A DNA stretch of 64,000 nt from Lachnospiraceae bacterium. GTDB lineage: Bacteria > Bacillota > Clostridia > Lachnospirales > Lachnospiraceae. Where the stretch lies: NCBI GenBank assembly GCA_017461725.1, contig JAFTXG010000001.1, forward strand, positions 49,984 through 113,983, written 5' to 3'. A program made the position numbers and the translations under genes. The notes beneath the pieces were generated by a model. That model worked only from the letters and a program-made list of their open reading frames with translations, was not told the DNA's origin and did no database searches. Positions within the stretch are counted from its first letter, which is position 1. Each line of letters begins with the position of its first letter. Positions 1 through 64,000 of this stretch are shown in pieces.

Positions 1-34
1 ATTACTGTTTATCAGGTTATCCAGCGGATAATCC

Positions 35-1567
35 TTACTTGCTGGCGAGCCATGCATCATACTGTGCCTGGCACTCTGCCACTACCTTATCAATGCCGGC
101 GGAAGCCAGTCTTTCCTGAAGGATAGGAAGGTACTCTGCCGGATCATAGAAACCGTGATCCATCAGTCTCTGGTACTCTTCAAATACTGCGTCGATTGCA
201 GCCAGCTCTGCTACCACTGTCGTCTCATCGAAGAAGAATCCTGCGGTGCAGCAAAGCTCTGCTGCATTGTTGAACTCATTGTACAGCTCAATCTTATTCT
301 CTGCCTCACCGACCATCAGTGTAGGCGCAGTCACACTGGTAACAGCCCAAGGACTGGGATAATTGTATCCGCTGTCACTGATCCGTTCTACTCTGCCGTC
401 TACCAGATTGTAATGCTCACCCTCAATACCATATGCAGCAAGGTTTGCAAAAGTCTCATCGGTGTAGAGCAGCTGCAGCAGCTTCATACAAGCATCCAGT
501 TCCTCGTCGGTTGCCTTAGCGTTGATCATATACGTTGATCCGCTCGCCACACCGGTACCCAGATAAGTCTTAGTGAGCGGAATAACCTCTACCTCGTAAG
601 GATGTCTTGCACTCTCGTTCGCCTTACCGTCAGGAACCTGTGTCCAGTATTTGAATCCGATCTCACCGGCCGCATCATAGGAACTGATCACACTGTCCTC
701 CAACTTGGTCATCTCTTCCTGGTTAATGTAACCATTCTGGTTCCAGCGGTACATCATTTCCAGATACTCTTTGTAATCATCGGTCTTGGTGATGTCCACA
801 ATCTTGGTTGTGTCACCGTCACGGTCAACGCCCATATAGTGTTTGATGAAGGCGAAATCATCATAGCAGAACTGGTAATACATCATGGTTTGCTTGAAGA
901 AAGGAAGATCAATTCCATCATTTGCAAGCTGCTCGAGCATGGGCTCAATGTCCTCAATGTCATCGATAGTGGACAGATCCCAGCCATACTTCTCTACAAG
1001 GGGGGTGGGAACGGCCAGACCAAAGCCCGTTGCAGACTCCTTATATACAGGAACATAATAATTGGATCCCTGATATTTGCTTGCTTCCCAAACGGTTTCG
1101 GGAATGATGTTATACAGCTCAGGATAGTTAGGCAGTACATCAGAAAGATTGTATGCCGCGCCGGTGGTCATAAAACCATTCAACTGAGCACCGGAAGTCC
1201 AGAACAGATCAATGTCATCACCAGCCGCCAGTGCCATGTCAAGCGCGGTGGAGCCGACACTCTCGATCACAGACACTCTGACATTGATGAGCGGCTCGAT
1301 GTATGCATTGATCGCATCCTCCACCATCTTCTCATCTGCGTTCTGATCGCCGTAATGTTTACGGTACCATACGATCTCTACCGGCTCCTTGTCCGCCTCA
1401 GTCTCAGGGGCATCCGTAGCCGCGTCAGTTTCCTTGGGCGCATCAGTAGCCTCAGGTGCGTCAGTCTCCTTGGTGTCTGCAGGGCTGCAGGCTGCCAGAC
1501 TGCCGCAGAGCATTACAAATACAAGCAATGCCGCCAGCACTCTCAGTGTTTTGTTTCTTAGTTTCAT
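35..1567 (-). CDS. Sugar-binding lipoprotein of an LplA-type ABC importer
   Basis: Solute-binding protein that would capture an oligosaccharide outside the membrane and hand it to the two permeases encoded just upstream. The 510-residue product starts with a basic, hydrophobic signal peptide ending in a lipobox (LAAC, Cys27), so it should be lipid-anchored. Residues 29-60 form a Thr/Asp/Glu/Pro-rich linker with ATDAPE-like repeats. The rest resembles family-1 extracellular sugar-binding proteins of the LplA/YtcQ group. The ATG follows an AAGGAGGA ribosome site. It is the last gene of a permease-permease-binding protein operon. The ligand cannot be read from sequence; the neighbouring glycosidase suggests a plant-derived glycan. 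Confidence 0.88.
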   Translation of the reverse strand: MKLRNKTLRVLAALLVFVMLCGSLAACSPADTKETDAPEATDAPKETDAATDAPETEADKEPVEIVWYRKHYGDQNADEKMVEDAINAYIEPLINVRVSVIESVGSTALDMALAAGDDIDLFWTSGAQLNGFMTTGAAYNLSDVLPNYPELYNIIPETVWEASKYQGSNYYVPVYKESATGFGLAVPTPLVEKYGWDLSTIDDIEDIEPMLEQLANDGIDLPFFKQTMMYYQFCYDDFAFIKHYMGVDRDGDTTKIVDITKTDDYKEYLEMMYRWNQNGYINQEEMTKLEDSVISSYDAAGEIGFKYWTQVPDGKANESARHPYEVEVIPLTKTYLGTGVASGSTYMINAKATDEELDACMKLLQLLYTDETFANLAAYGIEGEHYNLVDGRVERISDSGYNYPSPWAVTSVTAPTLMVGEAENKIELYNEFNNAAELCCTAGFFFDETTVVAELAAIDAVFEEYQRLMDHGFYDPAEYLPILQERLASAGIDKVVAECQAQYDAWLASK

Positions 1568-1630
1568 ACTAAGTTCCTCCTTGTTAAAAATGTTATATTT
1601 CCAAACCTCTTTGAGGTATGAAATTCCTAC

Positions 1631-2512
1631 CTATCCTTTTACCGCTCCAACGGTCAACCCTTTCACAAAATACTTCTGGAAAAAGGGATATGCAATCATG
1701 ATCGGTCCCAATACCGTAAACAGCAACGCCATTCGTGTAGAATCTGCCGGAACTTTCACGTCTGTAATCAGATGGGCAACCGCTTCCATCTCCTCGCTGT
1801 TGAGGGAGGCAATATAATTCTCGATGGACATCAGATAATTCTGAAGCGGTTTCAACTCCATCTTCGTAATATACAAATCTCCCTTCACCCACTCATTCCA
1901 GTTACCCACGCAGGTCATAAATCCAACCGCTGCCAGAGACGGCTTCATCAGCGGGAGTACAATCTGAGCGTAGGTACGGATATCGCTGGCTCCATCCATC
2001 TTTACTGACTCGATAACCGAGTCTGATATGGTTCCCTTGATATATGTACGCATCATCACCACATGCATCATGGATACACCCGGTATGCAGAGGATCAGAA
2101 ATGTATCCTTCAAATGGTACACAGAGGTATTGATCATATAAGAAGATAACAAACCTCCGCTGAACAGCGCGGTGAACAGCAACAGCTTGGTAAACAGTCC
2201 TCTCAGCAGGAAATTCGACCGTGACAAAACATAGGCCAGCATACTCTCGATCAACAGCTGGGAAACCGTAGCGATCGCAACCTTGGCGATCGTGACTTTA
2301 TACGCCTGGAACAGGCGATCTCTCAAGCCCCACACATAAACCCACGCCTCTGTGGACCATTCCTCCGGAAAAAAGCTGTAACCGTTGGCACCAAGGCTGC
2401 TCTCCGAAGTAAATGAGATTACAGCGACCAGAATCACCGGCAATAAGCAGACAACCGTGAAAGAAAGAAGAACCATATACAAAATAATTTGTCCGAATTT
2501 TATCTTTTTCAT
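1631..2512 (-). CDS. ABC sugar permease, LplC/YtcP type
   Basis: Inner-membrane permease of a carbohydrate importer, 293 residues with about six membrane spans. The EAA loop that contacts the ATPase is visible as DGASDIRTYAQIVLPLMKP. A TTG further upstream would add 16 residues, but the ATG chosen here sits behind a strong AAGGAGGA site, leaving a 10-base gap after the preceding permease gene. No ATPase is encoded nearby, which is usual for this family, since a shared MsmX-like ATPase normally energises the import. Confidence 0.88.
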   Translation of the reverse strand: MKKIKFGQIILYMVLLSFTVVCLLPVILVAVISFTSESSLGANGYSFFPEEWSTEAWVYVWGLRDRLFQAYKVTIAKVAIATVSQLLIESMLAYVLSRSNFLLRGLFTKLLLFTALFSGGLLSSYMINTSVYHLKDTFLILCIPGVSMMHVVMMRTYIKGTISDSVIESVKMDGASDIRTYAQIVLPLMKPSLAAVGFMTCVGNWNEWVKGDLYITKMELKPLQNYLMSIENYIASLNSEEMEAVAHLITDVKVPADSTRMALLFTVLGPIMIAYPFFQKYFVKGLTVGAVKG

Positions 2513-2522
2513 GCAGTCCTCC

Positions 2523-3476
2523 TTAGAATAATGAATGTTCCGGTGACTTTTTGCGCACAATCAGGTTCACCACAACCACCATGATAAAGCCGATCACCGA
2601 CTGATACAGCGTGATTGCTGACGATATGCCATAATTTGCCACCGCCCCGCCTCCGCCGGAAATAGCTCCGTACACATAACTGCTCAGCGTCTGGGTGGTC
2701 GGATAAAGAGCTCCCACATTTTGGGTTACCCGATAAAACAGTCCGATGTTACTATTCATAATATTTCCAAGGCTGAGCAAGGTCATGATCGTAACCATAG
2801 GGGTCAACATTGGAATGGTAATATATCTCAGCTTCTGCCAGGCATTTGCTCCATCGATCTGTGCCGCCTCGTACATCTCCTGATCAATACCGGTAAGGAC
2901 AGACAGATACAAAACCGAACTGTATCCCGCTTCCTTCCACAGATTGACCAGCGTAAGGATCAACGGCCAGTATTTCGCCTGCATGTAAAAGTTGATCGCC
3001 TTACCTCCATTCTCAGTAATCTGAGCATTGATCATACCATTCTTGTAATCCAACAGAGCAGAAACAACAAAGGTCACCGCAACATAAGAAATGAAAGTAG
3101 GGAGAATCATAATACTCTGCATGACCTTTGCCGACCGTTTGAACACCAACTCGTTGAGTCCGATGGCAATCATTACACTGGCGATCGTCCCCGTTGCCGT
3201 GAGAAGTACATAATACATTACTGTATTTCTGGTCGTTCTCCAAAACACATCTCCACTCATAAACAGGAACCGGAAATTTTCCAATCCATTCCAAGAACTT
3301 CCATACAGACCGTCTTTAAAATTAAACTGCTTGAATGCCAGTACCAGTCCTGTCATCGGTACATAGTTAAACAGTATCAGAATCGCAAGGGCCGGTATAG
3401 CCATCAGAATCAACTGCTTGTCCCGCCAGAGACTCATCATATTTTTCTTTGCCTGCTGTTTCGTCAACCTGCGCAT
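2523..3476 (-). CDS. ABC sugar permease, LplB/YteP type
   Basis: First gene of the importer operon; 317-residue membrane permease. The EAA motif reads QIDGANAWQKLRYITIPM. I chose the ATG at 3476 rather than a TTG nine codons upstream because AAAGGTGG lies about nine bases before it. It pairs with the following permease to form the channel. Usual length and topology for LplB-like proteins. Confidence 0.88.
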   Translation of the reverse strand: MRRLTKQQAKKNMMSLWRDKQLILMAIPALAILILFNYVPMTGLVLAFKQFNFKDGLYGSSWNGLENFRFLFMSGDVFWRTTRNTVMYYVLLTATGTIASVMIAIGLNELVFKRSAKVMQSIMILPTFISYVAVTFVVSALLDYKNGMINAQITENGGKAINFYMQAKYWPLILTLVNLWKEAGYSSVLYLSVLTGIDQEMYEAAQIDGANAWQKLRYITIPMLTPMVTIMTLLSLGNIMNSNIGLFYRVTQNVGALYPTTQTLSSYVYGAISGGGGAVANYGISSAITLYQSVIGFIMVVVVNLIVRKKSPEHSLF

Positions 3477-3522
3477 AAATGCAAACCACCTTTCCGTCCA
3501 CAACCTTCTTAAGTATAGATTT

Positions 3523-3552
3523 ATTATATTCTGTCAGGCTAAGCTTTCACAA
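3523..3552 (-). promoter_or_regulatory. Putative sigma-A promoter of the sugar importer operon
   Basis: On the minus strand TTGTGA is followed after 18 bases by a perfect TATAAT, about 45 bases before the permease start. The -35 is weak, so an activator or catabolite control is possible. This separates the importer operon from the acetyltransferase gene upstream. Confidence 0.5.
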
Positions 3553-3665
3553 TACGCACATTTTGATATTTATAGCACATTTTAAACTTCATTTTTCATC
3601 AACCTGCCCTAATACAGATGACTACCAAAAACTTTTTCCGTATATATGACTAAATTTCAGTTCTA

Positions 3666-4286
3666 TCATCCACGTTTTAAATACAGATTATACTCATAGC
3701 TGTAGCCTTGATATTCCTCCTGTTTCCGGGCGACCAACTCGTCAAAGCCAAACGTCTTGTATATATGTATCGCTCGGGCGTTGTCATCCTCCACGCCAAC
3801 CGTGAACTCACGGTATCCTTTTTCTGCGAGCAAATCTATCACCTCATTCAAAAGATACTTTCCATACCCTTTTCCCTGAACATCCTCATGCACCCGGAAA
3901 GCAAACAGGTATGCCCGCACTCCGCGAATCGCCATGCGCTCATCTTCGTTCACATACATGGCATGCAGTTCTCCGACCAACCGTTCTCCCTTAAACAGAC
4001 AGAATATCTCAATTTCTCTGTTTTCCATTCGCCGTGTGTTATCAGCAAACATCCCGTCTACATCACGGTAATCGAACAGTTTAGTTAATCCCATCAATTC
4101 ATCAACCTTCAGTCGTCTTACCGTCAGATTGTCCACACAGATTGCCTCCATTTCCTCATTCAATTCCGTTTCTTCCGGTCCTTTAAGTAAACTACTGCTA
4201 TTCACCTGAATTACAGCAGTTGATCCGCAAAATACGCGTTGGAGCTGGCTGTCTTTCCCCGATGATCGGTGACTGTGATAGTGCAT
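3666..4286 (-). CDS. GNAT-family N-acetyltransferase
   Basis: Probable acetyl-CoA-dependent acetyltransferase; substrate unknown. The GNAT core occupies roughly residues 52-206. Motif A, DVQGKGYGKYLL, binds the pyrophosphate of acetyl-CoA, and VGVEDDNARAIHIYKTFGF is the typical motif B. The first 45 residues are not GNAT-like. The true start may be the ATG at 4151, but its upstream GAGGA is too close to be convincing, so the longer form is kept. It lies 65 bases after the GH127-type gene and may be read through from it. Confidence 0.75.
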   Translation of the reverse strand: MHYHSHRSSGKDSQLQRVFCGSTAVIQVNSSSLLKGPEETELNEEMEAICVDNLTVRRLKVDELMGLTKLFDYRDVDGMFADNTRRMENREIEIFCLFKGERLVGELHAMYVNEDERMAIRGVRAYLFAFRVHEDVQGKGYGKYLLNEVIDLLAEKGYREFTVGVEDDNARAIHIYKTFGFDELVARKQEEYQGYSYEYNLYLKRG

Positions 4287-4351
4287 GTAATTTACCTATC
4301 ATTAAAAAACTTGTAATTTGGTTAGATAAACTAATACCGTCTTTTATCATT

Positions 4352-6277
4352 TTAATTTGTCCTCATCCAAGCCGCAATCATCGTTTCCCAATCTTTTCCG
4401 GCAGAAGAATAGTCTGTAAGATAAATCTTTTCTCCTTCTGGCGAGAGAAATTCTACGCGTATGAGGCAATGGCATCCATCTATAATTTCCTTCCTATCAG
4501 AAATTTCATAGAAAAAGCTATCACCCTCCTGTTGGAATGCGAATACCGAATCTGCTGGTTTCCCCATTCTGGAATCCGCACAGAGCACGATAGGTCCATA
4601 TGAAAGTGAAATATAATAATCATCATCCTCCGTATGTCTTACATTTACCGCACTTGCCATATAAGCACCGGGCTTGTTGTCGGACATATCCACATAAATC
4701 ACGTCCTTCTCCCAACTAATTGGATAACTCGCCCGGACAGTCATATCAAAAGCTACCTCGAGCTCCGTTTTTTCAGCCCACTCTCCGGAAATGATGATAT
4801 AAGAATCATTCATTACGTATGGTATCTCTGACTTAACCAATGTTTCTTTAGACCAGCCGGGAACACGGATTTTTAGCGTCATTTGGCATGATTCATTCAT
4901 CTCCACAGAAATAGCTAATTTACCCTCTGCCGGATATAACGTATCTGTCAGAATTTTAATTTCCTTTCCTTTATAGGAAATGATTTGCTCTCCTTTTTCA
5001 AAAAACTCAAGAACCAATCCATCCTCATCCACCAGAACCGAGTGTTTCGCAAAAAGGCCTACCCCTGCAGGACTTATACAAGTACAACACCCATAATAAG
5101 ACATATCGGACAGTATCTGTGCTCCACCTACTTTTACTCCTCGCTTTCCCGCTGTAAGGGGGCTGTAGCTATCAAATGGCAGAAAAGTATCTACAAAATA
5201 AGGATTTTTTTCCCTTCTTATAAACTTATCATAAATATAATCACATTGCTTATGTTCTGTATTAACTGCTCCTGCATAGGCATTATAAAAAGCCTTCTCT
5301 ATACAGTCTGCAAATATGCTTTCCCCGGTAAGCACCAACAAGCGTGCACAAAACTTCATCCACGTTACAGTTACACAAGTTTCCTGCATAACACCGTCAT
5401 ATTTAGCCGTCTGGCGCACTTTCGAATGATCAAAAAGTTCATGTGTGCAACCGCAGGAACCAATAATGGTAACATCTGATTCAATGACCGCTTTTGCAAA
5501 ATTGACAGCTGCAGTCTTATACTTTTCATTTCCCGTAGCACAATAATACTCAACCAACCCTTCGAAACATGAGATCATTTCGTAGGCTTTTGGTACACCA
5601 TACTGATATGGATAGAGCTTATTTTCGTAGGCCAGTTCAAATATATTTATTCCCTCTGCCGCGCCTTCCTCAACTATGTATCCAGCAAACTCTAAGTAAC
5701 GCTTTTCGCCGGTAACATTATAGAGCCTTACTATCGGTTCCAAAATTGAGGAGGAATTAATTCCTAGCCAGCTGCTTGATGAGGATGTGATTTTTATCTT
5801 TCCTTCTTCATTTCCTATATGTGCCATAATGTAATCCGTGCTTTGGCAGAGGAACTTAACAATTTGTTCTTTCAATGCTGGATCACGACAAATATCATAA
5901 AAATAGAGCAAGCCTAACATTACATATTTTCTACACCACATATCCCAAGCATTAAACTCTGTCTCTTCTGAGTAAGAAGATACTCGTCCATTATCATTTG
6001 CGACAGTTAACATATCGCAAACCGTTTCTGTGAGAACATCGTAGAGTTCTTCTGTACGAGTATATTCATATACCATAACTCCGCCACGCATCATTTTTCC
6101 CCAGTATTCACCACGCCAGCCTAAATTTTTACCATCAATCTGCTCTCTGAACTGATTAACAAAACGACGCCATAATACACGATCCATCAACTGTTCTTTT
6201 TCCAAGAAACGGGCAATACTATCTGCACAACCGCATAAATTCTGTATTTTTTTTGTAATATGTAATTTGTTTTCCAT
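4352..6277 (-). CDS. GH127-type glycoside hydrolase (beta-L-arabinofuranosidase-like)
   Basis: Cytoplasmic 641-residue protein without signal peptide. Its pattern matches the DUF1680/GH127 family typified by HypBA1: an ETC motif (Glu299, Cys301) followed by a Cys-Cys pair (Cys397, Cys398). In HypBA1 the matching residues bind zinc and the first Cys of the pair is the nucleophile. Glu280 (in CTHELF) is in the right place for the acid/base residue. The substrate is inferred only: beta-linked L-arabinofuranose or a related terminal sugar. Start ATG follows AAAGGAG. It sits 19 bases after the PHP gene, probably in one operon. Base composition is clearly more AT-rich than the rhamnose genes downstream, suggesting separate origin. 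Confidence 0.75.
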   Translation of the reverse strand: MENKLHITKKIQNLCGCADSIARFLEKEQLMDRVLWRRFVNQFREQIDGKNLGWRGEYWGKMMRGGVMVYEYTRTEELYDVLTETVCDMLTVANDNGRVSSYSEETEFNAWDMWCRKYVMLGLLYFYDICRDPALKEQIVKFLCQSTDYIMAHIGNEEGKIKITSSSSSWLGINSSSILEPIVRLYNVTGEKRYLEFAGYIVEEGAAEGINIFELAYENKLYPYQYGVPKAYEMISCFEGLVEYYCATGNEKYKTAAVNFAKAVIESDVTIIGSCGCTHELFDHSKVRQTAKYDGVMQETCVTVTWMKFCARLLVLTGESIFADCIEKAFYNAYAGAVNTEHKQCDYIYDKFIRREKNPYFVDTFLPFDSYSPLTAGKRGVKVGGAQILSDMSYYGCCTCISPAGVGLFAKHSVLVDEDGLVLEFFEKGEQIISYKGKEIKILTDTLYPAEGKLAISVEMNESCQMTLKIRVPGWSKETLVKSEIPYVMNDSYIIISGEWAEKTELEVAFDMTVRASYPISWEKDVIYVDMSDNKPGAYMASAVNVRHTEDDDYYISLSYGPIVLCADSRMGKPADSVFAFQQEGDSFFYEISDRKEIIDGCHCLIRVEFLSPEGEKIYLTDYSSAGKDWETMIAAWMRTN

Positions 6278-6296
6278 TATTTTCTCCTTTTATCTT

Positions 6297-7301
6297 TTAC
6301 CAACACTTTATTTCATCAATAAAATATGCGTTAGTGTTTGCCGTTCTCCCACGTTCATCGACCACGGTTACCCGAATATAGATATTGTCATCAAAGAGTT
6401 TGTAAGAAGCAGTAGTCATCACCGTCTTACCTTCCTCTGGATAACTAACAGTTGCTCTTCTGTTTCCTGGCGTAAACAAAATCTTAACCACATCTGATGT
6501 AACTACATGCAAAACACCATCTTCTATATACATTTCATATATTTCCGGTCCCTGAGTAGCATAGAAATTGCCATCCATCAATGCTTTTGTAATAGAACGG
6601 TAATCCAAGCTATTCGCCTTAATCATTGTCCAAGCCTTACCCGCATCACTATACAACGTCGGACGATTATGATTATCGTCGCCACCTATACAATAAATAC
6701 GCTCGCCAGCCCTCAGCATGTCATCATAGACCCGCGGATTATATTCCTCTGCTCCATTATACATTTCCATAGCATGCATATTGTGATAGTTTATGTAGTG
6801 GGTATAGTTTTCCAGAGAGCCGGTGGGATGATTGTAGGTGACAAAAAATCCATGCTCACGGCCACGCTTCATCATGTCGCTGATGCATTCACCGGTGTAC
6901 TCCCTGATATAGTCAGGCTCGTCCTCATAGAACTGGATCTGGTCTCTGTACTCCACCGCATGAGCGTACAGATAATCGCTTCGGTGCCAGCAAACTTGCT
7001 TCAGATTGTCCGGCTCCAGTGCGATCAGACATATATGACAGGTCTCCATGTTCGCCCAGTCCGGAGTGCCTTTACCATTGATTTCCATCTCGTAGCCGTT
7101 CAGCGCCAAAAACTCTTCATCGTTCAAATGAGAGCGGTCCAGCATGATATCGTGATCAGTGTAGGCCACAATGGAATAGCCCATCCTCTTAAACACTTCT
7201 TTGACCAGTTCCGGGGAAGCGGAGCCGTCAGACATATTGGTGTGGGCATGCAGATTTGCCCGGTAAAAGTTTCCTTCCTTTGGCAGTAAATATTTTCTCA
7301 T
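6297..7301 (-). CDS. PHP-domain phosphoesterase
   Basis: Metal-dependent PHP-domain hydrolase of 334 residues. Metal ligands expected for the family are visible: NLHAHTN near residue 16, AYTDHD near 46, YNHPTG near 161 and GGDDNH near 207. Families with this layout hydrolyse phosphoesters; the substrate here is unknown. The last 80 residues look like a beta-sandwich appendage. Start ATG has GAGGAGG eight bases upstream. It leads the operon with the GH127-type enzyme. The 5' half (6840-7300) is GC-richer than the 3' half, a possible recombination joint. Confidence 0.8.
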   Translation of the reverse strand: MRKYLLPKEGNFYRANLHAHTNMSDGSASPELVKEVFKRMGYSIVAYTDHDIMLDRSHLNDEEFLALNGYEMEINGKGTPDWANMETCHICLIALEPDNLKQVCWHRSDYLYAHAVEYRDQIQFYEDEPDYIREYTGECISDMMKRGREHGFFVTYNHPTGSLENYTHYINYHNMHAMEMYNGAEEYNPRVYDDMLRAGERIYCIGGDDNHNRPTLYSDAGKAWTMIKANSLDYRSITKALMDGNFYATQGPEIYEMYIEDGVLHVVTSDVVKILFTPGNRRATVSYPEEGKTVMTTASYKLFDDNIYIRVTVVDERGRTANTNAYFIDEIKCW

Positions 7302-7540
7302 TGTGCTCCTCCTCGTCCATGATAAGTACCTGCAATCATACTCTGATAATAAGTTAATTATAGACTATCGAACCGACGAATTACCACAGGACTTTTTTTA
7401 GCTTTCGGGGACTTTTTTGTCGACTTCCTCAAACGGTTCCTCTCCTTCTTGACAAGCAAAAAAATCCATGCTACTAATGCAGTCAGGCGCTTCAAAACGA
7501 GCGCCGGCGGAAACGTCGACAGAGAAAGGAAGGAAAACAT
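7302..7540. promoter_or_regulatory. Divergent intergenic region, PHP operon versus isomerase gene
   Basis: Carries promoters in both directions. For the minus strand a perfect TATAAT (plus-strand 7357-7362) has no good -35. For the plus strand TTGACA at 7449-7454 is followed after 17 bases by a poor TACTAA at 7472-7477. No operator palindrome stands out. Confidence 0.35.
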
Positions 7541-8347
7541 ATGGCACTGAAACATCTGGGCGCGACTGGACACGCCTTTAAGGACGACACCTTTCAGAAG
7601 GTTGCAGAAAAGTTAAAGCGAAACAATATTGACCGCATCCAGCTCACCCCCGGCAAAATAACTACCGAATTTGACTGGACAAAAAACTGCTATACCCCTG
7701 CGCTGGCCAACTATATCCGTGAAAAACTGGAAGGCATACATCTCTCTTCACTGGGCTGTTACATCAATATGGCCGCAGACGGAAATGCCGAGGTGGAACG
7801 CTTTAACAAAAACATTGAATTTACAAAATATGTGGGAGCAGATCTCATCTGCACCGAAACCGGTAAGCGAGACACATTGGAGGAGACACGGTCAGCTGAA
7901 AATTATCACCGCGTTCTGGAAAACGGCAAAAAGATGGCCGCCTGCGCCGAAAAGCACGGTGTCACCATCGGGTTGGAGATTTGCCGTCCCCATTCTATCT
8001 GGAATATAGAGCTGTTCAAACAGTTTCTTGATGCGATCGACTCACCTAATTTGTGCTGTGTCTTTGATTTAGTGGGATTTTTAAATTCCGAAAATATTGA
8101 TCAACAACATGAACTGATGGATCTGTACTTCGATTTGTTGAGAGACAAAATACGCCTTGTGCACCTTAAAGATATGGATATTGTTGATGGCAGAAAAACC
8201 ATTGTCCCAGTGGGCACAGGCCGGATTGATTTTGAATATCTGTTTAAGAAGATCGATGAAAATATCTGTGCTGTTGATATGATCGTAGAGTCTGTAAATC
8301 CTGAATACATTATGAATGGCCTCGACTATTTTAAACGATATCGGTAA
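7541..8347 (+). CDS. TIM-barrel sugar isomerase/epimerase (AP-endonuclease 2 superfamily)
   Basis: 268-residue protein with the fold pattern of xylose-isomerase-like sugar phosphate isomerases/epimerases. Visible metal-site pattern: GLEICRPHS near residue 147, VFDLVGF near 172, HLKDMD near 208 and IVESVNP near 247. It probably interconverts a ketose or its phosphate; substrate unknown. The ATG follows AGGAAGGAAA. It is transcribed away from the PHP/GH127 operon. The gene changes from about 50% GC to distinctly AT-rich near 8035, as if two alleles had recombined. Confidence 0.78.
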   Translation: MALKHLGATGHAFKDDTFQKVAEKLKRNNIDRIQLTPGKITTEFDWTKNCYTPALANYIREKLEGIHLSSLGCYINMAADGNAEVERFNKNIEFTKYVGADLICTETGKRDTLEETRSAENYHRVLENGKKMAACAEKHGVTIGLEICRPHSIWNIELFKQFLDAIDSPNLCCVFDLVGFLNSENIDQQHELMDLYFDLLRDKIRLVHLKDMDIVDGRKTIVPVGTGRIDFEYLFKKIDENICAVDMIVESVNPEYIMNGLDYFKRYR

Positions 8348-8547
8348 AGGAAATGATTGCGCACTTGACATCCTGACCGCCTTCCGTTACAATATTCTCG
8401 TAAAGATTTCTCGGATAAATCTTGTACGCGTCTAATCTTCTATTTTACCGTTGGCGCTTTCGCCATATTTCCATGTAAAAAGTGAAAAAGTATGGCAGAG
8501 GCGGCATTTTCCATGGGCAGCTTCCGCTTATGATGAGAGGAATGTAC

Positions 8548-8839
8548 ATGGGAAAAGAAAATGATCTGATGCTGGATTATCAGCGGGATAATGGGGATTG
8601 AAACCTATCTGGAAAACAAGGAACGGTATAAAGAAGAAGGGAGTCAGTATAACATGTGTCAGGCGATTCGGGAAATGTGGGAAGATGGATGGAGTGATGG
8701 AATAGCTCAGGGCTTTGCTTTAAGTGCAATTGTTTTTCGTACCGTACAATCTGGTTTAACGGATAATCAAAAGATAGCCGAGCAATGTTCTTGCACAGTC
8801 AAAGATGTAGAGAATATCCGAAAGGCTTTCGAAATCTAA
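8548..8839 (+). pseudogene. Remnant of an Rpn-family (PD-(D/E)XK) nuclease/transposase gene
   Basis: A short frame from 8548, after AGAGGA, reads MGKENDLMLDYQRDNGD and stops at 8599-8601. A second frame overlapping it (8591-8839) encodes 82 residues: ETYLENKERY, then NMCQAIREMWEDGWSDG and a C-terminal helix-turn-helix-like tail. In clostridial Rpn proteins such N-terminal and C-terminal sequences flank about 200 catalytic residues. Here the middle is missing and the two ends are in different frames, so I read it as an internally deleted, frameshifted remnant. A genuine 82-residue gene from 8591 is possible but lacks a clear ribosome site. Confidence 0.6.
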
Positions 8840-8851
8840 TCTGTAAACTGC

Positions 8852-8904
8852 GGGGGCGTCGCACCAGCCTAAAATTTTTTGGTTGGGCGATGCCCCCTCT
8901 TTAT
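8852..8904 (+). terminator. Intrinsic terminator after the Rpn remnant
   Basis: Imperfect GC-rich stem GGGGGCGTCGC / GCGATGCCCCC around an AT-rich loop, then a T-rich tract (TCTTTATACGTTTT) on the plus strand. It lies between converging genes and may also stop rhaD transcripts, although the minus-strand side lacks a T-run. Confidence 0.65.
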
Positions 8905-8952
8905 ACGTTTTAGTGTTTTGCTCTCTGTCGGCCCAGCCTTGCCACAGTGGCT

Positions 8953-9768
8953 TTAGCAGTTCAGAAAATCCTTCCGATACTTCACACCGAAATACTCTGC
9001 CAGCTCCTTCAATTCCTCATCCTTTATGGTATTGATCCGGGGCAGATGAGCAGTCAGCATATATATCTGCGCTGCCTTCTCCACGGTCTCGATGAGGCCG
9101 AAGGCCTCGTCCAGATTCTTGCCCACGCCGTAGATCCCGTGCATTCCCCACACTACCAGACGGAACTCTTTCATCTTCGCCGCAGTGGCCTCGCCTATGG
9201 AGTTGGTTCCGCAGAGCATCCAGGGCAGAACGCCGATGCCGTCCGGGAATACCACGATACACTCGGTGCACATCTCCCACAGGGTGTGGGTGAATTTCTT
9301 TTCATCCAGCTCGTGGACGTAGTTCATGGCCAGCGTGTAGGTGGGATGGCAATGCATCACCACACGGTTGTCCGGGTCAACGGACAGTCTGGCCATGTGG
9401 CTCATCAGGTGAGCCGGCAGCTCAGAGGTAAACTTGCCTCCGTCCTTGTAGCCCCACAGAAGCTCTGCGGTACAGCCATCCTCAGCGATACGGATGATGC
9501 CCAGATTGGTCTCCGGGTCATCCATCACATTTTTAAAATACTTACCGGTACCGGTAACGATAAAGATCTTTCCGACCAGTGATTTCGCCTCAAATCCGAT
9601 GGGGATGGTGCGGATCACCTGTGTCGGATCCAAGTATTCAGCCACCAGATCATTCTCCAGCATGTAACTGATATTGCCTCCGTTGCGCTCATCCCAGCCC
9701 AGACGGTACATGTTTGCAGTCATTTTCTTCATTTCCTCCACAAAGGGAGCAGTAAATATATCTTTCAT
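8953..9768 (-). CDS. rhaD: L-rhamnulose-1-phosphate aldolase
   Basis: Class II zinc aldolase that splits L-rhamnulose 1-phosphate into dihydroxyacetone phosphate and L-lactaldehyde, the last step of the phosphorylated rhamnose pathway. 271 residues, close to the 274 of E. coli RhaD. Zinc ligands appear as MHCHPT (His139, His141) and GMHGIYG (His210), with Glu117 as the catalytic acid/base; NGGNISY near residue 29 binds phosphate. ATG follows GGAGACAGG. Last gene of the rhamnose operon, 90 bases after rhaA. Confidence 0.95.
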   Translation of the reverse strand: MKDIFTAPFVEEMKKMTANMYRLGWDERNGGNISYMLENDLVAEYLDPTQVIRTIPIGFEAKSLVGKIFIVTGTGKYFKNVMDDPETNLGIIRIAEDGCTAELLWGYKDGGKFTSELPAHLMSHMARLSVDPDNRVVMHCHPTYTLAMNYVHELDEKKFTHTLWEMCTECIVVFPDGIGVLPWMLCGTNSIGEATAAKMKEFRLVVWGMHGIYGVGKNLDEAFGLIETVEKAAQIYMLTAHLPRINTIKDEELKELAEYFGVKYRKDFLNC

Positions 9769-9858
9769 TTGCCTGTCTCCATTTCTTTAATCAATCCAAC
9801 TATGCTCTGTTATTTCCGTTGAATCAGCTGTCGGCGTCATCATTTCATTCATAGCAGC

Positions 9859-11112
9859 TTAACGCTTCACGAGCACCTCTGCCTCATACTTCTCAATCAT
9901 CGGGAACCACTCACCGTCAGCCGGCTTTCCGCAAACCTTACAGTACTCCTCCCAGATCTCGCCGAAGGGCATGGTCTTCAACTCCTCCTGCATCACCATC
10001 AGTTTGGTCCAGTTTCCCTCATTCTGCAGTCTGGTCAGTTCAGCGTTGGGCTGAAGCAGTGCGAACAGCAGACATTTCTGCAGATTTCTGAATCCGGTCA
10101 CCCAGGCGGAAACACGGTTGATGGACGCGTCAAAGTAATCCAGCGCGATGAATACCTTGTCCAGACCGTCACAGCGAACGATCTCCTTGCAGATCTCCTT
10201 GGTCTCATCATCAAAGAGTACCACATGATCAGAATCCCAGCGGACGCCGCGGGTCACATGGAGCGCCATCTTTTTATCATATGCCAGTACCGCGGAAATC
10301 TTGTCGGAAACCACCTCGGTGGGGTGATAATGGCCGTTGTCCATCAGGCAGATGCAATCCTCCCGGCTGTCCGCGTACTTCAGACACCACTCCGCTGAGC
10401 CGACGGTATAGCTCTCCACACCGATGCCGAAGACCTTGCTCTCGGCACAGGGGTATACCTTCTCCTTATCAAAGGGCTCAGACAATATCTCATCAAAGGA
10501 CTGCTTGTAGCGCAGTCTCGGTCCTAAACGGTCCGCGGGTATGTCCTTAAAGCCGTCGCCTGCCCAGATATTCATGACACAGGGCTGTCCCAGCTCATCC
10601 GCCAGATACTGGGAAATCCGCACACAGGCCTTGCCGTGCTCCACCCAGAACTTTCTGGTCTCCTCGTTGGGTGAGGAAAGGGTCAGCGGATCACATTTGG
10701 GGTGTGAGAAGAAGGTGGGGTTAAAGTCACAGCCCAAGCCTCTCTCCTTACAGAAATCCACCCACTTCTTAAAATGCTTCGGCTCCAGCTTGTCACGGTC
10801 CACCCAGCCGCCGTTCTCCTCGTCAAAAATGGCGTAGCTGGCATGAAGATTCATCTTCACCTGACCGGGCACCAGCGCGATGACCTGATCAATGTCCGCC
10901 ATCAACTCTTCCGGAGTGCGAGCGCGTCCCGGATAGTTACCTGTGGTCTGGATGCCACCGGTCAACGGCTTGTTGGGATCTGTGTCAAAACCGCGCACGT
11001 CATCGCCCTGCCAACAGTGCAGTGCCACCGGCACAGTCTTTAATTTTGCAATGGCTGTGTCAGTATCGATTCCCAACACAGCATATTTTTTCTTTGCTTC
11101 CAAGTAACTCAT
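9859..11112 (-). CDS. rhaA: L-rhamnose isomerase
   Basis: Converts L-rhamnose to L-rhamnulose in the cytoplasm using a divalent metal. 417 residues against 419 in E. coli, with recognisable blocks VALHCWQGDDVRGFD at the N-terminus and metal-site regions LHASYA, DFNPTFFSHPK, LMDNGHYHP and WDSDHVV. Start ATG has AGGAGG eight bases upstream. Lies between rhaB and rhaD on the same strand. Confidence 0.96.
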   Translation of the reverse strand: MSYLEAKKKYAVLGIDTDTAIAKLKTVPVALHCWQGDDVRGFDTDPNKPLTGGIQTTGNYPGRARTPEELMADIDQVIALVPGQVKMNLHASYAIFDEENGGWVDRDKLEPKHFKKWVDFCKERGLGCDFNPTFFSHPKCDPLTLSSPNEETRKFWVEHGKACVRISQYLADELGQPCVMNIWAGDGFKDIPADRLGPRLRYKQSFDEILSEPFDKEKVYPCAESKVFGIGVESYTVGSAEWCLKYADSREDCICLMDNGHYHPTEVVSDKISAVLAYDKKMALHVTRGVRWDSDHVVLFDDETKEICKEIVRCDGLDKVFIALDYFDASINRVSAWVTGFRNLQKCLLFALLQPNAELTRLQNEGNWTKLMVMQEELKTMPFGEIWEEYCKVCGKPADGEWFPMIEKYEAEVLVKR

Positions 11113-11198
11113 TGATTGTCCTCCTGACAGTTAAACATCGCTGTTTTATACCTAATTTTTACCTATAGATTCGTTCATTTATGGCTGAAATATTTCAC

Positions 11199-12743
11199 TT
11201 ACGGCTGAACTACCGTTACCGCAAAGCTCTGCCGGATCATTTCCCGTGCCGCCTGCAGATCGCTGATGTCGCCTCCGGCGATCATCTGAATGATCAGATT
11301 GCCGATGGCAGTGCCCTCCACCGGGCCTGCATAGACCGGCAGTCCGGTGGCCTTGGCGGTGCGCTCATTTAAGTATGTATCCTGGCAGCCGCCTCCCACG
11401 ATATTGATGCTGGTGTACTTCTTTCCGGTCAGCTGCTCCAGAGACTTGATCGCATCCCGGTAACAGAGAGACAGGCTGGTGTAAACACACTGCATGATCT
11501 CACCGACGGTCTCCGGCACCGGCTGAGACGTGCGGGCGCATTCGTCCTTGATGGCCCGGATCATACTCTCCGGTGCAAGGAAGCAGTCACGGTTTACGTC
11601 CACGATACTCTGGAACCCCTCTGTCGCTCTGGCCGCTGCGATCAGAGCGGGGAAGGTCCATTTTTTTGCCGCTGCCTGCTGTCCATCGGCACCTGAAAGC
11701 CGCACGGACTTACCGTTTACACTCAAATCCTCTTTATCTGAATCACTATCTTCGTCCCCATTCGATTTCGTTTTCCCGGCAACCATTTTCCCCTGCACAT
11801 ATACCGCACCATTTAACTCCCTGCGGATGGACTGAATCATCCACAGTCCCATGATATTTTTCAGATACCGATATCGGTACCAGGCTCCGCCCTCGTTGGT
11901 AAAATTTTGTGCCTGGCTCTCCTTTGTGGTAATCGGATGTTCATTTTCCACGCCCAAAAGGCTCCAGGTCCCGGAGGAAATATACACCGCCTCGTCATCC
12001 CTGGCAGGAATCGCCAGAAAGGCTGATCCCGTGTCGTGGGTTGCCGGCAGGATCACTGTGGTATCAAAGCCTAGCTGTTCCCGAATCTCCGGAAGCAGGT
12101 TTCCCAGCACGGTTCCCGGCATGGCCAGGTCATGAAACAGCTCCACAGGCAGTTCCAGCTCTTCGATAACCGATGCGTCCCAGGTCTTCGCCTCTGCGCC
12201 CACCAGATTGGTGGAAGTGGCATTCGTATATTCATTTTGTTTGATTCCCGTCAGCCTAAAATTATAATACTCCGGGATCATCAGAAACCATTTTGCTTTT
12301 TTCAGTTGCTCCGGATGCTCCCGTTTCAGCGCCGTCAGCTGATAGATCGTGTTAAAGGGCTGATACTGGATGCCGGTCCTTTCATACAATTTTTCTGCCG
12401 GAATAAGTTCATTCACCACTTCTCTCATTCCCGCCGTCCGGCCGTCCCGGTATGCTACGGCATCGCCGATCATCCTGTCCTGCTCATCCAAAAGAATGTA
12501 ATCCACTGCCCAGGTATCGATGCCCACGGTCGCCGGAATCTTCCCGATCTCCCCGCAGGCCTTCAATCCGCCAATGATTCCCTCCCAGAGATTCTCCAAA
12601 TCCCAGCAGTCGTGTCCGTTTTTATGTATCTGACGGTTATCAAACCGATAAATTTCTTCCAACACCAGTCGTCCATCTTCCACATGGCCCAATATGTGTC
12701 TCCCGGAAGAAGCGCCGATGTCGATCGCAAGATAATATTGCAA
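11199..12743 (-). CDS. rhaB: Rhamnulokinase with an acidic insertion
   Basis: FGGY-family kinase phosphorylating L-rhamnulose at O1. 514 residues, longer than the roughly 480-490 usual. The N-terminal phosphate loop DIGASSGRH and the second-domain SSGTWSLLG and GGGCQD motifs are intact. Residues about 312-361 are an extra hydrophilic stretch (SNGDEDSDSDKEDL at its core) placed between two conserved helices, so likely a surface loop. The start is TTG, placed correctly after AAAGGAG; the protein begins MQYYLAIDIGASS as expected. In operon with the rhamnosidase upstream and rhaA downstream. Confidence 0.93.
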   Translation of the reverse strand: MQYYLAIDIGASSGRHILGHVEDGRLVLEEIYRFDNRQIHKNGHDCWDLENLWEGIIGGLKACGEIGKIPATVGIDTWAVDYILLDEQDRMIGDAVAYRDGRTAGMREVVNELIPAEKLYERTGIQYQPFNTIYQLTALKREHPEQLKKAKWFLMIPEYYNFRLTGIKQNEYTNATSTNLVGAEAKTWDASVIEELELPVELFHDLAMPGTVLGNLLPEIREQLGFDTTVILPATHDTGSAFLAIPARDDEAVYISSGTWSLLGVENEHPITTKESQAQNFTNEGGAWYRYRYLKNIMGLWMIQSIRRELNGAVYVQGKMVAGKTKSNGDEDSDSDKEDLSVNGKSVRLSGADGQQAAAKKWTFPALIAAARATEGFQSIVDVNRDCFLAPESMIRAIKDECARTSQPVPETVGEIMQCVYTSLSLCYRDAIKSLEQLTGKKYTSINIVGGGCQDTYLNERTAKATGLPVYAGPVEGTAIGNLIIQMIAGGDISDLQAAREMIRQSFAVTVVQP

Positions 12744-12895
12744 CGTTAATCTCCTTTCTCAACTATTCTATTTTCTCTCTGCTTCCCGTTTTCCTCCCGC
12801 CACCTGCCAGCAGTAAACACCGGGTCGCAGGGAGTGACACGAGCTCAGTATATGTGCGATCTCGCAGACTACTGCCCACTTTCATCTTCTGCCTG

Positions 12896-15481
12896 TCAGC
12901 ACCATATCTCATGCAGCCCCGACTCCAGCCGGCAAAGCTTACCCGAATCGCCCGGCAGACTCACATACGCCGTGGTATTAAAGGGCACCTTCACCGCCAG
13001 CCGATAGCCCTCTCTCCCTTTCGTCTTTGCCTTTTCCCATCTGATACGGATCTCACCTCTCGGCGAATGATACTCCATCTCCACATGGTCAAAACGCTCA
13101 GTGAATTCCGGTCTCACATAGAATTCCTTAAAGCCTGGCTCTTTTTCCGTCAAACCGCACATATTCTCATAGTACCACTGGACAATACTTCCGTAGGCGT
13201 AGTGATTCAGGGAATTCATCCCGGTGCCGGAAATCTTTCCGTCGGGAAGGACTGAATTCCAGCGCTCCCAGATGGTCGTCGCCCCCATATCCACCTCGTA
13301 GAGCCAGCTGGGGAAATCCTTCTGAAACAGCACTTTGTAGGCCGCCTCACTGCAGCCTTCCGCAGAAAGGACTCTGCACAGATAAGAGGTTCCCACAAAG
13401 CCGCAGGACAGGTGCATATTGTTTGCCTCAAGCAGCTTAATCAGCCCCTCGGCAATCAATTTTCTTCCTTCCGGCTCCACAAGATCAAACTGCAGCGCCA
13501 GGATATGCGCTGTCTGTGTGGGAATGGTCATCCGGCCATCCTCGGTAAAATATTCCTTTCGGATCGCAGCCCTCGTCCGATCGCTGATTTGCTGATAACG
13601 ATCCGCATCCTCCTCCTTGCCCAAAAGCTTTGCTGTCTGCGCAACCAACAGAGAAGAATTCTTCAAAAATACGGATGCGATGTAGGTGGTGTCAGTTCCG
13701 CCATATCGGTCATCCTCCCCCTGTCCATCCAGAGCAAGCCAGTCACCGAACTGAAAGCCGCCGCTCCACAGACCTTTCTCGTCCACATACTTGCCCACGA
13801 TCCAGTCGACCCAGACTGACATACTGGGATACTGCCGCTCCAAAATGGTGATATCTCCGTAATGCCGGTACATGGTCCAGGGTATGATCACCGCCGCATC
13901 TCCCCACACACTGGCGCCTCCGTGCCAGAAAGCAGATTCCGTGAAGGACTCTCTCAGCAGGGAGGGCACCACATGGGTGACCATTCCATGATTTTTCTGC
14001 TGCTCATGCCAGAGATCGTGGAGATATTTGGTATAAAACGCGTAGGTCTCCATGTTATAGCTGGCCGTCTTGCAGAACACCTGTGCATCACCGGTCCAGC
14101 CCATCCGCTCATCCCGCTGAGGACAGTCAGTGGGCAGCTCCAGAAAATTATCCTTCTGGCTCCACTTGGCATTTTCAAACAGTCGGTTAATCCGCTGATC
14201 GGAGGTCTCCACCCAGCCAGTTTCATCCAGATCAGAATAGACCACGCAGCCTGTAAAATCCTCCAGATTCAGCTCACCGCTGACACCCTCCACCTTCACA
14301 TAGCGAAAACCGTAGAAGGTAAAGTGGGGCTCGACCGCTTTCTCCGTGCCATCTGAAATATATATGTACTCTGCTTTCGCCGTTCTCAGATTCTCCCGGT
14401 AAAAGCAGCCATCCTGCAAAATTTCCCCGTGACTGAGCTTGATCCGGGTTCCTGACAACTCATGAACCCGCATCCGAATCCAGCCGACCATATTCTGGCC
14501 CATATCCAGCACCGCCTCACCGGCAGGAGTGCGGATAACCTCCACCGGCCGGATCGTCTCCTTGATGATCACCGGCAGCGACAACCGATCCTCCAATCCA
14601 CCCAGAGGCACCTTATTTGCCGGTACCATATAATCCCAGCCGTCATCGGACACCTCTGGCGCGGACCAGCCGGGGATCACCTTGCGCTCATCGTAAATCT
14701 CTCCGTCATAGAAATTATCAAACAGCACGGGGGAAGGTGTACATCTCCAGCTGTCGTCTGTAACGATCACCTGCTCTGAACCGTCCGCCAGCTGGATCCG
14801 CAGCTCCGCCCGCAGAAAATAGTCATTGATATATGTCTTAGTGTGTGTTCTTCGTGAGCCGCCGAATCTTCCCTTCGCCCAGCCGTTTCCCAGCATGAAA
14901 CCGAGGACATTGTCCCCCTGGCGCATCAGCTCAGTCACATCGTAGGTGTAAATCTGCACCCACCGATCCACCGCTGTGAATCCCGGTGCAAAATATTCCC
15001 TTCCTATTCTCTGCCCGTTCATCTCCGGCCAGACCAGACCAAGACCGGTCACATAAAGTCTTGCCTTGCAGATCTCCTTCTCAGTCCTGAACGATTTTCT
15101 GATGTAAGGACTGATCGTTTTATCCTCCCAGGGTGTGGTGATCCACTGTCCGCCTAACGGTTCCTCCCGTTTACCGGTCTCAAAATAATTCACCTGAGAA
15201 ACCGCCGTATCTCCCTGATCTCCCCAGACCTGGACAGTCCAGTAATATTCGGTGCAAGGCTTCAGAATGATCGGAAGTTTCACACCGGTACTATCCGGAT
15301 TTGCCGCAGGATCACTCTGATAGATGATCTCCTTCATCTGATTATCCAGTGCCACAATGATCTGCGCTCTCTCCTGACATGCGGACTCATCACTGTCCGC
15401 GATCCAGGAGACCACCGGATAGTCCATGGCAAAGCCAATCGGATTTGTCATATGATTTGTTCTGCACTGTAAAATTTTCAT
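12896..15481 (-). CDS. Intracellular alpha-L-rhamnosidase, GH78
   Basis: Releases terminal L-rhamnose from rhamnosides or pectic fragments. 861 residues with no signal peptide, so it acts on imported oligosaccharides. N-terminal beta domains (about 1-320) precede an (alpha/alpha)6 barrel. The GH78 signature DCPQRDERMGWTGDAQ lies near residue 455; its acidic residues bind rhamnose, and a later Glu (DMGATTIWERWNS, near 710) acts in catalysis. I chose the ATG at 15481, nine bases after AAGGAGGA; a TTG three codons upstream touches that site. Supplies substrate to RhaA, RhaB and RhaD encoded downstream. Confidence 0.93.
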   Translation of the reverse strand: MKILQCRTNHMTNPIGFAMDYPVVSWIADSDESACQERAQIIVALDNQMKEIIYQSDPAANPDSTGVKLPIILKPCTEYYWTVQVWGDQGDTAVSQVNYFETGKREEPLGGQWITTPWEDKTISPYIRKSFRTEKEICKARLYVTGLGLVWPEMNGQRIGREYFAPGFTAVDRWVQIYTYDVTELMRQGDNVLGFMLGNGWAKGRFGGSRRTHTKTYINDYFLRAELRIQLADGSEQVIVTDDSWRCTPSPVLFDNFYDGEIYDERKVIPGWSAPEVSDDGWDYMVPANKVPLGGLEDRLSLPVIIKETIRPVEVIRTPAGEAVLDMGQNMVGWIRMRVHELSGTRIKLSHGEILQDGCFYRENLRTAKAEYIYISDGTEKAVEPHFTFYGFRYVKVEGVSGELNLEDFTGCVVYSDLDETGWVETSDQRINRLFENAKWSQKDNFLELPTDCPQRDERMGWTGDAQVFCKTASYNMETYAFYTKYLHDLWHEQQKNHGMVTHVVPSLLRESFTESAFWHGGASVWGDAAVIIPWTMYRHYGDITILERQYPSMSVWVDWIVGKYVDEKGLWSGGFQFGDWLALDGQGEDDRYGGTDTTYIASVFLKNSSLLVAQTAKLLGKEEDADRYQQISDRTRAAIRKEYFTEDGRMTIPTQTAHILALQFDLVEPEGRKLIAEGLIKLLEANNMHLSCGFVGTSYLCRVLSAEGCSEAAYKVLFQKDFPSWLYEVDMGATTIWERWNSVLPDGKISGTGMNSLNHYAYGSIVQWYYENMCGLTEKEPGFKEFYVRPEFTERFDHVEMEYHSPRGEIRIRWEKAKTKGREGYRLAVKVPFNTTAYVSLPGDSGKLCRLESGLHEIWC

Positions 15482-15661
15482 GCCAAACAATCCTCCTTTT
15501 TCCCTTGGTTCACTCAGCGACCGCCTCCTGCTTTCACAGTTCTGTCTTTTCTCCCACCACTATTTGAAAAAACTCAGAACGCTCCATTTTGTTTCAGTTT
15601 ATCACAACTAAAGCAAAATTTCGAGGTCCTGAGTTTTGTAAAAAAGTATCCTCTCTTGCAA
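15482..15661 (-). promoter_or_regulatory. Leader between the AraC regulator and GH78 genes, with long-range inverted repeat
   Basis: A perfect nine-base inverted repeat, AAAACTCAG (15569-15577) and CTGAGTTTT (15629-15637), brackets about 50 bases. On the minus strand the distal arm runs into TTTTTTC, so it may act as an attenuator or terminator. A weak promoter (TCGAAA-17-TAAACT) lies in the loop. Independent control of the rhamnosidase is possible. Confidence 0.3.
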
Positions 15662-16615
15662 TCAGCTCTCATCCCGGTAATGCTTCGGCGATCTGCCGAA
15701 CGCCGCCGTAAAGATGCGATGAAAATAACTGATATTCTCATATCCCACTGCAATAGAAATATCCGCCACATTTCGGTTAGTATTTTTCAACAGAAATGCT
15801 GCCTGCGCAAGTCTACGCTCCTGAACGATCTGGGTGTAAGTTTTCCCGGTCTTGCGCTTGATCTCCCTGGAAAGCCAGGAAAGATCATAGTGAAACAGCT
15901 CTGCTGCCTCGGTCAGACTGCCGCTGACATAATCCGACTCCACATAGCGCAAAAGCTTTAACACCGCTGCCTCATCCTGATCCCCGGTGACCAGCGTCTC
16001 TGTATGTCCGAGCAGCTGGAGGAACAAAAGAGCCATGGTCATCTGACTGACCTTTCGCTTGTTCGGGGTCTCCCGGATCAACGTCCACAGCAGGTTTTCC
16101 ACCAGATTCTGGATCGGTGTCACACCGGCAACCCTGAAATGCAGATATCCCGGTCCGTCATTCTGCCCGCAGAGACAATCCACCAGGAATCGGCGCAGCG
16201 GAGTCTCCTCCTCGCCGACCACAGACAGACTGCTGGCGAAAAAATCCGGCAGGACGATGAAATTTACCGCCACATCCTCCTCCTTGGCCCTACACACCTC
16301 ATGAGTGGCGCTCTGATTCAGAAACAGAAGCTCACCCTGCCGCAGATGGATACGCTTGCCGTTCACAATATGTACCGTCTCTCCGGCGCACATATAGACC
16401 ACCTCCACATAATCGTGGGTGTGCTCCGGGAAATGGATGAATCTGGTATTTGGCCGGATGGTAATCAGCTTTCCTGCATCCAGCAGCTTGCGGCTGTTGA
16501 TCGTATTTCCCTGACCCTGCATGTAGAGCTCACGGTCAATACTCTCCCGCCCACAAAGTATCGCCTGTTCCTCGGCGGTTATTGCTCTCAAATAATCTAA
16601 AATGTCCTTATTCAT
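15662..16615 (-). CDS. AraC-family regulator, likely rhamnose-responsive
   Basis: 317-residue transcription factor. Residues about 50-150 form a cupin-like sensing domain (FPEHTHDYVEVVYM, LRQGELLFLNQ). Residues about 215-316 form the double helix-turn-helix AraC domain ending NISYFHRIFTAAFGRSPKHYRD. Its ATGAATAA start overlaps the stop of the upstream kinase gene, so the two are translationally coupled. Position inside the rhamnose operon argues that it activates this operon in response to L-rhamnose or a derivative; no direct evidence in the sequence. Confidence 0.85.
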   Translation of the reverse strand: MNKDILDYLRAITAEEQAILCGRESIDRELYMQGQGNTINSRKLLDAGKLITIRPNTRFIHFPEHTHDYVEVVYMCAGETVHIVNGKRIHLRQGELLFLNQSATHEVCRAKEEDVAVNFIVLPDFFASSLSVVGEEETPLRRFLVDCLCGQNDGPGYLHFRVAGVTPIQNLVENLLWTLIRETPNKRKVSQMTMALLFLQLLGHTETLVTGDQDEAAVLKLLRYVESDYVSGSLTEAAELFHYDLSWLSREIKRKTGKTYTQIVQERRLAQAAFLLKNTNRNVADISIAVGYENISYFHRIFTAAFGRSPKHYRDES

Positions 16616-18290
16616 TGTCGGTGCCCTTTCCGGCAGTCCTTATCCGGCGAAGCCGCTTCATCACATCATTTCCGCCTGTGCCGAAATAGTCGTGAAGAAG
16701 CAGAAACTCCTGATACAATGCCTCATATCTCACCACATTTTCGGGAATCGGCTTATAGCTCACCGCCGCCACTCGTCCCAGCTTCGCTGCCGCCTCCGCC
16801 ACCGTATCATAACCGCCGCCTGACGCGCCTGCTGCCACCATGCCAAATATCGCCGACCCAAGTGCCGGACACTGATCCGATGCCCCGATAAAGACCTCCC
16901 GGTTGGTCACATCCGCGTAGATCTGCATCATCAGCGGATTCTTCCTGGAAATACCGCCACAGGCGTAAATCTGACGAATCCCAATACCATTCTCCTCAAA
17001 ATTGTCAATGATTTTCCGCATGCCGAAAACAGAAGCCTCCAAAAGTGCGCGGTACATCTCCTCCGGCTTTGTGGACAATGTCATGCCCAGAAACATGCCG
17101 GTCAGCTCCGCATCCACCAGACAGGATCGATTCCCGTTCCACCAGTCCAGCGCGATCAGTCCGCTCTCTCCGATTTTCAGCTTCGAAGCCTTTTCCGTCA
17201 ACAACTGATGAACCGTCACCTCTTTTTCCCGCGCTTCCTCCGCATAAGCGGCAGGAACCGAATTTTTCACAAACCAGTTGAACATATCTCCCACACAGCT
17301 CTGGCCGGCCTCGTAGCAATAATAGCCGGGAATCAGACCATCCTCAACCATGCCAAAACTCCCCGGCACCGCCACCTTTTTCTCCGAGCAGATCATCGCT
17401 CCGGCAGAAGTGCCCAACACCAGGAGCAGCTTTTCCGGCCCGTCAATACCAACCGCCAGCCCGGCTACATGTCCATCCAGATGACCGTCTGTCACCGGGA
17501 TCCCGGCCCTCAGCCCCAAACGCTCCGCAGCCGCTTTCGTCAGACGCCCTGCAGCCTCTCCCTGTTGGACAAGTTTTCCTCCCAGCTTCTCTGTAATCAA
17601 ATGCTCAAACTTCGGATTTACTGCCTTCAAATATTCCGAGGAAAGCGGTCCGTCACATTTGCTCCAGAGTGCCTTGTATCCGGCAGTGGCTGCACTTCGG
17701 ATATTTTCCCCAATCAGATTCCGCACGATCCAGTCTCCCGCTTCCATAAAGCACTCTGTCTGCTCATACACTTCCGGCGCCAATTCAAGCGTCTCCAGCA
17801 ACTTAGGGATCATAAGCTCCGAGTTAATGATCCCACCACAGTAGGTCAGGAACGTCTCCCCTCTCTCAGCTGCCACCTGGGTCAGCCGTCTGGCTTGATC
17901 CTGCGCACCGTGATGCTTCCAGAGCTTCACCCATGCATTTGGCTCACCCACAAACTCCGGGTTAAGACACAGAGGATGACCCTCCTGATCCACCGGAAGC
18001 ACCGTGCTGGAAGTAAAATCCACACCGATACCGATTACCTGCTCCGGAGACGCGCCGGACATCCGCATCACCGCTGGAATCACCTCATAAAGCACCTCCA
18101 GATAATCTCCCGGATGCTGAAGTGCCCAGTCAGCCGGCAGTTTTGTACCGTCCGGCAGAGCAGTCTCCATCACTCCATGTGCATAGTCTTTTACTGCCTG
18201 TGCCGCAACTTCACCGGTCTTAGCATCAACCAATACCGCCCGTCCGGACAGCGTCCCAAAATCAATACCAATCGCATACAATTCCGTCAT
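16608..18290 (-). CDS. FGGY carbohydrate kinase, ribulokinase (AraB) type
   Basis: 560-residue kinase of the AraB branch of the FGGY family: GIDFGTLSGRAV at the N-terminus, GVDFTSSTVLPVD, DGHLDGHVAGLAVG and GGISRKNPLMMQIYAD later. The family phosphorylates L-ribulose, yet no araA or araD is nearby and the gene leads a rhamnose operon that already has rhaB. It may serve L-arabinose released with rhamnose from pectin side chains, or have a different ketose as substrate. I chose the ATG at 18290 behind GAGGAAATAT instead of an upstream ATG without a site. Confidence 0.85.
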   Translation of the reverse strand: MTELYAIGIDFGTLSGRAVLVDAKTGEVAAQAVKDYAHGVMETALPDGTKLPADWALQHPGDYLEVLYEVIPAVMRMSGASPEQVIGIGVDFTSSTVLPVDQEGHPLCLNPEFVGEPNAWVKLWKHHGAQDQARRLTQVAAERGETFLTYCGGIINSELMIPKLLETLELAPEVYEQTECFMEAGDWIVRNLIGENIRSAATAGYKALWSKCDGPLSSEYLKAVNPKFEHLITEKLGGKLVQQGEAAGRLTKAAAERLGLRAGIPVTDGHLDGHVAGLAVGIDGPEKLLLVLGTSAGAMICSEKKVAVPGSFGMVEDGLIPGYYCYEAGQSCVGDMFNWFVKNSVPAAYAEEAREKEVTVHQLLTEKASKLKIGESGLIALDWWNGNRSCLVDAELTGMFLGMTLSTKPEEMYRALLEASVFGMRKIIDNFEENGIGIRQIYACGGISRKNPLMMQIYADVTNREVFIGASDQCPALGSAIFGMVAAGASGGGYDTVAEAAAKLGRVAAVSYKPIPENVVRYEALYQEFLLLHDYFGTGGNDVMKRLRRIRTAGKGTDNE

Positions 18291-18383
18291 ATATTTCCTC
18301 ACATTCCGCTGCAAATCGAATGCTCCCATAAACGCTGACAGCCAACTAGAAAGGGCCGGCCCACCGACCAGCCCAACATATTT

Positions 18384-18413
18384 AGTATATCAAGTCCGTA
18401 CTTCTCCTGTCAA
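18384..18413 (-). promoter_or_regulatory. Sigma-A promoter of the rhamnose operon
   Basis: Consensus TTGACA, an 18-base spacer and TATACT, about 90 bases before the kinase start. Further upstream TTGCAT and ATGCAA form a spaced inverted repeat that could bind a regulator, though this is only a guess. Confidence 0.75.
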
Positions 18414-18529
18414 TCAATTAACGTTCGTTTTTTTCGATTCTATGTTTTGCATTAAATTCTCTGTTAAATTTCATGCAATACTCCATATTGAAAAAGAAAA
18501 AAGAATGTGTTATTTTATAACCATAAAGG

Positions 18530-18752
18530 ATGACACCGTTACAGACGGCTAACTCCTCAGTTCATCTCCTTTCCTCCTTAGAAACCACTTCGCTGCACAG
18601 ACGGTTTACAACGGGGTGACTTTCATTTTCAACAAAGGCTGATGTTAATCTGTAGAAAGAGAGGTTATCCAAAGATGTTAGAGCCCAAGAATGAACAGAA
18701 ATAACCCCTGGCTGAGGTAGATCATACATCAGTCAGGGGTTATTTCTTTTTG
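18530..18752 (+). ncRNA. Candidate small RNA of about 220 nt
   Basis: A plus-strand promoter (TTGAAA, 17 bases, TATTTT; about 18489-18517) is followed by roughly 170 bases without a convincing reading frame and then a strong terminator (18697-18752). This arrangement, divergent from the rhamnose operon, suggests a noncoding transcript. I recognise no known RNA family: no SRP, 6S or T-box landmark. A 29-codon frame beginning near 18530 has no usable ribosome-site spacing. Confidence 0.4.
18697..18752 (+). terminator. Strong intrinsic terminator
   Basis: A 19-base inverted repeat with one mismatch (AGAAATAACCCCTGGCTGA at 18697-18715, its partner at 18729-18747) followed by TTTTTGTA on the plus strand. 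Confidence 0.8.
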
Positions 18753-18772
18753 TACAATAAATTATCCCGGAA

Positions 18773-18806
18773 ACACAAAAATCGCGAAACTCTCGTTTCG
18801 CGATTT
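18773..18806 (-). terminator. Terminator of the tRNA-Leu(CAG) gene
   Basis: Perfect 12-base stem AAATCGCGAAAC / GTTTCGCGATTT with a four-base loop. On the minus strand it ends in TTTTTGTGTTT, immediately after the tRNA. Confidence 0.85.
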
Positions 18807-18809
18807 CAG

Positions 18810-18894
18810 TGCGGATGGCGGGACTTGAACCCGCACGAGCGTAATGCTCACATGAACCTGAATCATGCGCGTATGCCAATTCCGCCACATCCGC
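18810..18894 (-). tRNA. tRNA-Leu (anticodon CAG)
   Basis: Class II tRNA with long variable arm. Acceptor GCGGATG pairs with CATCCGC, discriminator A; the T arm is GCGGGTTCAAGTCCCGC. Anticodon stem CATGA/TCATG encloses the loop TTCAGGT, giving anticodon CAG, which reads CUG. CCA is not encoded. Confidence 0.95.
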
Positions 18895-18930
18895 AGGTCT
18901 TTTGCGTTGCTCATTTCTGAACGCTCGTTT

Positions 18931-18959
18931 ATAATATCAAATTAGAATGGATTTGTCAA
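18931..18959 (-). promoter_or_regulatory. Promoter of tRNA-Leu(CAG)
   Basis: TTGACA, 17 bases, TATTAT on the minus strand, about 35 bases before the tRNA. It begins right after the methyltransferase stop codon and an A-rich stretch, so no terminator separates the two. Confidence 0.75.
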
Positions 18960-18978
18960 CTACTTTTTTTATTTTTTT

Positions 18979-20457
18979 TCAATTTTTTTCGTCGATTTTC
19001 GTAACTTCCTCAGTCTCGTATTCCACCCGGTAGTATTTCAGACTGGCCTCATAATTTTCCTGCCCGATGACACGCTTCAGTCTCTCCCAGGTCACCTCAC
19101 GGCAAATATTGTTTTCATTGCTGGTACAGAGGATAAACTTGCGTTTTCCGCCGTCCAGCTGATTCAGCTTCATCACCGCATGGCCCAGTGTACCACTTCC
19201 GGCAAAAAAGTCCAGACACAGCGCATCGGCTCTGCGCACCGAGGCCACCAGTTTTTCCAACAGACGCACCGGCTTAGGGTAATTAAAGCTTTTCTGTCTG
19301 CCAAGGATCTGACGAAGTTCCTCATCCGCGTCCTCATTGGTTCCCCAACCGCAGACAAACAGATCCTCAGGATCAATGGCCGTGCGATATGTTCGCTCCG
19401 GGTCTTCTCCCACTCTGGACAAAAGATCCTTCAACATCTTAAACCGGGGATGATCCACGATGCGGCGCAGATACAGGTCTCTGGTCAAATACAGCTCATC
19501 CTTTGACGCAAATTCATCCAGAGCCTCCTGTGCATAGCGCCAGTTGCCCTCGATCAGCACATCCTTCTCCAGTACGCCGCCGGAAATGATCAGATCAGAG
19601 TGCAGCACCATATTCATGGTCTTATCCGAAATGATGGCACCGGTGGGCAGAAAATAGTCTTTATCCTTATAATTGCTGGGCACTCCGGCCGGAATCCGGC
19701 GAATATCCCGCTTATTGACCGCATTGATACAGGGATAGGTCTCACGCTTTCTGGTCACCTGCCCCACCAGTCCGGTAAACCGTTTTATGTTATTGGTATA
19801 GACCAGTATATACTCTTTGATATTCGTGATGGAATTAGAGAGGAAGGAACCTTTTCGTTTTTTCTCCCACACCAGCTGAGAGACAAAATTTTCCTCGCCG
19901 AACAGCTCATCGCAGATAAACCGCAGGGTGGCCTGCTCATTGTCATCAATACTGATGAAAATCACACCGCCGTCCGCCAGCAGGCCTGCCGCCAGCTGAA
20001 GACGCTTTTTCATGAAGCTGACCCACTTGCTGTGGCGGAAGGAATCTCCCGCATCCACAAAGGTATCGTCATAGACAAAGTCTTTGTTTTTGGTGTTATA
20101 GGGCGGGTCAATGTAGATCACATCCACCTTGCCGCGGTAGTCCTCCTCCAGAAGCTGCAGCGCTGCCAGATTATCGCCCTCGATCAGCAGATTATCCTCG
20201 CCGCCGTTACAAACCGCAGCCGCCTCATCCTCAACTAAAACCGCACGGTGAGTTGCCAGAATATCCTCGATCTTTTCGCGGTGCTCCTCATATACCAGAC
20301 CAAATTTTCTGCCGTTGATATCCTCCTCGATCTCCATCAGCGCATCAAGCAGACCGTCCCGGTCCGGATTCTGGGAAGATGATGCGATGAAGTTTCGGAT
20401 CTGTTCCAGCTTGGTCAGCAATTCTTCACGTTTTTCTCTGGACTTGTTTGTACTCAT
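18979..20457 (-). CDS. Orphan DNA adenine methyltransferase, type III Mod-like
   Basis: 492-residue methyltransferase transferring a methyl group from SAM to adenine in DNA. Motif IV DPPY is in VIYIDPPYNTKNKDF near residue 113, and the SAM-binding motif I DFFAGSGTLGHAV lies C-terminal near residue 428, the beta-class order of type III Mod subunits. No restriction (Res) gene is adjacent: the neighbours are a tRNA and a membrane protein. The protein ends shortly after the catalytic core (KYYRVEYETEEV) and seems shorter at the C-terminus than typical Mod proteins. Likely a solitary, possibly regulatory, methylase. Confidence 0.85.
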   Translation of the reverse strand: MSTNKSREKREELLTKLEQIRNFIASSSQNPDRDGLLDALMEIEEDINGRKFGLVYEEHREKIEDILATHRAVLVEDEAAAVCNGGEDNLLIEGDNLAALQLLEEDYRGKVDVIYIDPPYNTKNKDFVYDDTFVDAGDSFRHSKWVSFMKKRLQLAAGLLADGGVIFISIDDNEQATLRFICDELFGEENFVSQLVWEKKRKGSFLSNSITNIKEYILVYTNNIKRFTGLVGQVTRKRETYPCINAVNKRDIRRIPAGVPSNYKDKDYFLPTGAIISDKTMNMVLHSDLIISGGVLEKDVLIEGNWRYAQEALDEFASKDELYLTRDLYLRRIVDHPRFKMLKDLLSRVGEDPERTYRTAIDPEDLFVCGWGTNEDADEELRQILGRQKSFNYPKPVRLLEKLVASVRRADALCLDFFAGSGTLGHAVMKLNQLDGGKRKFILCTSNENNICREVTWERLKRVIGQENYEASLKYYRVEYETEEVTKIDEKN

Positions 20458-20512
20458 TTAGCCCTCCGTCAAGGCAGATTTTGTCGACCCCTGTCGATAG
20501 TCACTAAATTAT

Positions 20513-20541
20513 AGTATAACATCGTTCCTTCGATTAGGCAA
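20513..20541 (-). promoter_or_regulatory. Promoter of the methyltransferase gene
   Basis: TTGCCT, 17 bases, TATACT on the minus strand; a second -10-like TATAAT overlaps just downstream. A run of seven T residues lies upstream of it and could end the preceding transcript. Confidence 0.55.
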
Positions 20542-20581
20542 GAAAAAAAGGCTGTAGAGGAGCGATAAGTCCCTGTACCAA

Positions 20582-22114
20582 TCACTCCCCGTACTGAATC
20601 CCGGTTATATTACCTTGTGTGTCCACAAAAACAGTCTGGTCTCCCCCAGCGGTGTTTTTCTTTGAGAAGTTCACCGACCATAATCCGGTATCAAAGTCAA
20701 AATAGGCCCTCACCTGATTATACTCCACATTACACTTCTGCGAAGCGATCTCGATGGCCTCCGTCTCGCCGGTCAGATTTGCCGCGACCACTGCGCTCTC
20801 CACGATCCGCAGCGCCTCATCTCCGTACTGATCCCACCAGGCGCTGGCACCTTCATTCATGAATACATAGCTTCCGGGTGTATCGTTAAAGCTGATAAAA
20901 TCCCATCCGACAGGACCACCGTAGCTGCCCAGATGAGCCGTTCTCTCTCCGATCACAATCTCCTTCGACGATAATCCAGTGCCGCACACGCCGAACACAT
21001 CGTAATAGTGCAGCTTCAGCTTTCCCTCCGATTGACCCTTCGGCCAAAAGCTGATGCCAAAATCATATACATCCTCAGCGTACTCGTCAATTTCATATTC
21101 CCAGCCTTCAAGTTTCAACAGCCTCATATTGACCCAGTTGCAGCTGTATTCAATGTACTCTTTCCTGTCCGTCACATTCTTCCCGTCCAGAATCACCGTA
21201 ACCGCCGACTCGTCGGCCACATCGACGCCCGCCTCCGGCTCGATCATCAGGTGCCACTCCGCCATATCGTCGGTGACCACTTCCGGCACGATGGTCTTGA
21301 TGGCGATCTCCATCTCACTTTCTCCGTCATTACCGATCACTCTGACATCGGTGACCTGATGGCGGATGGAACCGCTGCCCTCCTCCAGAAGGACGAACAC
21401 CAGAATCTGCTGTTCAAAATAGGCATCGTCATACTTTTCGCAGGCATCCAGAAAACCGATGGTCGTATCCGAATATACCTTTGCGGGATTTTCCAGATAA
21501 TAGATATCTTTGTACTCCTCATAATATGTACTCAGCTCATCGGCAGAGCGGATGATCTTTACCACCGGGTAATCGATGTCCTCGTGATACCCATCGGTAC
21601 GGATATACTGCACAGAAAAATCACAGTCCTTTTTCGGCAAATATAATCCGCTTCCATCGTCTCCACCGTTCCCACTCTCATCGCCGTCACGCTCACCGCC
21701 ACCGATTCCGTCACTTCCGCTGATGATCGTCTCCCAGCTGAGCCAGCCCAGTTCCGTCAACCCATCGATAACCGTCTGCGGAATATCGTCCATGGATCCA
21801 TCCCCCAGCCGCATGCAGAAATACACGCCGGTCTTCCCCGGATAGCTCTCCGCAATGCCGTCGTGAACCACCAGGATCTTATCGCCCGTCTCCATTTTAT
21901 CAAACATCTCTGTATTTCCACCGCGGGCAGACATATTGATCGGTGAATCCCCGGCGATCAACAGATAGGATCCGTTGTCCGCAACCAGACATCTGCCCAC
22001 GGTGATACCGTTTCCCTTATATGACCAGACGAGGAGTGCTATCATTCCCACCGCACACAGGGCCAGTACGGCTCCCAACACAGATAACATCGACTTCAGT
22101 ATGTTCTTTTTCAC
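20582..22114 (-). CDS. Membrane-anchored protein of unknown function
   Basis: 510 residues. One N-terminal membrane span (about 9-31) would anchor a large extracellular domain. A Gly/Asp-rich linker (about 138-160) separates two folded parts. The C-terminal end has beta-strand-rich, PepSY-like character (LWSVNFSKKN, VFVDTQGNITGI). I recognise no family. Start is GTG, placed well after AAGGAGGGT. Transcribed alone; a TATAAT about 80 bases upstream has no good -35. Confidence 0.7.
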   Translation of the reverse strand: MKKNILKSMLSVLGAVLALCAVGMIALLVWSYKGNGITVGRCLVADNGSYLLIAGDSPINMSARGGNTEMFDKMETGDKILVVHDGIAESYPGKTGVYFCMRLGDGSMDDIPQTVIDGLTELGWLSWETIISGSDGIGGGERDGDESGNGGDDGSGLYLPKKDCDFSVQYIRTDGYHEDIDYPVVKIIRSADELSTYYEEYKDIYYLENPAKVYSDTTIGFLDACEKYDDAYFEQQILVFVLLEEGSGSIRHQVTDVRVIGNDGESEMEIAIKTIVPEVVTDDMAEWHLMIEPEAGVDVADESAVTVILDGKNVTDRKEYIEYSCNWVNMRLLKLEGWEYEIDEYAEDVYDFGISFWPKGQSEGKLKLHYYDVFGVCGTGLSSKEIVIGERTAHLGSYGGPVGWDFISFNDTPGSYVFMNEGASAWWDQYGDEALRIVESAVVAANLTGETEAIEIASQKCNVEYNQVRAYFDFDTGLWSVNFSKKNTAGGDQTVFVDTQGNITGIQYGE

Positions 22115-22265
22115 GATAGTACCCTCCTTGTATTCAACAGCGAATTTTCAACGGTCAAAATACGATATCCCTTTCACTTATTATACGATCGATCCGCATC
22201 TGTTTCCTTACACGTTTCCTCTTTTACCCATCAATATCATGGCCGCCTTGAAGCTGCCACTCCTT

Positions 22266-22721
22266 TCAGTCACAGTCAGCAATGCACCGCATCTCCATGT
22301 CATAGATGTCATCAATGGAGACCTGACTCCCATCTTTCATCACCACCGCCCGCGCATACTCATCTATCCTCTTCACACATCCGCTGACGCTGACATAAAC
22401 GCCGCCCACTTTCCGCTCATCCGGCTGAAAATACGTAATCGTGACCTCCGGTTGCTCATCACTCATGATTCTCTCCCGAATCATCTGCAGCCGCTCATCC
22501 AACATCGCCATTCTGCTCTCGTCAAGTTCTATCCGCTCATCGGTCAGTCTGGCGGTCTCCTTCACCGCCGCATCGTAACCGGTCAATGCCGCAAAAGGCG
22601 AAAACTGCGCAGCCCGGTCGATCATGGACATCTGCGGTCTGGTTTTTGAGATGTGATGGGGCAGATTAATAATATCCTCGTATTTACGCCTTGTGTCCGC
22701 CAATCTGTTCATTCCGGTCAA
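22266..22721 (-). CDS. YolD-like protein
   Basis: Small protein of the YolD-like family, 151 residues: an RAAQFSPFAALTGYD block near residue 37, and a C-terminal beta domain (FQPDERKVGGVYVSVSG, ISIDDIYD-like). YolD-like proteins are typically encoded beside UvrX/ImpB-type Y-family polymerases, as here. Its TTG start lies nine bases after AAGGAG inside the polymerase 3' end, a 38-base overlap in another frame; an ATG three codons later is an alternative. Confidence 0.85.
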   Translation of the reverse strand: MTGMNRLADTRRKYEDIINLPHHISKTRPQMSMIDRAAQFSPFAALTGYDAAVKETARLTDERIELDESRMAMLDERLQMIRERIMSDEQPEVTITYFQPDERKVGGVYVSVSGCVKRIDEYARAVVMKDGSQVSIDDIYDMEMRCIADCD

Positions 22722-24210
22722 TAGTGGTCGCTCCTTCCTCCAAATTCATGCCTTTCAGGATCGCATTCTTGCCAAATTTCTTTTTTATGCTCAACACTGC
22801 CTGCTGCATCCGCTTTTCTCTCTCGCGCGCCGCCTTTTCCTCTTCCCTTTTTTGCTGTTCTGCCGCATAATCGGTGAACAGATCCAGCTGTTCAAAAACA
22901 ACTTTTTCCGGCACGGATCGCTCGTCAACCACCCGGTTTGCCGTGAGGGTCACCCGGCGCACCAGAAGATTCGGATCAATGATCCGATCATACAGCTCCA
23001 TAACCGCATCCATGATCAATTTCGTGGAGGATGTCTGACGTTCCAAATTCGCCGTTCCGTGGGCGTGTTTTGGCACCCTGCGGCCATAGTGGTCAATGGT
23101 CACCGGCCCCTTATAGGCCTTGCTTCGCTCGGGATCACTTAAATTTTCAATATCATATCCCACGGTAAGGACCATCTGATCGGTCACCAGACCCTTGTCC
23201 ACCAGATCCAGCACCAGCAGATCGGTCATCTCACGGACGATCAGCTTCGCTTTCTCCGAAGGATAAGGGCAGTGCAGCACCTGTCCGGAACCAACGCTGC
23301 TGGACTCCGGCTTATAGGCCTTGATATCTGCCATGGTGCAGGGCTCCCAGCCCCAGGCATGATCAATCAGAAGCTCCGCATTGATCCCAAATAACTTGTA
23401 AAGAAGATCCTCGTTGTGGTACTCCCCCGGTTTTCCGATGGAACATCTGGCGATATCCCCCATGGTATACATCCCGTGGGCCTCCAGCTTTTTCGCGTAG
23501 CCTGCACCCACCCGCCAGAAATCCGTCAGTGGCCGATGATCCCAGAGGAGTCTGCGATAGCTCATCTCATCCAGCTCCGCGATCCGCAGACCGTCCTCAT
23601 CTGCCTCAATATGCTTCGCCACAATATCCATGGCGATCTTACAGAGATACAGATTGGTGCCAATCCCCGCTGCCGCAGTGATCCCGGTGGTTTTCAGCAC
23701 ATCCTGAATCATTCGCTTGGCAAACTCCCGTGCAGTCAGTCCGCTGACCCTCAAATAGGAGGTCACATCCATCATCACCTCGTCGATGGAGTAGACGTGA
23801 ATATCCTCCGGGGCCACGTACTTCAAATATACCTGATAGATCCGGGTGCTGCACTCCATATAGCGGGCCATCTGAGGCGGAGCCGCAATATAGTCAATGG
23901 CGCGGGAAGGGTCCGTGGCCAATTCATCTGCATCATAGGAACTCCCCGTAAATCTGTGGCCGGGAGCCTTCTGCTGACGAAGGCTGTTTGCCTCCTTCAC
24001 CTTCTGCACCACCTCAAACAGTCTGGCCCGTCCTCCGATCCCGTAGGACTTGAGGGATGGTGAGACCGCCAGACAGATGGTCTTTTCCGTCCGGCTGGCA
24101 TCCGCCACCACCAGATTAGTGGTCAACGGATCAAGCCCCCTCTCCATACACTCCCAGGAGGCATAGAAGGACTTCAGATCAATGGCAATATAGGTTTTGT
24201 TTTCATTCAT
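22684..24210 (-). CDS. Y-family DNA polymerase (UvrX/DinB type)
   Basis: Error-prone translesion polymerase, 508 residues. The palm motif is AIDLKSFYASWE at the N-terminus, and YSIDEVMMD near residue 140 carries the second acidic pair. A canonical sliding-clamp motif QLDLF sits near residue 445, followed by a Lys/Glu/Arg-rich helix. Start ATG at 24210 follows AGGAGGTG; the frame extends upstream only through repeat sequence. Forms a bicistron with the YolD-like gene. Likely induced by DNA damage, though no clear LexA box was found. Confidence 0.92.
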   Translation of the reverse strand: MNENKTYIAIDLKSFYASWECMERGLDPLTTNLVVADASRTEKTICLAVSPSLKSYGIGGRARLFEVVQKVKEANSLRQQKAPGHRFTGSSYDADELATDPSRAIDYIAAPPQMARYMECSTRIYQVYLKYVAPEDIHVYSIDEVMMDVTSYLRVSGLTAREFAKRMIQDVLKTTGITAAAGIGTNLYLCKIAMDIVAKHIEADEDGLRIAELDEMSYRRLLWDHRPLTDFWRVGAGYAKKLEAHGMYTMGDIARCSIGKPGEYHNEDLLYKLFGINAELLIDHAWGWEPCTMADIKAYKPESSSVGSGQVLHCPYPSEKAKLIVREMTDLLVLDLVDKGLVTDQMVLTVGYDIENLSDPERSKAYKGPVTIDHYGRRVPKHAHGTANLERQTSSTKLIMDAVMELYDRIIDPNLLVRRVTLTANRVVDERSVPEKVVFEQLDLFTDYAAEQQKREEEKAAREREKRMQQAVLSIKKKFGKNAILKGMNLEEGATTIDRNEQIGGHKA

Positions 24211-24240
24211 CACATCCACCTCCTGACGGCTCTTTCCCAT

Positions 24241-24351
24241 CGGTTCTTCCCTTGCGGTTGTTCCCTGTCGATTTTTCTCTGCCACTTCTTCCTTATCGGT
24301 TCTTCCCGATTTTTTCCGCCGATTCTTCCTTACCGTTTCTTCCCTGCCGTC
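24241..24351. repeat. Degenerate 14-bp tandem repeats before the polymerase gene
   Basis: About seven copies with consensus near CGNTTCTTCCCTNC on the plus strand, mostly in strict 14-base register with one 9-base interruption. It occupies the polymerase 5' leader region, purine-rich on the transcribed strand. Confidence 0.7.
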
Positions 24352-24453
24352 AAACCGTCAGAATCAGGACACATCACTGGTTATTTCCGATATTTCTTTC
24401 TCTCAAAAAGAACAGCCGGCAACTGTCTGCCGGCCATCCTCATCATTCACAAC

Positions 24454-24888
24454 TTACTCCTCTTCTTTGCTCAGATCCACATGCTTTGCCATGAAATCAT
24501 CCAGCTGCTTGATCTGGAGATTATCCTCGGTAAAGCACTTAAGGCTCATTACCAGCAGTACGAACAATTTCGCAGTCGTCACGATACGATCAGCCGTAGA
24601 GAACAGGTTGGAAACAAAAGCAATGCTGAAACTTTGACCAAAGATGCTCATAACGGAATCCATCACCGAAATAATACTCGGAACAAAATCCAGAACTACT
24701 GATAATGCAGAACATACAAAAGTAATGATCACAGTCTGAATCGTCATCTTTTTCAGCCACTCATTTTTCTCCATCAGCAGAATGTAAAGCACCAGTCCAA
24801 GAAAGAAAACATATCCTCCGGACAGAGGTGCCAGACAGGTGATGGCTGCCAGCAGTTTCACAGAGATGCCAAGCTTTGTCTTTTCCAT
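24454..24888 (-). CDS. Small integral membrane protein of unknown function
   Basis: 144 residues with about four hydrophobic segments (roughly 10-35, 45-70, 75-95, 100-120) and a charged C-terminal tail. No recognised family. ATG at 24888 follows GGAGGGTATACTT with good spacing; an ATG five codons upstream lacks a site. Stands alone between repeat sequence and a tRNA gene. Confidence 0.65.
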   Translation of the reverse strand: MEKTKLGISVKLLAAITCLAPLSGGYVFFLGLVLYILLMEKNEWLKKMTIQTVIITFVCSALSVVLDFVPSIISVMDSVMSIFGQSFSIAFVSNLFSTADRIVTTAKLFVLLVMSLKCFTEDNLQIKQLDDFMAKHVDLSKEEE

Positions 24889-25011
24889 AAGTATACCCTC
24901 CATTGTAAAATGTTATTATCAGTATATCATTTACTTTTTCAATGTGCAAGCAAAACCAAAAAAACTGTTATTTTACAGAAAAATAATCCTGAAATAATTT
25001 TAAAATAGGTA

Positions 25012-25040
25012 TTGACTTTTCCCCGTGAAAATGCTATTAT
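25012..25040 (+). promoter_or_regulatory. Promoter of tRNA-Leu(AAG)
   Basis: TTGACT, 17 bases, TATTAT with an extended TGC element, 18 bases before the tRNA. Confidence 0.75.
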
Positions 25041-25058
25041 AACCCTTGCGTTCAGCAT

Positions 25059-25141
25059 GCGGATGTGCTGGAACTGGCAGACAGGCATGACTAAGGATCA
25101 TGTGCTCGTAGGGCGTGCGGGTTCAAGTCCCGCCATCCGCA
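25059..25141 (+). tRNA. tRNA-Leu (anticodon AAG)
   Basis: Class II tRNA. Acceptor GCGGATG/CATCCGC, discriminator A, T arm identical to the other tRNA-Leu. Anticodon stem CATGA/TCATG encloses CTAAGGA, giving AAG (reads CUU and probably other CUN codons). No encoded CCA. Its last 28 bases equal those of the tRNA at 18810-18894, which lies in opposite orientation. Confidence 0.95.
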
Positions 25142-25144
25142 GTC

Positions 25145-25184
25145 AAACCGTTGTAAACATCAGGTTTACAGCGGTTTTTTTGTT
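25145..25184 (+). terminator. Terminator of tRNA-Leu(AAG)
   Basis: Stem ACCGTTGTAAAC / GTTTACAGCGGT with a five-base loop followed by TTTTTTTG on the plus strand. Confidence 0.85.
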
Positions 25185-25267
25185 TTCTGTAAAAGTTTTC
25201 ATGCCTACATGATTCTTGAGCAAAATTTAAGGAGTCATGTGAGTATGAAAACCAAAATGTTTTGATC

Positions 25268-25302
25268 AAAAAAGGACGCCGAAGAATCCTCCTCAGCGTC
25301 CA
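25268..25302 (-). terminator. Terminator of the ECF S-component gene
   Basis: Stem GGACGCTGA / TCGGCGTCC followed by TTTTTT on the minus strand, 40 bases after the stop codon. Confidence 0.8.
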
Positions 25303-25341
25303 TTTTCTCACTAATTATCGTCCAATCAGTTCAATGCAAGA

Positions 25342-25902
25342 TCATCCTTCCTTGCTCAGGCTGCCCTTCTTTGCGCGGGTCTTGCTGTACAGAACCAGAA
25401 GCACAGTACCGATCACACCGGTAACAACAGCGTTCAGGATAGCCGCAGTGATACCCTGCAGGAATACAGTCTCAACGGGCTCAGAGTAAATCACGATGTC
25501 CAGAATAGGCGCTACTACCAGCCATGCGATCACATTAGCCACAACCTGATATACGTTGTACAGAATGATGTCCTTCTTGCCGAACTCACCCTCTTCCACG
25601 TTCAGCTTGGGGTAAACCAGACCGATCAGGAAACAGGAAACGCCGGAAGCGATAACCCAGCTCCACCAGGGTGAGCCGTAGGAAAGCGCATCAGACAGTG
25701 CATGTCCGATGAATGCGATCAGACCACCTGCGATGGGGCCGAACATCGCTGCGAAGAATCCGCCTACGCCGTATGCGGTCTGCAGGGAAGTCTCCGGAAC
25801 GGGGCTGGGAACCTTAACGTACATAAACAGTACGAAAAACAGGGCTGCACCCAGACCGGTAGCCACGATGGTCTTGGTCTTAAACTCAAATAATTTCTTC
25901 AT
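25342..25902 (-). CDS. ECF transporter S component, UPF0397 family
   Basis: Substrate-binding membrane subunit of an energy-coupling factor importer. 186 residues with about six spans and family hallmarks: VPETSLQTAYGVGGFFAAMFGP, YGSPWWSWVIASGV and EFGKKDIILYNVYQ. UPF0397 proteins normally work with an EcfT and a double ATPase, which are encoded just upstream here. Substrate not established from sequence. Separately transcribed from its own promoter with a structured leader. Start ATG after AAGGAGGATAGAG. Confidence 0.88.
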   Translation of the reverse strand: MKKLFEFKTKTIVATGLGAALFFVLFMYVKVPSPVPETSLQTAYGVGGFFAAMFGPIAGGLIAFIGHALSDALSYGSPWWSWVIASGVSCFLIGLVYPKLNVEEGEFGKKDIILYNVYQVVANVIAWLVVAPILDIVIYSEPVETVFLQGITAAILNAVVTGVIGTVLLVLYSKTRAKKGSLSKEG

Positions 25903-25998
25903 ACCTCTATCCTCCTTGGATGCTTGACAGGACGTAAATCCTGCTTTATCTTATAACGCTGCAATGCATTTCCGCCCGGCGGCATACATCCACATTAC
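25903..25998 (-). promoter_or_regulatory. Structured 5' leader of the ECF S component; candidate cis-regulatory RNA
   Basis: Between the promoter and the gene the RNA can close with an 8-bp perfect stem, GGACGTAA with TTACGTCC. Inside is a hairpin ATGTATGCCGCC / GGCGGAAATGCAT. The closing arm lies about 20 bases before the ribosome site. I do not recognise a known riboswitch class. Confidence 0.4.
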
Positions 25999-26004
25999 GT
26001 CCGC

Positions 26005-26033
26005 ATTATAGCACAAAACCGTTCACTTGTAAA
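26005..26033 (-). promoter_or_regulatory. Promoter of the ECF S-component gene
   Basis: TTTACA, 17 bases, perfect TATAAT preceded by TGTGC on the minus strand. Confidence 0.8.
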
Positions 26034-26120
26034 CAAATAAGTAAACCAATCGCTCCATACATGAACAGTTCAGCCCTAATGGATATGAAACAGTTGTCTC
26101 GGAAAGCCGCATACGGAATC

Positions 26121-26984
26121 TTACTTCATAAAGGTCACGGTCCATTCCGCACCGTAGCTCAGATCATACTGCTTGCAGAGGCTGCCCTGACTGACTGCCA
26201 TGGCCACCTTCATGAGCTCATTGTTGTAAATCATGGGCTCGCCCTTCTTCGCGTAACCGAAGCTCTGGTGGAACAGTACCTTCTGTGCAAAGCGCTCCTC
26301 TCCCTCACAGCAGATGCTCACATCCACCATGTCCCCATAGGCGAATCCTGCCTCCTCGAACTTCTTCAGCGGAATGTTGGTCCACAGGTTTCCAAAGTTA
26401 GGGTCGTTGATTTCAAATATTCCTTTCACCCAGCCGGGCTTTACCTCCGGCTCGTAGATGGGATGCTCCACGATCTCCTCCACGGGATACTCGGGACCTA
26501 CGCCCTCGAAGTCGATGATACCGCTGGCCAGTCTGGCCGCTGTGTAGCCAAAGAGGTCTCTTCCGTGGAAGATCGCCACACCCTCGGTGCCCTTGCCCCG
26601 CAGACGATTGACGGTCTCGTCAATCTCGCGGACAGACTCGATGCCGATGAACTTCTTTACATGAGTCAGGCTTCCATTGTCGGGAGTCACCACATAATAG
26701 CCGTCCACGGTCTTCGCCACACAGGCGCGGCGCTTGGTGCCCACGCCTGGATCGACAACAGAAACATAGATGGTTCCCTCCGGCCAGAACTGGAGGCTCT
26801 GGTAGAGACGGTAGCTGGCGCTCCAGGTGTCGTACTGGGGGATCTGATGGGTTCCGTCCATGATCTCCAGCTCGCGGTCAACCGTCTTCACTACACCGTA
26901 CATGGAACTGACCGCGCCCTCCGCATAGGTAAAATCAGTCTGAAACACTAAGATGGGCTTATCGTATTTGCTCATATTCGTCAT
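26121..26984 (-). CDS. SAM hydrolase (DUF62, adenosine-forming)
   Basis: 287-residue SAM hydroxide adenosyltransferase, which hydrolyses S-adenosylmethionine to adenosine and methionine. The family Asp-Arg-His triad is visible: Asp78 in VVDPGVG, Arg85 in TKRRA and His140 in IFHGRDLF, spaced as in archaeal DUF62 enzymes. Fluorinases and chlorinases share the fold, but the triad supports hydrolysis. Last gene of the ECF operon, 16 bases after ecfT; a paralogue starts the operon. Start ATG after AGAGGATGA. Confidence 0.88.
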   Translation of the reverse strand: MTNMSKYDKPILVFQTDFTYAEGAVSSMYGVVKTVDRELEIMDGTHQIPQYDTWSASYRLYQSLQFWPEGTIYVSVVDPGVGTKRRACVAKTVDGYYVVTPDNGSLTHVKKFIGIESVREIDETVNRLRGKGTEGVAIFHGRDLFGYTAARLASGIIDFEGVGPEYPVEEIVEHPIYEPEVKPGWVKGIFEINDPNFGNLWTNIPLKKFEEAGFAYGDMVDVSICCEGEERFAQKVLFHQSFGYAKKGEPMIYNNELMKVAMAVSQGSLCKQYDLSYGAEWTVTFMK

Positions 26985-27000
26985 CCTCTTTCTTGTTTAA

Positions 27001-27834
27001 TTAGTAAAACGGATTCCAGAATCTTCCGCCATTGATAAACATTGCAATCCCGAATACCACCAGCGCCACGCCCGCGCAGGCTGTCAGGCACACGTAATCG
27101 GACTTCTGCATCGGCTTTCTGGCATACCAGGTACGCTTTTTGTGTTTTCCGAAACCGCGCAGATCCATGGCATTGCTGATCACATCGATCCGCTGCAGGG
27201 TGGAAAAGATCAGCGGCACACAGATATTCAGCACATTTTTGATTCGCGTCGAAGTCTTTTCCTTCTTAGACATATCCAGGCCTCTGCTCTGCTGAGCCAA
27301 TGAGATATCATTGTAATCGCGAAGAATATCCGGGAAGTAGCGCAGCGTCAGTGCCACCGCATAGCAGCCCCGATAACTGATCTTCACACCGTTCAGCGAA
27401 GACGCAAACTCGGATGGATTGGTGGTCAGCAAAAAAAGCATGCCCAGCGGGATCACAGAGACATATTTAAACAGCTTGGTCACCTGATACAAAAGCTGCT
27501 CCTGAGTCAGCACATATCGCTCACTGAAGCGAATGATCTCATGGCTGGTGCCGTAAATTTCAGTGCCGTAGGTCGGTGCCAGCAGAAAGGTCAGCACCTG
27601 GTTGAGCAGCAGGAAAGCTGCCACATAGTAGAGCATCATTTTAATCTGTGAGAAGGTAATGCCCGACATTTTAAGGACGGTGAAGGACAATATCAGAATA
27701 CCCAGAATACAGCGGATATCATAGGTGTACATGGAGGCAAAGGTCAGCAGGATAAACCCGATCAGCTTGGTCAGACCGGACAGGTTGTAGACCCAGTTAT
27801 CCCGCTCCACATAGTCAAACAGCTTACTTTTCAT
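27001..27834 (-). CDS. ECF transporter T component
   Basis: Transmembrane coupling subunit, 277 residues, with about five spans. The coupling helix region has ALTLRYFPDILRDY and the AQQSRGLD signature (Ala-Arg-Gly type) plus a related DLRGFG motif further on. Start ATG at 27834 follows GGGAGGTG and overlaps the end of the ATPase gene by 11 bases, so translation is coupled. Confidence 0.9.
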   Translation of the reverse strand: MKSKLFDYVERDNWVYNLSGLTKLIGFILLTFASMYTYDIRCILGILILSFTVLKMSGITFSQIKMMLYYVAAFLLLNQVLTFLLAPTYGTEIYGTSHEIIRFSERYVLTQEQLLYQVTKLFKYVSVIPLGMLFLLTTNPSEFASSLNGVKISYRGCYAVALTLRYFPDILRDYNDISLAQQSRGLDMSKKEKTSTRIKNVLNICVPLIFSTLQRIDVISNAMDLRGFGKHKKRTWYARKPMQKSDYVCLTACAGVALVVFGIAMFINGGRFWNPFY

Positions 27835-29536
27835 GACGGTACACCTCCCTCTCGTAATCGATGAAGTGCTGCACGAAACCGGCGGTATCCTCAATACCGG
27901 CGGCCACCGCCAGATCATAGAGGCTGGTCAATTTGAGGCTGGCTGCCTCCGCGATCTCCCGGTTGGTCAGAATATCCACCGCCGTGCTGTCACCGATCTT
28001 CTTTCCCTCGGAGATAACGATGGCGTGAGGGGTGTACTCCAGCATCAGGTGCATATCGTGGGTGATCATAATGATGGTCACACCCTGATCATTTAAGCTC
28101 TTTAAAAATTCCATGATCTCGGTATAGTGATGATAATCCTGTCCCGCAGTGGGCTCGTCCAGAATCAATACCTTCGGTTCCATAACCAGTATGGAGGCAA
28201 TGGTCACACGCTTTTTCTGTCCGAAGCTGAGCGCAGACACCGGCCACTTCTTAAAGGGAGACAGACCGCAGATCTTCAGCGCCTTATCCACCTTCTCTGC
28301 AATCTCCTCCTCCGGCACACCGCGATTGCGAAGGCCTAAAGCGACCTCATCGTAAATCATGGGCTTACAGAGCATCTGGTTGGGATTCTGCATCACATAG
28401 CCGATCTTTAAGGAACGCTCCTTGATGGTCTCTCCAGCCATGGACTCGCCGGCATACAAAAGCTCGCCCTCATCCTCCTTCACAAAACCGCAAATCACCT
28501 TCGCCAGGGTACTCTTTCCGGCACCGTTGGTTCCGACGATGCTGACCATCTCGCCCTCGCGGATGGCAAAATTAATATTCTGAAGGATTTTCCGCTTCTT
28601 TGTATACTGGAAACTCAAATTTCTGGCCTCCAGAATAGTCGGGCGCTCCTCCCTCGGCGCCGCAATCCTCTGACTCAAATGCCACTCAAGCAGCTGATCC
28701 TTCACCAGATCCAGGCGAAGCGTCTCCATCCGGCCCGCGCGAAGCTCAGGCGTGAGCTTGATGCCCGCATACTTGAGTGCAGTCGCATATAAAGGCTCAC
28801 GGATACCAAGTCCAACCAGCATATCCGACGCGATCAGCTCATCCGGCGTCATGTCCGCCACGATGCGGCCCTCAGATACCACAACAATGCGGTCCACATT
28901 GCGGTAGAGCACGTCCTCCAGACGGTGCTCGATGATCACAACGGTTTTGTTATACTGCTTCTGGATGCGGTCGATCAGGTCAATGGCGGTCTTTCCGGTG
29001 GCCGGGTCAAGGTTTGCCAGCGGCTCGTCGAACAGAAGGACCTCCACGTCGTGAACCATCACCCCGGCAAAGGCAACGCGCTGCTTCTGCCCGCCGGACA
29101 GCTCATAGGGGGATGAACTGAGGAGCCTGCCCATGTCCACCATGTCGGCAACCTTCTGAACGGTCTCCCTCATCTCGTCCTGCGCCATGCAGTCATTTTC
29201 CAGCGCAAAGGCGATATCCTCACCGACGGTCAGTCCAATGAACTGTCCGTCCGAATCCTGCAGTACAGTGCCCACCTTTTTCGAAAGCTTGAAGATGTTT
29301 GCCTCTCTGGTCTCCACGCCGTCGATCTTCACACTTCCCTTGATCTCCCCCTTGTAGGCAAAGGGGATCAATCCGTTGATACAATGACCGAGAGTACTCT
29401 TTCCGCTGCCGGAAGGACCCACAATCAGTACTTTCTCGCCCTCGTAAATTGTCAGATTGATGTCCTGCAGGGTAGGCTCCGCCTGACTGAAATACTGGAA
29501 GCTGAAGTCTTTAAATTGAATCAATGGTTTTTTCAT
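27824..29536 (-). CDS. Fused double ATPase of the ECF transporter
   Basis: 570-residue cytoplasmic protein with two ABC domains in one chain, equivalent to EcfA plus EcfA' (YkoD-like). Walker A: GPSGSGKS at 40-47 and GTNGAGKS at 335-342. Signatures: LSGGQKQR near 146 and LSFGQKKR near 445. Walker B: VLLFDEP and VLILDEP. Energises uptake through the T component encoded next and, presumably, the UPF0397 S component. ATG at 29536 after a GGAGAATGG site. Confidence 0.93.
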   Translation of the reverse strand: MKKPLIQFKDFSFQYFSQAEPTLQDINLTIYEGEKVLIVGPSGSGKSTLGHCINGLIPFAYKGEIKGSVKIDGVETREANIFKLSKKVGTVLQDSDGQFIGLTVGEDIAFALENDCMAQDEMRETVQKVADMVDMGRLLSSSPYELSGGQKQRVAFAGVMVHDVEVLLFDEPLANLDPATGKTAIDLIDRIQKQYNKTVVIIEHRLEDVLYRNVDRIVVVSEGRIVADMTPDELIASDMLVGLGIREPLYATALKYAGIKLTPELRAGRMETLRLDLVKDQLLEWHLSQRIAAPREERPTILEARNLSFQYTKKRKILQNINFAIREGEMVSIVGTNGAGKSTLAKVICGFVKEDEGELLYAGESMAGETIKERSLKIGYVMQNPNQMLCKPMIYDEVALGLRNRGVPEEEIAEKVDKALKICGLSPFKKWPVSALSFGQKKRVTIASILVMEPKVLILDEPTAGQDYHHYTEIMEFLKSLNDQGVTIIMITHDMHLMLEYTPHAIVISEGKKIGDSTAVDILTNREIAEAASLKLTSLYDLAVAAGIEDTAGFVQHFIDYEREVYRHEK

Positions 29537-29610
29537 CTAACCATTCTCCTCTTTATCTCCGTTTGCCGCCTTGTCTGTCCGATTTTTCGGATAATGACTC
29601 TGGCTGAATT

Positions 29611-30468
29611 TTATTCATAAACAATCCTCGGCGCCTTGCGCATGTGGATCTTCCACTTATTTCCGGTACCGATATTGTACGCCTTGGCAAAGCTGCCCTG
29701 ATTGATGGCGACGGCCATGCACTCAAGGCTGTTCATATACACCAGCGGCTCGCCCACATACACGTCGGCAAAGCTGCGGGCATACACCAGAATATTTTTG
29801 TACAGAGTGCGGGTCTCGTTCTCAATGCTGATCTCCACGCGCTGTCCGTAATTAACCCCCAGCTTCTTAAACAGCTCATTGCTGATGTTGGTCCAGAGAC
29901 TGCCGAACCGCACATCCAGCACGTCAATGGTGCCGGTCACCTGCTCGCCGTCAAAGGTCGCCTCCACCACCGAAAGCTCGATAACACTCTCCGCGGGCAC
30001 CTCGGGGCCTACCTGCGAAAAGTCAATCACGCCAGCTGCCAGTCTGGCACCGGTGTAGGCGTATATATCTCTTCCGTGGAAGGTGTAGCTCTCGCCTGAG
30101 TTGGGGAGACGATTCACGGTCTCGTCGATAATCCTGGCCTCCGCAATACCGCACATCCGCTTAATATGAGTCAAGGTACCGTTATCAGGGGTAATCACAT
30201 ACTGTCCCTCGCTGGTCTTCACCGCGATGCTTCGGCGAGTGGAACCAACTCCAGGGTCCACCACGCTGACAAACACACTGCCGGCAGGCCAGTATCTGAC
30301 CGTCTGGATCAGCCGGTAGGATGCCTCCCAGATGTCGTACTGAGTGATTTCATGGGTCAGATCGGAGATCAGCAGGGTCGGGTCAACACTGTAGGCCACA
30401 CCGTACATAGCGGACACTGCGCCGTCGGCGGTTCCAAAATCAGTCTGAAAAATCAATGGTTTTTTCAT
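29611..30468 (-). CDS. SAM hydrolase paralogue (DUF62)
   Basis: 285 residues, first gene of the ECF operon. Same triad as its paralogue at 26121: Asp71 in VVDPGVG, Arg78 in STRRS and His131 in TFHGRDIY. The two proteins are clearly diverged, so they are not a recent tandem duplicate. ATG follows AAAGGAAATGAT. The conserved pairing with an ECF importer suggests that SAM turnover or adenosine is linked to the transported compound; that link is inference. Confidence 0.88.
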   Translation of the reverse strand: MKKPLIFQTDFGTADGAVSAMYGVAYSVDPTLLISDLTHEITQYDIWEASYRLIQTVRYWPAGSVFVSVVDPGVGSTRRSIAVKTSEGQYVITPDNGTLTHIKRMCGIAEARIIDETVNRLPNSGESYTFHGRDIYAYTGARLAAGVIDFSQVGPEVPAESVIELSVVEATFDGEQVTGTIDVLDVRFGSLWTNISNELFKKLGVNYGQRVEISIENETRTLYKNILVYARSFADVYVGEPLVYMNSLECMAVAINQGSFAKAYNIGTGNKWKIHMRKAPRIVYE

Positions 30469-30698
30469 ATCATTTCCTTTCCGTTTCTAATGCGCTCAGC
30501 ATATTATTTCACTCTTTGTCAAGCTGCAGGGGGCTTCCCTCCACCCTTTCCACACAGCATCTCCGGTTTTTCAAACAAAAACGGAGATGATAAGTGTACA
30601 GACAATGCACACTGTCGGGCTGCCATCCATTTAGCCACTCACAGTGCTCCTGTCTCATCCTATCATCCCCTCTTTCATCGGTTACACATCTACATCTA
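30469..30698 (-). promoter_or_regulatory. Intergenic region before the ECF/SAM-hydrolase operon
   Basis: Holds an inverted repeat at 30559-30588, ATCTCCG plus TTTTT pairing with AAAAACGGAGAT around CAAAC, without a T-run, so possibly an operator or RNA structure. TTGACA at minus-strand 30514-30519 has no correctly spaced -10. No gene seen. Confidence 0.3.
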
Positions 30699-30947
30699 TC
30701 AGCAGGCTACAGCCTTTACACGGATCTGGCATCCGCCGTAGTCCGGGAGCGTGATCACATTTTCACCCTCCTCCACTGATTTCGGGAGCTTTCCGTTTAT
30801 CCGGGCTGCCAACAGTCGGAAAGCCTTTTTTTCACTGTCCGCCTCAATGGCCAGCTCAGTGATGTATTTGCTGATATCATAGCGCTCTTCTCTGGACACT
30901 TTGCCCTTTTTTACACTTACTTCCTGAATTTCAAAACGGTAGCTCAT
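30699..30947 (-). CDS. Small conserved-looking protein of unknown function
   Basis: 82 residues beginning MSYRFEIQEVSVKKGK, soluble and charged, no recognised domain. I chose the ATG at 30947 behind GGAGAAGACAA. It starts 38 bases after topA and probably ends that operon. Confidence 0.6.
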   Translation of the reverse strand: MSYRFEIQEVSVKKGKVSREERYDISKYITELAIEADSEKKAFRLLAARINGKLPKSVEEGENVITLPDYGGCQIRVKAVAC

Positions 30948-30985
30948 TTGTCTTCTCCATTGCAAAACATACTATAGGGAGCCTA

Positions 30986-33067
30986 TCACGATTTCTCCCG
31001 TTTGTCAACCACTGTGCGGCACTCTTCGTTAGAACAGATCAATTTATCCCCTCTTTCGGTCATATAACTGCCACACTGAGGACATTTTTCCTCGGACGGC
31101 TTCTGCCAGGAGATGAAATCACACTCCGGGCTGTGCTCACAGCTGAAAAACCGGCGGCCCTTTTTGCTCTTGCGGATAATCACCTCTCCGCCACATTTGG
31201 GACACCTCACACCGGCCTTCTCCAGCAGAGGCTTCGTATTGTGACACTCCGGGAATCCGGGACAAGCCAGGAATTTGCCGTGGGGGCCGTACTTGATGAC
31301 CATATTGCGGCCACAGTTCTCACAGATCTCCTCGGTCTCCTCGTCCTTCACGATCACGTTAGCCAGCTCTTCCTTCGCCGTCTCCACCGCTTCCTTCAAA
31401 TCCGGATAGAAATTGCTGACGATCACCTTCCAGTCGATCTCTCCCTCGGCAACCTTATCAAGCAATGCCTCCAGATTTGCGGTAAAGCTGATGTCCACAA
31501 TGGTGGGGAAGGCTTCCTTCATCATATTATTCACCACATCGCCCAGATCAGTGACAAAAATATTTTTTCCTTCCTTGGCAATGTATCTTCTCGCCAGGAG
31601 AAGAGTGATGGTCGGCGCATAGGTACTGGGACGTCCGATGCCCTGCTCCTCCAGTGCGCGAACCAGCGTGGCCTCGGTAAAGTGGGCCGGCGGTTGGGTA
31701 AAGTGCTGCTCAGGGGCAGTCTCCAGCAAGGTGAGCACCGTATCCCTGGTCAGGCCCTTAGTCATAAGGCCTGCCTCGCCGTCCTTCTTCTCCTCGTCCG
31801 CATAGACGGACAGGTATCCGTCAAAGCGCACTTTGGACGCTGCCGCTGTGAACAGATACTCTCCCGCACTGATTTTCACTGACATAGTATCATATACCGC
31901 AGCGGACATCCGACTGGCGGCAAACCGCTGCCAGATCAGCTGATACAGGCGGAATAAATCTCTGGTCAAAGACACCTTGAGCTGCGCCGGTGTCCATGCA
32001 ATATTCGTCGGGCGGATCGCCTCGTGAGCATCCTGAATCTTTGCGCCCGACTTTTTTTCACCGCTTGTGGGTGCTACATAGTTATCTCCATAGTTTTCTG
32101 CAATATACGCTCTCGCTGCACCGTCTGCCTCCTCCGACACACGGGTAGAATCGGTACGCAGGTAGGTGATCACACCGACGGTACCGTGACCCTTGATCTC
32201 CACGCCCTCGTAAAGCTGTTGGGCAAGACGCATGGTCTTTTGGGTGGAAAAATTCAGATGAGTCGCAGCCTCCTGCCGCAGTGTGCTGGTGGTGAAGGGA
32301 AGCGGCGGCTTTTTGGTGCGCTCGCCGGGGCGAATCTCCTGAATCTTGAAGCTCTCCTCCGCGATCGCGCCCAGGATCTCGTCCATGCGCTCGCGGCTGG
32401 TCACCGTCTCCTTACCATCCTTATTTCCGTAATATTTTACTTTCAGCGGTTTTTTCTCCCCATCACAGGAGAGATCCGCCTCGAGGCTCCAGTACTCCTG
32501 GGGAATGAACGCATCAATCTCCGCCTCGCGGTCACAAATTATCCGCAGTGCCGCCGACTGCACACGGCCTGCACTCAAGCCTCTCTTGATCTTGTCCCAC
32601 AAAACGGGGCTGATCTCATATCCCACCATGCGGTCCAGCATACGTCTGGCCTGCTGGGCATCCACCAGATTCATATCAATCTCTCGGGGAGCCTTTAAGG
32701 AGGCCTTCACCGCATTTTTCGTGATCTCATTGAAGGTAATGCGGGCCACCTGCTTATCCTGCTCCTGCATTTTCAGGGCGTGATAAAGATGCCAGGAAAT
32801 CGCCTCTCCCTCGCGGTCCGGGTCAGTGGCCAGATAGACCTTATCTGCCTTCTTCATCTTCCTGCGAAGATTGCTTAAGACATCGCCTTTTCCGCGGATC
32901 GTGATATACTTCGGCTCATAATCGTGCTCCACATCAATCCCCAATTGACTCTTTGGCATATCACGCACATGTCCGTTGGACGCCTCCACATCATAGTTTG
33001 CCCCCAAAAACTTTTTGATGGTTTTTACTTTTGCGGGGGACTCCACAATTACCAGATACTTTGCCAT
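30986..33067 (-). CDS. topA: DNA topoisomerase I
   Basis: Type IA topoisomerase relaxing negative supercoils. 693 residues. The N-terminal Toprim domain (VIVESPAKVKTIKKFL, then DPDREGEAISWH near residue 83) binds magnesium; the active-site Tyr is in GVITYLRTDSTR near residue 305. Three C-terminal zinc ribbons follow: CENCG...CPGFPEC, CPKCG...CEHSPEC and CPQCG...CSNEEC. Starts nine bases after dprA in a comM-dprA-topA cluster, a common Firmicutes order. Confidence 0.97.
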   Translation of the reverse strand: MAKYLVIVESPAKVKTIKKFLGANYDVEASNGHVRDMPKSQLGIDVEHDYEPKYITIRGKGDVLSNLRRKMKKADKVYLATDPDREGEAISWHLYHALKMQEQDKQVARITFNEITKNAVKASLKAPREIDMNLVDAQQARRMLDRMVGYEISPVLWDKIKRGLSAGRVQSAALRIICDREAEIDAFIPQEYWSLEADLSCDGEKKPLKVKYYGNKDGKETVTSRERMDEILGAIAEESFKIQEIRPGERTKKPPLPFTTSTLRQEAATHLNFSTQKTMRLAQQLYEGVEIKGHGTVGVITYLRTDSTRVSEEADGAARAYIAENYGDNYVAPTSGEKKSGAKIQDAHEAIRPTNIAWTPAQLKVSLTRDLFRLYQLIWQRFAASRMSAAVYDTMSVKISAGEYLFTAAASKVRFDGYLSVYADEEKKDGEAGLMTKGLTRDTVLTLLETAPEQHFTQPPAHFTEATLVRALEEQGIGRPSTYAPTITLLLARRYIAKEGKNIFVTDLGDVVNNMMKEAFPTIVDISFTANLEALLDKVAEGEIDWKVIVSNFYPDLKEAVETAKEELANVIVKDEETEEICENCGRNMVIKYGPHGKFLACPGFPECHNTKPLLEKAGVRCPKCGGEVIIRKSKKGRRFFSCEHSPECDFISWQKPSEEKCPQCGSYMTERGDKLICSNEECRTVVDKREKS

Positions 33068-33076
33068 GTTATCTCC

Positions 33077-34171
33077 TTATGTCAGTCGCTTCACATACTC
33101 ATTTACCCCAGCCCTGACAATAACTCCTTTTAATTCCAGTGTGAGCAGTGCCTCCATCGCCTGCGGCAACGAAACGCCTGCCTCCAAAACAATCTGCTCC
33201 AGATGTTTTGGCACCAGACCAAGGCAACTATACACTGTTTTTTCCAAAGACGCAAGACTCTCCCGGGTTTTTTTCTCAATTTTTTTGCTAATTTCACCGA
33301 ATTTTCCCAGAATATTCAAAATATCCTCCGTGTCCTGAACAAGAAAGGCTCCGGACTGAATGAGCCGGTTACATCCCTCGCTGAGCCCATCGCCCACCCG
33401 GCCCGGCACCGCACCGATATCCTTTCCCTGTTCCAGGGCATAATCGGTGGTGATCAGGGTTCCGCTCTTCTTCCTGGCCTCCACCACCACCAGACAATCC
33501 GCCAGTCCGCTGATGATCCGATTTCTCGGCGGAAACTGGATCGCCAGGGGAGGCCTGCCCACCGGATATTCGGAAATCAGGCCGCCTTTTTCCAGAAGTG
33601 CAGAAAACAGTCCGGCATTCTCCGGCGGATAGACGATATCCACACCGCTGCCCAACACGCCAAAGCTGGCTCCGCCGGCCTGCAGCGCCGCCCACTGGCT
33701 GATCCCGTCGATTCCCGCCGCCGCCCCGCTGATGATCTGCACACCGGCCTCGGCCAGCTCTCTGCCGAATTTTTCCGCCAGCGCCCTGCCGTAGCTGCTG
33801 CACTTTCTGGCTCCAACGATAGCCACCGACAGCTGATCCGGATCCGGCAGTTTTCCCCGCACATAGATACCGTAAGGCTGTCCGGAATACAGCCTTAATT
33901 TCTCCGGATAGTCCTCGTCCCATCGGGTAATAAACCTTATGCCGGCCGCCTCCTCTCTATGATACTGTTCCCTGAATCCGGCCCAATTTTTTTGCATGGT
34001 TTTCCACTTTCTGATCTGCTCCCCGGAAAAGCATCCGACCCGCTGTAATCCCGTTTCTTCTATATTATATATGGCGGCAATGGAACCCTCCACCTCCAGC
34101 ATCCGGTCAAATTTGTCCGCCGTCAGAAAGCTTAAATGGCTCAGGCTGTAGAGCATCTCTTTTTCGGTCAT
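33077..34171 (-). CDS. dprA: DNA-processing protein A
   Basis: RecA loader for incoming single-stranded DNA during transformation. 364 residues. The Rossmann core spans about 85-300: VAIVGARKCSSYGRALAEKF, ISGAAAGIDGISQWAAL, GSGVDIVYPPEN and FPPRNRIISGLADCLVVVEA. A short winged-helix-like C-terminal domain follows. Located between comM and topA. Confidence 0.94.
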   Translation of the reverse strand: MTEKEMLYSLSHLSFLTADKFDRMLEVEGSIAAIYNIEETGLQRVGCFSGEQIRKWKTMQKNWAGFREQYHREEAAGIRFITRWDEDYPEKLRLYSGQPYGIYVRGKLPDPDQLSVAIVGARKCSSYGRALAEKFGRELAEAGVQIISGAAAGIDGISQWAALQAGGASFGVLGSGVDIVYPPENAGLFSALLEKGGLISEYPVGRPPLAIQFPPRNRIISGLADCLVVVEARKKSGTLITTDYALEQGKDIGAVPGRVGDGLSEGCNRLIQSGAFLVQDTEDILNILGKFGEISKKIEKKTRESLASLEKTVYSCLGLVPKHLEQIVLEAGVSLPQAMEALLTLELKGVIVRAGVNEYVKRLT

Positions 34172-34293
34172 CTCCCGTCCCCCTCACTTTGTTCATTAAT
34201 TTGTCTGTCTCCACATTGATTCCACAGACTGAGACCGATTTATCGGCATATTCCCCATCACCTCCGGCTTCTTCTAAATCAGCTTCATCCGGG

Positions 34294-36201
34294 TCAGTCT
34301 CCTCTCCTATGCGGCGGCTCGCTCCCCCAGAATTTCTCCTCCACGCCGCGATAGCACACCGCCTCCCCCAGATGGGGAAGTCCGATCTCCTCCTCGCCGG
34401 CCAGATCTGCAATAGTCCGCGCCACGCGGAGAATCCGGTGATACCCTCTGGCACTCAGGTGCATCTGTTCAAAAATCTGCCGCATCATCCGCTCCTCCTT
34501 CTCCCCCAGCCGACAATATTTCCCGATCTCACTGGCCGGGATCTTACTGTTGAATCGGATATTCGTCCCGGCAAACCGCATCCGCTGCAGAGCTCTGGCA
34601 GACTCCACCCGCTTTCGGATGTCGGCGGAGGATTCATTTTTTCTGGTCATTCTGCCCGTTCTCTCTGCTTCATCAAGCTTCCCCACTGTCTCTTTCTGCA
34701 GTTCCACCGCCCTCTGCATATCCCCAACTCCCCTAAGCTCCTCGTAGGACACTCTGGGTGCCTCCACACAGATATCCATCCGGTCCAGGATGGGGCGGCT
34801 GATGTGGCTCAGATATCGATGGATCTCCCGCTCACCGCAATTGCAGGTATTCCGATCCGGGTAATAACCACAGGGGCAGGGGTTCATGGCCGCCACCACC
34901 ATCATATCCGCCGGAAACTCCCAGGAAGCCTGCAACCTGGACACGGTGATCTTCCCCTCCTCCAGCGGCTGCCGCAGCGCCTCCAGCGTGTATCGATTGA
35001 ACTCCGGCAGCTCGTCCAGAAACAATACCCCGCCGTGGGCCAGTGAGATTTCCCCCGGCTTCGGCACCCTGCCGCCACCGATCAGCGCAGTGGGCGGAAC
35101 CGTATGGTGCGGAGCGCGAAAGGGACGTCTGGTCATCAGTGCCGCCCCCGGCGGGAGCTGACCGCAGATACTGTGGAGCTTGGTGATCTCAATCTGCTCC
35201 TCACGGGTCAATCCCGGCAAAATGGTGGGAATGCGGCTGGCAATCATGGTCTTTCCCGATCCGGGCGGACCGATCAGAAGGAGATTGTGCATGCCAGCGG
35301 CAGCCACCTCCGCGGCGCGTCGAACCACAGCCTGGCCACTGACCTCACAGAAATCAGGCTCACGTCTGCTGATGTCGATCACGCTTCCGCCCCTGTGACG
35401 TTTTCCTGCTTCCTCGGTCGGTATTGTTTCCGATTTCATTTTCTGTTTCGTTTCCTGCTTCGTTTTGTGTTTCGATTCCTGTTTCGCTTCCTGTTGTGGC
35501 TCTTGTCCTGTTTTCCGCTTTGCTTCCTCTTTCCCTGTCTGTATCACCCCCTTATTGTCCTCACTGCTTACCATCTCCGGTTCCGTTCCCCCACCGATGT
35601 CAACAATGATTTCTTCCCAATTTTCCTCATCCATTCTCCCGAAAACATCACCGCCCTGTTCCATCTCCCGGTTATACCGGCCAATCTCCTCCGGATAATT
35701 CATCCACTGGATCACCTGCAGCAGATCCCCCGCCCCAAGAGCCTGAATCTCACTGATCACCGCCGCCTCCTCGCGGTTTTCCCGTGCTGAGACCACCCGC
35801 TTAAAGCCCTCCTTTCTCGCCTGATCGGAGAGGGAGAGAACGCCCCTCACCGGACGGACGCTTCCATCCAGACTCAGCTCACCCACGAACACCGTATGTT
35901 CCAGAACCTCATCCCGCACAATACCCATGGCCGCCAGCACCGCCACCGCGATGGGCAGATCAAAGCCACAGCCCTCCTTCCGCACGTTGGCCGGTGACAG
36001 ATTGACCGTTATCCGTTTAGCCGGCAGCGAAAAACCGAGATTTTTCAGCGCAGTTTTCACCCGCTCTCTGGCCTCCCGGACCTCCTGCGTCAAGGTGCCG
36101 ACCATGTCAAAGCAGGGCAGACCGTCACTCATGTCCACCTCCACTTCGACAATGTAAGCCTCCACGCCCGAAATACCCGCGCTGAATACACGTTTGAACA
36201 T
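34294..36201 (-). CDS. comM: YifB/ComM-type Mg-chelatase-like AAA+ ATPase with repeat insertion
   Basis: Hexameric helicase-like ATPase thought to extend heteroduplex during transformation. 635 residues, about 120 more than usual. N-terminal S5-like domain (1-170); AAA+ core from about 285 with Walker A GPPGSGKT (311-318), a GVLFLDELPEF Walker B and four-Cys finger region CPCGYYPDRNTCNCG. Residues about 171-272 are an insertion rich in Lys, Gln, Glu and Thr, encoded partly by 12-bp repeats. Followed after 122 bases by dprA. Confidence 0.93.
   Translation of the reverse strand: MFKRVFSAGISGVEAYIVEVEVDMSDGLPCFDMVGTLTQEVREARERVKTALKNLGFSLPAKRITVNLSPANVRKEGCGFDLPIAVAVLAAMGIVRDEVLEHTVFVGELSLDGSVRPVRGVLSLSDQARKEGFKRVVSARENREEAAVISEIQALGAGDLLQVIQWMNYPEEIGRYNREMEQGGDVFGRMDEENWEEIIVDIGGGTEPEMVSSEDNKGVIQTGKEEAKRKTGQEPQQEAKQESKHKTKQETKQKMKSETIPTEEAGKRHRGGSVIDISRREPDFCEVSGQAVVRRAAEVAAAGMHNLLLIGPPGSGKTMIASRIPTILPGLTREEQIEITKLHSICGQLPPGAALMTRRPFRAPHHTVPPTALIGGGRVPKPGEISLAHGGVLFLDELPEFNRYTLEALRQPLEEGKITVSRLQASWEFPADMMVVAAMNPCPCGYYPDRNTCNCGEREIHRYLSHISRPILDRMDICVEAPRVSYEELRGVGDMQRAVELQKETVGKLDEAERTGRMTRKNESSADIRKRVESARALQRMRFAGTNIRFNSKIPASEIGKYCRLGEKEERMMRQIFEQMHLSARGYHRILRVARTIADLAGEEEIGLPHLGEAVCYRGVEEKFWGSEPPHRRGD
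35444..35515. repeat. 12-bp tandem repeats inside comM
   Basis: Six consecutive degenerate 12-base units, such as TGTTTCGTTTCC and TGTTTCGATTCC, in frame with comM. They encode a four-residue Lys/Gln/Glu-rich period (QEAK, QESK, QETK) in the inserted linker. Confidence 0.75.
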
Positions 36202-36401
36202 AAACTTCCCCCTTATTCATTTGATTTGTTCACACTGCTTTGTGCAATGCTCATCCGAAGTATTTTTCCGCGCAATAATAACGCCTTCACCATGCTCCGT
36301 TTGCCAGGAAATGCACATGACTGAAATTATCGCCGTTTTCTCTGGAAATTTTCCGAAATCAGAATCTGAAAATAACATCGTAGAAGATAGAAATGTGCAG
36401 C

Positions 36402-36448
36402 AAAAAGCCACTGTTTGCATCATAACACACAGTGGCATATTTTGTCAA
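36402..36448 (-). promoter_or_regulatory. glsA terminator overlapping the comM operon promoter
   Basis: Promoter: TTGACA (36443-36448), 18 bases, TATGAT (36419-36424). Terminator: GCCACTGT/ACAGTGGC stem (36407-36436) with TTTTT on the minus strand (36402-36406). The -10 lies in the terminator loop, so comM transcripts start beyond the upstream arm. The following 210 bases to comM contain no convincing gene. Confidence 0.65.
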
Positions 36449-36492
36449 TTTCTGTTTTTTGCTGCTGTTTTTAATTTGATATTGCTGCCAAC

Positions 36493-37410
36493 CTAAAAAA
36501 TACTCAAGTAGAGCTGCTGACTCAGTTTTTCCAGCAACTGGATCCCCGCAACACTGTTACCCTTGGTATCCAGCGCAGGAGAATAAATACCGATTCCCAT
36601 TCTGGTCGGAACAACCGCCATAATGCCTCCGCCCACCCCGCTTTTTGCGGGAACGCCGACGCGAATGGCAAAATCGCCTGACCCGTTATACATACCGCAG
36701 GTCATGAGGATAGCATTGACATATTGGGTATAGGCGGCAGGAACCACCCGCTCATTGGCACCGGGTGTGCGACCTCGATTGGCCAGTACAAAACCAATGT
36801 TTGCCAGATCCTTACAGGTAACAGAAATCGAACATGCCTGAAAATAACACTCCAGAACATCTTCTACCGGATCTTCCAGCAAACCATAGGATTTCAACAG
36901 GTAGGCCAGCGCACGATTTTTACTCCCATACGCTTTCTCAGAAGCATACACCGCCTCATCAATATCAATCTCCCGATTTCCGGCCAGCCGTCTGGTCAGT
37001 TCCAGGACCCTTCGGATTTTATCCTGATAGGTGTCTCCGTGGATCAGGGAACACATGACAATGGCTCCCATATTCACCATGGGGTTAAGATTTTCACTGT
37101 CCAGCCGCTGCTCACTGACGTTGATCGCATCAAAGGGCTTTCCGGTCGCCTCCGTACCTACTCTGGCACTGACAAATTCGATCCCATTATCCAACAGGGC
37201 CTGCAGCAGAAGGATCGGCTTGACAATACTCTGTATGGTAAAGTGAGCTGCGTGATCTCCGGCACCATAATGCTTTCCGTCACTGGCGATCATATATACC
37301 CCCAGCGCGTCAGGACTGACTTTTGATAATTCGGGAATATAGCTTGCCACCCTTCCCTCTTTGGTATATCCCATACAATCATTGACAAGCTGCTCTAATA
37401 ATTCATCCAT
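36493..37410 (-). CDS. glsA: Glutaminase
   Basis: Hydrolyses glutamine to glutamate and ammonia. 305 residues, the family length. The serine beta-lactamase-like Ser-x-x-Lys motif is in FTIQSIVKPI near residue 60; VNMGAIVM near 110 and KSGVGGGIMAVVP near 258 are further family blocks. Lies 12 bases after the esterase gene, so co-transcribed. May serve acid resistance or ammonia supply. Confidence 0.95.
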   Translation of the reverse strand: MDELLEQLVNDCMGYTKEGRVASYIPELSKVSPDALGVYMIASDGKHYGAGDHAAHFTIQSIVKPILLLQALLDNGIEFVSARVGTEATGKPFDAINVSEQRLDSENLNPMVNMGAIVMCSLIHGDTYQDKIRRVLELTRRLAGNREIDIDEAVYASEKAYGSKNRALAYLLKSYGLLEDPVEDVLECYFQACSISVTCKDLANIGFVLANRGRTPGANERVVPAAYTQYVNAILMTCGMYNGSGDFAIRVGVPAKSGVGGGIMAVVPTRMGIGIYSPALDTKGNSVAGIQLLEKLSQQLYLSIF

Positions 37411-37422
37411 CGGACGCCTCCA

Positions 37423-38235
37423 TCAAAAACTTTTGATCCAATGAATGGCATCCCTCACCCAACCGGCCATGTAATCATTTTTCAATGCCGGATCGCCCTT
37501 CCAGGTCTCCTCATTGGCCAGGGCCATGCCATGTACGCCGTCGGGATAAATGTGCAGTTCATAGGGTACCTTATGGGCGCTCAGCGCCTGTGCCAGAAAC
37601 AGACTATTCTGTACCGGTACCAGCTGATCATTGGCTGTATGCCAGATAAATGCCGGAGCAGATTTCTCGCTCACCTGCTTGTCAATACTATACTTCTCGA
37701 TGGTCTCGGGATCATCCTTTCCCTCTCCGCAGAGCCAGTCAAAGGACCCGCGATGAGCGTACTCGCCGCCGTTGATCACCGGGTAGGACAGAATGGTTCC
37801 GGTGGGCTTGTTCATCCCATAGGGCATCGGGGCCTTCTCATACACATAGTCCTTGTGCCACAGGGTTCCCAGTGAAGCCGCCAGATGACCTCCGGCAGAG
37901 AAACCGATCACAAACACACGCTCGGGATCAATATTGTACTTCTCCGCGTTCTCCCGGATGTGCTTCATGGCCAGAGATGCCTCCACCAGCGGCTGAGGAA
38001 AACACGCCATTTCATTTAAGGAATAGCGCAGTACAAAGCAATTCATTCCGGCCGCAAAAAAGGCCTTGGCAATGGGCTCCGCCTCTCGGGCAGACAACCA
38101 ATGGTAGCCGCCGCCCGGGCAGATCAACAGTGCTGTTCTGGGCGGAATCTGCAGTTCCGGTTCATCGTTGGAAATATAGGTCGTCAGTGTCGCCTTTGAC
38201 ATGTCGGGACACAGACTGATTACTTCTGTTTTCAT
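37423..38235 (-). CDS. Alpha/beta hydrolase, acetyl-esterase/lipase type
   Basis: 270-residue cytoplasmic esterase of the BD-FAE/Aes type. Oxyanion-hole region CPGGGYHWLSAREAE near residue 36; nucleophile in GFSAGGHLAASLG near 114; Asp in HTANDQLVPVQ near 202; His in DGVHGMALA near 240. Such enzymes often deacetylate plant carbohydrate. First gene of a bicistron with glsA. Confidence 0.88.
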   Translation of the reverse strand: MKTEVISLCPDMSKATLTTYISNDEPELQIPPRTALLICPGGGYHWLSAREAEPIAKAFFAAGMNCFVLRYSLNEMACFPQPLVEASLAMKHIRENAEKYNIDPERVFVIGFSAGGHLAASLGTLWHKDYVYEKAPMPYGMNKPTGTILSYPVINGGEYAHRGSFDWLCGEGKDDPETIEKYSIDKQVSEKSAPAFIWHTANDQLVPVQNSLFLAQALSAHKVPYELHIYPDGVHGMALANEETWKGDPALKNDYMAGWVRDAIHWIKSF

Positions 38236-38296
38236 CGGTACGCCTCTTTTCTGTCAATTAATCTTGTTATTGATATAATCCGTCTGGACCGCTATG

Positions 38297-38325
38297 ATTG
38301 TAGCACAGTTGCGCGGACTTTTCCA
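38297..38325 (-). promoter_or_regulatory. Promoter of the esterase-glsA operon
   Basis: TGGAAA, 17 bases, TACAAT preceded by TGTGC (extended -10) on the minus strand. Confidence 0.55.
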
Positions 38326-38384
38326 GTGATTTTCGTGATCGGACGATGATTACAGACGCACATTAAGTAACAAGCCATTACCGC

Positions 38385-38413
38385 TTGCATCTTTCCCCAG
38401 TTCGTGGTATACT
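38385..38413 (+). promoter_or_regulatory. Promoter of queT
   Basis: TTGCAT, 17 bases, TATACT on the plus strand, about 45 bases before the putative preQ1 aptamer. Confidence 0.6.
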
Positions 38414-38456
38414 GCACAAGTCAAAAATCTGTTTTCCAACCGTTTTTGATCTTCAA

Positions 38457-38500
38457 CCGGTGAGTTCGAGACCTTCCTCACCTTAAACAAAACTAAAGGA
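38457..38500 (+). promoter_or_regulatory. preQ1-I-like riboswitch at the queT ribosome site
   Basis: GGTGAG (38459-38464) pairs perfectly with CTCACC (38477-38482) around a TTCGAGACC loop. An A-rich linker leads to AAAACTAA (CTAA at 38493-38496) directly before AAGGAG. This is the compact layout of class I preQ1 aptamers, where the CTAA segment folds back into the loop and hides the ribosome site. Loop bases deviate slightly from the consensus. The downstream queuosine-precursor transporter gene is the expected target. Confidence 0.65.
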
Positions 38501-38510
38501 GATTTGAACC

Positions 38511-38999
38511 ATGAAAAAGAAAAATGTACTGTCCCTTGTCTACAGTGCGGCCATCGCTGCCGTCTATGTGGTCCTGACCATGCTGTTTGCGCCGGTTTCC
38601 TTCGGCCCCATCCAGTTCCGCCTCTCCGAGGCACTGACGATCCTGCCCTTCTTCACACCGACGGCCATCCCCGGATTGTTTGTGGGTTGCCTGTTGTCCA
38701 ATCTCATGGGCGGGGCCGTGATCTGGGATGTGATTTTCGGAAGTCTGGCCACGCTGCTCGGCGCGGTGGGCACTTACCTGCTCCGCAGACACCGCCATCT
38801 GGCCTGTCTGCCTCCGATCATCAGCAACACACTGATCATTCCATGGGTGCTGCGGTATGCCTACGGCGAAGCTTCGCTGATTCCCTATCTGATGCTGACC
38901 GTCGGGATTGGCGAGATTCTGGCAGTGGGTATGGTGGGAAATATCCTGCTGACTGCTCTTCTGCCCTATCGGGAGACACTATTTGGAAAAGTAAAGTAA
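38511..38999 (+). CDS. queT: QueT-family queuosine precursor transporter (ECF S component)
   Basis: Membrane protein of 162 residues with about five or six spans, of the QueT family that imports queuine-pathway precursors with a shared ECF module. Recognised from YSAAIAAVYVVLTMLFAPVS, IQFRLSEALTILPFF and ILLTALLPYR. Start ATG after AAAGGAGATTTG. Translation is probably controlled by the preQ1-like leader. Confidence 0.88.
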   Translation: MKKKNVLSLVYSAAIAAVYVVLTMLFAPVSFGPIQFRLSEALTILPFFTPTAIPGLFVGCLLSNLMGGAVIWDVIFGSLATLLGAVGTYLLRRHRHLACLPPIISNTLIIPWVLRYAYGEASLIPYLMLTVGIGEILAVGMVGNILLTALLPYRETLFGKVK

Positions 39000-39005
39000 C
39001 TGTGC

Positions 39006-39041
39006 AAAACTCGCGTTGGATAACTCCGCCGCGAGTTTTTT
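39006..39041 (+). terminator. queT terminator
   Basis: AAAACTCGCG / CGCGAGTTTT stem, 14-base loop, then TTTTTTG on the plus strand. Confidence 0.8.
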
Positions 39042-39042
39042 G

Positions 39043-39071
39043 TTGCATTTAGCAAATATCTGTGTTATACT
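39043..39071 (+). promoter_or_regulatory. Promoter of hicAB
   Basis: TTGCAT, 17 bases, TATACT. It directly abuts the queT terminator and leaves a leader of about 120 bases before hicA. Confidence 0.6.
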
Positions 39072-39199
39072 GACTCACATCCAAATTGTGGCATTCGCCA
39101 TTATCTATTGATTATCTTTATGTTCAGAAAAAGAAATCATCATTAACACCAGTTTTTAAAAGTATTGACGTTTAGTTTTTCAATTTTTTACTTTTCCTA

Positions 39200-39394
39200 A
39201 TGATCAAACTACTAAAGAAAAACAAATGCAATATTTTAAGGCATGGAAGCCGCCACAACATCTGGTACAGTAAAATTACAGGAAAGCAATTCACCGTACC
39301 ACGGCATAATGCCGAAATACCAATCGGAACCCTAAACACATATTTTGAAGGATGCAGGGCTAAAATAATTCCATCATTCTTACACTATCCTTGA
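39200..39394 (+). pseudogene. hicA: HicA-like mRNA interferase toxin, frameshifted
   Basis: The frame encodes IKLLKKN, RHGSRHNIW and VPRHNAEIPIGTLNT, typical of HicA with its active-site His in the GSxH position. The end is wrong: after GTLNT the frame runs EGCRAKIIPSFLHYP. Skipping one base near 39340 gives ILKDAGLK and a stop at 39366-39368, the expected HicA ending. There is also no ribosome site at the ATG and the usual five or six N-terminal residues are missing. Probably an inactivated toxin; a sequencing error near 39340 is the alternative. Confidence 0.65.
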
Positions 39395-39406
39395 AAGGAG
39401 CACTTT

Positions 39407-39805
39407 ATGTCAAAATATGCTTATCCAGCAATTTTCACCCCCGAAGAAGACGGCGGATATTCTATCACGTTTCCTGATTTGGAAGGTTGCTACACCTGTG
39501 GTACGGATCTCCGCGATGGTCTCGAAATGGCTGAAGATGCTTTAGCTCTTGTTCTCTATGGCTATGAAAAAGAGGAGCGCACTATTCCCGAACCGTCTTC
39601 CGCTTCTGCCTTCGCACTACAGGAAGGAGAATTTGTCAATTACATTGCCTGCGATACGATGCACTACCGCAAACGATACCATTCCAAAGCGGTCAAAAAA
39701 ACGCTTAGTATCCCATCTTGGTTAAATGAGGAAGCTCTGGCTATGGGCTTGAACTTTTCACAGATACTACAGGATGCACTCATGAAAAAGTTGCATATAC
39801 GCTGA
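39407..39805 (+). CDS. hicB: HicB-like antitoxin
   Basis: 132-residue antitoxin. The N-terminal partial RNase-H-like fold has YPAIFTPEEDGGYSITFPDL and GLEMAEDALALVL. The C-terminal DNA-binding segment is KTLSIPSWLNEEALAMGLNF followed by SQILQDAL. Good ribosome site GAAAGGAGCAC. Apparently intact although its toxin is damaged. Confidence 0.9.
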   Translation: MSKYAYPAIFTPEEDGGYSITFPDLEGCYTCGTDLRDGLEMAEDALALVLYGYEKEERTIPEPSSASAFALQEGEFVNYIACDTMHYRKRYHSKAVKKTLSIPSWLNEEALAMGLNFSQILQDALMKKLHIR

Positions 39806-39835
39806 ATTCAATCAATCGCATTCTTTCCAGTTATG

Positions 39836-39875
39836 AAAAAGCCCGCCGTGGTCATCAATCACGGCGAGCTTTTAT
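39836..39875. terminator. Bidirectional terminator between hicB and thrS
   Basis: Stem of about 13 pairs (AAAGCCCGCCGTG / CACGGCGAGCTTT, one mismatch) with T-rich tails on both strands. Confidence 0.8.
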
Positions 39876-39899
39876 TACACCTCTTTAATTATCATCAAA

Positions 39900-41861
39900 T
39901 CACTTATTCTCCTGCACTTCGATCTTCCGGATCTCCTTGGTGCGGATCTCCTTGCAGATCTCACCAATGAACTGATCCAGATCCTTCATGCCCTCGTCGC
40001 CCAGATAGCGGCTTCTCACGGATACCTTGCCCTCAGCCTCCTCCTTCTCGCCGACTACCAGCATGTAAGGAACCTTGTTAAGTCTTGCCTCGCGGATCTT
40101 GTAGCCGATCTTCTCAGAGCGCTGATCTACGGTCACCTGAACGCCGTTTGCCTTCAGCTCCTTGCCGACCTTGCTTGCATAGTCCAGATACTTCTCGGAG
40201 ATGGGCAGCACGCGCACCTGCTCAGGACACAGCCAGGTGGGGAACAGACCTGCGTACTTCTCGATCAGCCATGCCAGGGTACGCTCGTAGCAGCCCATGG
40301 AGGTTCTGTGAATGATGTAAGGGCGAACCTTATCACCGTTCTGGTCGATGTAGTACATATCAAACTGCTCGGCAAGCAGCGCATCCCACTGGATGGTGAT
40401 CATGGTGTCTTCCTTGCCGTACACGTTTCTCGCGTTGATGTCCACCTTAGGACCGTAGAATGCAGCCTCGCCCACATCCTCAACGAAAGGAATATTCAGC
40501 TCAGTCAGAACCTCACGGATATGCTGCTCGGTCTCCTCCCAAACCTCAGGCTCACCGATATACTTCTCGCGGTTGTCGGGATCCCACTTGGACAGATGAT
40601 AGGTCACGTCCTCCTCAACACCCAGGGTGGTCAGACAGTGCTTAGCCAGTGCCAGACAGTTTTTGAACTCCTCAACCATCTGGTCAGGGCGAACGATCAG
40701 GTGTCCCTCGGAGATGGTGAACTGGCGAACACGGGTCAGACCGTGCATCTCACCGGAGTCCTCGTTTCTGAACAGCGTGGAGGTCTCGCCGTAGCGGATA
40801 GGCAGGTCACGGTAGGACTTCTGGCTGTTCTTGTATACAAAATACTGGAAAGGACAGGTCATGGGACGAAGGGCAAACACTTCCTTGTCCTTCTCCTCGT
40901 CGCCGAGAACGAACATGCCGTCCTTGTAGTGATCCCAATGTCCGGAGATCTTGTACAGATCACTCTTTGCCATCAGCGGAGTCTTGGTGCGGACATAGCC
41001 CCACTCATTGTCCTCCAGATCCTCGATCCAGCGCTGCAGGGTCTGGATAATCTTTACGCCCTTGGGCATCAGCAGGGGAAGACCCTGACCGATCACGTCA
41101 ACCGTGGTAAACAGCTCCATCTCGCGGCCCAGCTTGTTGTGGTCGCGCTTCTTGATGTCCTCAAGGTGCTGCAGATACGCCTCCAGCTCCTCCTTGGTCG
41201 CGAACGCGCTGCCGTAGATACGCTGAAGCATAGCGTTCTCAGACTTTCCTCTCCAGTATGCGCCGGAGGAGGAGGTCAGCTTGTAAGCCTTGATGCCCTT
41301 AGTGCTCATCAGGTGAGGGCCTGCACACAGATCAACGAAATCGCCCTGCTGGTAGAAGGAGATAACCGCATCCTCGGGAAGGTCACGGATCAGCTCCACC
41401 TTGTAAGGCTCACCCTTCTGCTCCATAAAAGCGATAGCTTCCTCTCTGGGCAGGGTAAACTTCTCCAGCTTCTCACCCTTCTTGATGATCTTCTTCATCT
41501 CTTTCTCAATATTGTCCAGATCTTCTCTGGAGAAAGGCGCTGCCTCAAAATCATAGTAATATCCGGTGTCGATCGCCGGTCCGATGGCCAGCTTTGCCTC
41601 AGGGAATAAGGTCTTCACCGCTTGTGCCAATACATGGGAGCAGGTGTGACGCACCACGCGCAGACCCTCGGGATCTCTTGCGGTCAGAATATTTAAGGTA
41701 CAGTCCTCCTCGATGACGGTGCGCAGGTCAACCACCTGACCATTCACCTCGCCTGCACAGGCCATTCTCGCCAGACCCTCGCTGATATCATAGGCGATAT
41801 CAATGACGGATTTTGCGCTCTCGTACTCCTTCACGGAGCCATCCTTCAATGTGATTTTCAT
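39900..41861 (-). CDS. thrS: Threonyl-tRNA synthetase
   Basis: Class II synthetase of 653 residues. N-terminal TGS domain (1-60), editing domain with HTCSH near residue 70, catalytic core with RPMTCPFQYFVYK near 340, LTRVRQF and a C-terminal anticodon domain. I start at the ATG at 41861, which follows AAGGAGGAAAATATC; the upstream frame overlaps the leader. Controlled by the T-box leader directly upstream. Confidence 0.97.
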   Translation of the reverse strand: MKITLKDGSVKEYESAKSVIDIAYDISEGLARMACAGEVNGQVVDLRTVIEEDCTLNILTARDPEGLRVVRHTCSHVLAQAVKTLFPEAKLAIGPAIDTGYYYDFEAAPFSREDLDNIEKEMKKIIKKGEKLEKFTLPREEAIAFMEQKGEPYKVELIRDLPEDAVISFYQQGDFVDLCAGPHLMSTKGIKAYKLTSSSGAYWRGKSENAMLQRIYGSAFATKEELEAYLQHLEDIKKRDHNKLGREMELFTTVDVIGQGLPLLMPKGVKIIQTLQRWIEDLEDNEWGYVRTKTPLMAKSDLYKISGHWDHYKDGMFVLGDEEKDKEVFALRPMTCPFQYFVYKNSQKSYRDLPIRYGETSTLFRNEDSGEMHGLTRVRQFTISEGHLIVRPDQMVEEFKNCLALAKHCLTTLGVEEDVTYHLSKWDPDNREKYIGEPEVWEETEQHIREVLTELNIPFVEDVGEAAFYGPKVDINARNVYGKEDTMITIQWDALLAEQFDMYYIDQNGDKVRPYIIHRTSMGCYERTLAWLIEKYAGLFPTWLCPEQVRVLPISEKYLDYASKVGKELKANGVQVTVDQRSEKIGYKIREARLNKVPYMLVVGEKEEAEGKVSVRSRYLGDEGMKDLDQFIGEICKEIRTKEIRKIEVQENK

Positions 41862-41914
41862 GATATTTTCCTCCTTATTTCGGTCGTTTTCTGCCGTTTT
41901 CTGCACTGCAGATT

Positions 41915-42209
41915 TGAAAACAAAAATCCCTGAACAGTATTTCTACTGCTCAGGGACGATACTTTACTACCGCGGTTCCACCCTCGTTGCTTCACCACAG
42001 TCCGTACATCATCCATGCTTAGATCACATGGACCACAGACGTGGTTCACCACTCAATTCGACGGTAACGGTGTCAGCCGGGCCGGATTGGGGCCGCTCCA
42101 GGGTGGTCTTCACATGATTGGCAATGATGTGCTCGCACCGATGTGCACCTCTCTCTGCAATGTTACTCATGCTACTCTTCCTGTCATTGCTTTAGGAATA
42201 TTTGTTATG
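41915..42209 (-). promoter_or_regulatory. T-box leader (tRNA-Thr sensing) of thrS
   Basis: The conserved T-box is present as AACGAGGGTGGAACCGCG (within 41968-41988). It is followed by a terminator whose arms TCCCTGAACAGTA/TACTGCTCAGGGA occupy 41927-41957, with TTTTT behind it. Uncharged tRNA would favour the antiterminator and thrS expression. The leader is about 290 nt; I could not place the specifier codon confidently. Confidence 0.92.
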
Positions 42210-42215
42210 CAAAAC

Positions 42216-42244
42216 ATGATAGCCCAATTTTCTGACTTTGTCAA
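42216..42244 (-). promoter_or_regulatory. Promoter of the thrS T-box transcript
   Basis: TTGACA, 17 bases, TATCAT on the minus strand. Confidence 0.8.
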
Positions 42245-42321
42245 GCGATCAAGTCGTCTTTCCTCAATTTTGGCTACAGTTCAGCCATTCATATAATGCT
42301 CTCCAGCCGCTACAAAAGGAT

Positions 42322-42358
42322 TTCCGTGCAAAATGCCGATTCCCGATTGTCCCGTTAA
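42322..42358. repeat. Dispersed 37-bp repeat, copy 1
   Basis: Matches the reverse complement of 61179-61214 except for two substitutions and one extra base. Contains TTCCGTGCAAA and ATTCCCGATTGTCCCGTTAA. Lies between the thrS promoter and the end of the next gene. Confidence 0.75.
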
Positions 42359-42363
42359 TTCCA

Positions 42364-43719
42364 TTATTTTTCTTTGGTCTCCACGTGAAGTCCCATCTCG
42401 ATGGCTCTCTGTAGACGATACACATTGCCCTCACGAACCAGAATAAACTGGAATTCCTCGTCGCTGCCCTGTCTGAACAAAGGCACCATGCCTTCCTGCA
42501 CCATACCTCCGGTCTTTGCCACCGCCATGGTCACCACATCGGTTCCCTCGTAAGCGTAATATCCGTTCAGGTAGGGAAGCAGCCAGGTATTTTCTCTGCC
42601 CTCATAGTTCTGGATCTCCTGCTGGGCAAGGAAATACTTGGTCACGGTAAAGGGACGCTTATCGGACTCTTCCGTCAACGGCTCCATGATCGCCTTAAAC
42701 ATGGCTCTCACCACATCTTCCATATCCTCATCCTGATCCGGACGGTAGAAAATGATATCCGGGCAAATCGCCGGTGAATAATTATCGTCGGCAGTTCCGG
42801 GGATGCGATGCAGCTTTTCGCCGTTGTAATCCTCAAACCACTGACACATTTCCATATAGCTCACAACGGCAGGATACTTCTCAGCCACAGCAGTATACAT
42901 TTCCTGCGCTGCATTTCCAGTCTCAAGAGTCGTGCGATCCTCATCAAAACTGCTGCCCCAGAAGGAGACGGCTTTGGCCAGCTTCGCCGCCTGCTCACTG
43001 TCCACCACGCTTGCCTCCGTGCACAGAATATATCCGAAATTGGAGTTTTCCTTGCAGTATGCGGACACATTCAGCGTATAGGTGCTCCGCTCCAGCATCT
43101 CTTCCTCAGAATCATAGATGCCACTGGTCACCATCCAGTCATTCTCCTTCTGTGCCAGCACCTTCACCTCGTACTCATAGCGAACAACTCCTCCAGAGAG
43201 CTCTTCCTCGCCGATCCTTGTCGCTCCCGCACCGTTGAGACCACCGATCAGACGTTCAATATAAGCATCAATATTTTCCTCGCTGATCAATTTATCTCCC
43301 CCCAGAGCAGATACATCACTGAAATCCCATGCTGCAAACCAACCGCAGAACTGACCCAGACGATAAATCTCCACGCCATCGCCGATGTCCACATACTGCA
43401 GACCGTTGACTCCTTTGATGGTGGCGATCGGAGACTCATATGTAATCAGACCATATTTTTCCAGATACGCCTCATCTTTAGCTCCGTCAAAGGAGGATAT
43501 GATCGATGAGTTGCTGGTCTCCGGAACACTTTCATCCTCAGTTTCCGGCTCAGTGAGCTCCGTGCTCTCCTCTGTGGATGCTTCTGTGGTCCGGTTACCT
43601 TCTGTGGGATCTGCACTAGGCTCCCTATCCTGATTAAACGCGATTAACAGCAGCACAATTACCAGAATGATTGTCACCGCGACTGCGGCCGCCACAATTA
43701 AACCTTTTCTCTTATTCAT
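42364..43719 (-). CDS. Membrane-anchored extracellular protein of unknown function
   Basis: 451 residues: short basic start, one membrane span (about 8-28) without a lipobox Cys, a Thr/Glu/Ser-rich linker (about 31-72) and a large outside domain. No family recognised. Its promoter has four phased direct repeats upstream (see separate entry), so it is likely under an activator. Start ATG after GGAGGGGATAAT. Monocistronic. Confidence 0.7.
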   Translation of the reverse strand: MNKRKGLIVAAAVAVTIILVIVLLLIAFNQDREPSADPTEGNRTTEASTEESTELTEPETEDESVPETSNSSIISSFDGAKDEAYLEKYGLITYESPIATIKGVNGLQYVDIGDGVEIYRLGQFCGWFAAWDFSDVSALGGDKLISEENIDAYIERLIGGLNGAGATRIGEEELSGGVVRYEYEVKVLAQKENDWMVTSGIYDSEEEMLERSTYTLNVSAYCKENSNFGYILCTEASVVDSEQAAKLAKAVSFWGSSFDEDRTTLETGNAAQEMYTAVAEKYPAVVSYMEMCQWFEDYNGEKLHRIPGTADDNYSPAICPDIIFYRPDQDEDMEDVVRAMFKAIMEPLTEESDKRPFTVTKYFLAQQEIQNYEGRENTWLLPYLNGYYAYEGTDVVTMAVAKTGGMVQEGMVPLFRQGSDEEFQFILVREGNVYRLQRAIEMGLHVETKEK

Positions 43720-43800
43720 ATTATCCCCTCCATGAATTAATCACAGCGAATTAACTTTTCTACTGTTTTCATTTGTATTGATTCGATAGATTACTCTTCT

Positions 43801-43829
43801 ATTTTATAAAAAATGATTCCCCCTGTCAA
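43801..43829 (-). promoter_or_regulatory. Promoter of the 451-residue membrane protein gene
   Basis: TTGACA (43824-43829), 17 bases, TAAAAT (43801-43806) on the minus strand, embedded in the terminator of the upstream operon: the -35 lies in the loop side of the stem and the -10 in its T-rich tail. Confidence 0.65.
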
Positions 43830-43844
43830 TATTCAGGGGGAATC
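43804..43844 (-). terminator. Terminator of the Opp/Nik-type transporter operon
   Basis: Perfect 11-bp stem GATTCCCCCTG / CAGGGGGAATC (43815-43844) followed by ATTTTTTATA on the minus strand. Confidence 0.85.
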
Positions 43845-43905
43845 TGTAACATAACCTTAATTTCGTTGTAACATTTAGGCCTGTTTTGTAACATCTCTGT
43901 CACAT
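43845..43905 (-). promoter_or_regulatory. Four phased direct repeats, putative activator box
   Basis: On the minus strand ATGTGACA and three copies of ATGTTACA start 11, 20 and 22 bases apart, about whole helical turns, and end 15 bases before the -35. The layout resembles binding sites of OmpR/PhoB-type response regulators. Confidence 0.55.
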
Positions 43906-43971
43906 ATTTTCCGAATTTTTCCGGCTCTCACTCCGTCAGCAAGATTGCAGAATGCGTTTCCTGACCGGCTA

Positions 43972-44853
43972 TCAAAGATTGCTCTCCTTCCGGTTTGCAC
44001 TCTTTCGCAGCCAATTTCCGATATTCGTCACCGCCACCATGGTCGCAATGAGGAAAACGCCGGGGATCAGGATGATCCACCAGGAACCGGAAAGCAGCGC
44101 CTTGTCCGCCAGGGAGAGCATACTTCCCCAGGAGATTACCTCCAGCGAAAGTCCGATACCCATGAAACTCAATGTAGATTCCGCAGCTATGGCCCCGCGG
44201 ATATTCATGACCACCATAAACATGATGGAGGAAATGAAATTCGGCGTCAAATGTTTCCACAGTATCCGCTGAAAGCCGGCGCCCATACAGCGGGCCGCCA
44301 CCACATACTCACTGTTTCGGATCTGCCTCACCTCAGTGCGCACCACCTTGGCAATGCTGGTCCATCCGGTGATACCGATGACGAAGGAAATGCTGAGCAC
44401 ATTTGCCCTGCCCAGGATCGCCTGAATGAAAATGATCAGCAGCAGGCCGGGAATACTTAAGAAAATATCCGTCAGGCGCATCAGCAGATTGTCCAGCCAC
44501 TTGGGCTCAATTCCGCTGATGGCACCGAACAGAATCGCTGCTGCCGTGGAAATTACCGTAGCAAAAAATCCGATGAACAGGGATATCCGGCCGCCATACC
44601 AGATCATGGAAAAGATATCACGGCCCATGGTGTCCGTTCCAAACCAAAACTCACCGTTCGGAGCCACATTTGTATGATAGAGATCCATATAGGTCGGGTC
44701 CTTGGGAATAAATAAATCACAGCAAACACAGCCCAGCACAATGATTCCCAGAATCACCATGGAAACGATGGGTTTGCCCTCATACCACTTTGTTTTTTTC
44801 GTCGCCGGAGCCGGGATCCGGCGGATCCCCACCTGAATAAACTGTTTATCCAA
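43972..44853 (-). CDS. ABC transporter permease, OppC/NikC type
   Basis: 293-residue permease with an N-terminal cytoplasmic segment and about six spans. FWFGTDTMGRDIFSMIWYGGR near residue 68 and the EAA loop ARCMGAGFQRILWKHLTPN are family features. The start overlaps the OppB-type gene by eight bases. Last gene of the operon, before a strong terminator. Confidence 0.9.
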   Translation of the reverse strand: MDKQFIQVGIRRIPAPATKKTKWYEGKPIVSMVILGIIVLGCVCCDLFIPKDPTYMDLYHTNVAPNGEFWFGTDTMGRDIFSMIWYGGRISLFIGFFATVISTAAAILFGAISGIEPKWLDNLLMRLTDIFLSIPGLLLIIFIQAILGRANVLSISFVIGITGWTSIAKVVRTEVRQIRNSEYVVAARCMGAGFQRILWKHLTPNFISSIMFMVVMNIRGAIAAESTLSFMGIGLSLEVISWGSMLSLADKALLSGSWWIILIPGVFLIATMVAVTNIGNWLRKSANRKESNL

Positions 44854-45856
44854 CGTTGGTCACCTCCGACGTTTCCGCAATCTCATTCTCCCGCATGCGG
44901 GGATCGATCCGCTCATTGATGACCTGGGCGATCATATTACACAGAATCACCACGATGCCTGACAGGATACACAGGATCATCAGCAGATTATAATCCTGAT
45001 ACCGGGCGCTCTCGTAGGACAGGGTCCCGATGCCCGGGTAGGAAAACACCGTCTCAACAATGTAGGTGCCGCCCAGAATATGGGGGACAGAGATCGCCAT
45101 GATGCTCAGATAGGATGGAATAATATTCCGCAGGCAGTGTTTGAACAGAATATTCTTTTTGCTGAGGCCCTTGGACTTGGCCAACAGCACGTACTCAGTC
45201 CGCACCTCCTCCAGCAGCTTGTTGCGGATCATGTAGGCGTAGTACCACAGGTGATTCACCACCGTCACCGTCATGGGCAAAATCAGATGGACGACGCGGT
45301 CAAGGATGTCATCCTTATTCCCCACCGAATAGGCTCCGCTGCTGGGCAGCCAGCGCAGATTCACGGCGAAAATCAGAATCAGGACCAGCGACAGCCAGAA
45401 CTCCGGGATACAGCTGGTGATGGTTCCGACCTTGCAGATCACCCGGTCAAGCCAGTTATCCTCGTGCCATGCGCAAAAGATTCCCAGTCCCAGCGCCAAC
45501 ACGAAAATCAATACAAAACCGACGCCGCCGAGAATCATCGTGTTCGCCAGCCGTCCGCCGATGACCTCCAGCACATCCATCTTATATTTATAGGAGATAC
45601 CGAAATTTCCTTCCAGCGCGTTCTCAACCCAGCGGACGTACTGCACGTGGATGGGGTCATTGAGCCCCAGCTTGTCCTCCGCCCACCGGCGCTCCTCCAC
45701 CGACATCTTCTCCACCCGGTCACCGTAGTAGGAAACCAGCGGGTCGCCGGGGGCCAGGCGGGACACATAAAATACCACCACCGAGAGCAGAAGCACACTG
45801 AGAATAAAAATCAACAGCTTCTGTCCGTAGTAGACAAAGGGATTTTTTCGAATCAT
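44846..45856 (-). CDS. ABC transporter permease, OppB/NikB type
   Basis: 336 residues. LAPGDPLVSYYG near 39, and EAA loop LLAKSKGLSKKNILFKHCLRN. ATG at 45856 follows AAAGGAGG and shares ATGA with the stop of the ATPase gene. Forms the membrane channel with the OppC-type protein. Confidence 0.9.
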   Translation of the reverse strand: MIRKNPFVYYGQKLLIFILSVLLLSVVVFYVSRLAPGDPLVSYYGDRVEKMSVEERRWAEDKLGLNDPIHVQYVRWVENALEGNFGISYKYKMDVLEVIGGRLANTMILGGVGFVLIFVLALGLGIFCAWHEDNWLDRVICKVGTITSCIPEFWLSLVLILIFAVNLRWLPSSGAYSVGNKDDILDRVVHLILPMTVTVVNHLWYYAYMIRNKLLEEVRTEYVLLAKSKGLSKKNILFKHCLRNIIPSYLSIMAISVPHILGGTYIVETVFSYPGIGTLSYESARYQDYNLLMILCILSGIVVILCNMIAQVINERIDPRMRENEIAETSEVTNVG

Positions 45857-48006
45857 TCGTGTCCTCCTTTCATCACCAGATGACCTGGACAAACCTCCAC
45901 CATCCTGCCGTTTACGTCAGACATCGGCTCACCAGCAAGGCGCAATTCCACCTGACCGCTCCCCCCTGACTCATCCTGACCATTTTGACCGACCTGAGCA
46001 GAATCAAACTCACTGATCACACGACTTCGTTCAAGCTCCGGATCCGGCACAGGGATCGCCGAGAGCAGGCGCTTCGTATAGGGGTGTCTCGGGTTTTCAA
46101 ACAATTCCTTCGTCGGAGCCACCTCCACCAGCTTGCCCCGATACATCACACCGATCCGGTCACAGAGGTATCTGACCACCGACAGATCGTGGGCGATAAA
46201 CAGAATGGAACAGCCGTGTTCCAGATTGCAATGCTTGAGCAGATTGATAATCTGGGCCTGGATGGACACATCCAGCGACGCAATGGGTTCGTCGGCCACC
46301 AGAAGCTCCGGCTCCATGGACAGTGCTCTGGCAATGGCCACGCGCTGGCGCATGCCGCCGGAAAGCTCCGACGGGTATTTGTCCAGATAGGACTTATCCA
46401 TGCCCACATAGTGGAGCTGAAACTCCGCCTCGTTTCTGAGGGTCCCTCTCGCCGTCTTCATATGGTGAATCTCCAGCGGCTCAGTGACAATATCCGCGAT
46501 CTTCATGCGCTGATTCAGGCTGGAAGTGGAATTCTGGAAAATGATCTGTCTCGCGGTCTGCAAAAGCTTCTGATTTTCCTTGAACTGCTTTCGGTCACAG
46601 ACATCGATACCGTTAAATAAAATCCTTCCGCCCTGAGGGCGATAAACATTCATCACACAGCGGGCCACCGTGGATTTGCCGGAGCCGGACTCTCCCACCA
46701 GACCGAAAATCTCGCCCTTGCGGATCTGGAAGGAAACGTCATCCACGGCGCGGACAACTGCCGATTTGCTCAGCTTAAACTGGTGGGTCAGGTGCTGCAC
46801 ATCCAGCAGAATGTCGTCATGGGAGGCAGAGGGTTCCGCAGATTCAACTTCCAATGCCCCAGCCGTTTCACTCATTACCGGTGATTTTTCCTCAGATTCT
46901 GCACGCTCGTACTTCGCTGTGTCGACTTCTATCGATGCGATTTTCTCCGTCCCCGACACGTTTCTTCCTGCCATCGACACGTTTCTTCCCGCCACCGACA
47001 ATTTCATTCCTTCCACCGGCGACTTGATTTCCGGCGCACGCTCATGAAGCAGCCAGGTGGCCGCATAGTGGGTGTCCGAAACCTTGAACATGGGCGGCAT
47101 CTCCTCGTAGTCGATGTCCAGCGCATATTCATTGCGGCAGGCAAAGGCATCTCCCCTCGGCGGGTCCACCAGCGTGGGCGGCATGCCGGGAATGGTGTAC
47201 AGTTCCTGGTCTTCCTTCGCATAAGCCGGAAGAGATCGCATTAATCCCCAGGTATAGGGGTGTCTGGCATCGTAAAAAATCTCCCGTGCTGTTCCGATCT
47301 CCACAATCTTTCCCGCATACATCACCGCCACGCGGTCAGCCACCCGGGCCACCACCCCCAGATCGTGGGTCACCAGAATGGTTGCGGTATTTAATTTCTT
47401 CTGAATCTCCCGAAGCAGGTCCAGTATCTGCGCCTGAATCGTCACATCCAGAGCCGTGGTCGGCTCATCGGCGAACAGCATCCTGGGATTGGAAGCCAGC
47501 GCGATGGCCATGACACTCCGCTGGCGCATACCGCCGGAGAAATGGTAGGGGTACAGCCTGTACCGTTCTTCCGGCTCCTCGATGCCCACCAGCTTCATCA
47601 ATTCAATGACTTTATCATATACTTCCGACTTTGTCATCTTCGGATGGTGGATCTGCACCGCCTCGGCAATCTGCTTTCCGATACTGATGGTGGGGTTCAA
47701 GGAAGTCATCGGGTCCTGAAACACCATGGAAAACAGCTTGCCACGAAGCCGCTCCATCTCCCGCTCTCCATAATTTGTGATGTCCACGCCCTCCACCAGA
47801 ATACTGCCGCCCTTGATGTAGGCCTCCCTGGATAAAAGCTTCATGATGGCCTTGCAGAGCACACTTTTTCCGCAGCCGGACTCCCCCACGATGGCCAGCA
47901 CCTCGCCGGGCCGCAGGGAAAAGGAAACATCTCTCACGGCCTGAAGCTCACCCTGAGCGGTGTGAAAGCTGACGGATAGATTTTTCACTTCCAGCAAATT
48001 CGTCAT
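45853..48006 (-). CDS. Fused OppD-OppF/NikD-NikE ATPase
   Basis: 717-residue protein joining the two ATPases that are normally separate chains. Walker A GESGCGKS (41-48) and a second GESGSGKS near 440; signatures [14 protein letters not shown] and [14 protein letters not shown]. Each domain ends in the peptide/nickel-type extension ([20 protein letters not shown]). The linker (about 315-405) is low-complexity and contains seven-residue repeats such as [10 protein letters not shown] at 48006 follows AAGGAG; a longer upstream frame lacks a site. Confidence 0.9.
46933..47037. repeat. 21-bp tandem repeats in the ATPase linker
   Basis: Five in-frame 21-base units sharing the core ACGTTTCTTCC; units two and three differ at only two positions. 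They encode the seven-residue repeats of the inter-domain linker. Confidence 0.75.
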
Positions 48007-48159
48007 TATTTTTCTCCTTAACACTTTCTCAAACTGCCGTCCCTGTGGATGCACAACCTCAGTGTGCTCTTCAGCGTCTGTCATATTTCCACGTCTGTTA
48101 TTTCTGTACATTTTATACCGGTCATGTTCATTTCTGCACATGTCCGATACGCGGAAAGA

Positions 48160-48180
48160 AGGACTGCCCGGGACAGTCCT
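48160..48180 (-). terminator. Attenuator-like hairpin between binding protein and ATPase genes
   Basis: AGGACTG/CAGTCCT stem with a seven-base loop, followed by only a weak T tract (TCTTTCC). It may reduce read-through so that the binding protein is made in excess, or stabilise its mRNA. Confidence 0.5.
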
Positions 48181-48205
48181 CTTTCGCCATAATCATCTTC
48201 CGAAA

Positions 48206-49744
48206 TCAATTATTTTCTATGGTCCACTCGGTCACATTCCAGAAAATACCAACGCCGTGATGGCCCATAACCGTCTCCGCATCGATCCCTTTCAATGCCG
48301 AAGCCGCCACATAGTCCGCATCCACATAGCAGATGAATGCGTAGGCAGGATCGTTCGCCAGCTCCACCTGGAACTTATCGTAGGCCTCAGCGCGCACCTC
48401 AGGATCGTCAGACTGGCGGGCCTCAGTCAGATACTGATCCACCAGTTCATTGGAATAACCGGAGTAGTTGGCCCCCTTATCGGTACCGAACACCTTGTAG
48501 GTGTGGTCATCCGCGTCAAAGGGACTTCCCCAGCCGATCAGATAGGCCATCTGTCCGCCCCAGTCCACCACGGTGGGAACCTCCACAGTGCAGTTGATGC
48601 CGATCTCCCGAAGCTGCTGGGCCGCTGCCTGCGCAATATCCAGACGGACCTGATCTCCCGCACCCACGCTGATCACAAAGCCGATCTCCTGACCGTCACG
48701 CTCATAGAATCCGTTCGGTCCCATGGTACAGCCCGCCGACTCCAGAATATCCTTCGCCTTTTCGGGATCGTAGCTGTACTGCTCCACATCTTCATTGTTA
48801 TAAATATTTCTCTGCAGAGGGCCGTAAGCCACAATACCGTGCCCCAGAACCACCGCATCCAGAATCGCCTGACGGTCCAGACCGCAGCAGATCGCAGGGA
48901 TGATGTCCCTATTCTCCGTCCAGTATTCATTCCAGAAGTTGAACAGAATACCGCGGTAGTCGGAGGTCATCATATTGTAAACGGTGTAACCCTCTTTGCC
49001 CTGGAAATTCTCCGAATCCTTGGGTGTGAGCAGTGCCAGATCCAGTTCTCCGGTCTGCATCTGCATGGCCTTCGCATTATCGTCGGTAACGATCTTGAAG
49101 ATGATCCGGTCAATATTTGCCATACCCTTAAAGTAATCCTCGTTCTTCACCAGCATGATTGCCTGACCCTCGTCCCAGCTCTCCAGCTTATAGGGACCGG
49201 TGCCCACGGGACTGCGGAAGAAATCGGACTCCTGCATATTCTCCCCCTCCAAGAGGTGCTTGGGCAGGATTGACATAGTCATGTAATCCAGAAATGCCAC
49301 ATTTGGCGCCGCCAGCTGAAATGAAATGGTATGCTGGTCAATCACGGTGATCTCCTGCACATCCTCATAGTTGGGCGCATTCTCGGAACCATTCTCCGGG
49401 TCCATGATCGCCTCAATGGTGAACTTCACATCCTCCGCGGTAAAGGGCTCACCGTCGTGCCACTTCACATTTTCCTCGAGGTTAAAGGTATATGTACAGG
49501 TCTCCGCGTCGAAGGTCCAGTCCTTGGCCAGACCGGGAACCACCTGATTGTCGCCGTCATGGGCAGTCAGACCGTTAAACAACAATATATTGATCTCACC
49601 GTGTTCATCCATAGCCGGATTGATTCGGGTGTAATCTCCGCTTCCGTAAACCAGCGTAGAGCCCTCATCATCGCCGGTCTGAGAACAGGCCGTCAAACAA
49701 AACACTAACATTACTGCCAAAATCAGACTCAATACTCGTCTCAT
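48206..49744 (-). CDS. Solute-binding lipoprotein, family 5 (peptide/nickel type)
   Basis: 512-residue lipoprotein: signal peptide with lipobox LTAC (Cys20), then the SBP_bac_5 fold with WTFDAETCTYTFNLEENVKW near 65 and VGTGPYKLESW near 160. The C-terminus GVGIFWNVTEW fits DppA/NikA relatives. Families with this fold bind peptides, nickel chelates or haem. Being directly downstream of larEBC, nickel is the best guess. Start ATG after AAAGGGGGACAG. Confidence 0.85.
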   Translation of the reverse strand: MRRVLSLILAVMLVFCLTACSQTGDDEGSTLVYGSGDYTRINPAMDEHGEINILLFNGLTAHDGDNQVVPGLAKDWTFDAETCTYTFNLEENVKWHDGEPFTAEDVKFTIEAIMDPENGSENAPNYEDVQEITVIDQHTISFQLAAPNVAFLDYMTMSILPKHLLEGENMQESDFFRSPVGTGPYKLESWDEGQAIMLVKNEDYFKGMANIDRIIFKIVTDDNAKAMQMQTGELDLALLTPKDSENFQGKEGYTVYNMMTSDYRGILFNFWNEYWTENRDIIPAICCGLDRQAILDAVVLGHGIVAYGPLQRNIYNNEDVEQYSYDPEKAKDILESAGCTMGPNGFYERDGQEIGFVISVGAGDQVRLDIAQAAAQQLREIGINCTVEVPTVVDWGGQMAYLIGWGSPFDADDHTYKVFGTDKGANYSGYSNELVDQYLTEARQSDDPEVRAEAYDKFQVELANDPAYAFICYVDADYVAASALKGIDAETVMGHHGVGIFWNVTEWTIENN

Positions 49745-49773
49745 CTTTCTGTCCCCCTTTGCTTGATGAGGAT

Positions 49774-49818
49774 ATTTTAGCAGACAAAAATATCCCCCAC
49801 AAGCCGGGGTGGGGGATA
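49774..49818 (-). promoter_or_regulatory. larC terminator overlapping a putative promoter of the transporter operon
   Basis: Stem TATCCCCCAC/GTGGGGGATA (49791-49818) with TTTTT behind it on the minus strand. TTGTGG (49797-49802), 17 bases, TAAAAT (49774-49779) would start a new transcript from within the terminator. The terminator is convincing, the promoter less so. Confidence 0.55.
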
Positions 49819-49901
49819 AACATTTAACGAGGATTGTATTTTTTCAGATACGCAGACCTACTCCTTTGGGCTACAGGCGCCTATTCACCAACACGCTAAT
49901 C

Positions 49902-51182
49902 TCACACTCCAAGCTTATCCTTCACCTCAGAGAGGCTCATACCCTGCTCCCTGGCGATCCGAGCCAGATCTTCGTACTCGTATTTGGAGCGGATGACCCC
50001 GTAGCCATAGCTGTCCTTGCGGCGGATCTCACCAAAGGGTGTGTCAACGGCCGCAATCGTCCGCTCCAGCGTATAGCGGTCACAGTCCTTTTCCCGAATG
50101 CCCAGAGTAGTAGTATGCTTAAACAGAAGCCGTACCATTTTTTCTTTATCACCTTCCCGACAGATCACACAGATCATGGTGCCGGGTCTGGATTTTTTCA
50201 TCCCGATGGGAATCGTAAAGACATCCATGGCACCGCCGGCGATCAGCTCCTCCAGCGCAAAGCCCATCTCCTCGCCGGTCATATCGTCCACATTGCAATT
50301 CAGCTCCACGATCTTTCCGGTCTGATCTTCCCGCTCGCCAAGCATTGCCCGAACACAGTTTGCCCGCTCAAAATCCTTTTTGCCCATGCCATAGCCGATA
50401 TTCTGTATTTTCATCACCGGCATCTCGCCGAAACGATCCACAAAATGGCGCAGTAATGCAGCTCCGGTAGGTGTACACAGCTCGCCCTGTATCCGTCCGG
50501 CGTACACCGGAATATCCCTCAGCAGATAAGCTGTCGCAGGCGCAGGTACCGGCAGTATCCCATGTGCGCAGCGCACCGTACCGTAGCCCACATGGACAGG
50601 GGACGCGATCACCTCGTCCGGCCTGATCCGATCCATCAACAGGCAGACCGCCGTAATGTCCGCGACCGCATCCATGGACCCGACCTCATGGAAATGGATG
50701 TGCTCCACCGGAACGCCGTGGACATGGCTCTCCGCCTTGGCGATCAGGTCGTAGACTGCGAGAATGTCGGATTTCACGTTTTCCGGAATGGTTAAGTGGC
50801 TCACAATATGCTGAATCTCAGAGAGACCGTTATGGGCGTAACCTTCGTGCGTGCCATGAGTGTGCGAATGATGTACATGATTTCCATGACTCGCCTCGTC
50901 ATTCACTGTCTCATGGCTGTGTATATGTCCGTGATCGTGGCTGTGTACATGGCTATGCTCATGCAGGTGCTCGTCCTCCTCCACCTCATTCACCTTCACG
51001 GTAAAATGAGTTCCGGTGATCCCGCACTTGACGGACGACTCTTTGGTCATCACCACACCGGGGATCCCCAGTCCATTGAGCTCCTCTATAAATCTATCCG
51101 GATCCGGCAATAACTCCATCAGCGCACTACAGAGCATGTCTCCTGCAGCACCCATGCCCAGATCGAGGTAAAGTGTCTTCAT
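49902..51182 (-). CDS. larC: LarC, nickel insertase for the nickel-pincer cofactor
   Basis: CTP-dependent nickel insertion into the pyridinium dithioacid precursor, final step of the nickel-pincer nucleotide made for lactate racemase-type enzymes. 426 residues in one frame, unlike Lactiplantibacillus plantarum where LarC1 and LarC2 are joined by frameshifting. The N-terminus is LYLDLGMGAAGDML. Residues 72-117 contain 18 His, many in every second position, a likely nickel-binding loop. Its ATG overlaps the larB stop (ATGA). No larA is seen in the window. Confidence 0.93.
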   Translation of the reverse strand: MKTLYLDLGMGAAGDMLCSALMELLPDPDRFIEELNGLGIPGVVMTKESSVKCGITGTHFTVKVNEVEEDEHLHEHSHVHSHDHGHIHSHETVNDEASHGNHVHHSHTHGTHEGYAHNGLSEIQHIVSHLTIPENVKSDILAVYDLIAKAESHVHGVPVEHIHFHEVGSMDAVADITAVCLLMDRIRPDEVIASPVHVGYGTVRCAHGILPVPAPATAYLLRDIPVYAGRIQGELCTPTGAALLRHFVDRFGEMPVMKIQNIGYGMGKKDFERANCVRAMLGEREDQTGKIVELNCNVDDMTGEEMGFALEELIAGGAMDVFTIPIGMKKSRPGTMICVICREGDKEKMVRLLFKHTTTLGIREKDCDRYTLERTIAAVDTPFGEIRRKDSYGYGVIRSKYEYEDLARIAREQGMSLSEVKDKLGV

Positions 51183-51934
51183 CGTTTAGCCTCCGTGTGA
51201 TTGATCATGTTGGCCAGATACCCGGCTCCGAAGCCATTGTCTATGTTCACGACGCTGACCCCGCTGGCGCAGGAATTCAACATGGCAAGCAGTGCGGACA
51301 CACCGCCAAACGCCGCGCCGTAACCCACACTGGTGGGAACCGCGATCACGGGGCAGTCCGCCAGACCGCCGATGACACTGGCCAGCGCGCCCTCCATACC
51401 GGCAATGGCGACGATCACCGTCGCGCTCATGATCTCATCCATGTGGGAAAGCAGACGGTGAATGCCCGCCACACCAACGTCATAGAGGCGAACCACCTCA
51501 TTGCCCAGAATCTCCGCCGTCAGCGCAGCCTCCTCCGCCACCGGGATGTCGCTGGTGCCGCCGGTGGCTACCACGATCTTTCCGATACCGCCGGGAGAAG
51601 GGAACCCTCCCACGATACCGACTTTCGCTTCTTTTCGATAGTCCAGCTCCACCTTAGCGCTGAGATACTCCGCCGCCTCCGGTGCCATCCGGGTGATCAG
51701 CACACGCTCCTGACCGTTTTTCTGCATGGTCTCCACGATACCGGCAATCTGCTCCGGAGTCTTTCCGGCTCCGTAGATTACCTCCGCCGCACCCTGCCGG
51801 ATCTTCCGGTGCAAATCCACCTTAGCATATCCGATATCCTCAAAAGGGGCGGTCTTAATCTTCATCAGGGCATCATCCACCGATGTCTCCCCTGCCTTCA
51901 CCGCCTCCAGTATCTGTCTGATCTCACTGTTCAT
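51179..51934 (-). CDS. larB: LarB, nickel-pincer cofactor biosynthesis carboxylase/hydrolase
   Basis: Carboxylates the pyridinium ring of nicotinic acid adenine dinucleotide and hydrolyses the phosphoanhydride, the first cofactor step. 251 residues with the PurE-like domain: AGTSDIPVAEEAALTAE-like block (TGGTSDIPVAEEA), GVAGIHRLLSH, AIAGMEGALASVIGGLAD and PTSVGYGA. Start ATG at 51934 after GGAGGTGCACA. Coupled to larC. Confidence 0.94.
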   Translation of the reverse strand: MNSEIRQILEAVKAGETSVDDALMKIKTAPFEDIGYAKVDLHRKIRQGAAEVIYGAGKTPEQIAGIVETMQKNGQERVLITRMAPEAAEYLSAKVELDYRKEAKVGIVGGFPSPGGIGKIVVATGGTSDIPVAEEAALTAEILGNEVVRLYDVGVAGIHRLLSHMDEIMSATVIVAIAGMEGALASVIGGLADCPVIAVPTSVGYGAAFGGVSALLAMLNSCASGVSVVNIDNGFGAGYLANMINHTEAKR

Positions 51935-51996
51935 TGTGCACCTCCGATTCCTGTCCGATCTCAGCATGCTCCGCCATCCCGGCGGACCAGATGGAT

Positions 51997-52752
51997 TTAC
52001 TGCTCCCCTCGCATCTCAAGATCCAGCACCACTGAATCATAGTATTTCTTTAACTCGGCAACGATGGCCTCTCGATTATTCAAAATGATCTCCAGACCAT
52101 AACCCGGCACCTGAAGCTTGGCCGTATTTCCCATCATCCGCACCCGGAAATCCCGCAGTCCCAGTCCACTTAAAAAGCCCTCCGCGGCCTCCGTCTTCCA
52201 CAATTTTTCCGCTGTGATCACTTCTCCGGTGGGGATGCGTGTAGCCAGACAGGCATAGGCTGGCTTGTCCCAGGTAAATAACCCGGCTTCTTTGGAAAGC
52301 TTTCGGATCTCCGCTTTGGTCAGCCCGCATTCTCTCAAGGGTGAACGAACCGAAAGTTCTCTCAGCGCACGCATGCCTGGGCGGTCTCCCGCATCATCGG
52401 AGGCATTTGTCCCGTCCAGCACCAGCGTGTAGCCGTCCGCCTTTGCCTTTTCGGTCAGCAGACTGAACAGCTTCTGTTTACAGTAATAGCACCGATCGGC
52501 AGGATTTACGGTCACTTCATCTTCACAGAGAATATCACAGGGAATGATCTCCATGTCAGCGCCCAGCTCCTCTGCCAGCCGCTTCGCATCATCCAGCTCA
52601 AACTGAGGCTGGAACGCAGTCTTCACATAATAGGCCTTCACCTCGGCACCGCATTTCATCGCCGCATAGAGCAGGTAAGCCGAATCCACACCGCCGGAGA
52701 AGGCGATGGCCGCCTTGGGATTTTCCATAAAAAACGCTGATAACGTTACCAT
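51997..52752 (-). CDS. larE: LarE, sulfur insertase, three-cysteine type
   Basis: ATP-dependent PP-loop protein adding sulfur to the cofactor precursor. 251 residues. PP-loop SGGVDS at 19-24; Cys88 and Cys91 in RCYYCK and Cys168 in PAYACLATR. Three such cysteines mark LarE proteins that carry a [4Fe-4S] cluster and act catalytically, in contrast to the single sacrificial Cys of L. plantarum LarE. I chose the ATG at 52752 behind AAAGAGGT. First gene of larE-larB-larC. Confidence 0.93.
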   Translation of the reverse strand: MVTLSAFFMENPKAAIAFSGGVDSAYLLYAAMKCGAEVKAYYVKTAFQPQFELDDAKRLAEELGADMEIIPCDILCEDEVTVNPADRCYYCKQKLFSLLTEKAKADGYTLVLDGTNASDDAGDRPGMRALRELSVRSPLRECGLTKAEIRKLSKEAGLFTWDKPAYACLATRIPTGEVITAEKLWKTEAAEGFLSGLGLRDFRVRMMGNTAKLQVPGYGLEIILNNREAIVAELKKYYDSVVLDLEMRGEQ

Positions 52753-52786
52753 ATTTACCTCTTTATGACAACCGAATTTCCTAATG

Positions 52787-52820
52787 AAAAAGGCACATAA
52801 ACCACAACGATTTATATGCC
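52787..52820 (-). terminator. Intrinsic terminator at the 5' end of the larE transcript
   Basis: On the minus strand GGCATATAAATC pairs with GTTTATGTGCC (11 pairs, two G-U), followed by TTTTTC. It starts just after the predicted +1 of the larE promoter and can also end transcripts from the VanW gene. Confidence 0.65.
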
Positions 52821-52824
52821 TCTC

Positions 52825-52853
52825 AGTATAACATAATTGATTGATAATTTCAA
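52825..52853 (-). promoter_or_regulatory. Promoter of the larEBC operon
   Basis: TTGAAA, 17 bases, TATACT on the minus strand, about 70 bases before larE. Confidence 0.75.
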
Positions 52854-52901
52854 TCTGCCAAAATGTAATCGATTGCTCTGTCACACACTGCATTTACAGC
52901 T

Positions 52902-53714
52902 TCACGGCTCCCTGTCTTCGAGCATCGGATCGTACATCATCAGCGCATGATTCTCGGTGATGTATTCGTCATCCACCAATTCTCCATCCAGATCATAAAC
53001 CCGCCGGGCAATCACATTATTGCGGGAATATTTTCCGAACAGTTCCATCTGCATGTAATGCTCCCGCTCATAAATCTCGTAGGTGAAGCTGGGCTTTGCC
53101 TCGCCCAGGATCTGCCCGTGAAGATATCCTCCGTCAAGCCATACACGGATCTGAAAGGGGAACCCGGTGTTGTTGGTCAGCATCAGATCCCGGTAATTGT
53201 ACACGCAGGTGGCTCCGCAGCCAAAGGGGATCGTGCGGTTGGCATCGGGAAACACATCGTAGCTGTGGCGGTATCGTTCCGTCACCGTCAGCGGCGAATG
53301 GAGCGCCATCCAGTACAGCAGATTGGACAGTTGGCAAAGACCTCCGCCGATCCCCTCCCTGACCTGGCCATAAAACAACTCCATCCCGGGAAGATACCCC
53401 TTGCTCTTTGTGGGCCTCCCAATCAACTTCCAGTAGGAAAAGGTCTCGCCGGGCCTGATCATGATCCCGTCGATCCGCGCCGCCGCAAGCTCCAGATTTT
53501 TGACTTTATTGTGCTGCAGATACATATCCGCCCCTCTGAGCCTTCGCAGCAGAGGAGTCTGATGATGAATGTATTCGTAGGGCAGCGCAGTCTCCTGCCT
53601 CAATTTGGCAAGCCGGTATTTTCCGCTGAGCCAGAGCAGATACCGCCGCAGACAGTAATACTGAGTACCGCACCAGATGCGAAGGGCTGTACGCTGTTTA
53701 GGTTTTTGCATCAT
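52902..53714 (-). CDS. VanW-family protein
   Basis: 270 residues without a signal peptide. VanW domain from about residue 88: IRPGETFSYWKLIGRPTKSK, then GGGLCQLSNLLYWMALHSPL and FGCGATCVYNYRDL. First found in vanB clusters, but most members have no proven role and no van genes are nearby. ATG after AAGGAGAAG. Confidence 0.88.
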   Translation of the reverse strand: MMQKPKQRTALRIWCGTQYYCLRRYLLWLSGKYRLAKLRQETALPYEYIHHQTPLLRRLRGADMYLQHNKVKNLELAAARIDGIMIRPGETFSYWKLIGRPTKSKGYLPGMELFYGQVREGIGGGLCQLSNLLYWMALHSPLTVTERYRHSYDVFPDANRTIPFGCGATCVYNYRDLMLTNNTGFPFQIRVWLDGGYLHGQILGEAKPSFTYEIYEREHYMQMELFGKYSRNNVIARRVYDLDGELVDDEYITENHALMMYDPMLEDREP

Positions 53715-53768
53715 AATCGCTTCTCCTTATCCTCATTCCCCTGTGAACCAGTCAAGCGGAACATCTCC

Positions 53769-54692
53769 TTACCGCTTCTCGATCCACTTCAGGACATCCT
53801 CATACACGGTCTTCCGATCCAGCTCATTTAAAATCTCATGGCGGTCTCCGGGATATATCTGCAGAGTGACATCGGTCATTCCCATCTCCTTAAACTGGGC
53901 GTTCAAGGCCTCTCCGGCCTTCGCACCGCCCACCGGGTCAACCTCGCCCATGGTGATCAGAACCGGGAGATTGCGGCGAATCCGATCAAACTCCACCCCA
54001 TCGGCCAGATCAGCCATCACCGTAAAGAAATCCTTGAATGCTCCCGCAGTAAACATAAATCCACAGAGCGGGTCTGCCACATAGCGGTCCACAATGGCCT
54101 CATCCCTGGTCAGCCAGTCGCAGTCGGTTCTGGCCGGCTTGAAGGGCTTATTGTTTCCACCCAGCACCATATCCGTCAACAGCTTGCTGGGATGACGGAA
54201 GCCCTTTGTCTTTCCGATCAGATTTGCCAGTGTCCGGCCAAGCTTTGCCACACCGCCGGGGATCATGCCGGTGCCCATGATGATGGCTCCGGCCAGTTCC
54301 TCGCTGTAATGAGTCAGGTAGCGTCTCACCATGAAGGAGCCCATGCTGTGCCCCAGAATGAACCAGGGCTTTCCGTACCATCTCTCTTTCCCAAATGCGG
54401 TGATGCGGTGAATATCCTCCACCACGATCTGAGCGCCATTCTGATCCGCAAAATATCCCTGATCTGCCGGGCTGTTCATGGACTGACCATGACCCAGATG
54501 ATCATGGCCGATCACCGCGTAGCCCTGCTCCGTCAAATACACCGCAAAGTCATGGTAACGGTCAATGTACTCGCACATACCGTGTACCAGCTGCACCACG
54601 CCCTTGATCTGGGCACACTCAGGCTCCCAGATAATCCCGTGAAGCGTTGTCTTTCCATCTCCTGAAAGTACATAAATATCCTGTTTATTCAT
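53769..54692 (-). CDS. Alpha/beta hydrolase, monoacylglycerol lipase/lysophospholipase type
   Basis: 307-residue serine hydrolase. Oxyanion region LVHGMCEYIDRYHDFA near 35, nucleophile in LGHSMGSFMVRRY near 113, Asp in TMGEVDPVGGAKAGE near 250 and His in GDRHEILNE near 283. Likely hydrolyses membrane-derived or dietary monoacyl lipids; substrate unproven. Transcribed after sigK on the same strand, separated by a repeat tract. Confidence 0.9.
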   Translation of the reverse strand: MNKQDIYVLSGDGKTTLHGIIWEPECAQIKGVVQLVHGMCEYIDRYHDFAVYLTEQGYAVIGHDHLGHGQSMNSPADQGYFADQNGAQIVVEDIHRITAFGKERWYGKPWFILGHSMGSFMVRRYLTHYSEELAGAIIMGTGMIPGGVAKLGRTLANLIGKTKGFRHPSKLLTDMVLGGNNKPFKPARTDCDWLTRDEAIVDRYVADPLCGFMFTAGAFKDFFTVMADLADGVEFDRIRRNLPVLITMGEVDPVGGAKAGEALNAQFKEMGMTDVTLQIYPGDRHEILNELDRKTVYEDVLKWIEKR

Positions 54693-54713
54693 GGTATCCT
54701 CCTTTTTTCGGCT

Positions 54714-54778
54714 CTTCTGTTTTCCAGTTCTTTCCGTCTTCCAATTCTTCTGTCTTCCGGCTCTTCCGCTTTCCAGCT
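54714..54778. repeat. Degenerate 16-17-bp tandem repeats
   Basis: Four pyrimidine-rich units on the plus strand, such as CTTCTGTTTTCCAGTT and CTTCTGTCTTCCGGCT, between sigK and the hydrolase gene. Confidence 0.65.
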
Positions 54779-54820
54779 GCTTTTCTTCAGTTCAGTCTCT
54801 TTTCATCCCCACCATCATTG

Positions 54821-55288
54821 TTATCGGCTTTCCTTCCTCTCCATTGCCTGACGGAGCTTTCCCAGTCCGCTCTTTTCGATCCGGCTCACATAGGAACGGC
54901 TGATCCCCATCTCCTCGGCAATCTCCCTCTGGGTCATCTCCGCCTTTCCGAACAGTCCGTACCGCTTACGGATGACCTGCTTTTCCCGCTCCTCCAGCAC
55001 ACGCGCAAACTGACGATACATCTCCTCCACCTGGCGATTGATGGCGACTGCCTCCAGAATGTCCATGTCCTCCGCCTCGATAATGTCCACCAGACTGATG
55101 ACATTGCCCTCCTTGTCGGTTCCGATCGGCTCGAAGAGGGATACCTCGCGGCTTCGCTTCTTCTCTGCGCGAAGGTGCATCAGGATTTCATTTGCTATCC
55201 TGTGGCGACAAGCCCGCGCCGATTTATTTCGACAAAACACAGTCCATTCCTGCCTGTTTTGCATCTCGTTTCGTTCAGATCGGTTCAC
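54821..55288 (-). CDS. sigK: Sigma-K 3' half (C-terminal part), separated by the skin-like element
   Basis: Encodes sigma regions 3-4 of the late mother-cell sporulation sigma factor: NEILMHLRAEKKRSREVSLF, then PIGTDKEGNVISLVDII, EEREKQVIRKRYGLFGKAE and the helix-turn-helix TQREIAEEMGISRSYVSRIE. Codons before Asn33 (54821-55288 frame) belong to the inserted element, not to SigK. Joining at the AATG core (55189-55192) to the 5' half at 60733-60736 keeps frame and gives a 211-residue protein. In the present arrangement this half is not a working sigma factor. Confidence 0.9.
   Translation of the reverse strand: MNRSERNEMQNRQEWTVFCRNKSARACRHRIANEILMHLRAEKKRSREVSLFEPIGTDKEGNVISLVDIIEAEDMDILEAVAINRQVEEMYRQFARVLEEREKQVIRKRYGLFGKAEMTQREIAEEMGISRSYVSRIEKSGLGKLRQAMERKESR
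55189..55192 (-). other. Right-end attachment core of the sigK element
   Basis: AATG on the minus strand, preceded by the element end ACAGGATAGC A and followed by the SigK codons for Glu-Ile-Leu-Met (AAATCCTGATG). Its partner core is at 60733-60736. B. subtilis skin uses AATGA at the same codons. Confidence 0.8.
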
Positions 55289-56590
55289 TCAAATCAATTC
55301 ACTCAGCCACACGCTTCTGCCGCCCTCCACTCTGGACCGCTCCGCCGCCAGCGCCACATAATGGCTCTCCACCGAATCCTTCAGCGAGGTGGTCCGCACC
55401 GTGGGCTCGATCCTGCCGCTGACGATATCCAGAAACTCCGCCACCATCCGACTGTCGCCGCCTGCGTGACCGCTGAAATCGCTGGCAATCTTGCTCACAT
55501 CGATGGTGTATTGCTCCCCGCCAAAAGGCATCACGCAGATGGTATTCTCCTGCAGATTCGCCACGATCTCACCTCTGGTGCCCATGATTTTGGTATCTCT
55601 TCCGCCCCTGGAAGTGAATGCGCTCATGACCATCTGGAAGGAAGCTCCGTCCTCCATCTGCAGGTTTACCACCTGATGATCCACCACGTCATTGTCGCAG
55701 GCATATACACAGCGTCCGTAAGGCCCGGTCTTTAACGCCTCGCGGATTGCCTCCTCCGTCGGCTCATTGACCACCACATCGGCAGGCCAGCCGGTTTTGC
55801 CCGCTGCCACACCAGTCTCCGGGTTGGTGATATAAATCTTTTCCGCATCGTAAGGGCAATGTTCCTTCGCCTGACAGCCATCCAGACACCGCTTTGCCGC
55901 GCCTAAGGGAGCCTTCTCCGGCTTAAACAGATAGGTCCCGCCGTAGCTGGACACCGCCCTGCAGTGCTTGCCGGACAACCACAACAGCAGATCCATATCG
56001 TGACAGCACTTTGCCAGAATCATCGGGCTGGTCTCATCGCTCCGTCTCCAGTTGCCCCGCACGAAACTGTGGGCTTGATGCCAGTATTTCACATTCTCGG
56101 TGTGCTGAATGGACACGATGTCGCCCACCGCCCCTGCATCCAGCAGTTCCTTCAATTTATTATAGAAAGGAGTGTAGCGCAGCACGTGACAGACAATGAT
56201 CTTCCGCCCGGTCTCCTCCGCCACCTTAACGAGCTCAGCGCACTGCTCCAGGTCCGGCGAGATCGGCTTCTCCAGAATAATGTGATAGCCCTTCTTCAAC
56301 GCCTCAATGGCCTGCGGCACATGCTGCTGATCCTGTGTGCAGATGATCATCACATCTGCCAGGCGCTCCTCTTTCAGCATCACCTCCGCGCTGTCAAAGC
56401 ACATCTCCTCCGGAATGTGGTAATGCTCCCTCGCCATCTCCAGGCGGTCCCTGCGGATATCAGCACCGGCCACCAGCTTCATCTTTTCCGGAAAAAGCTT
56501 CGCACACTCTGCATAGGTATTATATCCACGGCTGCCCAGACCGGCAATGGCCACGGTGCGTGGGCCGGGAAGTATGTTGGTCATGTTCAT
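55289..56590 (-). CDS. Gfo/Idh/MocA-family oxidoreductase (skin cargo)
   Basis: 433-residue NAD(P)-dependent sugar or inositol-type dehydrogenase. N-terminal Rossmann fold with VAIAGLGSRGYNTYAECAK; EKPISPDLEQCAELVKVAEE near 110 carries the conserved Glu-Lys-Pro. A Cys-containing stretch (KRCLDGCQAKEHCPYDAEK near 240) is seen in a subgroup of these enzymes. Substrate unknown. Own promoter at 56684-56712, so it can be expressed while the element is integrated. Ends about 100 bases before the attachment core. Confidence 0.88.
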   Translation of the reverse strand: MNMTNILPGPRTVAIAGLGSRGYNTYAECAKLFPEKMKLVAGADIRRDRLEMAREHYHIPEEMCFDSAEVMLKEERLADVMIICTQDQQHVPQAIEALKKGYHIILEKPISPDLEQCAELVKVAEETGRKIIVCHVLRYTPFYNKLKELLDAGAVGDIVSIQHTENVKYWHQAHSFVRGNWRRSDETSPMILAKCCHDMDLLLWLSGKHCRAVSSYGGTYLFKPEKAPLGAAKRCLDGCQAKEHCPYDAEKIYITNPETGVAAGKTGWPADVVVNEPTEEAIREALKTGPYGRCVYACDNDVVDHQVVNLQMEDGASFQMVMSAFTSRGGRDTKIMGTRGEIVANLQENTICVMPFGGEQYTIDVSKIASDFSGHAGGDSRMVAEFLDIVSGRIEPTVRTTSLKDSVESHYVALAAERSRVEGGRSVWLSELI

Positions 56591-56683
56591 CTTGGCTGCT
56601 TCTCCGTTCTTGCCTTTATTTTAAGACGCAGAACAGCATAGCAAAGTCGTTATGCTCATGCTCTGCTTTCTGCTTATACCTAC

Positions 56684-56712
56684 AGTATACTCGGAATCCG
56701 GTCACAAGTAAA
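56684..56712 (-). promoter_or_regulatory. Promoter of the oxidoreductase gene
   Basis: TTTACT, 17 bases, TATACT on the minus strand. The -35 overlaps the last codons of the recombinase gene. Confidence 0.6.
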
Positions 56713-57823
56713 GATTTGTTTGTCCCGGTCTGCTTTTCTCCCCATTTTTTTGAAGAATCTTCTGGACCTGCACCCAGTCTTTGCCGGAAATGATCGGTTC
56801 ATGCTTTCCAGCCGCCACGATCCATTCGCTCACCCCGCGAATTTGATTGGTCTTTCCCGGTCTCTGCAAGGTGCGGTTATAGGCGAGGAGGCCGAAATTT
56901 TCGGATGATTTTCCCGCTGTGCAATCCAAAAACAGCGGCACCTTCTGCTCATTAAAGTACCGCTGCACCGCTTCGTCCGCCGCCGCGTAGACCGGATTGC
57001 TCAGGATCGCCCGCACAGCCACTGAAGTAAATGACTTTCCGGTCTTGGTCTTTCTTCCCTCCCGATTCAGCCCTTCCGCCGTTTCTTTCAACGTCCGGCA
57101 CTCCAGATACCTGCGGAATATCTCCCTCACCAGCTCCGCCTCCTCCGGGATCACCTTCAATTTGCAACATTTTTTGGTCCTCCCGTCCACGGTGACGGTG
57201 GCGACACTCTCAGAGGCATATCCTGTGGGGGTCCTCCCGCCCAGCCAGCGGCCAGTCTTGGCCAGCTCCAGCATATTATCCCGAATCCGTTCTGCGATGG
57301 TCTCGCGCTCCAGCTGGGAAAACACGGAGGCAATGTACATCATCGCCCTCCCCATGGGTGACGAGGTGTCAAACTGCTCCTTGATGGAGACAAAGGACAC
57401 GTCCAGACGATTCAGCTCCTCGATGAGCCCGGCGAAATCTCCGATGTTTCTGCTGATCCGGTCCAGTCGGTAAACCACAATCTTTGACAGTTTCCCCTGT
57501 CTGGCATCCTGCATCATCGCTTTGAACTGGGGGCGGTCAAGATTCCCACCGGAAAACCCCTCATCCTCATAGATTCTGACATTGCTTCCGCGCCTTCCCC
57601 TCTCTTTGTTCGCGCCGAGATCAGCGCCTCGAAATTCTGTTTTTTTGTGCTCCACAGCTGTCTTTTCACACTTCACATGGCATATGTCGCCGGAAAGGTT
57701 CTCAATATATCGCTTACACAATTCAATTTGATTTTCAATACTCTCACCGACACCGGTGAATTTGGATTTTCGGGAATAAATAGCGATCGCCCGCTGCTGA
57801 CACTCACACTGATTTTTTCTCAT
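56702..57823 (-). CDS. Serine recombinase of the sigK element (SpoIVCA-like)
   Basis: 373-residue serine recombinase expected to excise the element in the mother cell. The resolvase domain has nucleophile Ser20 in IYSRKS, VVYRLDRISRN (Arg119, Arg122, Arg125) and MGRAMMYIASVFSQLERETI. A recombinase domain (about 195-290) follows with GYASESVATVT. Two oddities: a basic insertion of about 35 residues (45-82) before IYEDEGFSGGNLDRPQF, and an end at residue 373 without the zinc ribbon and coiled coil of larger relatives (about 500 residues). No ribosome site precedes the ATG; a large hairpin does. Confidence 0.88.
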   Translation of the reverse strand: MRKNQCECQQRAIAIYSRKSKFTGVGESIENQIELCKRYIENLSGDICHVKCEKTAVEHKKTEFRGADLGANKERGRRGSNVRIYEDEGFSGGNLDRPQFKAMMQDARQGKLSKIVVYRLDRISRNIGDFAGLIEELNRLDVSFVSIKEQFDTSSPMGRAMMYIASVFSQLERETIAERIRDNMLELAKTGRWLGGRTPTGYASESVATVTVDGRTKKCCKLKVIPEEAELVREIFRRYLECRTLKETAEGLNREGRKTKTGKSFTSVAVRAILSNPVYAAADEAVQRYFNEQKVPLFLDCTAGKSSENFGLLAYNRTLQRPGKTNQIRGVSEWIVAAGKHEPIISGKDWVQVQKILQKNGEKSRPGQTNLYL

Positions 57824-57830
57824 AAAATAA

Positions 57831-57878
57831 TCCCGGGAATGAACACTGGTCTCATATCCAGTCTATTCACTCCCGGGA
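57831..57878 (-). promoter_or_regulatory. Inverted repeat abutting the recombinase start codon
   Basis: About 20-bp imperfect inverted repeat: TCCCGGGA at both ends, TGAA and ACTGG arms inside. Only seven bases (TTATTTT) lie between it and the recombinase ATG. Could be a terminator for the upstream genes, a translation block, or an operator. Confidence 0.65.
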
Positions 57879-57940
57879 AGATGTTATTCTGCAGCATTCC
57901 TGTTTTGCATTTTTATACTGAGAGTCTGTACCTCATTTCT

Positions 57941-57961
57941 CTGTTCACAGTTCACGGTTCA
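57941..57961 (-). repeat. Three heptad direct repeats upstream of the recombinase
   Basis: TGAACCG, TGAACTG, TGAACAG in exact 7-base register on the minus strand, between the 94-residue gene and the recombinase. Possible regulator or recombination accessory site. Confidence 0.5.
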
Positions 57962-58037
57962 CTGATACTCACAGCCTGCTGACACGCGCTGCGCACTGAT
58001 ACATTCGCATTCAGCTGCCCTGCGCCCCACACCGTGA

Positions 58038-58322
58038 TCACTCGCCCAGACTGGCAAAGAACAACTCATAAAAATCATCCTCACCCTCCAGCATCGGAGA
58101 GTTTTCTCCGCCACCGTTGGTGCTGCGTCTCATGGCGGCGTAAAACTCCTCGCCCACGCTGATCAGCTCCATCAGATAGATGGGATATCCAAGAGCTCTG
58201 GCCTCGCGGCAGAACGCCTCCTGTGGGCTGGGCTCCCTGCGGGTGGCCAAGAGCCGCTGACGCACCGACTCATCGGTCAGGGCTTTTTTCTGAAGCTCGT
58301 CAAGTAATTCCGCAGTGTTCAT
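58038..58322 (-). CDS. 94-residue protein of unknown function (skin cargo)
   Basis: Starts MNTAELLDELQKKALTDESV; a helical N-terminus, then ALGYPIYLMELISVGEEFY and an acidic tail. The pattern is faintly like Nif11-type leader proteins, but I would not assign it. The ATG at 58322 follows GAGGATTGAGG just after the P-II gene stop, so it is co-translated with that gene. Confidence 0.6.
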   Translation of the reverse strand: MNTAELLDELQKKALTDESVRQRLLATRREPSPQEAFCREARALGYPIYLMELISVGEEFYAAMRRSTNGGGENSPMLEGEDDFYELFFASLGE

Positions 58323-58327
58323 AATCC

Positions 58328-59017
58328 TCAATCCTCGTCATCGTCGCTGAGCAGTCTCATACCAGCCGTGTCGGTGACAGGAAGGGAGAACACGATGGCA
58401 CGAGCCTTGCTCTCCAGTCCAGCCTTGTCCATGATCGACTTCATGATCGCATTTTTGTCGTCCTTCTTCGCCACGATCAGCAGGATCTCCTTCTCCTCTG
58501 CGATTGTGACACCCAGAAACTTCTCCGCGTGCTGCATACCGGTACCTCTCGCGTGGAGGATGGTGCCGCCCCGCGCATTCTCCTCTCTGGCTGCATCCAT
58601 GATCACATCGCTGTATCCCTGATTGGCAATCACCATCAACAATTCATAATCTGTACCCTTCAATGTGGTCTCCTCCCCTTTCACATAATCCTGACCGTCC
58701 GTGAGAAACATCAGCGCTTTCTTTCCGCCGATGCTGGACATGGGAACGATGAACGCGATTCCTCTGCCCGGAATATCAATCTGTATCTTTTTGCGAAGTC
58801 CATGCTTCACTTCTTTCCATTTTTCACCGGTCACCACGGAGAACAGAACCTTTTTCTCCGTCGCCTCCAGACCAAACAGGTTCAGCACCTCACTGACAGC
58901 GGTACCCTCTCCGGAAGTCTCAAGCGCAACCGATACGCCGCATTCCCGAAAAAGATTGGTAAACTTCTGCGCGCGGCTTCCGTTGACAATATTTACCATA
59001 AAATATAACTCGCTCAT
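58328..59017 (-). CDS. Tandem P-II-like regulatory protein (skin cargo)
   Basis: 229 residues built of two P-II-like alpha/beta domains (about 1-110 and 120-229). The second has the features ENARGGTILHARGT and AEKFLGVTIAEEKEILLIV, resembling the T-loop region and core of GlnB-like proteins. P-II proteins sense effectors and control partner transporters; the adjacent DUF1538 membrane protein is the obvious partner. ATG after AAAGGAGACGGC, 18 bases after that gene. Confidence 0.75.
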   Translation of the reverse strand: MSELYFMVNIVNGSRAQKFTNLFRECGVSVALETSGEGTAVSEVLNLFGLEATEKKVLFSVVTGEKWKEVKHGLRKKIQIDIPGRGIAFIVPMSSIGGKKALMFLTDGQDYVKGEETTLKGTDYELLMVIANQGYSDVIMDAAREENARGGTILHARGTGMQHAEKFLGVTIAEEKEILLIVAKKDDKNAIMKSIMDKAGLESKARAIVFSLPVTDTAGMRLLSDDDED

Positions 59018-59035
59018 GCCGTCTCCTTTCCGCTG

Positions 59036-60583
59036 TTACAGCTCGATAATCGCATCATCGTCAAGCAGTGCAAGGGCCTTCTCCGCGTCGGTGAGCTCTG
59101 CCAGAATACCCAGCCTGGATGCCTTTTTCTTCTTTAACTGTGCCACCAGACCCATCATCTGAACGGTGATCAGAGGGGTCATGGCTACCATGGCAACCAC
59201 GCCAAATGCATCGGTTACAATATTTCCGCCCACGGCGATGCATGCTCCCTGCGCGAAAGGCAGAAGGAAGGTGGCCGTCATCGGACCGGAGGCAACACCA
59301 CCGGAGTCAAACGCGATGGCAGTATACATCTTCGGTACGAAGAAGGAAATGGTCAGTGAGATCGCATATCCGGGGATCAAAAACCACAGAATGGAGATGC
59401 CGGTGAGCACACGGATCATCGCCAGACCGATGGACACCGCCACACCCATGGACAGAGCGCTGCCCATGGCAGATGCGGACACACCGCCGTCGGTCATCTG
59501 CTCAACCTGCTTATTGAGCACATAAACCGCAGGCTCGGCCTTTACGATGAAGTAACCCATCAGCATACCGATGGGCACAATGATCCAGGAGAAAGGAAGT
59601 CCTGCGATCACCTGTCCCAGGTAGTTACCGGCGGGCATGAAGCCCACGTTGGCGCCGGTGAGGAACAGTACCAGACCGATATAGGTATACACCAGACCCA
59701 CGATGATCTTTTTCAGCTGACGCTTGGGTATCTTCAGCATGATGATCTGGAAAATGCCGAAAAAGGCCACGATGGGCAACAGGGAAATCGCAATCTCATG
59801 AATGTAGGTAGGAAGTCCGTGCGCAAACAGCTCCCACAGCTCCACAGAGCTGCCGATCTCCGGCAATACGGGAGGCACATAAAGGCTGTCGTTGGGATTA
59901 AAGATCATGCCCAGTACCAGCACCGCCAGAATCGGTCCCACGGAGCACAGGGCAACCAGACCAAAGCTGTCATCCGCCGCATTGCTGTCGTTACGGACTG
60001 CAGAGACACCGATACCCAGCGCCATGATAAAGGGCACGGTCATCGGTCCGGTGGTCACACCGCCGGAGTCAAAGGCCACCGCCAGAAAGTCCTTCGGCAC
60101 AAAGAAGGCCAGTCCGAAGGCCAGTATGTAAAATCCGACCAGCATACCGTTCAGCGGAATCCTAAACAGCATACGCAGCAGCGCAAACATCAAAAACAAT
60201 CCCACACCGACGGCCACCGCCAGAATCAACGTCAGGTTCGGAATGGACGGTACCTGATTAGCCAGCACCTGGAGGTCCGGCTCCGATATGGTGATGATCA
60301 CACCAAGTACGAAGGACAGGACTGCGATCAGCAATACATTTTTCGTCTTGGTCAGGCTGGTTCCCACTCTCTCACCCATGGGACTCATGGCCATCTCCGC
60401 ACCCTGGGTAAAAAACATCATACCTACGATCAGCATCACCGCACCCAGCAAAAAGCACAGTAAAATACTGGGGGAAATGGGTGCGATACTGAAGCAGAGC
60501 ACGATCACAATCGCCACGATAGGCAGGACTGCCCGCAATGCTTCCATCAGTTTTTCATGGAGCTTGGTCCACATATTTCTCAT
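59036..60583 (-). CDS. DUF1538 integral membrane protein (skin cargo)
   Basis: 515 residues with about 12-14 spans in two homologous halves. Each half has the same motif: AFDSGGVTTGPMTVPFIMAL near 175 and AFDSGGVASGPMTATFLLPF near 420. Internal duplication with inverted or parallel repeats is typical of transporters or channels; the substrate is unknown. First complete gene of the element, with a TATACT box (60629-60634) but no strong -35. Confidence 0.82.
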   Translation of the reverse strand: MRNMWTKLHEKLMEALRAVLPIVAIVIVLCFSIAPISPSILLCFLLGAVMLIVGMMFFTQGAEMAMSPMGERVGTSLTKTKNVLLIAVLSFVLGVIITISEPDLQVLANQVPSIPNLTLILAVAVGVGLFLMFALLRMLFRIPLNGMLVGFYILAFGLAFFVPKDFLAVAFDSGGVTTGPMTVPFIMALGIGVSAVRNDSNAADDSFGLVALCSVGPILAVLVLGMIFNPNDSLYVPPVLPEIGSSVELWELFAHGLPTYIHEIAISLLPIVAFFGIFQIIMLKIPKRQLKKIIVGLVYTYIGLVLFLTGANVGFMPAGNYLGQVIAGLPFSWIIVPIGMLMGYFIVKAEPAVYVLNKQVEQMTDGGVSASAMGSALSMGVAVSIGLAMIRVLTGISILWFLIPGYAISLTISFFVPKMYTAIAFDSGGVASGPMTATFLLPFAQGACIAVGGNIVTDAFGVVAMVAMTPLITVQMMGLVAQLKKKKASRLGILAELTDAEKALALLDDDAIIEL

Positions 60584-60619
60584 TGGAAGAAAACTCCTTT
60601 CTTATTTTAATTCTCTATC

Positions 60620-61000
60620 TTATCTGTCAGTATAACATAGATTTAACATTTTTCCTACCATACATTGGAAAAGAAATCCTAAAATCTTTCTAACGCTTTC
60701 CCCTGCACCTCTGCTCACACAAAACAGGATAGCATTATCTATACATTTGGCTGCGTAGGTTCCGAGCCTGCTGGCCCGTTTCACATCGAAGGTATCCACC
60801 GCCTTAATCAGTCCGATGGTCCCGATGGAAATCAGATCCTCCGCGTCCGCCTCCGACTGGGCATACTTTTTCACCACGTGGGCGACCAGCCTCATATTGT
60901 GAAGGATGAGCTTTTCTCTGGCTTCCCGATCTCCCGCCGCCCATTCCTCCAGGTATTTCCTCTCCTCCGAGCCCTTTAGGGGTTTCAAAAATGTGGTCAT
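60620..61000 (-). CDS. sigK: Sigma-K 5' half (N-terminal part), interrupted by the skin-like element
   Basis: Encodes sigma region 2: MTTFLKPLKGSEERKYLEEW, HNMRLVAHVVKKYAQSEADA, EDLISIGTIGLIKAVDTFD and SRLGTYAAKCIDN. SigK sequence ends at Asn89 (60734-60736); residues 90-126 are read from the element. The ATG follows AGAGGT, and an in-frame stop just upstream excludes the 20-residue pro-sequence of B. subtilis pro-SigK. CATAAATT at 61029-61036 resembles a mother-cell sigma -10 but is not conclusive. Confidence 0.9.
   Translation of the reverse strand: MTTFLKPLKGSEERKYLEEWAAGDREAREKLILHNMRLVAHVVKKYAQSEADAEDLISIGTIGLIKAVDTFDVKRASRLGTYAAKCIDNAILFCVSRGAGESVRKILGFLFQCMVGKMLNLCYTDR
60733..60736 (-). 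other. Left-end attachment core of the sigK element
   Basis: AATG on the minus strand, preceded by SigK codons (TGTATAGAT) and followed by the element end CTATCCTGTTTTGTG. The sequence beyond the core is the mirror image of the other element end, which defines the excision points. Confidence 0.8.
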
Positions 61001-61152
61001 GAAGGTACCTCTTTAGGCTCTTTCTATCAATTTATGCGATTGGAGCCGACGAAGTGCTTTTACACTTTTTATTTCCTGTCGCCGGGGGCAGCCCACACGG
61101 TGCCTCTCGAAAAGTTTCCTGTCAAATGTTGACCCGAACTAGTCCCTAAACA

Positions 61153-61172
61153 CCCGCGGGCGTTACCGCGGG
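61153..61172. repeat. GC-rich palindrome upstream of sigK
   Basis: CCCGCGG and CCGCGGG around a six-base loop, within the 282-base gap between sigK and the hydrolase gene. No T-run on either side, so not a typical terminator. Confidence 0.5.
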
Positions 61173-61178
61173 CTGTTC

Positions 61179-61214
61179 TTAACGGGACAATCGGGAATCA
61201 ACATTTGCACGGAA
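61179..61214. repeat. Dispersed 36-bp repeat, copy 2
   Basis: Inverted copy of 42322-42358 with two substitutions and one deletion; contains TTAACGGGACAATCGGGAAT and TTTGCACGGAA. Together with the palindrome just before it, this fills the gap upstream of sigK. Confidence 0.75.
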
Positions 61215-61282
61215 TTCTTTTCTGCGGCACCTGACTGATGCGAGGCGCAAGAGCAGGATATTTAACATTCACAATCTTAAAT

Positions 61283-62191
61283 TCAGCAATTCGCATTAAC
61301 CCATTCTATGATGGCATCAAATCTTTCTTTTGTTAATGCATGTCCACCAGAGTATCTCTTATGTTGTAGGTTTTGTAATGCACCAAATGCTGAATATGCG
61401 GGACTGGCTTTCTCAATGATATATGAGGCATCTTTTGAATATTTATCATCATCACTGGAAACGATAAGTAACCGCCTCGGTGCAATGCATGAAACCAAAT
61501 CATAGATATCATATTTTCCATGGAAATTTGGAATTACACTTGCCATTTCAATTCCTACATTGTTTAGCATGCGATTCTCATAAGTACAAGCACTACCACT
61601 TGCACAACTAAAGGTAATGCGTTCATCTAATGCGGAAAGGAACAATACTGTATTCCCACCATACGAATGCCCCAAGGTTCCGATTCTTTTATTATCAACA
61701 AAGTCAAGACCAGAAAGCAATGTTATCCCATTCATCGCGTCATCTAATACTTTCTTCATCAGATAATCTCCTTTTAGAATCCGATAACACATTTCGTCAA
61801 AATGTTGCCAAAAATCAAACCCCTCTACACTAGGGTCTCTGCGTCTATCCTCAAAGCATATTGAGTCAGGGGCCAACACGACAAAGCCCTTTTTCACTAA
61901 CTCAAGCCCAAAAGCTTGCAACGGATTGCCCGCTAAACCGCACACTTCACTTTTCCCCAAATGATGTTCTCTATTATGCTGATGATTGATAAGAATTGCA
62001 GGATTGCTATTAAGTCTTTCCGGAAGCAACAAAAAGGCTCTTACTGTATCATCAAAAGAATCATACTCAATTAGTTGTCTTGTATAGCCATCTTCTTCCG
62101 TTGATTCTAATACCCTATACTCGACCTTTGATATGGAATTGAAAAGTTTCACTCCTATTGCATCTGCTATTTTATCTCTTAAATGCATCAT
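61283..62191 (-). CDS. Alpha/beta hydrolase, dienelactone-hydrolase/acetylxylan-esterase-like
   Basis: 302-residue hydrolase: nucleophile in GTLGHSYGGNTVLF near 195; likely Asp in SSDDDKYSKD near 250 and His in YSGGHALTKERFD near 283. HQHNREHHLGKSE near 70 is unusual and metal-site-like but unproven. Substrate unknown. The gene is clearly more AT-rich than radA and sigK on either side, which suggests later acquisition. ATG after AAAGGATAG. Confidence 0.8.
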   Translation of the reverse strand: MMHLRDKIADAIGVKLFNSISKVEYRVLESTEEDGYTRQLIEYDSFDDTVRAFLLLPERLNSNPAILINHQHNREHHLGKSEVCGLAGNPLQAFGLELVKKGFVVLAPDSICFEDRRRDPSVEGFDFWQHFDEMCYRILKGDYLMKKVLDDAMNGITLLSGLDFVDNKRIGTLGHSYGGNTVLFLSALDERITFSCASGSACTYENRMLNNVGIEMASVIPNFHGKYDIYDLVSCIAPRRLLIVSSDDDKYSKDASYIIEKASPAYSAFGALQNLQHKRYSGGHALTKERFDAIIEWVNANC

Positions 62192-62234
62192 TCGCTACTA
62201 TCCTTTCAAATTCTTATTTATCTGCACAGATACC

Positions 62235-63596
62235 TCACAGCAGTTCGATCGCCTCTCGCACATTCGCCACGCCCACCAGCTGGATCCCGGGCACGGAATA
62301 TGCCTGATCCAGGCAACTCTTTGGCAGGATGCAGCGCCTGAAGCCCAGCTTTGCAGCCTCGCGGACCCGCTGCTCGGTGGCGCTGACGCTGCGGACCTCG
62401 CCGGACAGACCTACCTCGCCGAAGATGACGGTCTTTCCGTCGATGCAGCTATTCTTAAAGCTGGAGGCCAGAGCCATGACAATGGCCAAGTCAATGGCCG
62501 GCTCACTGATGCGCATGCCGCCGGCAATATTTACATAGGCATCCTCACTGTTTAAGTGAATGCCTGCACGCTTTTCCAAAACTGCCATCAACAGGTTCAC
62601 ACGGTTATAGTCCGCTCCCGCCGCGGTACGCCTGGGCATACCGAAATTGCTGCGGCATACCAATGCCTGTACTTCCAAAAGGATCGGTCTGGTGCCCTCC
62701 ATCAGGCAGGCAACCACCGAACCGGAGGCATCCTCCGGCTTTCCATTTAACATAAACTCAGAGGGATTGAGCACTTCTTTCAGTCCCTCCTGGGTCATCT
62801 CAAACACACCGATCTCATTGGTGGAGCCAAAACGATTCTTTACCCCCCGCAGGATACGGTAGGACGCGCTGCGGTCGCCCTCAAAGTAAAGCACAGTGTC
62901 CACCATGTGCTCCAGCACTCTAGGGCCAGCCACCACGCCCTCCTTGGTCACATGGCCGACGATAAAGATACTGATCCCATAGCCCTTCGCCAGATTCATC
63001 AGCACCGTCGTCGCCTCTCTGACCTGGCTCACACTGCCCGGTGCGGAGGTGCCGTCCTCGCTGTACATGGTCTGAATAGAGTCGATGACCACGATTTCCG
63101 GACGTTTTTTCTCGATCACTTCCTGGATCGTCCGCAGGGAGGTCTCACAGAGAAATCTCAGATCGCCGGAAAACTCACCCATGCGGAGCGCACGAAGTTT
63201 GATCTGGCGCAGTGATTCCTCGCCGGATATGTAGAGCACAGAGCGCCCGTCTGCTGAAAGGTTGCGGCAGACCTGCAGAAGGATCGTCGATTTACCGATA
63301 CCGGGATCACCGCCCACCAAAATCAGGGAGCCGCCCACGATGCCGCCTCCCAACACTCGATCCAGTTCATCCATGCCGGTGGAGATGCGGGCGTCGTCGG
63401 AAGCATCCACTTCCTCCAAACGCACCGGCTCCGCGTTGGTGAATGACCGCACTGCCTTTGCACCGGGGGACTTTCGCTCCACCGGTGCCTCCACCATGGT
63501 ATTCCACTCGCGGCAGCCCGGGCACTGCCCCACCCACTTGGAGGACTCGTGCCCGCAGCTGCTGCAGAAAAATGCTGTCACCTTTGCTTTTGCCAT
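62235..63596 (-). CDS. radA: DNA repair protein RadA
   Basis: RecA-like branch-migration ATPase, 453 residues. N-terminal C4 zinc finger (Cys11, Cys14, Cys25, Cys28), Walker A GGDPGIGKS (95-103), the RadA-specific KNRFG motif (GVKNRFGSTNEIGVF near 260) and a C-terminal Lon-protease-like domain. Follows clpC by four bases, a typical Firmicutes order. Confidence 0.97.
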   Translation of the reverse strand: MAKAKVTAFFCSSCGHESSKWVGQCPGCREWNTMVEAPVERKSPGAKAVRSFTNAEPVRLEEVDASDDARISTGMDELDRVLGGGIVGGSLILVGGDPGIGKSTILLQVCRNLSADGRSVLYISGEESLRQIKLRALRMGEFSGDLRFLCETSLRTIQEVIEKKRPEIVVIDSIQTMYSEDGTSAPGSVSQVREATTVLMNLAKGYGISIFIVGHVTKEGVVAGPRVLEHMVDTVLYFEGDRSASYRILRGVKNRFGSTNEIGVFEMTQEGLKEVLNPSEFMLNGKPEDASGSVVACLMEGTRPILLEVQALVCRSNFGMPRRTAAGADYNRVNLLMAVLEKRAGIHLNSEDAYVNIAGGMRISEPAIDLAIVMALASSFKNSCIDGKTVIFGEVGLSGEVRSVSATEQRVREAAKLGFRRCILPKSCLDQAYSVPGIQLVGVANVREAIELL

Positions 63597-63600
63597 CTAA

Positions 63601-64000
63601 TTAACTCCTTCTGACCACAAAGCGCAGTTCATTATGATATACACGCAGGCTGACCTTATCGCCTGCCTTAATCTTGCCGCCGAGAATCTCCTCCGCCAGC
63701 TTATCCTCCACCAGATTCTGGATCGTTCGGCGAAGTGGACGTGCACCGTATTTGCGGTCATAGCCCTTCTCGATGATCAACGCCTTCGCCGCGTCACCGG
63801 CGGTCAGGGTGATGTCCATCTGAGCCTTGGTGCGGCTGCTCAGATTCTTCATCATGATCTCCACGATGTCCTTCATCTGTTCCTTCGTCAACGCATGGAA
63901 CACGATGGTCTCATCGATACGGTTCAAAAACTCCGGCTTGAACAGGCGCTTCACCTCCTCCATGACACCGTTTTTCATGGTCTGGTAAGCCGCTGTCTCG
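63601..64000 (-). CDS. clpC: ClpC ATPase, C-terminal part (runs off the window)
   Basis: The last roughly 133 residues of an AAA+ unfoldase that feeds ClpP: FKPEFLNRIDETIVFHAL (sensor-2 region) and GYDRKYGARPLRRTIQNLVED. The frame is open to the window edge, with ETAAYQT before the first Met, so the gene continues beyond 64000. A ClpB or ClpE would look similar; the radA neighbour favours ClpC. Confidence 0.9.
   Translation of the reverse strand, partial: ETAAYQTMKNGVMEEVKRLFKPEFLNRIDETIVFHALTKEQMKDIVEIMMKNLSSRTKAQMDITLTAGDAAKALIIEKGYDRKYGARPLRRTIQNLVEDKLAEEILGGKIKAGDKVSLRVYHNELRFVVRRS

Follow-up and report, generated by a model that had tools for sequence, protein, structure and literature searches.

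Within the stretch of Lachnospiraceae DNA analysed here, 64,000 nucleotides in all (the window), the gene for the sporulation sigma factor SigK is divided in two by an intervening element, and the serine recombinase encoded inside that element is missing two of the domains of large serine recombinases. The question raised by this locus is whether such an enzyme could still excise the element and restore the gene, or whether, with those domains missing, sigK can no longer be restored. We consider it probable that the 5,544-bp skin-type element would be excised in the mother cell by its own short recombinase, likely rejoining sigK and switching on late sporulation. That the recombinase has neither a zinc ribbon nor a coiled coil is what chiefly makes excision doubtful, and it is also what is most novel about the locus.

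The interrupted sigK gene

The initial annotation had recognised two halves of sigK with a serine recombinase between them, and both halves are present where it placed them, with the recombinase between (Table 1); the short form of the recombinase is a trait added here. Both halves are open frames, and they match complementary parts of the SigK model TIGR02846, the 5' half at profile positions 24-117 and the 3' half at 107-225. When they are joined at the AATG shared by the two ends (60733-60736 and 55189-55192), as had been proposed, the result is CIDNEILMHLRAEKK and a SigK of 211 residues, in frame and without a frameshift, which is how the complementary parts of sigK are expected to rejoin around a skin-type element. 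The frame of the 5' half is open for just four codons before its start (130 versus 126 residues) and the model match begins at 24; this SigK is thus without a pro-sequence.

Table 1. Coordinates of the sigK locus and its intervening element in the window.
Feature	Position	Strand	Basis or score
sigK 3' half (regions 3-4), starting at the AATG core	54821..55192	-	SigK profile
sigK-intervening (skin-type) element, both AATG core copies included; 5,544 bp core to core	55189..60736	-	
Inner P arm ACAGGATAGCA at the sigK 3'-half end; reverse-complements the P' arm exactly	55193..55203	-	
Gfo/Idh/MocA oxidoreductase, a cargo gene lying between the recombinase gene and the sigK 3' half	55289..56590	-	
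Short serine recombinase, 373 aa, resolvase catalytic and recombinase domains only	56702..57823	-	
Hairpin immediately upstream of the recombinase start codon, with a similar one in G001	57831..57878	-	z = -5
97-aa ORF, 93% identical in G001	58038..58331	-	
P-II-like protein	58328..59017	-	
DUF1538 membrane protein, UmpA/UmpB-like antiporter family, below curated cut-offs	59036..60583	-	
Inner P' arm TGCTATCCTGT at the sigK 5'-half end, next to the crossover dinucleotide	60724..60734	-	
sigK 5' half (region 2), ending with the AATG core; without pro-sequence	60733..61000	-	SigK profile

The junction itself stands out from the alternatives. There are 34 AATG sites in the region, giving 1,122 ordered pairs, and a palindromic arm longer than 4 bp is found in the true pair only, where the arm is perfect for 11 bp on each side of AA. 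Across the whole window, arms of at least 8 bp occur in 14 of 300,000 random AATG pairs, a control from which the true pair was not excluded. The predicted circle junction is a perfect 24-bp palindrome.

An uninterrupted sigK in a relative was the comparison that the initial annotation had suggested. Besides the window's own genome (G000; 3.23 Mb in 33 contigs, the window on C32, 86.5% complete), two genomes of the same genus were searched, G001 and G002, and one of them contains it: G002:C80 has an intact SigK with the same junction, CIDNEILMHLRAEKKRSREVS, flanked by a gene that we name RadA-like and by a homologous alpha/beta hydrolase (61% identical). In G001, the 97-residue ORF and the recombinase precede the sigK 3' half, forming the right end of the same element; the contig stops inside the element, and neither the sigK 5' half nor DUF1538 was found in this 84%-complete assembly. 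A second, intact sigK had been named as evidence against programmed excision, and none was found in the window's own 86.5%-complete assembly: the 5' half has no other match above 51% identity, and the best of the rest sits behind a SpoIIGA-like gene (our naming), as sigE does. The joined SigK of this species is absent among the 120 matches listed, the best being 85% identical, which counts against excision. Two SigK-like proteins, P0005 and P0006 (305 and 264 residues), have an internal repeat of region 2 and are possibly assembly artefacts. Some 30-60 nucleotides before the sigK start, the window (61028-61063, minus strand) and the region upstream of sigK in G002 have in common GTAAAAGCAC...GCATAAATTG, which we take to be a candidate sigmaE/sigmaK promoter.

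With a split sigK, an in-frame junction, an internal serine recombinase, a palindromic circle junction and an empty site in a same-genus relative, the proposed skin-type architecture is borne out. The closest parallel is skinCd of Clostridioides difficile, where sigK is interrupted, the sigK 3' half directly follows the gene of a large serine recombinase, and sigmaK has no pro-sequence, according to the passages of that report on the element (PMC5025042). Because sigmaK lacks a pro-sequence both there and in the window, excision is likely to be a crucial gate. As the same passages describe it, however, skinCd has 19 genes as against the five of the window's element, its recombinase has catalytic, recombinase, zinc-ribbon and coiled-coil parts, of which the window's lacks the last two, and it needs a directionality factor, CD1234 (PMC5025042). 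The skin element of Bacillus subtilis also splits sigK, and a serine recombinase, SpoIVCA, cuts it out in the mother cell, but the element is prophage-like, its recombinase is under sigmaE and SpoIIID, and its sigmaK has a pro-sequence (summarised in PMC5025042). The gin element of Bacillus cereus is likewise of non-phage type, sits within a sporulation gene and is removed by serine-recombinase excision, whereas its target is gerE, its length 28.6 kb, its recombinases three in number, and its excision dependent on the 42-residue factor GirX (as outlined in PMC5595907).

A recombinase without zinc ribbon and coiled coil

Of the parts of a large serine recombinase, the window's enzyme has the resolvase-type catalytic domain with its active-site serine and the recombinase domain PF07508, but neither the zinc-ribbon domain PF13408 nor the C-terminal coiled-coil motif, the protein ending before that region. 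It ends where the zinc ribbon should start, the open frames of long relatives being mostly of about 550-640 residues, and a tblastn search with the C-terminal parts of four such relatives found no leftover zinc-ribbon or coiled-coil coding elsewhere in the element (best E 0.098).

The short form recurs. Among 120 matches listed, from 8,000 proteins scored, the 16 at the top, among them the window's enzyme, measure 321-373 residues and none has PF13408; the matches after these are mostly 473-613 residues long and have it. The 16 stop 10-27 residues past a common W..VQ motif, just before the zinc ribbon of the long relatives starts, and they keep the catalytic residues at 62-95% pairwise identity. 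A FastTree tree of the shared domains unites these proteins in one clade of 17 leaves, the G001 copy included (support 0.95). The short enzyme of genome G338 neighbours this main short clade (0.75), that of G286 groups with a 519-residue enzyme (0.96), and locus L100 has another short form, whose nearest leaf is long (0.70). The G286 enzyme ends in SLCEDSK, an in-frame loss with the ancestral C-terminus kept, and P0133 of the main short clade also ends in QDSK. Judging from tree placement and protein ends, the zinc ribbon and coiled coil were probably lost at least three times. Several apparent short forms were dropped, since four of them reach within 160 bases of a contig end (L068, L179, L094, L195), one starts at such an end (L127), one has a broken frame (L103), and four have zinc-ribbon-like or altered ends (P0170, P0209, P0212, P0223).

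Counted by genome, the recombinase is found at an E-value of 1e-70 or better in 24 of 397 genomes of the family, the window's own included, with at most five candidates scored per genome; the open frame is shorter than 400 residues in four of the 24 (G000, G001, G338, G286). Both members of the main clade that are known in DNA (the window and G001) lie at sigK, as do the other short forms known in DNA (G338, G286, L100). Our literature search, which covered few subscription journals, found no report of a natural group of zinc-ribbon-less recombinases. Specialists would expect a large serine recombinase without a zinc ribbon to be crippled, yet the clade persists.

That expectation leads to one explanation of the locus: the domain loss left the recombinase inactive and sigK beyond rejoining, and late sporulation is being lost or is already gone. 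In the Listeria innocua integrase, an engineered zinc-ribbon deletion (residues 1-264) that ends at about the same place as the natural short recombinase binds DNA about 25-fold more weakly, as far as the relevant sections of that study report (PMC3783163), which counts against excision; and a relative, L103, has a disrupted recombinase frame. The sporulation genes point both ways. SpoIIID was found in G002, G286 and G338 but not in G000 (86.5% complete) or G001; for SpoIVA, the genomes with a match are G001, G286 and G338, and those without are G000 and G002. These absences may reflect assembly gaps or an early loss of sporulation, and the two in G000 count against excision. Conversely, both sigK halves are open, the G000 genes that we read as sigE, sigF and sigG look intact, and SpoIIIAA and SpoIVB are above their cut-offs in G000, as each is in four of five genomes (SpoIIIAA not in G001, SpoIVB not in G002).

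The substitution patterns, like the persistence of a diverse short clade with its catalytic residues, speak against decay. For the recombinase, the comparison of G000 with G001 gives pN 0.21, pS 0.74 and a dN/dS of about 0.08 (with dS saturated at 3), alongside 0.09 for the neighbouring hydrolase and 0.105 for the sigK 3' half; the 97-residue ORF is saturated. Against G002, dN/dS is 0.17 for the sigK 5' half and 0.10 for the hydrolase, the sigK 3' half being saturated. Purifying selection on the short recombinase thus argues against a decaying element, an explanation that we regard as unlikely.

Residues 46-79 of the recombinase form a lineage-specific insertion in the catalytic domain, in a loop that varies in length across the short clade. 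As the structure model has a mean pLDDT of 68.7, we rely on it for the recombinase domain only.

att sites and sigK elements of other Clostridia

The inner arms of the window's att sites flank a short common core as inverted repeats. The sigK elements of Clostridia with a long recombinase, to which most of L040-L119 belong, have the same recombinase family, the same sigK junction and similar inner arms, but their long frames include a zinc ribbon and they have an outer att palindrome. In many of them the recombinase stop codon falls inside the att core, the frame ending DSK-stop as GATAGCAAATGA. The att arm and core of the window still read GATAGCAAATGA, even though its recombinase ends 1.5 kb earlier and the Gfo/Idh/MocA gene fills the gap.

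We compared the att arms in 26 of 27 elements with both halves, having dropped L082 (482 residues); the positions of the left sites come from automatic placement and could be wrong for L058, L124, L176 and L085, and the left site of L100 is odd. Among the 22 long elements, 73-91% show pairing of the outer arms at positions 17-21, and over positions 16-22 the mean pairing is 4.9 of 7, compared with 1.7 when shuffled. This palindrome coincides with the zinc-ribbon motif placed at positions 16-24 of the Listeria attP half-site in the sections of PMC3783163 that deal with it. Among the short elements, pairing over the same positions is 1/7 in the window, 2/7 in L100, 3/7 in G338 and 5/7 in G286; the lowest long elements, five of them, have 3/7, and G338 ties with these. 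Perfect inner arms (positions 1-11) are found in three of four short elements (window, G338, G286) versus two of 22 long ones, a further point against decay. The P values, 0.015 for the outer arms and 0.014 for perfect inner arms, are indicative only because the rows are related. Across this small sample of four related short elements, the loss of the outer att palindrome is clear in the window, weak in G338 and absent in G286.

In order to see how widely sigK is interrupted in this way, we kept the best 80 of 408 confirmed recombinase loci in GTDB. The sigK 3' half lies downstream of the recombinase in 70 of these 80, and six of the ten remaining loci have less than 1 kb of DNA left after the match. 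Both halves are in reach in 19, with spanned elements of 2.6-11.5 kb (the flanks being 10 kb, larger elements could not be spanned). The initial annotation had stressed that the window's element is only 5,544 bp long; the length holds, but compactness is not distinctive, since elements as short as 2.6 kb exist, and we rejected it as a novelty. Among IMG/VR relatives of the recombinase (41 loci), the sigK 3' half is in reach in three, about half of the loci having less than 2 kb after the match; an IMG/VR search with the inner palindrome for circularised relatives gave 0 matches. At two of the ten GTDB loci without a downstream sigK 3' half, L077 (2510-2776) and L080 (11732-11878), a sigK 5' half is on the other strand near the recombinase 3' end, as if these elements lay in sigK in the opposite orientation.

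A C. difficile paper of 2016 calls a skin element 'an exception in clostridia' (PMC5025042); in our survey, by contrast, this recombinase family interrupts sigK in many Clostridia genera. Judged by title and abstract, no wider survey of sigK interruption was recognised in the literature search, which covered few subscription journals.

Probable excision and the cargo of the element

If, as we favour, the element is excised by its own enzyme, the short recombinase would act in the mother cell as an intramolecular resolvase, bringing about attL x attR recombination with synapsis aided by the closeness of the two sites and by supercoiling. Since it lacks the coiled coil that blocks attL x attR recombination in a normal integrase, it would need no recombination directionality factor; the enzyme may be excision-only, no longer able to integrate. 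With no factor needed and no integration, timing would therefore be set by when the mother cell expresses the recombinase. As the element would stay in the forespore, its cargo would be inherited.

A coiled-coil deletion of the Listeria innocua integrase acts as an unregulated intramolecular resolvase; such constructs were laboratory-made with att sites unaltered, whereas in the window the att site has changed too (PMC3783163). The recombination assays set out in the parts of that study on these constructs concern the wild type and the coiled-coil deletion only (PMC3783163). For phiC31 integrase, the coiled coil is described as essential for recombination (PMC10754689), which counts against excision by the short enzyme. 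A wider reading, to which we give slightly less than an even chance, would be that sigK elements repeatedly evolved a minimal excision-only recombinase, shedding both domains and the outer att motifs and losing integration together with the attL x attR block, so that excision is controlled by expression alone. If the short enzymes work, they would show a mobile element turning into a one-way developmental switch and put to the test the idea that directionality is enforced by the coiled coil; they might also be of use as compact excision tools.

The short recombinase might instead depend on a second protein to supply what it has lost in DNA binding or control; the 97-residue protein, as directionality factor or DNA-binding subunit, would be one candidate. 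Its ORF lies directly upstream of the recombinase in both G000 and G001, and elements in sigK and gerE need small partners, CD1234 (PMC5025042) and GirX (PMC5595907), in the accounts given there. However, the factor of phiC31 is reported to bind the zinc domain (PMC5814800), and that domain is missing in the window's enzyme. The family of the 97-residue protein is moreover broad, with 1,939 scored homologues (for which we rejected the protein as a skin-specific factor), and of the 12 among 98 relatives with a match to it, ten have no sigK, recombinase, P-II or DUF1538 found within about 1.5 kb. We judge dependence on a partner improbable, a shade more so than decay. Excision in trans by another serine recombinase of the genome is far less probable still: two more recombinases match there, with open frames of 529 and 547 residues, but their identity to the element's enzyme is just 26-30%, and shared site specificity is unlikely because the enzymes at sigK loci are much closer to it.

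In addition to the recombinase, excision by which remains our preferred reading, the element carries four genes, encoding the Gfo/Idh/MocA oxidoreductase, the P-II-like protein, the DUF1538 protein and the 97-residue ORF. Of the five proteins, only the recombinase matches PHROGs, the four cargo proteins having no match there. Prophage traits (phage structural genes) and gin-type traits (several recombinases and recJ) are absent from the five, which include one recombinase and no recJ-like protein.

The hairpin before the recombinase start (-32.4 kcal/mol, 86 nucleotides folded) is equalled in 1 of 200 shuffles; translational control and a terminator are both possible roles. An Rfam search of 54000-62000 gave no match. 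Directly after the recombinase stop there is a sigma70-like promoter, TTTACT-17-TATACT (56684-56712, minus strand), whose counterpart in G001 (L120) reads TTTACT-17-TATGAT by eye; it points at the Gfo gene in the window and at the sigK 3' half in G001. The scan gave 7 such sites versus 4.4 expected, so that conservation is what supports this one. Upstream of the recombinase, and at the same place in G001, a sigmaE-like motif matches the consensus at 6/8 positions of the -10 (one position free) and 6/7 of the -35, which we rejected as too weak; in the same scan, no motif turned up before sigK or before the recombinase genes of G338 and G286.

The cargo differs among related loci. At the place corresponding to the Gfo/Idh/MocA gene, the G001 element has only about 70 bp and no such gene. 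At L171 (14724-17035; the record has the same length as L078), DUF1538 and P-II genes sit beside the sigK 5' half but outside the element, and their products are 77% and 66% identical to those of the window, whose copies sit inside. At L100 (10987-13012), an att-arm-like GTGAGGATAGC comes after the short recombinase, and the real sigK 3' half follows only after roughly 2 kb of other DNA, a layout that parallels the position of the window's Gfo gene and suggests the capture of cargo beside a duplicated arm.
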